Shown here: in pieces, positions 1-38,471 of the stretch
Layout of the letters: each line of letters opens with the position of its first letter
How positions within the stretch are numbered: the stretch's first letter is position 1
Assembly: GCA_009691335.1 (NCBI GenBank)
Contig: SICR01000004.1
Location: forward strand, 1-38,471
DNA length: 38,471 nucleotides
Reading direction: 5' to 3'
DNA from: Candidatus Zambryskiibacteriota bacterium
GTDB lineage: Bacteria; Patescibacteriota; Minisyncoccia; Phycocordibacterales; Zambryskibacteraceae
Program-made: the position numbers and the translations under genes
Notes under the pieces: generated by a model
The model's input: only the letters and a program-made list of their open reading frames with translations
What the model was told of the DNA's origin: nothing
The model's database searches: none

Positions 1-72
1 CAAATACTTTGTTTATGCGTGACCCGGTGTGATCATACAAAAAACTCCTCTCAATATATTTCTTTAAACGCT

Positions 73-185
73 GTGTTCTGGCGCTTACCTACTTTCCCTT
101 TACAAGTATCATCGGCTCAACGAGGCTTAACTTCCGTGTTCGGAATGAGAACGGGTGTGACCCTCGCGATAAAGCACCAAAACAC
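73..185 (-). rRNA. rrf: 5S ribosomal RNA
   Basis: The minus strand reads as a bacterial 5S rRNA. The conserved loop region with CCGAACACGGAAGTTAAG is present, and the two ends form a terminal helix (GTGTTTTGGTGC with GCGCCAGAACAC, with G-U pairs). Length is about 113 nt, normal for the family. It lies about 85 nt downstream of the 23S 3' end in the same orientation, so both are probably cut from one precursor. The exact ends are inferred from the terminal helix. No clear intrinsic terminator is visible between it and the window edge. Confidence 0.93.
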
Positions 186-199
186 AATTTTCAAAGATA

Positions 200-222
200 T
201 TGTTAGGAGTTTTTCCTAACAA
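200..222 (-). other. 23S-5S spacer hairpin
   Basis: TTGTTAGGA and TCCTAACAA form a perfect 9-bp stem with a 5-nt loop between the 23S and 5S genes. It probably folds in the precursor and helps define processing ends. There is no U-tract placed to make it a terminator before 5S. Confidence 0.6.
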
Positions 223-235
223 TTCCAGATTGTAG

Positions 236-258
236 TTGATTTCATTTAGCAGGACAGA
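236..258 (-). repeat. 23S processing stem, 3' arm
   Basis: This 23-nt sequence is the exact reverse complement of 4059-4081 on the other side of the 23S gene. The two arms would close a perfect 23-bp helix around the 23S precursor. Such flanking stems are the classic RNase III substrates that release 23S rRNA. Confidence 0.85.
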
Positions 259-633
259 TAAGTGGTTTCCAAATTTCCTAATAGAATTCGGGCAATTAGT
301 ACGACTCGGCTCAAACGATTACTCGTCTTACACCTGTCGCCTATCAACCTGGTAATCTCCCAGGGCCCTCAAACGTTTCCTAATCTCGGGGCTGGCTTCA
401 TTCTTAGATGCTTTCAGAATTTATCCTGGCCCGACTTAGCTACCCTGCGTTCCTCTTGGCAGAAGAGCAGGTACACCAGTGGTCGGTTCACTCCGGTCCT
501 CTCGTCGCGTAATTCCCCTATCACTAGGAGCGCAGACTATATCTTCATCCTTCCGCTTGCGTGGTTAGGATGTTGGCGTATTACCTATGTAAACCGTCAT
601 TCTCTACGGAATGATTCGCTTATACACAAGTCT

Positions 634-657
634 GTTATTTGATTTGAGTCAAATAAC
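634..657 (-). other. Intron peripheral hairpin
   Basis: GTTATTTGA and TCAAATAAC form a perfect 9-bp stem with a 6-nt loop. On the RNA it sits directly 5' of the P7 R strand and 3' of the small reading frame. It may close the loop that holds the reading frame. Its role is inferred from position. Confidence 0.55.
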
Positions 658-681
658 AAGTCGTTACGGGGTCAATATGAT

Positions 682-882
682 TTATTCTGCTGAGAGAAAT
701 TCTTCGAGTGTTGGTGATTTTTTGAGTTCTGGATTGAGATCACTCTCAACTCCAGTATGGGCAACGTGATCAAAAACTACTTCCGCAGTTTTCTGATAAT
801 TACCTTCATTCATGCGCTTCAACAGCGTCTTTAACTCATCCTTACACCAATCTAATTTACTATTCTCGAATTTCTTTTCCAT
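682..882 (-). CDS. Small protein encoded inside the 23S intron
   Basis: A 66-residue ATG-initiated frame lies wholly within the intron, between the 5' structural part and the P7/P3 strand at 629-634. The product is charged and helix-rich, begins MEKKFENSKLDWCKDEL and has an acidic end. I see no LAGLIDADG, GIY-YIG, HNH or His-Cys motif, so it is not a recognisable homing endonuclease, and it is far shorter than one. No Shine-Dalgarno sequence precedes it. It could be a true small protein, a remnant of a larger intron gene, or a chance frame. Its protein-like composition and its position in a peripheral loop, where intron genes usually sit, favour a real or recently real gene. Confidence 0.4.
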   Translation of the reverse strand: MEKKFENSKLDWCKDELKTLLKRMNEGNYQKTAEVVFDHVAHTGVESDLNPELKKSPTLEEFLSAE

Positions 883-1128
883 TCAACAGACTATACCACA
901 CGACTTCCCACGGTATTGTCTTGTTTAGTTCTGGTCCTCAAGTAAGTTTACACTTACCATTGTACCACTACCTACGGACTAGGCCGGCAGTAGTTATCAA
1001 CAGACCAAACTTAGCAAGATTTCACCGTTATTAGCCACTTTGTCATCAAGTATTTCTACTTGAAGTAGCAAAATTTACTAGGAGCAAATCCCCTCAAGAA
1101 ACGAACGCCTGCAGTAGATAGGAGTCCA

Positions 1129-1163
<35 letters not shown>

Positions 1164-1787
1164 ACTTTTTAAATGGCGAACAGCCATACCCTTGGAAGCT
1201 TCTTCACCTCCAGGATAAGTTGAGCCGACATCGAGGTGCCGAACTGCGCCGTCGCTATGGACGCTTAGGCGCAACCAGCCTGTTATCCCCAGGGTAGCTT
1301 TTATCCGATAATCCCGAGCCGCATCTAATGCGTACTGTCGGTTCACTATGCTCTGCTTTCGCATCTGTTTGTCATGTACGACTCACAGTCAAGCCAGCTT
1401 GTGCCATTACACTATCGGCACGGTTTCCATTCGCGCCTAGCTGACCTTAATAGACTCCTCCGTTACTTTTTAGGAGGATAGCGCCCCACTAAAACTGCCC
1501 GCCAGATACTGTTTCTCGCCGTTTTTTCCGTCGAGGTTAGAACTTACAATCTAGAAAAGTGGTATTTCACTGGCGACTCCATCTGCCCCGAAAGGCAAAC
1601 TTCAAAGTCTCCCACCTATGCTACGTATCGTGACCGTAAGCTCAATATCAAGTTGCAGTAAAGCTCCTGGGGTCTTTTCGTCTAACTGCAGGAAACCGGC
1701 ATCTTCACCGGTATTGTATTTTCACCGAGCAAGTCCCCGAGACAGTTCTCCAGTCATTACACCATTCGTGCGCGTCTGAACTTACCA

Positions 1788-1838
<51 letters not shown>

Positions 1839-2548
1839 CAGGGCTTATACAAGTCAGCTCATGTCTTGCGACAATCACCGCCCGTATTTAACCTTCTGGC
1901 ATTGGTCAGGTGTCACCCCCTATACATCCTCTTGCGAGTTCGCAGGGAGCTGTGTTTTTGGTAAACAGTTGCCAGAGATACTTTAGCTGCGGCCCCTAAT
2001 AAAAGGGGCAAGCCTTATTCCGAAGTTACGGCTGCTTTTTTGCCGAGTTCCTTGGGGACCTCTCACTCGTTCGTCTTCGTCTTCTCGACGTGAACACCTG
2101 TTTCGGTTTGCGGTACGGATGCTATGCAATAAGTTTAGAGATTTTTCTTGGGAGGTAGCTTTGTATCATTTCCCCCGGCGAACCGGGACATTTTCGCTCC
2201 AGTTGAGATCGGTATTTAAACCAGGGTCCGGATTTTCCAGGACACCGCTCTTGAGGCACAAACGTCAAATCCGATAATGCGCGATACATACTTACCTCCG
2301 TCCTCCCATCACTTGCATAGTCAGTCAGGGAATATTAACCCTGTGTCCATCGGATGCGGATCTCTCCATTTCCTTAGGCCCGACTAACCCCACTCCGACA
2401 ATCGTTGAGTGGGAAACCTTGTTCTATCGACGTGCGGGTTTCTCACCCGCATTGTGGTTACTTGTGCCAACATTCTTACTTCGCAACGCTCCAGCGTGGG
2501 TCGCCCCTTCGCCTTCACAGCAGATGCGAATACTCTCCTACCGCTCCA

Positions 2549-2640
2549 GTTCTCAATTTTGGCGAGAAGCTCACTTGGAAGCTCAACTTCCAAGTGGAAG
2601 TTGAGCTTCGTTGAGCTTCCAAAAAGCCAAAATTGAGAAC
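2549..2640 (-). repeat. Palindromic insert A in 23S (near helix 45)
   Basis: A 92-nt region folds into one long hairpin. A 15-bp base stem (GTTCTCAATTTTGGC with its complement) surrounds an outer GAAGCTCA/TGAGCTTC pairing and a 15-bp apical stem (GAAGCTCAACTTCCA with its complement). Comparison with E. coli 23S places it where a short helix normally lies, near helix 45. Its central 60 nt (2565-2624) match 3629-3688 at 58 of 60 positions, so it is one of two copies of the same element within this rRNA gene. Confidence 0.85.
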
Positions 2641-3351
2641 TGAAACCCTCAGTTTCGGTACCATGCTTAGCCCCATGAATCTGCGGTGCAAAATCTCTGA
2701 CTGAGTGAGCTGTTACGCTTTCTTTAAAGGATGGCTGCTTCTAAGCCAACCTCCTCAGTGTCAGGGAAATTTCACCTCCTTAAGTGCACTTAGCATGAAT
2801 TTAGGGACCTTAAATAGAGATCTAGGCTGTTTCCTTTTTGACGCACGGAGCTTAGCCCCCGCCGTCTAACTGCCGAGTTTTTAACTAAGAGAATTCGGAG
2901 TTTGATAGGTCTAGCGAGCTTTCGCCCTGTCCAGACCTTCCAGTGCTCTACCTCTCTTAGGAACACTCGACGCTAGCCCAAAAGCTATTTCGGAGAGAAC
3001 CAGCTATTACCAGGCTCGATTAGCTTTTCACTTCTTATCACAAGTCATCCCAATGTATTGCACGGCAAACGGGTTCGGGCCTCCCCCCGACTTTCGTCGG
3101 GGTTCACCCTGCTCATGACAAGCTCGCTCTGGCTTCGGGTCTTTAGCATACTACCAACCCTTCGATTGCTCTCAGGGTAAACGCGCTATTCACACTCGGT
3201 TTCCCTATGGCTCCATCCTTTGTGGGGACTTAGCCGCGCAGCATGCTAAAACTCGTTGGCTCATTCTTCAATAGGCACGCCGTAGAGGTTCCGAAGAACC
3301 TCGCCGACTCCTTGTAGACATACGGTTTCAGGTCTATTTCACTCCCCTTCC

Positions 3352-3394
<43 letters not shown>

Positions 3395-3615
3395 ATCTAG
3401 AAGTGTATTTAGCCTTACCGGTTAGTTCCGGCAAATTCCCCCGAGCTACTCGTGTCTCGAGGTACTCAAGAACGGAAACAAAAGAGATTTATGATTTTCG
3501 AACACGGGACTATTACCCTCTGGGGTGCTTCTTTCCAGAAGCTTATTCTAACCATAAATTTTTTAACTCCTCTTCCATATAAATATGGAACGTCTCCGCC
3601 TTATAACTCCCAGCA

Positions 3616-3699
3616 TCAATCTTTGGCAAGAAGCTCACTTGGAAGCTCAACTTCCAAGTGGAAGTTGAGCTTCTTTGAGATTCCAAAACCAAAGATTGA
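3616..3699 (-). repeat. Palindromic insert B in 23S domain I
   Basis: This is the second copy of the element at 2549-2640. Positions 3629-3673 are identical over 45 nt to 2565-2609, and the wider 60-nt block differs at only two positions. It sits in domain I, in the variable region between about E. coli 270 and 310. An 11-bp base stem (TCAATCTTTGG with its complement) carries the same 15-bp apical stem as copy A. Even the base arms resemble those of copy A, which suggests the whole hairpin was copied. Confidence 0.85.
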
Positions 3700-4058
3700 A
3701 ACTGAGTTTGGGCTTCTTCGTTTTCGCTCGCCGCTACTAACGAAATAACAATTGTTCTCTATTCCTCCAGTTACTGAAATGTTTTACTTCACTGGGTGTA
3801 TTCCATGCATAATTTGCATGGTGCTATCAATAGATAGCGGGTTTCCCCATTCGGACATCTCCGGATCAAAGGTTGCTAGGCACCTCCCCGAAGCGTATCG
3901 CCGCCAAGCCACGTCCTTCATCACCATCTTCTAGTCAAGGCATCCACCGTACGCCCTTAAATTTCCTATTAGGAAATTTAAAAACCACACTCAGCTATTT
4001 CTACAAATAACTGAGCTTACTTCTCCTGACACCTGCGAGTGACGCGGGCACCAGGATT

Positions 4059-4081
4059 TCTGTCCTGCTAAATGAAATCAA
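4059..4081 (-). repeat. 23S processing stem, 5' arm
   Basis: Exact reverse complement of 236-258 over 23 nt. The arms would enclose the complete 23S precursor in a long helix, the expected RNase III processing substrate. Confidence 0.85.
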
Positions 4082-4084
4082 CCC

Positions 4085-4125
4085 TTCGACAGATTCGATA
4101 AACTCACTGTGGTGAGCCTGTCAAA
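4085..4125. repeat. Short palindromic repeat in the 23S leader
   Basis: TTCGACAG and CTGTCAAA form imperfect arms (one G-U) around an inner CTCAC/GTGAG stem. The sequence resembles short intergenic palindromes built on a TTCGACAGGCTCAC-type core that I recall being scattered through many environmental bacterial genomes. It lies in the transcribed leader upstream of 23S. Only one copy is visible in this window, so the repeat status rests on recollection. Confidence 0.45.
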
Positions 4126-4184
4126 CCATAAACTCAGGATAAACTCTCACTTAGCCCCCGGTCTGCTAGAACCGAGGCTTTTGT

Positions 4185-4214
4185 TTCTGTCTTCCTACAA
4201 TCAGAAGACAGAAA
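4185..4214 (-). other. 23S leader hairpin
   Basis: TTTCTGTCTTC and GAAGACAGAAA form a perfect 11-bp stem with an 8-nt loop in the leader between the promoter and the 23S processing stem. It may be a processing or antitermination structure. No gene is visible across 3980-4300 other than this leader. Confidence 0.5.
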
Positions 4215-4305
4215 ATCTTGTCCACCTACAAATCCGAAAAGACCCTCTTGGATCAATAATTCGTGGTGGGATTAATTTGACAAAGTACTATCAACCGTAG
4301 AAATG

Positions 4306-4337
4306 AAGACCCCGTCGCTCAGGAGCGACGGGGTCTT
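4306..4337 (-). terminator. GC-rich 15-bp hairpin upstream of 23S
   Basis: AAGACCCCGTCGCTC pairs perfectly with GAGCGACGGGGTCTT across 2 nt. In the minus direction it is followed by a weakly U-rich stretch, so it could be an intrinsic terminator. It lies about 70-100 nt downstream of a consensus minus-strand promoter (4416-4444). It would then either end a short RNA of about 100 nt or be a leader structure read through towards 23S. The alternatives cannot be separated from the sequence. Confidence 0.5.
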
Positions 4338-4415
4338 AACCCATAAAACAGCTCAATAGAGCTATCTTTGCCGCTTTTTGAGGTTATGGTTTATAAACAT
4401 TTCTAGGTAAGAATC

Positions 4416-4444
4416 ATTTTATACCCAATCAAAAATTGTGTCAA
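4416..4444 (-). promoter_or_regulatory. Strong promoter, probably of the 23S-5S unit
   Basis: On the minus strand TTGACA (4444-4439) and TAAAAT (4421-4416) are separated by exactly 17 bp. This is the best -35/-10 pair upstream of the 23S gene. Transcription would start near 4409, giving a leader of about 430 nt with several hairpins before 23S, or a short separate RNA ending at the hairpin at 4306-4337. Confidence 0.65.
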
Positions 4445-4465
4445 ATGTGGTCGTATAATATCTAG

Positions 4466-4494
4466 TTGACTCTGCAGATTTATCGTACTATGGT
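4466..4494 (+). promoter_or_regulatory. Promoter of the 79-residue gene
   Basis: TTGACT (4466-4471) and TATGGT (4489-4494) are spaced by 17 bp on the plus strand. Transcription would start about 10 nt before a GGAGG Shine-Dalgarno sequence at 4502-4506. It is divergent from the 23S promoter about 20 bp away. Confidence 0.55.
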
Positions 4495-4511
4495 TCTAAT
4501 CGGAGGGTTCT

Positions 4512-4751
4512 ATGGTAAGCAGTATCTTACCACTCCTTAGAGTGGTACTGTCGCAGAATGGGCTACGCTCGCTCTGTCAGTTTCGCCTCTCTGCACTCGA
4601 GAGAGACATTCAAGCCGCAAGTAGAGACACTCGCAACGCCAGTATGTCGATGATGGAGAGAGTCGCTGCCGCCGAACTCCTTGTGGAGCTCAAGCACAAG
4701 GAAACATTGTACAAACACGAGCTCGCCAATCTGAAAGTCGGCACTATGTGA
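4512..4751 (+). CDS. Small hypothetical protein, 79 residues
   Basis: I do not recognise this protein. The ATG is set by GGAGG five bases upstream, and a promoter (4466-4494) and a hairpin after the stop (4761-4786) make it a self-contained unit. The N-terminal 20 residues are hydrophobic (MVSSILPLLRVVLSQNGL). Residues 25-75 are Glu/Lys/Ala-rich and should form a long helix or coiled coil. No known domain or catalytic motif is visible. A shadow frame on the opposite strand was rejected because it lacks start signals. Confidence 0.6.
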   Translation: MVSSILPLLRVVLSQNGLRSLCQFRLSALERDIQAASRDTRNASMSMMERVAAAELLVELKHKETLYKHELANLKVGTM

Positions 4752-4760
4752 TGCAGGTGC

Positions 4761-4786
4761 AAGGGTGGACCACAAGGTCCACCCTT
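4761..4786 (+). terminator. Hairpin after the 79-residue gene
   Basis: AAGGGTGGACC and GGTCCACCCTT form a perfect 11-bp stem with an ACAA loop, 9 nt after the stop codon. The tail is AT-rich but not a clean U-tract. It lies between convergent genes and may serve both. Confidence 0.65.
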
Positions 4787-4835
4787 AAAATTATCAGGAA
4801 TTAATTTATCCTCCTACTCATCATCCATCATCACA

Positions 4836-5582
4836 CTATATCTCACCAGCCGAAAGCCTGGTGACAAGCTCTTGAAGAATATATATGAGCATTCCCATAT
4901 TGTGTCTTATATAATATTCCCTTACCTCTTCATTGAGACAATATAGACCGGCCAATGTGTCCACGCACCTAGGTCTATCCCCATCACGATGAGATGATGA
5001 TGAACCAGAAGAACTGTCAGACGACGCTGGGGCATCAAATATTAAAAACGGAGTAAATGACATAGAGAAGAGCGTGGACGGAACCATGTCGAAGTTATTG
5101 GCCAACGCTGCCCAGTCGGTGCTCGTCTGCCCAGACACCGTCACATGCGCATTGACTATCTCGGTCGTACCAGCTTTCTTGACTATAGTGGTATAGCCAG
5201 TAGCATCGAACTGGACATCGTAAGAATACCAATCTGTCCCATGCGTACCAGAGAGAAGTTGGTAGATAACATTTGTAGTCCTTACGGTTGGAGAAGAGGT
5301 AGTGGTTGGGTCGAGAGCCGTTATATATAAGAGGGGAGGGAAGCTTGAGAAAGTTATGGTGTGGTGAGTATAGGTAAAAGTAAGATGAAGGTAGCTATCT
5401 ACATACTCGTGCGTGTAGTTCTCAAGCCCTTCGTGTCCAGAGACTACCGTAGAGTCCCCAAACATAACTTGGGACTTCTCATCTACTGTATATGATGAAG
5501 TAATTTCGGCGAAGGCATCATTTGCCACACCCAGAAACAGCACCGAGCATACGATTGAGATGAATAAAACTTTCTTCACCAT
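4836..5582 (-). CDS. Secreted hypothetical protein with signal peptide
   Basis: The product has 248 residues. Residues 1-26 form a signal peptide with a lysine pair, a hydrophobic core and an Ala-x-Ala end (DAFAEIT), so it is exported. The mature part is Thr/Ser-rich and probably beta-sheet. A serine run (about residues 192-198) acts as a linker to a C-terminal segment with two cysteines (CVDTLAGLYC) and a helical end. I do not recognise a family. The gene starts 18 bp after the HhH/PKD gene upstream and is probably cotranscribed with it, which suggests a shared extracellular or envelope role. Confidence 0.75.
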   Translation of the reverse strand: MVKKVLFISIVCSVLFLGVANDAFAEITSSYTVDEKSQVMFGDSTVVSGHEGLENYTHEYVDSYLHLTFTYTHHTITFSSFPPLLYITALDPTTTSSPTVRTTNVIYQLLSGTHGTDWYSYDVQFDATGYTTIVKKAGTTEIVNAHVTVSGQTSTDWAALANNFDMVPSTLFSMSFTPFLIFDAPASSDSSSGSSSSHRDGDRPRCVDTLAGLYCLNEEVREYYIRHNMGMLIYILQELVTRLSAGEI

Positions 5583-5600
5583 ACAAGGGACTTTACCATA

Positions 5601-6710
5601 TTATTTGGTCCTCAAGAAAAAGTGCTTGAAAACATCAAACCAGCCTGATCTTACCGCAGTGGATGTTCTAGCTTCATCATCTTCTCTAAATATCGGTTCA
5701 ACCGAAACAGTCGTAGTAGGGATATCCTTTGCAATATTTTGCGGAACACTATTATAAATGTTGGCCAGTTTTTCTTCGATTATTCCGAGCTCTTTCTCCA
5801 GATTGATAATCTCTTTTGATCTCTGTTCTTCTATCTTTGCCCATAATTTATTCTGCTCTGTATCTCCTATAACCATAATGGTGACATTTCTCATCGTATC
5901 CGGCCTAAGCCCTGTCACCTTAGAACTGAAAGATATGCTTTGTCCCGCCCCAACAATAGTATCTTGGGGGAAGACAAATGTTTTCGCCCCGGACCACAAC
6001 ACCCTGCCGTATAAATTCACTTCATTCTTTGAGCTATTCTTAAGCTCTATTCTATCAGCGGTAGCAAGCGAGACAGTAACTTCTGGATTGATAATTTTGA
6101 CATTTATCCTCGATATCGCCTGACCGGATGGCAGAGATACATTTAGCACCACAACATACTCACCCGCGTATTCATATGTATGATTCAAAATTGATCCACC
6201 ACTCTGACTACCGTCTCCGAAATTCCATTTGAAGATACTACTCTTGGTGTAGTCAAGATCGGTTTTCGCCGCAAACTCCATGGGACTGCCTGCCGTACCA
6301 AGCCGATCACGGCCCGCACTTATATATACATCCTTTCCTTTGTCTGTATTGGAAATAGGGACCGAACCATAATGCACAGACGAAGCGCTATTATTGGGAG
6401 CGGATGTACTTGTGTTTTGTACCGATGCAGATGGCGGATCGCCTATGGTGATGTAATCTTTTATGTTGGCGTATGTCACTTCGCCTATACCGCTCACATT
6501 CTTGATTTCCTCAATCGTTTCAAATGGGCCGTTTAAATTCCGGTACCCTATAATCGCGGCGGCCTTGACCGGACCTACGCCATTTAATGTTTGTAGTCCT
6601 GTGGAATCCGCCGTATTAATATTTACCAGCGCTCCTTGAGCATAAACAAAGAGAGGAAAGATTATCCATAGAAAAGCCGAGCGAAAAAAGACTTTATAAA
6701 AATAATGCAT
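5601..6710 (-). CDS. Secreted ComEA-type HhH protein with PKD and lamin-tail-like domains
   Basis: A signal peptide or anchor (about residues 1-24) is followed by a helix-hairpin-helix domain of ComEA type (about 26-90: VNINTADSTGLQTLNGVGPV and IEEIKNVSGIGEVTY), which binds DNA in competence proteins. A PKD domain follows (about 120-205, with FKWNFGDGS and YEYAGEYVV). Next is a beta domain resembling a lamin-tail domain (RIELKNSSKNEVNLYG), then a coiled-coil segment and a short hydrophobic end. The start at 6710 was preferred over 6734. A TATAAT box lies 6 bp upstream, and the longer frame would run into the terminator of the preceding gene. A role in DNA capture or surface attachment is inference from the domains. 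Confidence 0.85.
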   Translation of the reverse strand: MHYFYKVFFRSAFLWIIFPLFVYAQGALVNINTADSTGLQTLNGVGPVKAAAIIGYRNLNGPFETIEEIKNVSGIGEVTYANIKDYITIGDPPSASVQNTSTSAPNNSASSVHYGSVPISNTDKGKDVYISAGRDRLGTAGSPMEFAAKTDLDYTKSSIFKWNFGDGSQSGGSILNHTYEYAGEYVVVLNVSLPSGQAISRINVKIINPEVTVSLATADRIELKNSSKNEVNLYGRVLWSGAKTFVFPQDTIVGAGQSISFSSKVTGLRPDTMRNVTIMVIGDTEQNKLWAKIEEQRSKEIINLEKELGIIEEKLANIYNSVPQNIAKDIPTTTVSVEPIFREDDEARTSTAVRSGWFDVFKHFFLRTK

Positions 6711-6716
6711 CCCTAA

Positions 6717-6722
6717 ATTATA
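6717..6722 (-). promoter_or_regulatory. -10 box giving a leaderless start for the HhH/PKD gene
   Basis: TATAAT lies 6 bp upstream of the ATG at 6710, with no room for a Shine-Dalgarno sequence. Transcription would begin at or next to the start codon. The box abuts the terminator of the S-layer-like gene (6722-6757). Confidence 0.6.
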
Positions 6723-6757
6723 GAACAAAAACACCCCGGTAGGGGTGTTTTTGTTCT
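6722..6757 (-). terminator. Terminator of the S-layer-like gene
   Basis: AGAACAAAAACACCCC and its complement form a perfect 16-bp stem around a 4-nt loop. In the minus direction the second arm ends GTTTTTGTTCT, a good U-rich tract. It lies 39 bp beyond the stop of the surface protein gene. Confidence 0.85.
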
Positions 6758-6796
6758 CTCTGACTAGTGCAGAGACCTTAGCAATCCTTGGAAGGA

Positions 6797-8761
6797 TTAC
6801 GGGAAGGAAACGTCAGCTGTCCTCCAGTCAGTGAGACCAGCCATGAAGGTGGTGGTCTGAGAAGAACCAGTCGTAGCGTTGAACCAAGTAATACCTTCTA
6901 AGCCTACAGAGTAGACGCTGCCAGTCGTTAGAGTTACACCGCCTACAGTTCTACCTATAATCAGGAAGGTAACAGGGACAGTAACTTCAGCACCATCTGC
7001 AAGGTCACAAGTATTCGTTCCGTTCGCGCCACAACCATTTGGGATGGTATACGCAGTTGAGGTTGCGCCAGCTGAGATCAGAGCATCGTAGGAACCGTTT
7101 CGGTAGACCTTGAACGAAGCTGTGGAGCTTGCGAACAAAGGTGTACTAGAAGCAGCGCTACCAAGCGAGAGTACTCCACCAACTGCCTTGATCTTAATGT
7201 TGAACGTAGCAGTCAAAGTAGAGGTAGATACGTTAGTCGTAACTCCGTTGTTTTGGGGAGTGGCAGGTCCAACAATCGACTTGGAAACCAAAGTGACCTG
7301 AGGACCAACCTTTCGGATGGTCAGAGTCTTGCCTTGTGCAGTGCCAGATTCAGTAATAGCTGTGCCAGCAGAATTCTCTGCTGTTACGTCAGCAGTATCG
7401 ATGTCAGCTGCATAAGTATCAGAAGCCAATTGCGCAGTTCTAACGTCAACCTTAACAGACAAGGTCTTGGTAGTGTCCCTAGGGATCACATAGTCAATGT
7501 CAGCGAAGGTCGCACCAGAAACAGTAGCAGAAGTACCAGCTACAGAAGCTGAACCTATGAGAGTAGAACCATCGTAGAGGTAAGCAACAGTAGTGGTAGC
7601 CACGTTTGTAGTAGCAGGGGTAGCGTTGTTCGTACGAACGAGGTCAACCACGAGATCGGTAAGAGTAACGTTGTCTTTCTCTGCCTTGAAATCAACTTTC
7701 ACGAGCTCGAGAAGATCACAGTCGTTAGTGTCTGTACCAGACTTACAGATAACCTGGTTTGTCTCTGGGCTAGCTGAATTGAGAGAAACAGCAAGAGTAG
7801 CGGAATCTACGAGGTCAGCCGCAGAGGTAAACTCGCGGGAGAAAGCTGTAGAAGGGCCGTACTCATTCACACCAACACCGTCTATGCCACGAAGGCCGTT
7901 AGCCGGAATACCGAGTGACCAGCTGTCGTTGTCGTAAGCTGAGTCCCAAGAAGCCTTAGCATCAAGAGCGATGTAAAGAACCTTGGTGCTGTTAGCAGGA
8001 ACAACGTAACCGAAGCCAGAGAGGGTAATGAAGTAATCAGAACCATCCTTAACTACAGTAGTGCTGTTGAGATCTGCAGATGCAAGTACGGTAGAACCGT
8101 CCATGACGTAGATCTTGGAAGCAATCTTGGTGTAGGTCAGGTTGTCGCCTGTGTTGGTAACAGAGTCAAGGTCAATCTTGATTCTCTCAACCTTGATGTC
8201 AGAAGCCTTAGCTTCAAGCTTGAGACCAAGAATCTGCTTCTTTTGCTCACCTTCATAGAGCTTTGTTCCAGCTGCTGGAGAAGGATTGACAGAAACAGCA
8301 ATGGTGCCTTCAACTCCAGGAGTACTGATACCAACTGTTGAGACGGGAGCAGTAACTGCAGGAGCAGAAGCATTGTACTTAGCTCGAGAAAGAGGACCGA
8401 AGTAACCAGTGGCTGAAACGCCATTGGCTGCCTGCCATTTCTGAACTGCGGACTTAGTAAGAGAACCGAAGTAACCAGTAGCTACACCTGCTGGCATGAC
8501 GAGGTGACCCTGTGCTACAAGTGCGCCCTGAAGAGCGGATACTTGTGCGCCAGAGCTACCGACAGTCAAGTCAGAAGTGACTGCAGCGCTGGTAGACACA
8601 GCTGAACTACCCTGAAGGGCAGCGAGTTGTGCCATAAGTGCATTGACCTGAGCCTGAAGTTCAGCAACAGTCACAGCGCCTGCCATTGGTACAAAAGCAC
8701 CAAAGGCAACGGTTGCGCCTACTGCGATTCCAGCGATCTTTGCGATTTTCATTTTTAACAT
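6797..8761 (-). CDS. S-layer-like surface protein with peptidoglycan-binding domain
   Basis: A protein of 654 residues. Residues 1-29 form a signal peptide (core AVGATVAFGAFVPMAGAV). Residues 30-52 are a short Ala/Leu/Gln coiled coil. Residues about 63-128 are a peptidoglycan-binding fold (PG_binding_1 type) with VSALQGALVAQGHL and two GYFG repeats (ATGYFGSLTKSAV, ATGYFGPLSRAKY). The rest is a long Thr/Ser/Ala/Val-rich beta region with Ig-like character, typical of secreted surface layers. Only two cysteine pairs are visible (CKSGTDTNDC and CGANGTNTC), plausible disulfides. Codon use is strongly regular, which suggests high expression. The gene has its own long leader and terminator. An in-frame ATG at 8752 (MKIAKIAG) is an equally possible start. 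S-layer function is inference. Confidence 0.85.
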   Translation of the reverse strand: MLKMKIAKIAGIAVGATVAFGAFVPMAGAVTVAELQAQVNALMAQLAALQGSSAVSTSAAVTSDLTVGSSGAQVSALQGALVAQGHLVMPAGVATGYFGSLTKSAVQKWQAANGVSATGYFGPLSRAKYNASAPAVTAPVSTVGISTPGVEGTIAVSVNPSPAAGTKLYEGEQKKQILGLKLEAKASDIKVERIKIDLDSVTNTGDNLTYTKIASKIYVMDGSTVLASADLNSTTVVKDGSDYFITLSGFGYVVPANSTKVLYIALDAKASWDSAYDNDSWSLGIPANGLRGIDGVGVNEYGPSTAFSREFTSAADLVDSATLAVSLNSASPETNQVICKSGTDTNDCDLLELVKVDFKAEKDNVTLTDLVVDLVRTNNATPATTNVATTTVAYLYDGSTLIGSASVAGTSATVSGATFADIDYVIPRDTTKTLSVKVDVRTAQLASDTYAADIDTADVTAENSAGTAITESGTAQGKTLTIRKVGPQVTLVSKSIVGPATPQNNGVTTNVSTSTLTATFNIKIKAVGGVLSLGSAASSTPLFASSTASFKVYRNGSYDALISAGATSTAYTIPNGCGANGTNTCDLADGAEVTVPVTFLIIGRTVGGVTLTTGSVYSVGLEGITWFNATTGSSQTTTFMAGLTDWRTADVSFP

Positions 8762-8823
8762 TTTGTAATTTTATTTCTAATGCGCTTACGAGAGCCCTAT
8801 TAATTAATTTCTAAATTGTGGGC

Positions 8824-8907
8824 CCCGCTTGCGGGTACTAATTTGCCAGTAACGGTTGTGCCTTCACCGGCAAGCCCCATGAGATGCCGAAAAGCTATCT
8901 CATGGGG
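8824..8907 (-). promoter_or_regulatory. Structured 5' leader of the S-layer-like gene
   Basis: Three hairpins follow one another in the RNA. The first is an 11-bp stem, CCCCATGAGAT with its complement (8875-8907). The second is an 8-bp stem, TTGCCGGT with ACTGGCAA using one G-U pair (8843-8873). The third is a tight CCCGC-AA-GCGGG hairpin (8824-8835). With a start of transcription near 8925, the leader is about 165 nt. Stem-rich leaders of abundant surface proteins often stabilise mRNA. A regulatory switch is possible but unproven. Confidence 0.6.
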
Positions 8908-8931
8908 ACATCTACTAATGCACACTCATAA

Positions 8932-8937
8932 ATTATA
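8932..8937 (-). promoter_or_regulatory. -10 box of the S-layer-like gene
   Basis: A perfect TATAAT on the minus strand lies upstream of the three-hairpin leader. The -35 region is poor (no TTGACA-like hexamer at 16-18 bp). Nothing else coding is seen between 8762 and 9033. Confidence 0.5.
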
Positions 8938-9033
8938 ACGATATTCCGCCAAAGTACCTAAAAGTACTGTGGATAACACCATTTTAGCCTTTCTATCTAA
9001 TTATGCAAGTCTAGGCTAGGTTGTAAGCAAAGG

Positions 9034-9675
9034 TTAGATACTTCCTGCGAGGCAATACCTACTCCAGCGTTTTTCCCCTATTTTCCTAAGGATTCCGTCC
9101 GCCACCATAGCTAGAAGTTCTCTTTGGATAGTCTTCTCACTACACCCGGTTACAAGTGGGGCAATGTCCTTTATCATTATCTCTCTTTTACGCTTAAGGA
9201 GGCCAATAATGGCACCTTGACGACTATTCTTCTTGACAGAGACAACTCCAAACTCCTTCAATGGCTTATTAAGTGCCACTGCTCTTACCTCATGCTTAAC
9301 CACTCCTTGCTCTCTCATTACATTTTTGTCCTTTATTGTTCCAGTCATATTTTGTGGAGGCAATATTCTTTCCCCACTAGGCACTTCGTGAAAAAACATT
9401 TGATACAAAGGGTTTTCTACTTCTTTCCCAAGTTTAGATAACTCGGCAACCAAGATGCTGTGATTATCCTCGGAGATAAGATTAGTATTTTTAGCTATAG
9501 TAAAAAGGGAGAGTATTTCTTTGGATATATTAAATTTGTCTTTTACCATATCTCCTGCCAAATCTAGAGCCAAAGTTCTCAATCTCCACTTTAATGGCTC
9601 TCTATCATCAAAAAAACTGGTAACAAAATACATAGCAGATGAGATTCTTTGTGTTTTTGTAAAAATATCAGACAT
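9034..9675 (-). CDS. Hypothetical protein with C-terminal winged-helix domain
   Basis: The product has 213 residues. The N-terminal 90 residues are helical (MSDIFTKTQRISSAMYFVTSF) without a recognised family. Residues about 150-210 resemble a DeoR/MarR-like winged helix: RQGAIIGLLKRKREIMIKDI, then SEKTIQRELLAMVADGIL and a basic wing RKIGEKRWSRY. It probably binds DNA. It is divergent from ftsK, so it could regulate ftsK or itself. The start is supported by a TATAAA box 8 bp upstream (9684-9689). Target and ligand are unknown. Confidence 0.75.
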   Translation of the reverse strand: MSDIFTKTQRISSAMYFVTSFFDDREPLKWRLRTLALDLAGDMVKDKFNISKEILSLFTIAKNTNLISEDNHSILVAELSKLGKEVENPLYQMFFHEVPSGERILPPQNMTGTIKDKNVMREQGVVKHEVRAVALNKPLKEFGVVSVKKNSRQGAIIGLLKRKREIMIKDIAPLVTGCSEKTIQRELLAMVADGILRKIGEKRWSRYCLAGSI

Positions 9676-9683
9676 TTTCTAAA

Positions 9684-9689
9684 TTTATA
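9684..9689 (-). promoter_or_regulatory. -10 box 8 bp before the winged-helix gene
   Basis: TATAAA on the minus strand lies 8 bp from the ATG at 9675, so the mRNA is probably leaderless or nearly so. No Shine-Dalgarno sequence is present. The rest of 9676-9864, between two divergent genes, shows no other clear element. Confidence 0.45.
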
Positions 9690-9864
9690 TGTCTCTTATC
9701 TGTCCTTTATATTCTATCTTTTGTCCCTTAAACTAAGTAAGTCCATTATGTTACTAATGGACAAATTTTACAACCACAGACTAGTGTATTGCACTAATCC
9801 GAATCTACAACCTGACTACGAGGTAGCGGTAGCTCGTGATATGATTGACAAGAAATATTTTAAA

Positions 9865-12048
9865 ATGGCACGCAAAAAGAAGGGGGAATACAGTGATGGC
9901 GAGATGTCTAAATTTCTTACTTTTAGACTGACCTCTCGAGAGACTTTCAACACTATTTTGGGTATCTTTTCTGTTGTGATTTCGGCCTTCTTGTTGTTGG
10001 CAGCTTTCGAGGCAGCTGGGCGCGTAGGCTCTGTCTCATACGAGCTCCTCTCTACTCTCTTCGGCATCGGCTATTACCTGATGCCGGGAGTTTCCCTTCT
10101 CTTGGGTATATCCCTACTCCACGAACGTGAACGTGAATTCGCCATTCCACAGATATTCGGCTCTTCGCTTCTCTTCCTTTCGGCATTAGGTTTGGTAGAT
10201 TTAGTTTCTACTAAGGGGGGCGTAGTTGGAGAACTTATATCTAATCCTTTGGTCGGACTTTTCGACATTTATGTGACTGCCTTATTCTTGGTAGCCTTAA
10301 TGATTATAGGAGTGCTTGTCATCTTTGACATCCCGTTGAGGCTAAACCTTATAGGCTGGTTTAAGCAACTATTTTCAAAAGAAGCTGACTTTGAAGAACA
10401 GAGCGCGCTCGAAGTTGCCGCCATAGAGAAGGCTATAGAAGAAGTTGAAAGAGTAGAACCTAGAGACAAGACTACTGAAGCTCTAGCATACAAATCTAAA
10501 AAATCCGAAAGCGAAGGATTTGTGCCGATGATAACGCGCAAGAGTGGTAAGGTGTGGGCTCCACCGCCCTTGGCACTTCTAGAGAGAGATAGCGGTAAGC
10601 CCGGAGTGGGGGACATCAAGGCCAATGCCAATATTATAAAGAGAACTCTTTTGAACTTCGGCATCATGGTTGAGATGGATGAAATATCTATCGGCCCATC
10701 AGTAACCCGCTACGCGTTGAAGCCGGCTGAAGGCGTCAAACTTTCAAAGATTCTAGGCCTCCAAAACAATCTTGAGCTAGCTCTCGCGGCGCACCCTGTG
10801 CGTATCGAAGCGCCCATCCCGGGGAAGTCCCTTGTCGGTATAGAGATTCCAAACACGGCCAAGTCCACTATTGGACTTGGTTCCCTCATCTCCGAAAGTG
10901 AGTACACCAAATCCGACAAGCCTCTCCTCATAGCACTTGGTAAGGACATCACAGGTCATTCCATCTTCGACAATATTTCTAAGATGCCACACCTGCTCAT
11001 CGCTGGCGCGACCGGTTCCGGTAAATCCGTCACCATACACGCCATTATTAATTCCCTTCTATACAGAAATCCTCCGGAAAATCTGAAATTTATCATGATA
11101 GACCCGAAGCGTGTAGAACTCACTCTATACAACGGTATCCCTCATCTACTCACACCTGTTATTACCGACCCCAAGAAAGCTATCATGTCATTGAAGTGGC
11201 TAGCCAAGGAAATGGAGCGTCGTTACGACATTCTAGAGAAAGCCAGCGTGCGCGATGTAAGTTCGTACCACAAAAATGTTTTCTCTCCTACCCTAGACAA
11301 GAAGAAGGAGGGTGAAGAACTCCCAGACGCCATGCCTTATATACTAGTGGTCATCGATGAGCTTGCTGACCTTATGCAAAGCTACCCCAGAGAGCTTGAA
11401 TCGGCTATCGTACGCTTGGCCCAGATGAGTCGTGCCGTAGGTATACACCTCATACTTTCAACACAAAGGCCGTCGGTGAATGTCATTACCGGCCTGATTA
11501 AAGCCAATATCCCCTCTCGCGTCGCTCTGCAAGTCGTCTCACAAATCGATTCACGCACCATCCTTGACTCCCCCGGTGCGGAAAAACTTCTTGGCGCGGG
11601 CGACATGCTCTTCCAATCTGGAGAAATGAGCAAGCCTATACGTATCCAATCCGCCTTTATCCGCGAAGCCGAGGTCAAGGCCGTAGTTAAACATCTAAAG
11701 GATTCTTATGCCGATGAACTACGTGATGAGATAAACTTCACTGCCAACAATACAAGCAACGCCATCTTTTCTACAAGTCTTGAGAATGACGAATTTGATG
11801 GAGATGATGATGACCTTTATGAGGAAGCTCGCGAAACTATTGTCCACGCCGGCAAAGCTTCCACATCATATCTCCAAAGGAAGCTCCGCATTGGTTACGC
11901 GCGCGCCGCGCGACTTATGGACATGCTCGAGGAACGCGGCGTAATCTCCGCTGGTGACGGAGCCAAACCTCGTGAAGTGATTGGGGTAGAAGTAAGAAGT
12001 ACGGAGTACGAAGTGGGTGGGGACAATGCAGAAAAAGAAAGTTTATGA
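9865..12048 (+). CDS. ftsK: DNA translocase FtsK/SpoIIIE
   Basis: An ATP-driven DNA pump at the division septum that moves chromosome ends apart and assists dimer resolution. The start at 9865 (MARKKKGEYSDGEM) gives 727 residues. Upstream in-frame ATGs would add a poorly compatible extension. About four membrane spans lie in residues 30-170, and a charged linker follows. The RecA-like motor has Walker A GATGSGKS (about 381-388), MIDPKRVEL, and Walker B ILVVIDELADLM (about 490-501). The C-terminal winged-helix gamma domain (about 650-710, TSYLQRKLRIGYARAARLMD) reads orientation sequences. The gene overlaps the next one by ATGA. Confidence 0.95.
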   Translation: MARKKKGEYSDGEMSKFLTFRLTSRETFNTILGIFSVVISAFLLLAAFEAAGRVGSVSYELLSTLFGIGYYLMPGVSLLLGISLLHEREREFAIPQIFGSSLLFLSALGLVDLVSTKGGVVGELISNPLVGLFDIYVTALFLVALMIIGVLVIFDIPLRLNLIGWFKQLFSKEADFEEQSALEVAAIEKAIEEVERVEPRDKTTEALAYKSKKSESEGFVPMITRKSGKVWAPPPLALLERDSGKPGVGDIKANANIIKRTLLNFGIMVEMDEISIGPSVTRYALKPAEGVKLSKILGLQNNLELALAAHPVRIEAPIPGKSLVGIEIPNTAKSTIGLGSLISESEYTKSDKPLLIALGKDITGHSIFDNISKMPHLLIAGATGSGKSVTIHAIINSLLYRNPPENLKFIMIDPKRVELTLYNGIPHLLTPVITDPKKAIMSLKWLAKEMERRYDILEKASVRDVSSYHKNVFSPTLDKKKEGEELPDAMPYILVVIDELADLMQSYPRELESAIVRLAQMSRAVGIHLILSTQRPSVNVITGLIKANIPSRVALQVVSQIDSRTILDSPGAEKLLGAGDMLFQSGEMSKPIRIQSAFIREAEVKAVVKHLKDSYADELRDEINFTANNTSNAIFSTSLENDEFDGDDDDLYEEARETIVHAGKASTSYLQRKLRIGYARAARLMDMLEERGVISAGDGAKPREVIGVEVRSTEYEVGGDNAEKESL

Positions 12049-12389
12049 AGATAATAGATGTTAGACCAAAGCATGTCATATTAACTGCTTTCTTCTTTCT
12101 CCTTACTGCCTACTCCTTATATCAAGCCCGCTTCCTCATATTGGGCCCGCTGGTCTGGATTGATGCCCCCCAAGATGGTGCTACCGTCTTGGGCTCTACT
12201 GTCACCATAAGCGGTCGCGCCAAGAATATTGCTTGGATGAGCCTCAATGACCGACAAATCTTTACAGACGAGAACGGTCTCTGGGATGAAAAATTGATAG
12301 TGGCCCAAGGACTCAGTATAATGACCGTCAAAGTCCGAGATCGCTTCGGGCATGAGACACAAAGAAGTGTTCGAGTAATATCAAATTAA
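12045..12389 (+). CDS. Membrane-anchored Ig-like domain protein
   Basis: The product has 114 residues. A single N-terminal membrane segment (about 10-33, [20 protein letters not shown]) is followed by one extracytoplasmic beta domain (about 38-114: [40 protein letters not shown]) resembling the bacterial Ig-like or glucodextranase-B-like module. The start overlaps the ftsK stop (ATGA) and recA follows after 4 bp, so it lies inside the ftsK-recA operon. A role in the divisome or envelope is inference from its neighbours. Confidence 0.85.
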
Positions 12390-12393
12390 CACC

Positions 12394-13407
12394 ATGACCA
12401 AAACATCAAAGACAGAGAGCAAAGAAGCAGATAGGAAAAATATCGACGATACACTTGATGCTATTCGCACAAAGTTCGGCGAAGATTCAATAATGAAACT
12501 GGGTGATAAGCCGAGAGTTGGCGTAGATGCTATCTCCACCGGCTCGATCGGACTTGACGCGGCACTCGGCGTCGGAGGACTCCCTCGCGGACGCATTATA
12601 GAAATCTTCGGTCCGGAATCTTCCGGCAAGACTACTCTTTCGCTGCATTGCATCGCCGAGGCTCAAAAGCTCAGTGGCATTTGCGCCTTCATAGACGCTG
12701 AACACGCCATGGACCCGGAGTACGCCAAGCGCTTAGGTGTCAAGATTGATGAATTGCTAATTTCCCAGCCGGACACAGGTGAGCAGGCGCTCGAGATCGT
12801 GGATTCGCTCGTGCGTTCCGGCAAGCTCGATGTCATCGTCATAGACTCTGTGGCAGCTCTTACCCCCAAGGACGAGATCGAGGGTGACATGGGCGCGTAC
12901 CATGTTGGCAAGCAGGCCAGACTCATGAGCCAAGCCTTGAGAAAGCTCACCGCCATCGTGGCCAAATCCAGGACCATCGTCATTTTCATTAACCAAATCA
13001 GAATGCAGATCGGAGTGATGTTCGGTAATCCAGAAACCACTACAGGAGGTAAGGCTCTTAAGTTCTATACTTCCGTACGCCTCGACATACGTCGCATAGC
13101 ACAGATTAAAAAGGGTGATGAAGTAATGGGTGGCCGCACTAGAGTAAAGGTGGTCAAGAATAAAGTCGCCGCACCATTCAAACAAACTGAGTTTGATCTC
13201 ATGTACAACGAAGGCATCTCCCGCGAAGGTGAACTCATCGCTCTTGGAGAGAAATTTGGTCTCGTGCAAAAAACTGGTAGCACATACAAGTTCAATAATG
13301 AAAAGTTGGCTGTAGGCTACGACGCCACGCGCACCTTCTTGCGTGAAAATAAACCTATCTCCACACAACTTCTCAAAGAAATTAGAGCGAAGTTTAAAGA
13401 GGTATAA
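12394..13407 (+). CDS. recA: Recombinase RecA
   Basis: Forms the filament on single-stranded DNA for homologous pairing and DNA repair. 337 residues, near the normal size. Walker A is GPESSGKTT (about 73-81) and Walker B is [12 protein letters not shown]. The loop 1 region reads [20 protein letters not shown], and loop 2 contains [16 protein letters not shown]. The C-terminal region lacks a long acidic tail, ending in basic [10 protein letters not shown]. It is the last gene of the plus-strand ftsK operon and ends at a strong hairpin. Confidence 0.98.
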
Positions 13408-13414
13408 AGCAGAA

Positions 13415-13448
13415 AGCCGGTCGAGCATGGCATTCTGCTCGACCGGCT
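13415..13448. terminator. Shared terminator after recA and the small convergent gene
   Basis: AGCCGGTCGAGCA and TGCTCGACCGGCT form a perfect 13-bp stem with an 8-nt loop. It lies 8 bp after the recA stop and overlaps the stop codon of the convergent small gene. In the minus direction it is followed by a T-rich stretch. Confidence 0.8.
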
Positions 13449-13626
13449 AGGTCAATTCCTTATCTTCGTAGAGCAAGAAGAGCCAAACATTCTTACACAC
13501 ACCGGTTGCGCCAGAGACGGTGTGTGAGTGCTTGATCTCGATCTTACCTTTCTTGCTGGAGAGCCACTTGTTTACTCTCTTCTCCATGGGCTCACCAAAT
13601 ATTTCGACAAAAACTTTTAATTTCAC
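13447..13626 (-). CDS. Small hypothetical protein, about 59 residues
   Basis: I do not recognise the family. The GTG at 13626 is preferred because AGGAG lies 6 bp upstream. It gives MKLKVFVEIFGEPMEKRVNK as the N-terminus. The in-frame ATG at 13644 would place the Shine-Dalgarno sequence inside the gene. The protein is small, mixed alpha/beta and basic in the middle (KWLSSKKGKIEIKHSH), with one cysteine. It has its own consensus promoter and shares a terminator with recA. Confidence 0.65.
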   Translation of the reverse strand: MKLKVFVEIFGEPMEKRVNKWLSSKKGKIEIKHSHTVSGATGVCKNVWLFLLYEDKELT

Positions 13627-13644
13627 TGCCGTCTCCTGTTCCAT

Positions 13645-13698
13645 CGCTGGGATGCCATCGCTGGCGGTTGTGAGGATCGCTCCTCGGTGAACTAGCTA
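13645..13698 (-). other. 5' UTR with three GCGA-loop hairpins
   Basis: Between the promoter and the start codon the RNA contains GAGGA-GCGA-TCCTC and then GCCA-GCGA-TGGC and CCA-GCGA-TGG. Each is a short stem closed by the same GNRA tetraloop sequence. The second and third share the direct repeat CCAGCGATGG. A docking or regulatory function is only a guess. Confidence 0.4.
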
Positions 13699-13704
13699 TT
13701 TATA

Positions 13705-13733
13705 ATCATACACCAAAAAGATATATTTGTCAA
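13705..13733 (-). promoter_or_regulatory. Consensus promoter of the small hypothetical gene
   Basis: TTGACA (13733-13728) and TATGAT (13710-13705) are separated by 17 bp on the minus strand, one of the best promoters in the window. Transcription would start near 13698, leaving a 5' UTR of about 72 nt. Confidence 0.75.
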
Positions 13734-13772
13734 GTACATAAAAAGGCTTAATTAAGCTATATTTCTAAAACT

Positions 13773-14357
13773 ATGTTGGACTACAACGAAGTCACGGTAC
13801 ACAAATACATCATTTTCGAAAAGGAGCCGTGGGAAGTTGTCGGCTCGCATGTCTTTAGGAAACAGCAGAGGAAGCCGGTAAATGCTACTAAGTTAAGAAA
13901 TCTTATCACTGGCCGCATCACCGAGGTCTCTTTCCACGTCTCGGACAAGGTCGAGGAAGCTAATATTGGTAAAAAGGAAGTTAAGTATCTTTATACAAAC
14001 AAAGGAGAATTCTGGTTCTGTGATGCCAAAGACCTCTCAAAACGTTTTCAACTTCCGGAAGAAATGATTGGCCCAGGTTCAAAATTTTTAAAGCCTAATA
14101 CTATTGTCGACTCCATGCTCTTTGATGACCCTTTGAATCCAAAAGGGCAAGGTAAAATTATCGGAATCAAGATACCTATCAAGATAGAGCTCAAGGTCGT
14201 TGAGGCTCACAGCACAACTAAGGGTAATACCGCACAGGGTGCGACTAAAATGGTGGTTTTGGAGACTGGGGCAGAAGTACAGGTGCCAATGTTTGTGAAG
14301 GAAGGGGATGTTGTTCGGGTGAATACGGAGACCGGTGAGTATACAGATCGAGTATAA
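13773..14357 (+). CDS. efp: Translation elongation factor P
   Basis: EF-P enters the ribosome E site and helps form difficult peptide bonds at proline runs. At 194 residues it is normal in length, with the KOW-like domain I (1-64), OB domain II (about 65-127) and domain III (about 128-194, ending GDVVRVNTETGEYTDRV). The domain I tip normally reads PGKG with a modified lysine. Here it reads FRKQQRKPVNATKLRNL, so PGKG is absent and a glutamine aligns near the modified position, flanked by Arg/Lys. No obvious modification gene is nearby. The 3' end overlaps a convergent reading frame by 113 bp. Confidence 0.95.
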   Translation: MLDYNEVTVHKYIIFEKEPWEVVGSHVFRKQQRKPVNATKLRNLITGRITEVSFHVSDKVEEANIGKKEVKYLYTNKGEFWFCDAKDLSKRFQLPEEMIGPGSKFLKPNTIVDSMLFDDPLNPKGQGKIIGIKIPIKIELKVVEAHSTTKGNTAQGATKMVVLETGAEVQVPMFVKEGDVVRVNTETGEYTDRV

Positions 14358-14601
14358 ATCCAATTAGGACTCCTATGGCTCCCCAATACGAGAATACAAA
14401 TAGAAGCTCATTCCCCACCCCAACAACTTCTTCACCAAAAATATTGTATATAGCAACAAGAGGCAAGAAAATCGGCACCGCGAAGTAATCTGCGAAACAC
14501 GTACTATCGTCCAAGTTTGAGCAGAAAGCTTTCAACATAGACATCAGGCCGACAATTGCAGGCAGTAACACGACCCCTTTCACAGCATACGGTATACGCA
14601 T
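14245..14601 (-). CDS. Small membrane protein overlapping the end of efp
   Basis: The product has 118 residues. Hydrophobic segments at about 7-25 (VKGVVLLPAIVGLMSML), 40-55 (FAVPIFLPLVAIYNIF) and 66-88 (LLFVFSYWGAIGVLIGFILD) suggest three membrane spans. The last 25 residues are Pro/Ser-rich. The gene starts 12 bp after the rpsR stop, on the same strand, which supports it as the last gene of that operon. Its final third runs antisense through the end of efp, and the Pro-rich tail may simply reflect that overlap. No family recognised. Confidence 0.5.
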   Translation of the reverse strand: MRIPYAVKGVVLLPAIVGLMSMLKAFCSNLDDSTCFADYFAVPIFLPLVAIYNIFGEEVVGVGNELLFVFSYWGAIGVLIGFILDLYTHRSPYSPEQHPLPSQTLAPVLLPQSPKPPF

Positions 14602-14613
14602 GCTTATAGTTTA

Positions 14614-14817
14614 CTACCTGCTAACGTATGGTAAAAGCCCCATGAAGCGAGCACGCTTAATAGCTATGGCGAGAGAACGCTGACTCTTGGAAGGAGCGCT
14701 GGAGCGCTTCTTGGATTGGATACGAGCATGAGGAGTGAGAAACTTCTTAAGAGTATCAATATCCTTGTAGTCGATGTAATCTATTTTATTTTCTTTAAAG
14801 TAATTTTTCATTGTCAT
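14614..14817 (-). CDS. rpsR: 30S ribosomal protein bS18
   Basis: Binds 16S rRNA on the small-subunit platform next to bS6. The 67-residue product has the conserved core DYIDYKDIDTLKKFLTPHAR and the basic SKSQRSLAIAIKRARFMGLL, ending in PYVSR. Size is normal. It follows ssb in the classic rpsF-ssb-rpsR order. The usual neighbour rplI (bL9) does not follow. A second in-frame ATG two codons in (14811, MKNYFKENK) is an alternative start. Confidence 0.96.
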   Translation of the reverse strand: MTMKNYFKENKIDYIDYKDIDTLKKFLTPHARIQSKKRSSAPSKSQRSLAIAIKRARFMGLLPYVSR

Positions 14818-14861
14818 GTTAATGATTTGGCCCCTCGGTGCTCGGGACGTTTTAGCTAAAG

Positions 14862-15311
14862 CTAAAACGGAATGTCGTCAATATTAATATTCTCTTCTGG
14901 ATATTCAATAGTCTCAGCTGGAACATCATTAGCTTCTGCCGGCTTACCTGTTACCGCCTTGGTATCGGCTGGAGCGACGCCGTCGCGTCGCGGACCGAAT
15001 TGTATCCTATCGGCAACTATTTCAGTACGATACTTCTTCACTCCTGCGGCATCATCCCAACTTCGTGTCTGCATCCGACCTTCCACAAGAAGAGAGGCAC
15101 CCTTGCGCAAGTATTGTGCCGAGGTCTCTGCCTGACGACCGAAGACTACCACATTGTGATAATCCGCGCTTTCCTGCTTGGCACCATTCTTGTCCTTCCA
15201 AACGCGATTGGTAGCTACAGAGAGTGTGGCCACCTGAATACCGGACGGCAAAGAGCGCAGCTCCGGGTCGCGAGTAAGGTTACCGATAATGATAGCGCGA
15301 TTGAAGTACAT
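14862..15311 (-). CDS. ssb: Single-stranded DNA-binding protein
   Basis: Coats single-stranded DNA during replication, repair and recombination. 149 residues. The OB fold spans about 1-105 (MYFNRAIIIGNLTRDPELRS, SADYHNVVVFGRQAE, LVEGRMQTRSW). An acidic linker and the conserved partner-binding tip DDIPF end the protein. It sits between rpsF and rpsR with short gaps, the common bacterial arrangement. Confidence 0.97.
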   Translation of the reverse strand: MYFNRAIIIGNLTRDPELRSLPSGIQVATLSVATNRVWKDKNGAKQESADYHNVVVFGRQAETSAQYLRKGASLLVEGRMQTRSWDDAAGVKKYRTEIVADRIQFGPRRDGVAPADTKAVTGKPAEANDVPAETIEYPEENINIDDIPF

Positions 15312-15339
15312 AAAATTATTTATAGTGAGTTTATAGAAT

Positions 15340-15768
15340 TTATCCTACCACGGGTTCTTTGATAACCTCTGCCTTCTCCTTTTCCCTTTCGAGAGCTTCG
15401 AGAGTGGCGGACTTCTCGGCTATAAGTGCTTTGGCCTTGGCGAAGGTGAAGCCAGTTTCGCGAGGAACCTTCACAAGAAGTGAGCGCAGAACTTCGTCTA
15501 TCTTATCGATCTCAGACTTTATAGCCACAGCTTGAACAGGCTCCAGTTCGAACTTAGTCCAGCCAATATAGGCGTCATCTATCACATAGCGGCTTGCTCC
15601 AATGGTCTTACTCATCGTATAAGCTAATTCGTATTTAAATGGCTCTTCCCCGTCAATTTCCTTGCCACCTGCATCTGCGATAAGAGTCTTTATCTTGGAG
15701 ACAACAGAAGGTAGCTCGTTTTCTGGAATGCTTGGCAGTATGAGATAGCCCAACTCGTAAATTTGCAT
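15340..15768 (-). CDS. rpsF: 30S ribosomal protein bS6
   Basis: A small-subunit protein that binds with bS18. 142 residues. The ferredoxin-like core is recognisable from MQIYELGYLILPSIPENELP and from GASRYVIDDAYIGWTKFEL. The C-terminal 35 residues form a charged Ala/Glu/Lys-rich extension (FAKAKALIAEKSATLEALER). Sequence conservation to model bS6 is modest, and the call leans on the rpsF-ssb-rpsR order as well. It starts 7 bp after the tatD stop. Confidence 0.88.
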   Translation of the reverse strand: MQIYELGYLILPSIPENELPSVVSKIKTLIADAGGKEIDGEEPFKYELAYTMSKTIGASRYVIDDAYIGWTKFELEPVQAVAIKSEIDKIDEVLRSLLVKVPRETGFTFAKAKALIAEKSATLEALEREKEKAEVIKEPVVG

Positions 15769-15775
15769 TGCTGGG

Positions 15776-16546
15776 TTACCTTATCATATTAAGGGCATTC
15801 TCGACAAGCGCCTCTTGAACAGTCCACAAACTCACACCTCTTATTTCAGCCATCCTTTTGACCACCTCACTGACATAGCTTGGTTCATTCCTCTTCCCCC
15901 TATATGGAATCGGGGCTACATAAGGGGCGTCAGTCTCAGACATTATAGAGCTTAAGGGGGCGTTTCTAATGACTTCATCATAATCATGGACGAAGGTAAT
16001 AACTCCAGTAAATGAGAGAGTGAATCCTATAGCAATGAAGCGTTGGGCTATCTCCCAATTACCAGCAAAGAAGTGGATGTTGCCGCGCAGTTTGTCTCCA
16101 TATATCTTTTTGAGAGGTTCAAGAATAGAGAGGAGCTCTTCGTAAGCATTACGAGCGTGTATCATCAAAGGTTTATTGTGATTGAGAGCAAAATTTATCT
16201 GGAAGAGAAGTAGTGCCTCCTGTCTTTCATAATCAATACTCTTATCCGCATGATAGAAGTCCAAGCCACACTCCCCAATAGCAACCACTTTAGAATGCTT
16301 GACCAGTTCGGCGAAAGCAATTTCGTCGAAAATTTCGCTAGTCTTGTCTACAGGATGGATACCAATACAGGCATAAATTTCTTCGTATTTTTCCGCCAAC
16401 TCCACAGCTTTTTTTGACGACTCAAAATCCGTTCCAATAGTAATGGTGTGCGTATCAGAATCTTTGAGTCTTTTTATCACTTCCTCCAAATCCTTCTCAT
16501 AGTCTGAGAAATTTAAGTGAGAATGAATATCAAAATATTTAGGCAT
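15776..16546 (-). CDS. tatD: TatD family metal-dependent deoxyribonuclease
   Basis: A TIM-barrel hydrolase acting on DNA 3' ends. 256 residues from the ATG at 16546 (MPKYFDIHSHLNFSDYEKDL). This start overlaps the end of metG and matches the family N-terminus. Metal ligands are visible: FDIHSHLNF (H-x-H), GECGLDFYH (Glu), PLMIHARNA (His), NIHFFAG (His) and ETDAPY (Asp). The order metG-tatD is common in bacteria. An alternative start at 16588 would add 14 residues inside metG and is less likely. Confidence 0.93.
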   Translation of the reverse strand: MPKYFDIHSHLNFSDYEKDLEEVIKRLKDSDTHTITIGTDFESSKKAVELAEKYEEIYACIGIHPVDKTSEIFDEIAFAELVKHSKVVAIGECGLDFYHADKSIDYERQEALLLFQINFALNHNKPLMIHARNAYEELLSILEPLKKIYGDKLRGNIHFFAGNWEIAQRFIAIGFTLSFTGVITFVHDYDEVIRNAPLSSIMSETDAPYVAPIPYRGKRNEPSYVSEVVKRMAEIRGVSLWTVQEALVENALNMIR

Positions 16547-17951
16547 TGAGTCGTGGGAAAAGATTTTCTGGCTTTTTGTTTTCTTCAATACACTCTTCTA
16601 TTCTCTTTGCAGTTTCAGGCATGAAGACGATAAGAGAATGGGCAATATGATAAAGGCGGGAAACGATATCATTGAGCACCTCTGGATCTTTACTCTCCCA
16701 CGGCTTCTCATTTTGTATGAACACATCAAGATCGGCTATTTCTCCCCAGATGTGATCCAAGGCTTTATGTATCTCAAATTTAGTTAACAAGGATTGAACA
16801 GTGCCATGAGATTGGTGCGGAGTGAATACCAGTTTGTCTACATAAGTTTCGCTGAGCTTCATAATACGAGCAACCAGATTGCCTAAACCGTTTACAAGAC
16901 CGGATTCATACCACTCATCCAATCTTTCCCAGGTAACATCCGTGTCTTCCGTAGAATGTATGTGGCGCAAAAGAAGGTAACGGGTCGCGTCGGTGCCATA
17001 TTTTTCTACCAACTCGTATGGACTTATTACATTTCCCAGCAACTTACTCATTTTCTGCCCACCAGAATTGATGAATCCATGATAGAAGATTTTGTCCGTA
17101 TTTCTTACATTGACCGACATAAGCATCGCTTGCCACATGAGAGATTGAAACCTCACTTGATCTTTGCCAGCCACCTGAAGAGTACTGCCTTCTGTCCAGA
17201 ATTTCTTAAAATCCTCTTCTTCATTGGGCCAACCGAGAGTTGAGATATAACTCGTCAGAGCATCAAACCATACATACATCACCTGAGTATCATCTTCTGG
17301 TACCGGAATGCCCCAAGAGAGACGACTTTTGTCCCTAGAAATACTGAAGTCCTCTAATCCATCTCTTACGAAGTTTATCGCCTCCTCCCTGCGCCAATCT
17401 GGAATGATAACTTCTGGATTTTGTAGATATTTCAACAGTTTCTCCTCATATCTTTTGAATTTAAAAAACCAATTCTTCTCCTTCAATAATTGTGGTTCAG
17501 CTTGGTGAATATGACACTTGCCATCAATTAGATCCCTTTGGGATAAAAATCTCTCGCATCCTACACAGTACAGACCTTCAAATTCTTTTTCATAAATATC
17601 GTCATTATCTTTGCACCTCTTCCATATTTCTTGCACGGCCTTAATGTGGTTCTCATTGGTAGTTCTGACAAAGGCGTTATATGTAAGACTCAAGGCGCTT
17701 TTCAGTTCTTCGAACTTCTCAGCATAATAATCTGTATATTCTTGCACATCTTTCCCTGCCTTTTCTGCTGCTTCAAAAATTTTCTGACCATGTTCATCTG
17801 TGCCAGTGTTGAAAAAAACTTCTTTACCTAATTCTCTATTCCATCTAGCCAATACATCGGCCTGCAATATTTCCAATGCGAAGCCGATATGCGGTTCCGC
17901 ATTTACGTAAGGGAGCGTAGTAGTTATGTAGAAGCTTTTCTTCTCAGACAT
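16539..17951 (-). CDS. metG: Methionyl-tRNA synthetase
   Basis: A class I synthetase charging tRNA-Met. The start at 17951 (MSEKKSFYITTTLPYVNAEP) gives 470 residues. The HIGH motif reads PHIGFA (about 20-25). A zinc knuckle lies in CVGCERFLSQRDLIDGKC. The KMSKS motif reads KMSKL (about 298). The anticodon-binding helices follow, but there is no C-terminal EMAP-type tRNA-binding domain, so this is the short form. It begins 1 bp after the stop of the permease gene and overlaps tatD, so translation is probably coupled. Confidence 0.96.
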   Translation of the reverse strand: MSEKKSFYITTTLPYVNAEPHIGFALEILQADVLARWNRELGKEVFFNTGTDEHGQKIFEAAEKAGKDVQEYTDYYAEKFEELKSALSLTYNAFVRTTNENHIKAVQEIWKRCKDNDDIYEKEFEGLYCVGCERFLSQRDLIDGKCHIHQAEPQLLKEKNWFFKFKRYEEKLLKYLQNPEVIIPDWRREEAINFVRDGLEDFSISRDKSRLSWGIPVPEDDTQVMYVWFDALTSYISTLGWPNEEEDFKKFWTEGSTLQVAGKDQVRFQSLMWQAMLMSVNVRNTDKIFYHGFINSGGQKMSKLLGNVISPYELVEKYGTDATRYLLLRHIHSTEDTDVTWERLDEWYESGLVNGLGNLVARIMKLSETYVDKLVFTPHQSHGTVQSLLTKFEIHKALDHIWGEIADLDVFIQNEKPWESKDPEVLNDIVSRLYHIAHSLIVFMPETAKRIEECIEENKKPENLFPRLNA

Positions 17952-17952
17952 T

Positions 17953-19026
17953 CTAAGTTGTTGAACCTTCCGCGGCCAATTTAGCAATCTTCTTCTCTTC
18001 AAGGTCAGACAGGAACTCCATTACTACTGCGGCAACAGGCACCGCTACAATAATTCCCAAGAATCCCGCAAGCTCCCCGCCAATAACTAGGGCCATAATA
18101 GAAACTATTGGGGGCATGCCAATAACTTTTTTCACCACCAATGGATAGATAATGTGATTCTCAAATTGCTGTATGACAAGGTAAAGGCCAGCCACGATGA
18201 GCGCCGTGGTCATATCAAGCGATGCATAGGCAACAAATACCGCCGGAATAGCCGCAAGCACTGGCCCGAAAAGAGGTATGAGCTCAAATATGCCAGCTAC
18301 TACCGCAAGGAGAAGTGCGTGTGGCACACCTATGATTAAGAGCCCAAAATAGACCGAGACCATGACCAAGGCTCCAAGGAATATCTGTCCCTGCATCCAA
18401 AGTCCTATCTTTATTTGGGATCGGTGCCACAGTCTTAACACATAGGCTTCATGTTTGAGAGGCACGATAATGCGAAGGAATTTGGTTATGCCGTCTTCTT
18501 GAACAGCCAAATAGAATGACAGGACGATGATGAGTATAAAGCTTATTACTCCACCAGAAACAGTAGTTAGGCTCGACAATATCCCTCGAGAAAGAAATTC
18601 CGCCCATGAATTAAGATGCGATGAGAGTTGCCCAATGAGTTGCGGAGTGTCGAGACCGCCAAAAACATTTTGAGTGGCAAACATGTCTGAGAGTATACCG
18701 CCACTTACTACTGCATTGGAATAGATGGTCAGAGTTTTAATAAACCCTGAGACCTCGCCTATGAGTGGCAAGAGAAAAAAGTAGAAAAAACCAGACAAGA
18801 ATACTGCCCCTCCAAGATAGACAGCGACCACGCTTGGAACTCGAGGGATATTCCTTCTCTTAGACCAGAGCGCTACTGGCTCAATGGCTGAAGCGATGAT
18901 AATCGAGGCTATGAGAACCAAGAAAAATTTGGCCACCAAAATAAAGCCGTAAGCCAAGGCCACCACGACAATCAATCGTGCCCAACTGCCGGTCGAGATA
19001 GCCATTTCTTGCCTTTCGGATTCCAT
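17953..19026 (-). CDS. AI-2E family membrane transporter
   Basis: 357 residues with about eight membrane spans and the family pattern: an N-terminal pair of helices, a long extracytoplasmic loop (about 90-150), and the conserved end VAGIFELIPLFGPVLAAIPA, QQFENHIIYPLVVKKVIGMP and GFLGIIVAVPVAAV. Members (PerM, YdiK, TqsA) include exporters and sodium/proton antiporters. The substrate here cannot be told. It heads the run permease-metG-tatD-rpsF-ssb-rpsR. A TAATAT box 7 bp before the ATG may serve as a leaderless promoter. Confidence 0.9.
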   Translation of the reverse strand: MESERQEMAISTGSWARLIVVVALAYGFILVAKFFLVLIASIIIASAIEPVALWSKRRNIPRVPSVVAVYLGGAVFLSGFFYFFLLPLIGEVSGFIKTLTIYSNAVVSGGILSDMFATQNVFGGLDTPQLIGQLSSHLNSWAEFLSRGILSSLTTVSGGVISFILIIVLSFYLAVQEDGITKFLRIIVPLKHEAYVLRLWHRSQIKIGLWMQGQIFLGALVMVSVYFGLLIIGVPHALLLAVVAGIFELIPLFGPVLAAIPAVFVAYASLDMTTALIVAGLYLVIQQFENHIIYPLVVKKVIGMPPIVSIMALVIGGELAGFLGIIVAVPVAAVVMEFLSDLEEKKIAKLAAEGSTT

Positions 19027-19110
19027 GATACGAATATTAACAAATTTGATCGAATGATACGAATGGGCTTAATTGCATGTACCTATTCGTTAAGGCTATT
19101 CGCACACCAC

Positions 19111-20382
19111 CTATTTGAAAGTTAACACTTTTTTAATCGGTTTCGAATCAGCGATATCTCCTACAATAGCTAAGTTAAGATTGTTGTCCTTAAAGATTTC
19201 TCTCGCCACCTTCATCACATCTTTAGCCGTGACGGCCCTAAGCCTCTTCTCTAACTCATATGGGGACTCAAGGTCGCCCCTGCCCACCTCTTGATCAGCA
19301 TAGAATTCAGCCAACGAGTCCGTAGTTTCAAGATCCATATAGAGATGGCCGACATTGTGTTCTTTGGCCTTTTGCAATTCCTCATTAGAAACAAGGACAT
19401 TGGCGAGCTTGGCACATTCTTCTAAGAGAACCCCCACCACTTCTTTAATACGCGAAACATTGATACCTGTGGAGATAGTAAGTGCCCCGTGGTCAGTGTA
19501 TTGATCATGTCCGGCGCGAACATAGTAACAAGCTCCCATTTCATCACGTAATTTTGTGAACAAGCGAGAGGACATGCCCTTACCTAAGATCTCTGTCAGG
19601 ACGGCGAGAGCCGGAGTCCTCTTGTCCCTGGCTCCGCAAGTACGGAAGGCCATGACCATATGAGTCTGATCAGTTTTCTTCTTATAGACAAGGAATCCTG
19701 GTGAATCTTGTCTTTCTCTGACGACTTGTTTGGAAAGCCTTTTTCCCTTTGGAATATCTTTGAAATTTTTATTAACTTCTCTGAGCACGACTTGCTCGCT
19801 CACATCTCCAGCTACTATGACGACAGTTTTGGAAGCCACATAATGCTCGCCTCGATAATCAACAAAATTGTCACGGGTGAATCTCTTAATATTCTCTCGC
19901 GGACCAAGGATACTCCTGCCCGCCGGAGTCTCGCCGTACATAAGCTTCGAAAGTACTACCCAGACGTTCCTCTGTGGCTGATCTTCATACATACTAATCT
20001 CCTCTAATATCACCCCCCTCTCTTTCTCCAAGTCAGCGGCTGGTAGAGTAGGATTGAGATAAAGATCAGAGATAATCTCAAACAGCTTGGCGAAATGTTT
20101 TTTGGCCGCCTTAGCGTAGTAACCAGTCAATTCATTGGAGGTGAAGGCATTGTTTTGCGCACCCAGTCCGTCCAACTCCTTGGCTATTTCACTGGCTTTA
20201 GGCCTCATAGTAGTACCCTTGAAACACATATGCTCGAGGAAATGGGAAAGACCATTTTGAGCTTTAGTCTCATAGTTGGAGCCGGTTTCCACCACTACTA
20301 AGACCATGACCGCTGGATTGCCATTCGTCGGAATTGTAATAACCCTCAAGCCATTCGGCAAAGTTGTTTTCTTGTATTTCAT
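19111..20382 (-). CDS. M16 family zinc peptidase (processing-peptidase-like)
   Basis: 423 residues, one complete M16B unit. The inverted zinc motif HxxEH is present as SHFLEHMCFKG (His47, Glu50, His51), with the downstream glutamate in ERGVILEEISMYEDQP (about 121-136). The N-terminus LPNGLRVITIPTNGNPAVMV fits the family start. The second half contains the usual inactive-like domain with RLFTKLRDEMGACYYVRAGH. Such enzymes degrade or process peptides. The substrate is unknown. No strong promoter is seen in the 84 bp before glyS. Confidence 0.94.
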   Translation of the reverse strand: MKYKKTTLPNGLRVITIPTNGNPAVMVLVVVETGSNYETKAQNGLSHFLEHMCFKGTTMRPKASEIAKELDGLGAQNNAFTSNELTGYYAKAAKKHFAKLFEIISDLYLNPTLPAADLEKERGVILEEISMYEDQPQRNVWVVLSKLMYGETPAGRSILGPRENIKRFTRDNFVDYRGEHYVASKTVVIVAGDVSEQVVLREVNKNFKDIPKGKRLSKQVVRERQDSPGFLVYKKKTDQTHMVMAFRTCGARDKRTPALAVLTEILGKGMSSRLFTKLRDEMGACYYVRAGHDQYTDHGALTISTGINVSRIKEVVGVLLEECAKLANVLVSNEELQKAKEHNVGHLYMDLETTDSLAEFYADQEVGRGDLESPYELEKRLRAVTAKDVMKVAREIFKDNNLNLAIVGDIADSKPIKKVLTFK

Positions 20383-20466
20383 AGTAAAAGAAGTCTACCA
20401 ATAATTACTACGAACTGCCAATTCCCTCAATCTGCCACCTACATCTACAATCCGCTATAGCGTAAG

Positions 20467-21774
20467 TTAGTTGTATGCGATCCTTTCTCTCAAACCTGCA
20501 ATTTTTACCCTCTCTTGCTCACCAGAATCACGATCGCGGACTGTAACAGTGTCATTTTCAAGAGTGTCGAAGTCTATAGTGATGCAATACGGAGTACCTA
20601 TCTCATCCTGCCTTCTATAACGCTTGCCGATGTTACCATTGTCATCGAATTCTATACTTGGAATTTCTTTTTTCAACATCTGATAAACTTCGCGAGCTTT
20701 AGAAACTAATTCCGGCTTGTTTTTAAGAAGTGGAAAAACAGCCGCTTTTACTGGAGCAATATTTTTCGCCAACTTTAGGTAAACCCTTTTTTCACCCCCC
20801 AAATCATCTTCTGTATAAGCTTCCAACAAAACTACCAAGAGAAGCCTGCCGATACCGAAGGTTGGTTCAATAACATGAGGTACGAATTTTTCTCCAGCCA
20901 CATCGTCTCTAAAACTCAAATCCACTCCAGAACCTTCATTATGACTTTTCAAGTCATAATCCGTTCTATACGCGATAGCTTGTATTTCCATATCTCCAAT
21001 AGGGCCTTGATACTCGAAATCGACAGTCCGCTTGGAATAATGTGCTCTCTCATCTTCTGTCAAATCGTTTTCTTTGACTTTTTTCCTATCAATTCCTATT
21101 TCATCCAGCCATTCGAGCATCTCCTTTTTCCAATATTCAAAATGCTTTTCCCACTCTTCTTTTTTAATAAAGTATTCGAATTCAGCGATTTCAAATTCCC
21201 GCACTCGATAGATAAAGTCTCTCGGAGAAATTTCATTTCTAAATGCTCTGCCGACTTGAGCTATGCCAAATGGAATATGGGGATGAAAGGTGTCAAGAAT
21301 ATTTTTGAAATTCACAAACATTCCTTGGGCAAGCTCCCCTCTCAAATATGACTTGGCTGTTTCACCGCCAAGTGAACCTGTCTCAACAGGAAACATGGTA
21401 TTAAAAGCTTTTTCTTCCCCTAACTCTCCTCCGCAATCCGGACATTTTTTCTTATTCTTCAAATGATCTGCCCTAAAACGATGGTGACATTTTTTGCACT
21501 CAATGAGAGGGTCGGTGAAATTTTTCAGATGACCGCTGGCTTGCCACACCGATTTTGGCATGATTGTAGAACTTGATATTCCGTACATATCCTCTCGCGA
21601 TTTTACAAAGCGTTTCCACCATAAATCTTTTATATTGTAGGCCAACTCGGCTCCATATGGCCCATAATCCCAGAATCCAGATAAACCACCGTAGATTTCG
21701 GAGCTTGGGAATATAAATCCTCTGCGCTTGCACAAAGAGACCACTTTCTCCATCAGATCAGCATTTTTCTGCAT
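20467..21774 (-). CDS. glyS: Glycyl-tRNA synthetase, single-chain type
   Basis: A class II synthetase of the alpha2 (archaeal/eukaryal and Gram-positive) type, not the alpha/beta pair. 435 residues. The N-terminal motif RRGFIFPSSEIYGGLSGFWD is diagnostic. A zinc site uses CKKC (93-96) and CPDC (111-114). Motif 2 is VGRAFRNEISPRDFIYRVRE and motif 3 is EPTFGIGRLLL. The anticodon domain follows (APVKAAVFPLL, then GKRYRRQDEIGTPYCITIDF). An extended -10 box lies 6 bp before the ATG, which implies a leaderless mRNA. Confidence 0.97.
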   Translation of the reverse strand: MQKNADLMEKVVSLCKRRGFIFPSSEIYGGLSGFWDYGPYGAELAYNIKDLWWKRFVKSREDMYGISSSTIMPKSVWQASGHLKNFTDPLIECKKCHHRFRADHLKNKKKCPDCGGELGEEKAFNTMFPVETGSLGGETAKSYLRGELAQGMFVNFKNILDTFHPHIPFGIAQVGRAFRNEISPRDFIYRVREFEIAEFEYFIKKEEWEKHFEYWKKEMLEWLDEIGIDRKKVKENDLTEDERAHYSKRTVDFEYQGPIGDMEIQAIAYRTDYDLKSHNEGSGVDLSFRDDVAGEKFVPHVIEPTFGIGRLLLVVLLEAYTEDDLGGEKRVYLKLAKNIAPVKAAVFPLLKNKPELVSKAREVYQMLKKEIPSIEFDDNGNIGKRYRRQDEIGTPYCITIDFDTLENDTVTVRDRDSGEQERVKIAGLRERIAYN

Positions 21775-21780
21775 TTCTGT

Positions 21781-21786
21781 ATTTTA
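21781..21786 (-). promoter_or_regulatory. -10 box 6 bp before glyS
   Basis: TAAAAT with an upstream TG (TGGTAAAAT, an extended -10) lies 6 bp from the start codon. There is no Shine-Dalgarno sequence. Leaderless transcription is the simplest reading. Confidence 0.5.
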
Positions 21787-21813
21787 CCATTCCTATTACT
21801 TACTATCTACTAC

Positions 21814-23730
21814 TTACTTCTGGACGATATCATCCCCCTGAATAAATGCTGGGTCGCCTGATATACGCGTAGTCAAAGCCGGTGAAGGTACTGTTATATT
21901 CTTGCCCAATGTAGTATCGCGTGCCGAGAAGACAATACTGTTGACCAGAGTCGGCACACTGCCGATCTGACTAGCCGAAGGCGTCAAAGTAATCTGGAAA
22001 GCCGCAGTTCTTGGCGGTGTAGAGAACCCTAAGCCGGAAGGAATCGCCCCCAAATCCCAGCTAATAGTGTTGGTAGATGGTTCATAAGAAACGCTCTCGT
22101 CTCCAGCACTTTGAACACCTACCCATTTAACACCAGAGCCAAGTTTGGCCGTGACCTTGGTGTCATTGAGATCATCGTAAGTATTACTGACAGACCACAA
22201 TACAGTGTAAGTAGTATCCTTGCCGACTTGTGGCGGAATTGGTCCAGTATTACTAAATGTACCGAGAGAGCGGGTCGCCTGCGAACCCAGAGTGACTTGA
22301 GAGCCGATCTTGACCGTACGATTTTCCGTAATAGTCATTGGTTTATTGTCAGTAACAGAAGTCCCTGTAAATATAAATTGCAGAGTTATATCTCTATTTC
22401 CAACTAGAGCCAGCTCGGGTGCTGATGCGAAGAAAAATGAGACATCCCCTCTTTCTCCAGAAGATAAAGTTGGGAGCGCTTGAATGTTAAGAAGATTCCA
22501 ATTGATGTGCTTGGTGACCGCATTATAAACTCCATTATTCTGTGTAAAGACAGTGGCGTTATTTAAGGCGGTGCCAGACAAGCGCACCTCCAACTTTGGA
22601 TTAATAAGCTTCTCTGGCAAATTATTCTGGAATCTTATTGAAGTATTAATATTTTGGCCCGCCGGAGCAAGGTAAGTCGGCACAGTCTCACCATTGAAAC
22701 TTATATTGAGAAAGATAGATGGCCGCTCTATGGTAATAGTCTCCTGCGAAGAAACCAGAACTGTTCTGAAATTTGGTGTAGCACCATCAATTTCCGCCAC
22801 TCCGAGATAAAAGCGGAAGGTACGCTCATCCTGATTCTCTCCTACCAGACGACCGCGTATTGAGATCTTCTTTGTCGCCCCCGGTGCCAGATCACCTAGT
22901 GCCCACACATTGCTTTCTCCCAGAGCTTGTGGTTCCAGACTCTCCGTACTGTAGCCATAGGGATATTCGGCCCGAAGCATCACATTTTTCAAAGTCTCCG
23001 TGGAGTTGAGTACGACATTCACTTCCGTGACAAAACTCTCTCCAGAAGTAACCTTGGACAAACTCTTTATGGAGAGCAAGAGTGGGGCCTCTCCAATAAT
23101 TACCTCGTATATCTTGTCTTTGTAAAATGTAGCGTTACTGCCTCTTACCTTATATTCAATAGAAAACTTTATTTCCTTCACTTCACCCGTACTACCCAAA
23201 AGAATCGTGCGGATACTATGCGACACTTCTTCCCCGGCTTCGACCACCCCTAAATCATATTTTATAAACGAAAGCCCCTTGCTTGAGTCCTGCGGATCCC
23301 GGCTATCCTGTGGATATTGAGCCGAAAGGTTTGCAAACTCAAGATCCGTATTATTTTTATTTTCTACGGTAATGCCGAGTTCTATCACCCCTCCCGCGGA
23401 AGCAGTGGTCGGCCCAACTACATTGATGTCAACATTCTTAGAAGAGATGAAATTGGACCCGCCCAAAAATACGAAAGCCGCCACAAGAAGAGTGGCAACA
23501 AAGAAGAGTATAGAAAAGATGAAGAATTTCTTCATGGCGGGATTAAGTGGCTCTGGAACGTGCTCATGAGTGAGTATCTCATTGAGTTCGGGGCTGTGCC
23601 ACTTCTCTTCGACATCTACAGTGTCTCCCATTTTTACATCACTTCTAATATCGCTCGGATTTTTATAGCGTGTCCGCGAATCGAGTGTTTCATTTAATGC
23701 ATCAATTCTGCTTTTTATTTCGTGATCCAT
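21814..23730 (-). CDS. Single-pass membrane protein with large extracellular beta domains
   Basis: The product has 638 residues. Residues 1-67 are cytoplasmic and charged, and one membrane segment follows (about 68-91, FFIFSILFFVATLLVAAFVF). The remaining 540 residues are extracytoplasmic beta domains in tandem. Each carries phrases typical of CARDB/DUF11-like adhesion or stalk modules (GGVIELGITVENKNNTDLEF, TLKNVMLRAEYPYGYS, ITWNL-like ISWDLGAIPSGLGF). No catalytic motif is visible. The function is probably structural at the cell surface. It has its own promoter inside the recO-glyS gap. Confidence 0.8.
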   Translation of the reverse strand: MDHEIKSRIDALNETLDSRTRYKNPSDIRSDVKMGDTVDVEEKWHSPELNEILTHEHVPEPLNPAMKKFFIFSILFFVATLLVAAFVFLGGSNFISSKNVDINVVGPTTASAGGVIELGITVENKNNTDLEFANLSAQYPQDSRDPQDSSKGLSFIKYDLGVVEAGEEVSHSIRTILLGSTGEVKEIKFSIEYKVRGSNATFYKDKIYEVIIGEAPLLLSIKSLSKVTSGESFVTEVNVVLNSTETLKNVMLRAEYPYGYSTESLEPQALGESNVWALGDLAPGATKKISIRGRLVGENQDERTFRFYLGVAEIDGATPNFRTVLVSSQETITIERPSIFLNISFNGETVPTYLAPAGQNINTSIRFQNNLPEKLINPKLEVRLSGTALNNATVFTQNNGVYNAVTKHINWNLLNIQALPTLSSGERGDVSFFFASAPELALVGNRDITLQFIFTGTSVTDNKPMTITENRTVKIGSQVTLGSQATRSLGTFSNTGPIPPQVGKDTTYTVLWSVSNTYDDLNDTKVTAKLGSGVKWVGVQSAGDESVSYEPSTNTISWDLGAIPSGLGFSTPPRTAAFQITLTPSASQIGSVPTLVNSIVFSARDTTLGKNITVPSPALTTRISGDPAFIQGDDIVQK

Positions 23731-23760
23731 AGAGCTTTTAATGTACGAGTGTAGACTTTT

Positions 23761-23766
23761 ATTATA
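23761..23766 (-). promoter_or_regulatory. Extended -10 promoter of the 638-residue membrane protein
   Basis: TGATATAAT on the minus strand places an extended -10 box about 30 bp upstream of the ATG at 23730, giving a short 5' UTR of about 23 nt. The -35 region is weak. Confidence 0.5.
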
Positions 23767-23777
23767 TCAGAGGCAAT

Positions 23778-24308
23778 TCAGGTTAATTGACTAGCCTGTA
23801 TACCTATATTTATGGCTTTGATTAAGGCTTTTCTACCAGCTTCGTCAACAGACGGGTCTAAATTTAAATCCGACTCATGCAAATATCCTAGCTGGTAGAG
23901 TATTTTTGCCACCAATCGCATCTCAAACATCTCTTGGTCAACATCCGATGTTGACCATCTAGACACAACAGCTCCTTCCACCACATCAAACAATTCTGGA
24001 TGAGGTTCCTCACCCTGAACCAATTTTTCTAAAAGTGACAGAGGTCTCGCCATCTCTCTCATAGAAGAAAAATTTTGTAGAAATTCTCCTGAAGTAATCC
24101 GCCAATATTCCTTGCCTCTTACGAGCGATATTCTGGATAGAGAAAGTGGCTCAAGTGCTCCGCGAAGTTTAGAGGCTTCCTTGCGCACACCAAGTGCCGT
24201 GGCGTGTATCAAGCCTAGCTCACGGGTAAGAATGCTGTATACTCTGTCCGCTTCTTTTATCGGCCTTTCGGACAAAATTATCCCCTTAGTGGTATAAATA
24301 TGGTAAGA
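23778..24308 (-). CDS. recO: DNA repair protein RecO, short form
   Basis: RecO helps load RecA on SSB-coated DNA. The GTG at 24308 gives the expected OB-fold start (MSYHIYTTKGIILSERPIKE). Longer frames would run back into ileS. The OB fold covers about 1-80 (EADRVYSILTRELGLIHATA, RKEASKLRGALEPLS), followed by helices. At 176 residues it is shorter than the usual 230-250, and the C-terminal zinc-finger cysteines are missing. It begins 22 bp after ileS. ssb and recA are also in the window. Confidence 0.88.
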   Translation of the reverse strand, partial: SYHIYTTKGIILSERPIKEADRVYSILTRELGLIHATALGVRKEASKLRGALEPLSLSRISLVRGKEYWRITSGEFLQNFSSMREMARPLSLLEKLVQGEEPHPELFDVVEGAVVSRWSTSDVDQEMFEMRLVAKILYQLGYLHESDLNLDPSVDEAGRKALIKAINIGIQASQLT

Positions 24309-24330
24309 CACGGGAATTAATTTACAATTC

Positions 24331-27300
24331 TCAATTGAACTCCACATTCGTAGCTTTTTGAATTTCTCCAGCATGTTTGGTAAAAAACTTTTTCCCTCCT
24401 TCTGGTATTTCATAAGCCGCCCTTTCTCCAGGTTTCAACCCTCTCTCTTTTCTCCACACCTGAATAGTACGGACTGCGTCGCGCACTCTCCCCTCTTCTT
24501 CCAATTCTGAAGTTATATTTATATCAAGCCAGACCTCTTCAGTAAGATTTTCATCGACTGTTACAGCCTTAACATTCAGTTCATCTTTTATTATTTCCAG
24601 ATATTCTTTTTCCAAATCTTTATCCTTAATTTTAAGTTGAGCTAAGGGCTGGCGAACCTTAATATTTGCTTTCATACGCGCTTCAAGAGCAAGAGAAGTG
24701 AGTCTTCTGGTTTCTTCCATCGCAGTCAATATATCCTTATCTGGCTTACCACCTTCAGGCCATGACTCGAGGTGAACACTCAATGAATCATTGGATTCTT
24801 TTACTTTCTGATACATATCTTCGGCAATAAATGGCATTATCGGTGCTATCAATTTCGAAAATTCTTTAAACACGTAGCGAGTAGTGGCTAGAACACTCTG
24901 CTTGTCTTCTGTATCACCGCCCTTAAATCTTTCTCGCGAGCGCCTAATATACCAAGTGGACAAATCCGCTACGAAGTCGCGGATTGGACGGCTGGCTCGC
25001 ACCAAGTCGTACTCCTCCATTGCTCCCGTTATCTCTATCGTCAATTGCCTAAAGCGAGAGATTATCCAACGGTCAAGCACGTGTTTACTCTCGGCAGAAG
25101 CAGTGACATCGGTAGCATAAAGTTCATAAAAGCCAAAGGCGTTCCACAAAATATTAATGAGCCGGTTATGAACTTCTTTCACCTCTTCATCCTTAAATAG
25201 CATATCCTCCGCCCGCATCACCACGTTACTCATGAGGTAATAGCGGAATGCATCAGCTCCGATACTATCAAGCAGAATCAGCGGATCTGTGTAATTACCT
25301 TTGGATTTGCTCATCTTGGAACCATTCTTGGCCTGAACATTCCCTGTAGATATGACATTCTTAAAGGCCACATCATCAAACAGCATCACCGCGATAGTAT
25401 GCATGTAGTAAAACCAGGTACGGGTCTGAGCTATGTACTCAGCCACGAAGTCCCCGGGAAAGCACGATTCAAACTCTTTCTTATTTTCAAAAGGATAATG
25501 ATACTCGGCAAACGGCATTGAGGCCGACTCGACCCAGCCGTCTATCACTTCTGGAATCCTCTTGAGAGGCTTACCGTCTTTCTCAAGATTTATTTCATCT
25601 ATATACGGGCGATGAAGATCAATTTCGTAATTGTCATTGTGAGGTAGAGGCGCAAAATCTAACTCACGGACTTCTGCATTCCCAAAACGTTTAAACTCAT
25701 CGACAAATACGTGAGTATCTGCTGGACGATAAACTTTATTATTTGGGTCAAACATGCCCGCGTTTACATAAAATAGCCACGCTGGTCCTCCGTGTGTGAC
25801 AAAGAGTATGTTTTTACCCTGATATTTATTTTCAATTTCATAGAGACATTCGCCCACTCTCTTTTGACAATCAAGAAGAGACTCGCTGTTACCGAGATGC
25901 CGAGTAAACCAATCACTACCTGAAACAAGCATGTCTGAATGATAATCCGGCCAAGCCTTGCCATCATAATCGCCTGGATTTATTTCCTGAATCCTTTCAT
26001 CGAAAACTACTGAGCCTTTTTTCAATCCAAGTTCGGTTCGTACTATTTCAGCAGTTTCTCTAGTTCGAGCAAATGGAGAAGCGACAATTAGATCAATTTT
26101 GTTTTGAGAAAGATTCCTCGCAATCTTCAAAACTTCTTTTTTACCTTCTTCAGTTAAGTGATCATTACCTTGATTCTTGTAACTGATAACATCTTTAGCG
26201 TTTCCCTCAGTTCCTCCATGTCGCATTACGAAATATTTATTTCCTGATTTTTTTGAATATTTTTTCAACTCATCCAAAGAGCCTATCAAAATAATTTTCC
26301 CTTCTTCATCCTTCCAGATTGGTAATGGCGCAGCCCAATAGCGATTGCGAGAAATAGTCCAGTCAGGAGCGTTCTCAACAATATTCAAGAATCGGCCATG
26401 CTTGAGGTGTCCCGGCACCCAATTAATCTTTTCATTCAACTTGATCATCTTCGCTTTTACCTTCTGGATATTTATAAACCATGAGGAAATAGCATTATAG
26501 AGGAGGGCGGTACCACAGCGATGACAGTGAGGATATGAGTGGGTATGTTGTTCGCGTTTAAAGAGAAGATTTCTCTTTTCCAAATCTTCCTTTATCGCCT
26601 TCTCCGCTTTCTTGAAATATTGGCCGCTTATGAGTTCTGGAGCTTTCTCATTGAAATGGCCAGCATGATCAAGAAGTTGGACCATCGGCAAATCAAGTTT
26701 AAGTCCCAGTGCATAATCGTCTTCTCCATATAACACCGCGGTATGAACAACCCCTGTTCCTTCATCAATGTTTACGAATTCTGCTTCTGCCACATACCAA
26801 CCTTTCTTTCCACCTTCTTTGGCCGCAGGAATTTCATAAATTGGCTCGTACTCTATACCAACCATTTCACTTCCCTTATGTTCTGCTACGATTTCGTACG
26901 GTTCAGACATGAGAAGAAGTCTGCTTTTAGCCAAAATTAGAATTTCACCCCCTATTTTTATCTCCACATAATCAATATCTTTACCCACTGCTAGTGCCAC
27001 ATTGCCCGGTAGTGTCCAAGGAGTAGTCGTCCATGCTAAAAAGTAGGTATTAGGAAAGTCTTTTAATTTAAATTTCACATAGACTGACTCTTCAGCAACA
27101 TCTCTATAGCTGTTATCCATCGCGATCTCAGCTTTCGCTATGGGAGTTTCGCAATGAGGGCAATACAGGAGCACCTTACGACCTTCGTACAACAAACCCT
27201 TCTCATTTATATTTTTCAACGCATGCCAGACGCTCTCAATATAAGTGTTATCCATGGTCTTATACGCATTGTCGTACTCCACCCAGCGTCCTATACGCTC

Positions 27301-27696
27301 TATATAACGCTTCCAGTCATGGGCATAGCGCAAGACTGACGCTCGACACGCTTCATTGAAGGCTTTGACTCCGATCTTATCTTCTATTTCTTTCTTATCC
27401 TTAATACCGAGCTCTTTCTCTATCATGTTCTCTATAGGCAGACCATGGCAATCCCAACCCCAGCGACGACGGACATGATAACCCCTCATAGTTTTGTATC
27501 GAGGCACAACATCTTTGATAATAGAAGAAAGCAAGCTCCCGGCGTGTGGCAAGCCTGTAGCAAATGGCGGGCCATCGTAGAATACGAAATCACCCTTGGG
27601 AGCTTTTTTCTCCAGACTTTTCTCAAAAATCTTATTATCCTTCCAGAATTGGATGACTTCCTCTTCCTTTAGGGCTCGTTCTGACTTTTCAACCAT
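24331..27696 (-). CDS. ileS: Isoleucyl-tRNA synthetase with embedded histidine-phosphatase domain
   Basis: A class I synthetase of 1121 residues. The HIGH-type motif reads GLPHAGS (about 48-54, second His replaced by Ser). The CP1 editing domain shows TTPWTLPGN (about 223-232) and zinc cysteines CPHC (179-182) and CHRC (391-394). The KMSKS motif is intact (794-798), and the anticodon domain follows. Between IGSLDELKKYS (about 471-481) and DLHRPYIDEI (about 693), normally a short linker, lies a full histidine-phosphatase domain of about 200 residues. It has RHGGTEGN with the nucleophile His at 492, ASPFARTRETAEIV, and the second His at 635 in VTHGGP. The phosphatase motifs look intact. The frame is continuous. 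recO follows after 22 bp. Confidence 0.97.
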   Translation of the reverse strand: MVEKSERALKEEEVIQFWKDNKIFEKSLEKKAPKGDFVFYDGPPFATGLPHAGSLLSSIIKDVVPRYKTMRGYHVRRRWGWDCHGLPIENMIEKELGIKDKKEIEDKIGVKAFNEACRASVLRYAHDWKRYIERIGRWVEYDNAYKTMDNTYIESVWHALKNINEKGLLYEGRKVLLYCPHCETPIAKAEIAMDNSYRDVAEESVYVKFKLKDFPNTYFLAWTTTPWTLPGNVALAVGKDIDYVEIKIGGEILILAKSRLLLMSEPYEIVAEHKGSEMVGIEYEPIYEIPAAKEGGKKGWYVAEAEFVNIDEGTGVVHTAVLYGEDDYALGLKLDLPMVQLLDHAGHFNEKAPELISGQYFKKAEKAIKEDLEKRNLLFKREQHTHSYPHCHRCGTALLYNAISSWFINIQKVKAKMIKLNEKINWVPGHLKHGRFLNIVENAPDWTISRNRYWAAPLPIWKDEEGKIILIGSLDELKKYSKKSGNKYFVMRHGGTEGNAKDVISYKNQGNDHLTEEGKKEVLKIARNLSQNKIDLIVASPFARTRETAEIVRTELGLKKGSVVFDERIQEINPGDYDGKAWPDYHSDMLVSGSDWFTRHLGNSESLLDCQKRVGECLYEIENKYQGKNILFVTHGGPAWLFYVNAGMFDPNNKVYRPADTHVFVDEFKRFGNAEVRELDFAPLPHNDNYEIDLHRPYIDEINLEKDGKPLKRIPEVIDGWVESASMPFAEYHYPFENKKEFESCFPGDFVAEYIAQTRTWFYYMHTIAVMLFDDVAFKNVISTGNVQAKNGSKMSKSKGNYTDPLILLDSIGADAFRYYLMSNVVMRAEDMLFKDEEVKEVHNRLINILWNAFGFYELYATDVTASAESKHVLDRWIISRFRQLTIEITGAMEEYDLVRASRPIRDFVADLSTWYIRRSRERFKGGDTEDKQSVLATTRYVFKEFSKLIAPIMPFIAEDMYQKVKESNDSLSVHLESWPEGGKPDKDILTAMEETRRLTSLALEARMKANIKVRQPLAQLKIKDKDLEKEYLEIIKDELNVKAVTVDENLTEEVWLDINITSELEEEGRVRDAVRTIQVWRKERGLKPGERAAYEIPEGGKKFFTKHAGEIQKATNVEFN

Positions 27697-27704
27697 ATTT
27701 AGTT

Positions 27705-27710
27705 ATTATA
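27705..27710 (-). promoter_or_regulatory. -10 box 8 bp before ileS
   Basis: A perfect TATAAT lies 8 bp from the ileS ATG, without a Shine-Dalgarno sequence. This suggests a leaderless transcript. It starts just after the terminator of the upstream hypothetical gene. Confidence 0.6.
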
Positions 27711-27738
27711 ACAGATCATATTTTAAGATAAAAAATTA

Positions 27739-27769
27739 CCCCCCAATCCGCTTCAGCTGATTGGGGGGG
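27739..27769 (-). terminator. Terminator of the 168-residue hypothetical gene
   Basis: CCCCCCAATC and GATTGGGGGG pair around a short GC-containing loop. In the minus direction a TAATTTTTTATC tract follows. It begins right at the stop codon of the gene. Confidence 0.85.
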
Positions 27770-28276
27770 TTAGACTCGCTCAGGCTCTGGAGTCTCCAAT
27801 GATTCAAGTGCCAAATTACGGGAGAATACACGACTGCCCATAAACCATCCGTCTGGATCAGAGATCTCTTCGGTAATGATGCGCCAGCCATCTCTAGCTC
27901 CACGACGTGCAAGCACGGCGCAACCATCAACATAGAAAATGTTTGTGCGCCCGTCAACGAGGAGATCACCCTTACGGCCATTTGCTTGCGACTCTACCTT
28001 ATCGAAGAGCCAAGCCAAGAAGATTTCGTGACCCTCACCAAGTTCGGCCTTGATGGGACCAAGGGTCGAGCTCTGCACCAATCGATGACTAGAGAGTGTA
28101 GCAGATGGGACATTCTCCTCGATCTTGTCACAAAACAACCTTTCAAAGTTACCACCGAGGTAATAAATCCCGGCGTTGCCCTTTTTGAAGTTTTTAGCAA
28201 CTATGAACCTCTCATGCGCTGAGACCTTGACGTCACTCTTGACGAGCTCAAGGATCGACTTCATTGCAAACTCCAT
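27770..28276 (-). CDS. Hypothetical protein, 168 residues, own regulated promoter
   Basis: I do not recognise the family. The ATG at 28276 is supported by GGGAG 6 bp upstream. The product is soluble, with a lysine-rich first third (VSAHERFIVAKNFKKGNAGI). Its middle alternates strands and helices, and one stretch near 120-140 looks like a strand pair (NIFYVDGCAVLARRGARDGW). No membrane segment or catalytic motif is clear. The gene is monocistronic, with a consensus promoter overlapped by a 9-3-9 palindrome and a strong terminator. It looks like a regulated accessory gene. Confidence 0.7.
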   Translation of the reverse strand: MEFAMKSILELVKSDVKVSAHERFIVAKNFKKGNAGIYYLGGNFERLFCDKIEENVPSATLSSHRLVQSSTLGPIKAELGEGHEIFLAWLFDKVESQANGRKGDLLVDGRTNIFYVDGCAVLARRGARDGWRIITEEISDPDGWFMGSRVFSRNLALESLETPEPERV

Positions 28277-28349
28277 ATGATTCTCCCTGAGCTTGAGTTA
28301 AACTGTCATCGACAAAGTGAAGAGTCTCTAAATATTACTATCTTTTCGT

Positions 28350-28378
28350 ATTATACACCTTATAAAGTCACTTGTAAA
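28350..28378 (-). promoter_or_regulatory. Consensus promoter of the 168-residue gene
   Basis: TTTACA (28378-28373) and TATAAT (28355-28350) are separated by 17 bp on the minus strand. Transcription would start near 28343, giving a 5' UTR of about 66 nt before a GGGAG Shine-Dalgarno sequence. Confidence 0.75.
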
Positions 28379-28385
28379 GTGACTT
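28365..28385. promoter_or_regulatory. Operator-like palindrome over the -35 box
   Basis: AAGTCACTT-GTA-AAGTGACTT is a perfect 9-3-9 inverted repeat that covers the -35 hexamer of the promoter. A dimeric repressor bound here would block polymerase. A related short palindrome, AAAGTTACTTT, lies about 20 bp further upstream (near 28404-28414). Confidence 0.6.
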
Positions 28386-28413
28386 CAGTTTCTCACTATC
28401 AAATAAAGTTACT

Positions 28414-30018
28414 TTACATACTTAAGGGAGTCGGAATACCAAGAATGGTCAAACCATTTTTGATAACAATACTGAAAGCTTGGACGATAGCCAATCTATA
28501 AGCTGATTCTGAAGAATCATTAAGCACCTGCTCATTGGCATAGAAATTATTGAAGGATGATGAGAGCTCAGTAAGATATGTGGTGATGTAATTGGGTGCA
28601 TATTCCTTGGCCGCCCGCTCAACTATCTCTGGGAATCTATGTAGAAGCTTCTCAACCTCATGGGTTTCCCTGGACAAGGTTGAACCCTGTCCGACTTCTA
28701 ACAAAGTCCGACCTTGGGAATCCGCTTTCTTGAGAAGTGAGTTGGCGCGGGCGTACGCATACTGCAGATAAACACCGGAATCACCTTCGATCGAGACAGA
28801 TTTCTCTAAGTCGAATACGATATCATTGCCAATAGCTTGACGCAGTATCATGTATTTGATAGCCCCAATAGCTACTTGCTCATCACCCTTAACTTTCCCT
28901 TTCACTTCTTCAATTAAAGCTTCGGCCGTAATTACATTCCCCGTCCTAGAAGACATTTTACCTGTTAGAAGTCTTAATATGCCATGCGAAAGATGTTTGG
29001 TCTTCTTGGCCAATTCAGGATAAATCTGACTCAGAGCAGTAAGCATTACTCTGAAATATTCCTTAATCTCATTACTTGTAACTACAACCGATAAATCATA
29101 CGGATAGTGGTCATACTTATTTTTTGCATTTCCCAAATCCTTAGCTTCATATGTTGGTAAACCTTGAGAGTTTATAAATACACGAGTATGAAGCGAAGGT
29201 CCAAACTTCTCGCCCTTAAACACAATAGCACCATCAGATTCTTCAAAAACTCTTCCGATATTTTCTTGTACAATCTTTTTTCCCGCTTCACCAGTTTCTG
29301 ATTCAAAAAAATAATAATCGAATTTAGTGCCGAGTCTTTTATAGATTACTTCAAAAGATTCCAAACTTTTCTTCTTTCCTTCTTCGTAGATTTTGTTTAT
29401 TTCTTCATCAGACTTGTCATAGATCTCTTTATTAATATCTTCAATCTCTTTTTTCGCCCTTTGGTCTTCCTCATACGCCTTATGTCCTAAAGCATAGGCA
29501 TTATCTTTCTTTCCCTCTCTTATCGCCCAAACCGCCTTGGCAACATGAAGTCCTACATCTCCCTGATAATTCACCTGTTTCACTTCCGCACCGTTCCATT
29601 CAAATATTCTGGCAAGAGTTGAGCCAATAACATTAGGCATTAAATGTCCTATGTGAAATTCTTTGAATGGGTTTGGGTCAGTATGCTCCACCATTATCTT
29701 CGTGCCTTTTATATATTCACTTTTCCCAAAATTCTCTCCTTCATCAATAATCTTTTTCAAACTTTTTTTAAAAAATTCTTTTGAAAGATAGAAGTTGATA
29801 AACCCAGGCCCAGCCAATTCCACCCTTTCCACCCCACTTGGCGGTGAAACCGCCAAGTGGGCATAAATCTCCCTGGCTTTACCTGTTTTGATCCCAACAT
29901 TTGTCGAATAGTCCCCCATCTTGAGGTCTGCTGGGTGTTCCACGACAAATCCAGTCTCGGTTATGCCGAGCTCTTTGAGCGCATTCTCAATGACTTTCCT
30001 TATTTCTTCTTTTATCAC
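28414..30018 (-). CDS. argS: Arginyl-tRNA synthetase
   Basis: A class I synthetase charging tRNA-Arg. 534 residues from a GTG start that overlaps the glyA stop. The N-terminal Add1 domain (about 1-85) ends in AGPGFINFYLS. The HIGH motif is FHIGH (121-125). The KMSKS counterpart is GKMSSRTGN (353-361). The DALR-type anticodon domain (about 415-534) ends PTPLSM. Two linkers carry palindromic DNA inside the frame: residues about 55-62 (29833-29861) and about 433-452 (28672-28717). In relatives these positions are short or variable. It is the last gene of the CYTH-dcd-thyA-glyA-argS operon. Confidence 0.96.
   Translation of the reverse strand: MIKEEIRKVIENALKELGITETGFVVEHPADLKMGDYSTNVGIKTGKAREIYAHLAVSPPSGVERVELAGPGFINFYLSKEFFKKSLKKIIDEGENFGKSEYIKGTKIMVEHTDPNPFKEFHIGHLMPNVIGSTLARIFEWNGAEVKQVNYQGDVGLHVAKAVWAIREGKKDNAYALGHKAYEEDQRAKKEIEDINKEIYDKSDEEINKIYEEGKKKSLESFEVIYKRLGTKFDYYFFESETGEAGKKIVQENIGRVFEESDGAIVFKGEKFGPSLHTRVFINSQGLPTYEAKDLGNAKNKYDHYPYDLSVVVTSNEIKEYFRVMLTALSQIYPELAKKTKHLSHGILRLLTGKMSSRTGNVITAEALIEEVKGKVKGDEQVAIGAIKYMILRQAIGNDIVFDLEKSVSIEGDSGVYLQYAYARANSLLKKADSQGRTLLEVGQGSTLSRETHEVEKLLHRFPEIVERAAKEYAPNYITTYLTELSSSFNNFYANEQVLNDSSESAYRLAIVQAFSIVIKNGLTILGIPTPLSM
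28672..28717. repeat. Palindromic insert inside argS (second)
   Basis: Within the coding sequence GGACAAGG and CCCTGTCC form a stem with a 5-nt loop. A repeated GTCCGAC and outer ACCTTG/CAAGGT arms make a composite palindrome of about 46 nt. It encodes the linker GRTLLEVGQGSTLS between conserved parts of the anticodon domain. The layout resembles small palindromes that insert in frame into genes. Confidence 0.5.
29833..29861. repeat. Palindrome inside argS (first)
   Basis: CCCACTTGGCGGT and its complement form a perfect 13-bp stem with a 3-nt loop inside the coding sequence. It encodes HLAVSPPSG in the variable linker just before the conserved VELAGPGFINF motif. Confidence 0.6.
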
Positions 30019-31187
30019 CCTCTCAATATCTTATCAATCTTTTGAGCAATCTTAATCATATCCTTTTCTTTCTTGCCACGCGTGGTTTCTGCGGCCGTAC
30101 CAATGCGAATACCGGATGGGTCCATAGGACTTCTGGTTTCTCCAGGAATAGTGTTCTTGTTGACAATGATGCCAGCCTTTTCGAGTTTGTCGCTAGCTTC
30201 TTTGCCGGATATTCCATTACCTCCCATCCAAGTATCAACTAATGCCAGATGAGTATCGGTCCCACCAGACACGATTCTCCAGCCTAGTCTCTTGAGCTCT
30301 TCTGCCAATACTTTGGCATTTGTTATAACTTGCTTGGCATATTTTTTATAAGCTGGACTCATATCTTCCTTAAGCATAGTGGCAACAGCCGCAATCTGAT
30401 TGAGATGAGGTCCTCCTTGAAGTCCAGGAAATACAGCTCTATCTATCTTCTTATACAACTCTCGTTCGTCAATGCGGGAAAAGATTAGAGCACTTCTAGG
30501 ACCGCGCAAAGTTTTATGCGTTGTGGTGGTAACCACATCGGCGTATAGGAATGGAGATGGGATTACTCCCCCGGCCACAAGACCGGCTGTGTGCGACATA
30601 TCTACCATAAGATATGCCCCGGATGCATCGGCTATCTCTCTAAACTTTTTATAATCCACAAGCCTTGGATACGCGGTAAAGCCCGCCACGATAATATTCG
30701 GTTTTTCTCTTTTTGCCAAATCTTTCAACCTTTCATAATCAATTCTCTCCGTTTTGGGGTCTACTCCGTATTGAATTGCTTTCCAAAACTTTCCGGTAGC
30801 CGAAACTTTGTATCCATGTGTGAGATGCCCGCCATCAGTCAAGGACATACCCATGATAGTCCCACCAAGCGGCACGAGACCAAGATAAACGGCCAAGTTT
30901 GCCGGAGAACCAGAGTGAGCTTGGACATTTACTGCCCATTTTTTAGACGAAAGCTTGAAAAGCTTTAGCGCCCGACCTTTGGCAAGATTTTCAATTTTGT
31001 CAGAATAAATGTTCCCACCATAGTAGCGATGAGCTGGATAGCCTTCGGCATATTTATTGGTCAGCTCCGAACCTAGTACCTCTAGCACGTCTCGTGAGAC
31101 GTAATTCTCTGAAGCGATCAGGTTTATGACGCCTCTTTGACGTTTCTTTTCAAGCTTGATTAATTTCTCAATTTCTTTGTCTTTCAT
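30015..31187 (-). CDS. glyA: Serine hydroxymethyltransferase
   Basis: A PLP enzyme converting serine and tetrahydrofolate to glycine and methylene-tetrahydrofolate, the cofactor for ThyA. 390 residues, slightly shorter than usual (about 410-420). Visible motifs are LIASENYVSRDVLEVLGSEL, YAEGYPAHRYYGG, MVDMSHTAGLVAGG, the PLP lysine in TTTTHKTLRGPR, and PGLQGGPH. It overlaps thyA and argS by 4 bp each, so translation is coupled. Its place beside thyA and folA fits the thymidylate cycle. Confidence 0.97.
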   Translation of the reverse strand: MKDKEIEKLIKLEKKRQRGVINLIASENYVSRDVLEVLGSELTNKYAEGYPAHRYYGGNIYSDKIENLAKGRALKLFKLSSKKWAVNVQAHSGSPANLAVYLGLVPLGGTIMGMSLTDGGHLTHGYKVSATGKFWKAIQYGVDPKTERIDYERLKDLAKREKPNIIVAGFTAYPRLVDYKKFREIADASGAYLMVDMSHTAGLVAGGVIPSPFLYADVVTTTTHKTLRGPRSALIFSRIDERELYKKIDRAVFPGLQGGPHLNQIAAVATMLKEDMSPAYKKYAKQVITNAKVLAEELKRLGWRIVSGGTDTHLALVDTWMGGNGISGKEASDKLEKAGIIVNKNTIPGETRSPMDPSGIRIGTAAETTRGKKEKDMIKIAQKIDKILRG

Positions 31188-32161
31188 TTCTTTTTTGCTT
31201 TCTCAAATGTTCCAAATCCTCCCGTGACAGAAAGTATCGCTTTTATTGGCGGATGCGAGTTGTAGTTAAGCAAGGTGACATATTTTGGCAAAAAGCTATC
31301 TATACTTCTTACCCTCTTATCAATCCGTACCGTTGGGAATGGCATTGGCTTGCGCTTAAGTTGTTCTTTGACTTGATCCAGATGTTTCTCATAAATATGA
31401 ACATCACCGAAGCTATGTACAAATTCTCCTGGCTTATAACCCAGAACTTTGGCAATGACGATTGTCAGTAATGCATAGCTCGCAATGTTGAATGGTACCC
31501 CGAGAAACATATCCGCACTTCGTTGATAAAGATGGAGAGAGAGTCTTTTGTTAATTATATTTATTTGGAACATATTGTGACAAATCGGGAAATAAGATGT
31601 GTATTTCTTTTCGGCCATCGTATACAAATATTCCGGATTCCAGGAATTTACTATCGCATTGTGAGCATTTGTGTCCCCCTTTATTTCTTCTACCGCCCAC
31701 CTCAACTGGTCAATAGTCCTCTTGGTACGAGTCGGCCATTTGCGCCACATCACTCCGTATATATTTGGCAATTCACCCCACTTCTTGGCAAAAGCTTTGT
31801 CATCCGCAATCCTTGCAATAAATTGCTCTTTGGTAAGTATGTTTTTGCTTTTGAGTTCTTTGTTCCTTATCTTATAAATTCTATAAGGATAATCATCCCA
31901 AATATGGACATTGTTATCGACAAGATATTTGATATTTGACTGGCCCGACATAAACCAATAGAGCTCCTGTATCACCCCATTCCAATAAACTTTCTTGGTA
32001 GTAAGCAAGGGTAGTCCCTGTGCCAAGTCAAAACGAAGTTGCCCTCCAAACAGACTATATGATGCGTCTCCTGTGCCTCTGTCCACCTTACGGTCTCCGT
32101 TTTTCAAAATATCTCTAAGTAGGTTTAAATATTGATACTCGGGATGTTTATTGTCTGCCAT
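31184..32161 (-). CDS. thyA: Thymidylate synthase (ThyA type)
   Basis: Methylates dUMP to dTMP using methylene-tetrahydrofolate. 325 residues, longer than the minimal 264 through a mid-domain insertion (about 95-150). Conserved parts are the N-terminal DRTG-like DRGTGDASYSLFGGQLRFDL, the catalytic cysteine in ICHNMFQ, the dUMP-binding LYQRSADMFLGVPFNIASYA, and HSFGDVHIYEKH. It overlaps glyA by ATGA and follows dcd by 1 bp. Confidence 0.97.
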   Translation of the reverse strand: MADNKHPEYQYLNLLRDILKNGDRKVDRGTGDASYSLFGGQLRFDLAQGLPLLTTKKVYWNGVIQELYWFMSGQSNIKYLVDNNVHIWDDYPYRIYKIRNKELKSKNILTKEQFIARIADDKAFAKKWGELPNIYGVMWRKWPTRTKRTIDQLRWAVEEIKGDTNAHNAIVNSWNPEYLYTMAEKKYTSYFPICHNMFQINIINKRLSLHLYQRSADMFLGVPFNIASYALLTIVIAKVLGYKPGEFVHSFGDVHIYEKHLDQVKEQLKRKPMPFPTVRIDKRVRSIDSFLPKYVTLLNYNSHPPIKAILSVTGGFGTFEKAKKK

Positions 32162-32162
32162 G

Positions 32163-32738
32163 TTATTTGCGGTTAAATCTTTTTACTTTTTTCTTAATAT
32201 TTTTTGGCGGCGTTTCAATTTTCCAACGATCATTTACATACTTACTAACTTTTTTATAACTAGTTTTCGGCTCTGTAACCATCTTGGAGAAAGTAAGTTG
32301 GGCTATCGGCATTCCAGGAGTGAGCACTATGGGAACAGAGTTTAAATTGCATAATTCAAAAGTAATACAGAGAAAATGCCCTGGATTTATTAGGCCGGCT
32401 GTATTGTGGACCATGAGACCGATGCGGGCCAAGCTAGATTTGCCGTGAAGCTGCACCAAATACTTGTAAGAACCAAAGTAGTCGATAGAGATACCTAAAA
32501 TGCTAACTCCCGGATGAAGAATGAAGGTTTCTCCTTTTTTCAAAAGAACTTCTCTCATGGGAGCATATTTTTTCTTTACAGGATCGATAGATTCAGCGCC
32601 ATGGGATTCCGTCAACAAAAACTTATTCCCCAAGAGGATATCGTAACTTGCAGGCTGTAACCTGCTTTCATCGAAATCCGAAAGAATGATATCTTCGTCC
32701 TTTACAGCTTTTTTTATATCAACATCAGATAAATACAT
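32163..32738 (-). CDS. dcd: dCTP deaminase
   Basis: Deaminates dCTP to dUTP (or to dUMP in bifunctional forms) and so feeds ThyA. 191 residues with the trimeric dUTPase-like fold. The signature is HGKSSLARIGLMVHNTAGLI with NPGH, then the catalytic glutamate in CITFELCN and PGMPIAQLTFSKM near the end. The C-terminus is very basic (KNIKKKVKRFNRK). It starts 4 bp after the CYTH gene. Confidence 0.95.
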   Translation of the reverse strand: MYLSDVDIKKAVKDEDIILSDFDESRLQPASYDILLGNKFLLTESHGAESIDPVKKKYAPMREVLLKKGETFILHPGVSILGISIDYFGSYKYLVQLHGKSSLARIGLMVHNTAGLINPGHFLCITFELCNLNSVPIVLTPGMPIAQLTFSKMVTEPKTSYKKVSKYVNDRWKIETPPKNIKKKVKRFNRK

Positions 32739-32742
32739 ATTA

Positions 32743-33411
32743 TTATTCTATGTTAAAGACATTATCAGTCCCGTAATAATCTCGCCAGTTGGCATTGTAA
32801 TAAGCAAACATTCTTTCCAATCTATCTTGAGGAAGCTCTTCCACTCCGAGAGATTGCATGGTTCCGAGCAAATTTGCTTTTACCGAATCAGCCAGAGTCT
32901 TGTCTTCTACAACCATTTCAAATTCTACTAGATATCCATAACCTGCATTCTTATCTAGACAAATGTTTATATCATCCAGCCTGTATTCTTCGCGTTCGCG
33001 GGACCATTTGGCCTGACACTCTAACCCAGAATTGAGAAGCAGTTTGTCCAATTGCTCTAATGTAATACTCATCTTATCTTCAAACTCCATTCTAGAAACT
33101 CCGTTAGAACTTGAGTCTATACCGATAGAAGCCTTGACCACCAGTTTTACTTCCCCATCTGTATCGCGAGTGCGGATGGAGAAATTATTCCCTTCATTGA
33201 GAATCCTTTCGAAAGATTCTCTCTTGTCCGCACTTATGTAACCAGTCAAAATATTTTTAAACTTAGTTACATCAGAAATGGTGAAGTAGTGGTTAAGCTG
33301 ATTATTTTTTGTTAAGAAAGATGCCCCCCTTTTATTTATCTTTTCTCTTAAATTGTCGGCATTTTCCTTCGCACCGAGCAGACTTTTGATTTCTATTTCG
33401 TAAAGAGACAT
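32743..33411 (-). CDS. CYTH domain protein (CyaB / triphosphatase-like)
   Basis: The ATG at 33411 gives 222 residues starting MSLYEIEIKSLLG with the EIEIK signature (ExExK) of CYTH enzymes, which bind triphosphates through a tunnel of acidic and basic residues. Further family strands are FSIRTRDTDGEVKLVVKAS, EDKMSITLEQLDKLLLNSGL and YLVEFEMVVED. Known members are class IV adenylate cyclases and thiamine- or tripolyphosphatases, so the substrate cannot be assigned. A longer TTG-initiated frame at 33447 is less likely. It heads the nucleotide-synthetase operon. Confidence 0.88.
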   Translation of the reverse strand: MSLYEIEIKSLLGAKENADNLREKINKRGASFLTKNNQLNHYFTISDVTKFKNILTGYISADKRESFERILNEGNNFSIRTRDTDGEVKLVVKASIGIDSSSNGVSRMEFEDKMSITLEQLDKLLLNSGLECQAKWSREREEYRLDDINICLDKNAGYGYLVEFEMVVEDKTLADSVKANLLGTMQSLGVEELPQDRLERMFAYYNANWRDYYGTDNVFNIE

Positions 33412-33452
33412 AATAAATAAGCTTTTAATTATGCCCCAGTATATCAATACCT

Positions 33453-33980
33453 ATGAAAGCCACAACTATTGAAAAAAGGCCCAAAATCAGCATAGTCGTA
33501 GCCATCCGAAAACAGGACAATGCTATTGGCAGAGATACTGGGGAACTCCTTTTTCGTATCTCTGATGACCTCAAACGCTTTAAATCCTTGACTACTGGAC
33601 ACCCCATAATTATGGGGCGTAAAACTTATGAATCCATTGGTAAACCTCTCCCAGAAAGAACAAACATAGTAGTCACTCACAATCTAGATTTCAAGGCGGA
33701 AGGATGCTTGGTGGTCTCATCGCTAGAAGAAGCTATTGAGCGAGGGCGAGAAACAAGCACGGAGGAAATATTTGTGATAGGAGGAGGAGAAATATACAGA
33801 CAAGCTCTTCCTTATACTGACAAGTTATATCTGACTATCGTGGATGGTGGCGCAGAAGGAAATGTATTTTTCCCCGAATGGCGAAAACATTTTAAAAAAG
33901 AAATCTCTCGCGAAGAGAGGGTGGATGAAAAGACTGGGTTGGGATACGTTTGGACAACTCTAGAAAGAGAGGCTATTTAA
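33453..33980 (+). CDS. folA: Dihydrofolate reductase
   Basis: Reduces dihydrofolate, the by-product of ThyA, back to tetrahydrofolate with NADPH. 175 residues. Motifs are ISIVVAIRKQDNAIGRDTGE at the N-terminus, the acidic active-site position in FRISDDLKRFKSLTTGHPII, GRKTYESIGKPLPERTNIVV and EIFVIGGGEIYRQALP. It is divergent from CYTH-dcd-thyA-glyA with a 41-bp gap that may hold a two-way promoter. It converges on rplK. Confidence 0.97.
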   Translation: MKATTIEKRPKISIVVAIRKQDNAIGRDTGELLFRISDDLKRFKSLTTGHPIIMGRKTYESIGKPLPERTNIVVTHNLDFKAEGCLVVSSLEEAIERGRETSTEEIFVIGGGEIYRQALPYTDKLYLTIVDGGAEGNVFFPEWRKHFKKEISREERVDEKTGLGYVWTTLEREAI

Positions 33981-34060
33981 CGTCTACTCACACATACTTT
34001 TCTGGTGAAAAGTTGCGCGAGCCAACCTCGCGCCGCCGTGCTCCGGCTGGTCGATGTTTA

Positions 34061-34483
34061 TTACTTCACATCGACCCCCATGCTCCTTGCGGTACCAGCA
34101 ATGATGTTCATCGCGGCATCTATGTCAGATGCGTTAAGGTCCGCCATTTTCTTCTCGGCTATTTCCTTAACCTTTGACTTAGAGAGCGTGCCGATTTTTA
34201 CTGTGTTAGGAGTACCAGAGCCTTTTTCTTTGCCTAAAGCCTTGAGGATGAGGGCTGCAGCTGGTTCAATCTTATAACTGAGTTTGTAAGTGCGGTCTTC
34301 GTAAACTTCTACCACGGTAGGCACGGTCTCGCCCCTGCGCTCCTTGGTCTCTTCGTTGAAGCGCTTTACGAATTCCCCAATGTTAATACCCGCAGCTCCT
34401 AGAACAGGGCCAAGTTGCTGGCCGGGCACAGCTGCTGCGCCTGGGATTTGAAGCTTTAGAATTTTTGTAACTTTCTTGGCCAT
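34061..34483 (-). CDS. rplK: 50S ribosomal protein uL11
   Basis: Binds the GTPase-centre region of 23S and takes part in factor binding. 140 residues. The N-terminal domain normally has a proline pair (PAPPVGPALG). Here it reads AVPGQQLGPVLGAAGINIGE, so the double proline is lost. The C-terminal rRNA-binding domain is ordinary (GSGTPNTVKIGTLSKSKVKE, IAGTARSMGVDVK). It follows nusG. rplA, which usually comes next, is absent, as reported for part of the CPR. Confidence 0.97.
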   Translation of the reverse strand: MAKKVTKILKLQIPGAAAVPGQQLGPVLGAAGINIGEFVKRFNEETKERRGETVPTVVEVYEDRTYKLSYKIEPAAALILKALGKEKGSGTPNTVKIGTLSKSKVKEIAEKKMADLNASDIDAAMNIIAGTARSMGVDVK

Positions 34484-34500
34484 AAGGGTAATACAATACC

Positions 34501-35046
34501 TTAAACTTTCTTAACCTGCAAAAAGTCTAATTCGACAGGAGTTTCGCGTCCGAACATGTTTACCAGCACCTTGACCTTGCCTCTCTCTTCATCAATTTCA
34601 CTTACCTTGCCTTCAAGTTCCTTGAACGGTCCATCTACGATAAGCACCGCGTCATTCTCTATGAGATTGATAGTGTGCGTGATTTTATCTACAGACATTC
34701 TAGCAAAGAGAGCATCGACCTCTTTCTTCTCTATCGGCACAGGGTACACTCCAGAACCGACGAAGCCTGTCACTCTAGGAGTATTTCTCACCACGTACCA
34801 TGAATCATCGGTTACTATCATATCCACGAGAATGTAACCGGGGTAAATTTTCTCTTCTTCTTCCACACGCTTGCCGCCTTTTATCTTTATCTTTTTTTCC
34901 GTAGGCACAATGACATTAAATATTTTATCCTCCATACCTAGAGACTCTATACGTTGCTTGAGATTCCTCATAACAGCATTCTCATACCCAGCATAGGTAT
35001 GCACTACGTACCAATTTCTACCTTCTGAAAGATTTTGTTTTGCCAT
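34501..35046 (-). CDS. nusG: Transcription antitermination factor NusG
   Basis: Binds RNA polymerase, influences elongation and links to the ribosome. 181 residues. The NGN domain (about 10-115) has WYVVHTYAGYENAVMRNLKQ and KIYPGYILVDMIVTDDSWY, and the KOW domain (about 125-165) has VDGPFKELEGKVSEIDEERG. It lies between secE and rplK in the usual order. Confidence 0.97.
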   Translation of the reverse strand: MAKQNLSEGRNWYVVHTYAGYENAVMRNLKQRIESLGMEDKIFNVIVPTEKKIKIKGGKRVEEEEKIYPGYILVDMIVTDDSWYVVRNTPRVTGFVGSGVYPVPIEKKEVDALFARMSVDKITHTINLIENDAVLIVDGPFKELEGKVSEIDEERGKVKVLVNMFGRETPVELDFLQVKKV

Positions 35047-35070
35047 GTTACTTGTGGTGGACTTGTTGAA

Positions 35071-35253
35071 CTATAGAATAAACTTCTGAAGAATAAGTGA
35101 GAAAATGTAATCAAAGAAACCTAGAAAAATAGCGGTGGCCACAGAAATAAGGATGACCACTATAGTAAATGTCACTGCTTGTCGGCGAGTAGGCCAAGAG
35201 ACATGGGCGAGTTCAGCGCGCGTATCCTTGATGTAATTGATGAGTCTGTTCAT
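35071..35253 (-). CDS. secE: Preprotein translocase subunit SecE
   Basis: The single-span subunit of the SecYEG channel. The ATG at 35253 gives 60 residues, typical for short SecE: a cytoplasmic amphipathic part with ELAHVSWPTRRQAVTFT and one membrane span (about 27-50). A longer frame to 35349 would run through a hairpin and has no family match. It leads secE-nusG-rplK. Confidence 0.93.
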   Translation of the reverse strand: MNRLINYIKDTRAELAHVSWPTRRQAVTFTIVVILISVATAIFLGFFDYIFSLILQKFIL

Positions 35254-35294
35254 ATTTTTACTGTGTACGCCATAGCCTTGGCGACGGCTGTAAG

Positions 35295-35313
35295 AAAAAA
35301 CACCCCGCGGGTG
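35295..35313 (-). terminator. GC-rich hairpin with U6 just after the secE promoter
   Basis: On the minus strand CACCC-GCG-GGGTG is followed directly by six T residues. It lies 76-94 bp after the stop of the SIMPL gene and only a few bases after the predicted start of the secE transcript. It may end the SIMPL transcript or act as an early attenuator of secE-nusG-rplK. Confidence 0.5.
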
Positions 35314-35320
35314 CAAATTT

Positions 35321-35349
35321 ATAATACTACACCCACTCCTATATTGCAA
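35321..35349 (-). promoter_or_regulatory. Promoter of secE-nusG-rplK
   Basis: TTGCAA (35349-35344) and TATTAT (35326-35321) are spaced by 17 bp on the minus strand. Transcription would begin near 35314, about 60 nt before the secE start codon. Confidence 0.6.
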
Positions 35350-35388
35350 GGACGAGTGTAGACCCAGAGCCTGATAACCTAAAAACTT

Positions 35389-36189
35389 TTAGCGAATCTC
35401 ATAAGTGATATTGACAACGATTTTGACTTTATTCTCCCCTATTGGAATAGTTGGTACTGACTTGGAAAAATTAAACTCGCCCATATTCAGGGCTTCCTTT
35501 TCCATATAGACAGGCATTGGACCACTATCAGTAGAGTCACTGAAGCTCACCACTCTTACAAGTTTGACATCCAGCTCCTCGGCAAGAGTTTCGGCTTTCT
35601 CCTTCGCATTAGCGATAGCCTTAGCTCTAGCTTCTTTAGTAAGCTTGTCAGGGTCGTCGACAGTAAAAGTGATGCCAGAAAGATTGGTGGCACCGCTATC
35701 TCCTACATCCGCCAAAACCTTGCCAACATCTTCAGTCTTCCTAACTTTGACAGTAATCGAATGGTTGGCTGTATAGCCATCTTGAACTTGTTTACCCGGA
35801 GAAGGAGGGCAGTTGTATGGAGTGCAGGGATAGAGCATAACTGTCTCGTAACTATATTTAGGCCAGACGGAATAGTTGGTAGTTTTGATATCCTTCTCTT
35901 CGATATCCAAGTCTTCAAGACTTGCAAGAATGACACCGACCTTCTCGGCCACTTTCTTTTGTGCATCACTCACACTTTGAGCATCAGCAGAGATTGTAAA
36001 GGAAAATGTGGCAATATCTGGCACAGACACAGCTTCTCCATCTCCTGTAACAGTAATAGAATTATAGGCCGGATCAGTATTGCGCAAACTTTTTAATTCC
36101 CCAAGAGTTTTTGCACCTAGAAAAACCGCAAGAATAATAAGTACGATCCAGACCCACTTATAAATATCGCTAATTTCTTTATTTTGCAT
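35389..36189 (-). CDS. SIMPL domain (DUF541, YggE-like) membrane-anchored protein
   Basis: 266 residues. One N-terminal membrane segment (about 10-28, YKWVWIVLIILAVFLGAKTL) is followed by an extracytoplasmic SIMPL domain. Visible parts are ITVTGDGEAVSVPDIATFSF at its start, DIKTTNYSVWPKYSYE in the middle, and ARAKAIANAKEKAETLAEEL before the last strands. Relatives include E. coli YggE, linked to oxidative stress, but the molecular function is unclear. Two cysteines (LYPCTPYNCPP) may form a disulfide. An extended -10 box lies 6 bp before the ATG. Confidence 0.92.
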   Translation of the reverse strand: MQNKEISDIYKWVWIVLIILAVFLGAKTLGELKSLRNTDPAYNSITVTGDGEAVSVPDIATFSFTISADAQSVSDAQKKVAEKVGVILASLEDLDIEEKDIKTTNYSVWPKYSYETVMLYPCTPYNCPPSPGKQVQDGYTANHSITVKVRKTEDVGKVLADVGDSGATNLSGITFTVDDPDKLTKEARAKAIANAKEKAETLAEELDVKLVRVVSFSDSTDSGPMPVYMEKEALNMGEFNFSKSVPTIPIGENKVKIVVNITYEIR

Positions 36190-36195
36190 AGGGTG

Positions 36196-36201
36196 ATTTT
36201 A
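36196..36201 (-). promoter_or_regulatory. -10 box 6 bp before the SIMPL gene
   Basis: TGATAAAAT (extended -10) on the minus strand ends 6 bp before the start codon. No Shine-Dalgarno sequence is present. It directly follows the large palindrome at 36206-36279. Confidence 0.5.
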
Positions 36202-36205
36202 TCAC

Positions 36206-36279
36206 ACCCAGCACTGAATTTTGACATCATTCGCTAGAAGCGAACGCGTTTTACGCGATGTCAAAATTCAGTGCTGGGT
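36206..36279. repeat. Large cruciform-forming palindrome
   Basis: A 23-bp perfect inverted repeat (36206-36228 with 36257-36279) encloses a 28-nt centre. The centre has its own TTCGC-TAGAA-GCGAA hairpin (36230-36244) and a GCGT-TTT-ACGC hairpin (36246-36256). The right arm ends inside the stop codon of the PAP2 gene. There is no U-tract after it, so it is not a standard terminator. It may be a mobile palindromic repeat or a transcript-end stabiliser. Confidence 0.75.
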
Positions 36280-36941
36280 CACATGTCTATAAACCTTCTC
36301 AAAGAACGCTTGCTTCCAAAGAAAATATTGAACATAAGAACCGTGAAGCTAACGCAAAGGAGTCCCAAGGCTACACCCGCCAAGATATCCAGAGTCCAAT
36401 GAGCGCCAAGATATAGGCGAGAGAAAGAGACTATAACCGTCGCGACGATTGAACCAATTATCAAGCTGATTCTCTTCGCCGTTGTGTGCACTTTACCGAA
36501 GAATGTATGCCCCAGAAGGAAGAAGAATGCCGTAGCAACCGTAGCGTGACCACTTGGGAAGCTCCAACCTCCCGCAATATATACATCAGATATTGGTCGA
36601 GTAATCTGAAAAACATTTTTGAGGATAGTTAGAGAAACCACCGTTACCAAAAGACCAATGAGAAAAAGTATCGCGTCATAAATATATCCTCGCATGGCAA
36701 GCAATGACGCCATGAGGACGGCGAGACAAGAGAGTATAAAGGGATTCCACAGTGTCGTTACCCATACCAGAAAAGTTGTTAGAAGCGGAGTGCGCATATG
36801 CACCACAAACTTTTCTACAACAGTATTGAGAGGGGTAAGGTCGCTCCCTGACAAAAGACCCTCAATAATGACAACTAGCACTAGGCCAGAAATCATATAA
36901 ATGAGGAGAAACAAAATGTTTTTGGCCCAATTGGGAACCAT
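36279..36941 (-). CDS. PAP2 family membrane phosphatase
   Basis: 220 residues with about six membrane spans. All three phosphatase motifs are present: KNVFQITRP (108-116), PSGH (129-132) and SRLYLGAHWTLD (174-185), giving the catalytic histidines and aspartate. Relatives dephosphorylate lipids such as phosphatidic acid or undecaprenyl pyrophosphate. The substrate cannot be assigned. An extended -10 box 8 bp before the ATG points to a leaderless mRNA. Confidence 0.94.
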   Translation of the reverse strand: MVPNWAKNILFLLIYMISGLVLVVIIEGLLSGSDLTPLNTVVEKFVVHMRTPLLTTFLVWVTTLWNPFILSCLAVLMASLLAMRGYIYDAILFLIGLLVTVVSLTILKNVFQITRPISDVYIAGGWSFPSGHATVATAFFFLLGHTFFGKVHTTAKRISLIIGSIVATVIVSFSRLYLGAHWTLDILAGVALGLLCVSFTVLMFNIFFGSKRSLRRFIDM

Positions 36942-36949
36942 GGTGTGAA

Positions 36950-36955
36950 ATTATA
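36950..36955 (-). promoter_or_regulatory. Extended -10 box 8 bp before the PAP2 gene
   Basis: TGATATAAT on the minus strand lies 8 bp from the ATG at 36941, with no Shine-Dalgarno sequence. The stretch 36956-37069 holds no gene that I can see. Confidence 0.6.
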
Positions 36956-37069
36956 TCACGATAACCAGCCTTACCTATAGCTTTCCGGACCTGATCAGCG
37001 TGCGAGAGTGGACGTATATAACAATCTTTTTCATAAATTGTATTTAGTGGCTTTTTTGAGCCGTATTTG

Positions 37070-37143
37070 GGTGACCGACGGGGCTCGAACCCGTAACAAC
37101 CAGCTCCACAAGCTGGGACTCTACCAATTGAGCTACGGCCACC
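37070..37143 (-). tRNA. tRNA-His (GUG)
   Basis: A full cloverleaf on the minus strand. The acceptor is GTGGCCG/CGGTCAC with the extra G at -1 and discriminator C, a histidine hallmark. The D-arm is GCTCAATTGGTAGAGT. The anticodon stem-loop is CAGCTTGTGGAGCTG with anticodon GTG, and the T-arm is ACGGGTTCGAACCCCGT. The full CCA end is not encoded. It lies just downstream of the HNH genes. Confidence 0.97.
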
Positions 37144-37150
37144 ATTATTA

Positions 37151-37651
37151 TTACCTAGTAGCAATCTTTTTCAGCAGTTTCTGCTTCTCTAAAGTATCAT
37201 GATGCACTAGATAATGGCAATTATGACACAGCCAGGTTAAATTTTCTGGGGAATTATTTTTACGATTCTCGTCAATATGATGTGCTGCTAATATTCTTTC
37301 GTCTTGCAATAAACATAGACTGCACTCCATACTTTGGTTTTGATCAATTAATATTTTTCGATACCGAGAGAAACTCCCCTTCCAATTCTTACTTTTCTCT
37401 CCACTGAATTCTTTATTGCGCCATACGGTTTGGCAAGATTTGTCACAAAAAAATTTTCCGCTTTTAGAATGCTCAATTTTACTATGAACTTTTTTAGTAA
37501 CTTTTCCACAAATTGCGCAGTTCAAACTTAGCCTTTCTTGCGTTCCAATACCCTTGCATTTCATTGAACAGAACTTCCCTTGCCCTTTATTGATAAGAAA
37601 GGGCCGGGCATAGAATAACTTTGAGCACTCTTTACAATTAACGAACGGCAT
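37151..37651 (-). CDS. HNH endonuclease with zinc knuckles (second of a tandem pair)
   Basis: 166 residues. Two N-terminal zinc-knuckle units (CKECSKLFY with FCSMKCK, and CAICGKVTKK with FCDKSC) are followed by a further cysteine pair (CSLC) and the HNH core LAAHHIDENRKNNSPENLTW with LCHNCH. The catalytic histidines, Asn and zinc ligands look intact. It overlaps the upstream paralogue by 14 bp and ends 8 bp before tRNA-His. It is similar in layout and motifs to its neighbour, so it is a product of duplication. A role as homing or mobility endonuclease is inference. Confidence 0.88.
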   Translation of the reverse strand: MPFVNCKECSKLFYARPFLINKGQGKFCSMKCKGIGTQERLSLNCAICGKVTKKVHSKIEHSKSGKFFCDKSCQTVWRNKEFSGEKSKNWKGSFSRYRKILIDQNQSMECSLCLLQDERILAAHHIDENRKNNSPENLTWLCHNCHYLVHHDTLEKQKLLKKIATR

Positions 37652-38144
37652 TATTGATTAAAGATAAGAATTTTTTATATTCTTCTGCATGGTGATGAAC
37701 TAAGAAATGACAGTTATGGCATAACCAAGCCAAATTTACCGGGTTATTATTTTGTCTATTTTTATTTGTGTGGTGGATAGCTAAGATTCTTGTGTCAGTT
37801 TTCCCACATATTACACAACTCGGATTGGACGACCTGCGTTTCATCATTGCCTTATAAGAGAACCCGCCCGTTATCCAATTGGGATGATTACTTTCTGAAT
37901 GCTGTTTACCTAACCAAATATTACTGCACTTTTTGCTACAGAAATATTTTTTATTCATTGACCTGCTCATGGCTTGTCGGCTTTTATACACCTCTTTACT
38001 ACACAAGTAACACTTAACCATGACCCCCATTTTACGGCCTTGATACCGACAAGCCTGAGAACAATAATGTTTAATGCTCCTATTTATTTGCGAGGCTTTT
38101 TTGGAAAACCTTTCTTTACAATAATCACAATTTATTATTGTCAC
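37638..38144 (-). CDS. HNH endonuclease with zinc knuckles (first of a tandem pair)
   Basis: 168 residues from a GTG at 38144 (MTIINCDYCKERFSKKASQ). It has the same architecture as the next gene: zinc knuckles CDYC/YCSQAC and CYLC/FCSKKC, then CVIC and the HNH core LAIHHTNKNRQNNNPVNLAW with LCHNCH. A TATAAT box ends 6 bp before the GTG, so the transcript probably starts at the start codon. It lies between divergent tRNA-Leu and tRNA-His. Confidence 0.88.
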   Translation of the reverse strand: MTIINCDYCKERFSKKASQINRSIKHYCSQACRYQGRKMGVMVKCYLCSKEVYKSRQAMSRSMNKKYFCSKKCSNIWLGKQHSESNHPNWITGGFSYKAMMKRRSSNPSCVICGKTDTRILAIHHTNKNRQNNNPVNLAWLCHNCHFLVHHHAEEYKKFLSLINNAVR

Positions 38145-38150
38145 TCTTTA

Positions 38151-38156
38151 ATTATA
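38151..38156 (-). promoter_or_regulatory. -10 box 6 bp before the HNH pair
   Basis: TATAAT on the minus strand is 6 bp from the GTG start at 38144, which implies a leaderless mRNA. The -35 region is weak. Confidence 0.5.
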
Positions 38157-38203
38157 ATGCACGGGTGCTTAAATGCATATACTGAAGTCTGTGGATTAAT
38201 TGA

Positions 38204-38232
38204 TTGAAAGAACTCTTACTTCCTGATATTCT
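38204..38232 (+). promoter_or_regulatory. Promoter of tRNA-Leu
   Basis: TTGAAA (38204-38209) and TATTCT (38227-38232) are spaced by 17 bp. The tRNA begins 10 bp after the -10 box. Confidence 0.65.
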
Positions 38233-38242
38233 AATGGCAACT

Positions 38243-38324
38243 GCTCGGGTGGTGAAATTGGTATACACGCAGCCTTGAGGTGGCTGTGCCGCAAGGCGTG
38301 GAGGTTCAAGTCCTCTCCCGAGCA
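38243..38324 (+). tRNA. tRNA-Leu (GAG)
   Basis: A class II tRNA of 82 nt. The acceptor is GCTCGGG/CCCGAGC with discriminator A. The anticodon stem-loop is CAGCCTTGAGGTGGCTG with anticodon GAG. A long variable arm (TGCCGCAAGGCG) is present, and the T-arm is GGAGGTTCAAGTCCTCT. CCA is not encoded. Confidence 0.96.
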
Positions 38325-38329
38325 CAGAC

Positions 38330-38365
38330 AACAAAAGCCAGGAATAATTATTCCTGGCTTTTGTT
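38330..38365. terminator. Perfect palindromic terminator after tRNA-Leu
   Basis: AACAAAAGCCAGGAATAA is followed directly by its exact complement (36-nt perfect palindrome). T-rich tracts occur on both strands, so it can end both tRNA-Leu and the convergent gene that enters from the right edge. Confidence 0.85.
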
Positions 38366-38384
38366 ATGAATATAAATTAGAGAT

Positions 38385-38471
38385 TTATTTTGCTTCCGCT
38401 TCTTCCGAGACCACCTCAACCACCTCCTTCTTGAGACGGAGATTTCTCATCTGTCTACTAATCTCTTTAGC
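38385..38471 (-). CDS. C-terminal end of an unidentified gene, cut by the window edge
   Basis: An open frame enters from the right edge on the minus strand and ends in TAA at 38387-38385. The 28 visible residues are charged (RQMRNLRLKKEVVEVVSEEA) with a Glu/Ala-rich end. This looks like the helical tail of a small basic protein, possibly ribosomal, but it is too short to name. It converges on the palindromic terminator. Confidence 0.5.
   Translation of the reverse strand, partial: AKEISRQMRNLRLKKEVVEVVSEEAEAK

Follow-up and report, generated by a model that had tools for sequence, protein, structure and literature searches.

Aminoacyl-tRNA synthetases with appended domains are already known. 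The MetRS of Mycoplasma penetrans bears an appended N-terminal aminotransferase domain that supplies the amino acid (PMC7694997), the NCBIfam model NF040702 (ileS_w_GNAT) describes an IleRS with an inserted enzyme domain, and a survey of 379 IleRS described HXGH and G/AXHH as the only signatures (PMC10485003). Searches of PMC full texts for a published fusion of a histidine phosphatase (HP) with an aminoacyl-tRNA synthetase yielded nothing relevant. The ileS gene considered here, which lies in a stretch of 38,471 nucleotides (the window) from a Candidatus Zambryskiibacteriota bacterium, encodes an IleRS with such a domain embedded in it. What is new, beyond the fusion, is the occurrence in related genomes of an unfused HP gene upstream of ileS, of HP in ValRS and of multiple and other inserts, together with the separate histories of the HP and its flanks.

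The features of the gene are collected in Table 1. The plus strand across 24331-27696 is full of stops and the reading frame is that of the minus strand, a point missed in the first-pass annotation, which otherwise had the coordinates right but did not note the unfused HP genes, the ValRS and multiple inserts or the exchange of the module. The whole protein exceeds the cut-off of the IleRS family model TIGR00392 (812 bits against 621), KMSKS is intact, an alignment of 48 relatives has the CP1 editing motifs among its invariant columns, and an AlphaFold2 model of the whole enzyme (pLDDT 90.0, pTM 0.84) has IleRS2 of P. megaterium (8c8v, E 1e-81) as its best fold match. The canonical signature, HxGH or G/AxHH, is replaced by HAGS; all other features hold and the genome (83% complete) yielded a single IleRS match and no second IleRS, so that the protein is a variant rather than a canonical IleRS, whose body is predicted to be a functional, single-copy and editing-competent synthetase. 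With regard to the neighbouring genes, a RecO reading frame at 23778-24413 shares 83 bp with the 3' end of ileS when the first ATG is taken as its start, translation probably beginning at an internal codon, and a 168-aa reading frame between ileS and argS (27770-28276) is without any Pfam match.

Table 1. Features of the ileS gene and its product, in window coordinates
Feature	Coordinates	Strand	Evidence
ileS, isoleucyl-tRNA synthetase with embedded histidine phosphatase, 1121 aa	24331..27696	minus	TIGR00392 812 bits; full-length model pLDDT 90; fold match 8c8v
First body half, aa 1-480: first part of catalytic fold and CP1 editing domain	26257..27696	minus	88% identity to relative L027
Class I signature HAGS, aa 51-54, Ser at fourth-His position	27535..27546	minus	
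CP1 editing domain, aa ~196-390, with WTTTPWTLPGN and GTGVVH..YGEDD	26527..27111	minus	1wk8 match 196-390; invariant columns
Embedded histidine phosphatase domain, aa ~487-690	25627..26238	minus	PF00300 103 bits; model pLDDT 90; Foldseek PspA, Rv2419c, PhoE
RHG, aa 492-494, catalytic His 493	26215..26223	minus	Invariant in alignments, Gly nearly so
Arg 544, phosphate-binding	26065..26067	minus	Invariant in alignments
Glu 571, presumed general acid	25984..25986	minus	E or D in almost every insert
His 635, second catalytic His	25792..25794	minus	Invariant in alignments
Second body half, aa 691-1121: DLHRPYID, remaining catalytic domain, KMSKS, anticodon-binding domain	24334..25626	minus	80% identity to L027
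KMSKS, aa 794-798	25303..25317	minus	

The gap between the I/FGSxxEL and DLHRPxID motifs is ~10 residues in insert-free relatives and ~200 in the window IleRS, where the HP (aa ~487-690) takes the place of ~10 residues between IGSLDEL and DLHRPYID. The location originally proposed, between editing and catalytic parts, can be refined to the second part of the split catalytic domain, downstream of the CP1 editing domain and the WTISRNRYW segment. The claim that a complete phosphoglycerate-mutase-like domain is present is borne out by the motifs RHG, SPFARTRETAE and VTHGG and by a match to Pfam PF00300 (His_Phos_1) at aa 489-651 (103 bits, cut-off 21.7), which is the sole PF00300 match of this genome (478 kb, 83% complete). 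It is also borne out by structure prediction, a check that the first-pass annotation had proposed: AlphaFold2 gives a confident HP fold for the domain alone (pLDDT 90.1, pTM 0.89), to which PspA (phosphoserine phosphatase; E 3e-13), Rv2419c and PhoE are nearest by Foldseek. The residues that define a branch 1 HP (PF00300), namely RHG, the second Arg, the second His and an acidic residue, are all there, as is the fold in the model.

The active site is strictly conserved. Six columns, R15, H16, S63, R67, R135 and H157 in domain numbering, are invariant across 97 non-redundant IleRS inserts and in the free HPs of these genomes too, and R15, H16, R67 and H157 are the phosphate-site residues of the superfamily. 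Loss of the histidines in homologues had been named as the sign of a structural leftover; it was found in none of the 97, and among 19 other inserts R15, H16, S63, R67 and H157 showed one exception (H157 to S). Of 167 inserts, 158 have E at the acid position and seven have D. This conservation is not a product of the search, because the named loci were found via the IleRS peptide DLH[RK]PYID and not via the active site. The domain is thus probably an active HP, as had been suggested, and from the conserved residues and the superfamily we infer that His493 would be phosphorylated by a phosphomonoester bound through Arg492, Arg544 and His635, that Glu571 would serve as the acid, and that water would then release the phosphate. 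In about a dozen genomes the HP is shortened by ~35 residues, the substrate lid, between the acid Glu and R135, with the active site kept; counted by alignment columns, one such short row is left after redundancy filtering. Variable length and loss of the lid in some lineages could be taken to mean that the domain is a structural filler or a remnant whose activity no longer matters, but this is highly improbable given that R15, H16, S63, R67 and H157 admit no exception in the IleRS inserts.

The assignment of a specific function from curated models is not straightforward, since the HP falls below every curated equivalog cut-off, with scores of 80 of 163 bits for alpha-ribazole phosphatase, 53 of 350 for PspA and 35 of 74.5 for SixA. 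The HP superfamily includes the cofactor-dependent phosphoglycerate mutase dPGM, and a cofactor-independent mutase-type metalloenzyme (PF01676) was detected in none of the 31 genomes of the family, which might suggest that the insert supplies the mutase of glycolysis. The likelihood of this is negligible, however, as enolase went undetected in 28 of the 31, this genome included, and the dPGM model NF038349 gives 63 bits against a cut-off of 225; the candidate was rejected. Removal of pyrophosphate had also been proposed, but the genome has a normal inorganic pyrophosphatase, and the idea of a stand-in for a missing enzyme was rejected for this genome; Ppa is present in 23 of the 31 family genomes. 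With Ppa present and enolase mostly missing, neither a shortage of the one nor glycolysis explains the insert. For the two other roles raised in the first-pass annotation, action on nucleotide by-products and coupling of charging to a metabolite signal, no evidence was found.

The altered HIGH motif, to which attention had also been drawn, is real. HxGS (HAGS, HYGS or HSGS) occurs in eleven IleRS of the set (the window, L010, L014, L018, L025, L027, L075, L085, L086, L139 and L207), every one with an insert, and eight of the rows from the family, among them two pairs of identical sequences, group together as one body clade. As judged from sequence, HxGS is a third natural IleRS signature beside HxGH and G/AxHH. 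A link between HAGS and the insert was nevertheless ruled out, inserts being found with all three signature types; HAGS belongs to the IleRS body and is a separate finding.

The first-pass annotation had left it to a search of other CPR IleRS to decide whether the fusion was restricted to a single assembly, and its spread through family, class and phylum sample rules out an isolated assembly oddity. Within the Zambryskibacteraceae the HP domain was found in 30 of 31 genomes and in all seven genera, the best matches lying in reading frames of ~730-1330 aa. In the class, at least 145 of 286 genomes have the fused HP-IleRS, a figure counted from the best 150 places, all but four of which are in reading frames of at least 724 aa, nearly all of these spanning the IleRS junction. 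An HP match in a reading frame of at least 850 aa was present in at least 64 of the 380 genomes of the phylum sample. The named loci, among the matches listed, belong to Parcubacteria groups (e.g. Zambryski-, Nomura-, Taylor-, Kaiser-, Yanofsky- and Colwellbacteria) or to MAGs labelled simply 'bacterium' or 'uncultured bacterium'. A contig of a 'Spirochaetia' MAG (L091), possibly misbinned, carries a Patescibacteria-like HP-IleRS.

A comparison of the HP with its flanks reveals that they have separate histories. The two halves of the window IleRS are 88% and 80% identical to those of L027, whereas the HPs, that of L027 being of the short form, share only 47%; along the protein, identity is ~90% before residue ~480, drops beyond it to a minimum of 17% and is regained at ~690, which places the breakpoints of the mosaic. 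The HP closest to that of the window IleRS, with 67% identity, is the one in L003, the body of which is of another IleRS type (AIHH) with 54% and 49% identity in the two halves. A chimeric assembly is an unlikely source of this pattern, because the same kind of mosaic is seen in other pairs of genomes, L004 and L024 having bodies that are 85% and 87% identical and HPs that are 50% identical, and L024 and L025 forming a further such pair. Across 23 genomes the flanking halves agree with one another (Spearman 0.85), compared with 0.17-0.18 for either half against the HP, and the HP tracks rpoB more closely (0.60) than does the body (0.41). The approximately unbiased (AU) test rejects the HP topology on the body data and the body topology on the HP data. 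The cassette thus moves among three IleRS body types, HxGH, G/AxHH and HxGS. At the start of the editing domain (aa ~201-260, 27096-26917) the window IleRS is equally similar to the L003 type and to its own body clade, and a second exchange there is possible.

The insert is not the only form in which these phosphatases are associated with the synthetases. In four lineages, L192/L060, L194/L054, L130 (Nealsonbacteria) and L137 (Portnoybacteria), an insert-free ileS has a related HP gene directly upstream, touching the ileS reading frame or ending within ~40 bp of it, and in L193 an HP gene lies ~860 bp upstream. The four operonic HPs fall within the IleRS-HP clade of the tree and may therefore be ancestors or split-off products of the IleRS-HPs, and not necessarily independent partners. 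In other families, HP occurs in ValRS at a site equivalent to that in IleRS; IleRS and ValRS are the only host enzymes so far. Two HPs per enzyme were seen in L143, L150, L153, L211, L212 and L214 and three in L142; the sites used include one in the second half of the catalytic domain and another that separates this domain from the anticodon-binding domain. GNAT (L149), HAD (L151) and serine hydrolase (L151, L152) inserts also occur, and altogether L142, L143, L149-L153 and L211-L214 have multiple HPs or such other inserts, at several sites. The AU test rejects the hypothesis that all IleRS inserts arose once (p 0.0015, or 0.0055 if the operonic HPs are included), and the trees indicate that HP has been captured into IleRS more than once; for the ValRS inserts the corresponding hypothesis is not rejected (p 0.07).

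These associations bear on what the phosphatase might do. It is unlikely, though not implausible, that the HP serves the chemistry of IleRS and ValRS by removing AMP or another phosphorylated by-product of activation or editing, so as to pull the reaction or prevent product inhibition. Both hosts are editing enzymes with HP at an equivalent site, and the HP gene adjoins ileS where it is unfused, but the loss of AMP would presumably be costly for such small genomes, many relatives manage without the HP domain, and a cassette that moves among three body types gives no sign of fine coupling. It is distinctly unlikely that a nearby macromolecule is dephosphorylated, whether the target is the IleRS, another protein of the translation machinery or a tRNA end that bears phosphate. 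SixA is a small, lid-poor phosphohistidine phosphatase, and the shortened domains resemble it in losing the lid and keeping the active site; the operonic HPs (L130, L137, L192, L194) are moreover strongly basic, with a median pI of 9.65. The embedded domains, however, are slightly acidic with no sign of RNA binding, the SixA model is not reached, and domains with a full lid predominate. Very unlikely, too, is a role in the detoxification of aminoacyl-nucleotide-like inhibitors that target IleRS and ValRS: the other inserts found (GNAT, HAD and serine hydrolase) resemble detoxifying enzymes, but the argument is purely analogical and mupirocin is without phosphate. The IleRS bodies of the family do include G/AxHH types, and that motif leads to mupirocin hyper-resistance (PMC10485003).

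We judge, with slightly better than even confidence, that the insert is a working branch 1 HP and an autonomous phosphomonoesterase, and that IleRS carries it as a cassette open to exchange, housed at a permissive site that separates the two parts of the catalytic fold. The autonomous reading follows from the movement of the module between HxGH, G/AxHH and HxGS bodies and its presence in ValRS. The substrate would be a small phosphomonoester, the removal of which is useful wherever the cassette is tethered, and not a step of one kind of IleRS; the lid-shortened forms of several lineages fit less well with a small substrate, and, as the only hosts so far are IleRS and ValRS, a link to the charging of isoleucine and valine may be more specific than 'cargo' implies. 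It is conceivable, if doubtful, that the IleRS and ValRS of Patescibacteria are docking frames for reassorting cassettes, HP above all but also HAD, GNAT and serine hydrolase, providing an aaRS-tethered clean-up or quality control of the aminoacylation site and hence a hitherto undescribed level of translation control.

Across a large group of very small bacteria, most of them uncultured, a housekeeping translation enzyme seems to carry a second chemical job. An essential synthetase of a very large bacterial group has a phosphatase with a conserved active site inside its catalytic region, for which no earlier report was found, and the cassette, taken up on more than one occasion, has been duplicated, is found in ValRS too and has been swapped between IleRS lineages. 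This is a natural case of domain-scale recombination within an indispensable enzyme and offers a concrete test of the extra chemistry needed by IleRS and ValRS in minimal cells.

In relation to known systems, the window IleRS has the same body fold and domains as the type 2 IleRS of P. megaterium (8c8v) and the IleRS of T. thermophilus (1ile), with ~30-33% identity in structural alignment, and has KMSKS and the CP1 editing domain in common with them, but differs in the 204-residue phosphatase insert and in HAGS for HxGH or G/AxHH. The HP shares fold and active-site residues with PhoE, PspA and CobC-type phosphatases (1h2e, 4ij5, 6nru) at 20-26% identity; it differs from them in being embedded in a synthetase and in scoring under the cut-off of each curated equivalog. 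The enzymes described by ileS_w_GNAT are likewise IleRS with an inserted enzyme domain, and a GNAT insert is also found in L149, but the window protein, in which the insert is a phosphatase and a GNAT domain is absent, scores 284 bits against a cut-off of 1999. The MetRS of M. penetrans is likewise a fusion of a metabolic enzyme domain to the synthetase of a reduced genome, whereas the phosphatase described here sits inside the catalytic region and is both widespread and exchangeable.
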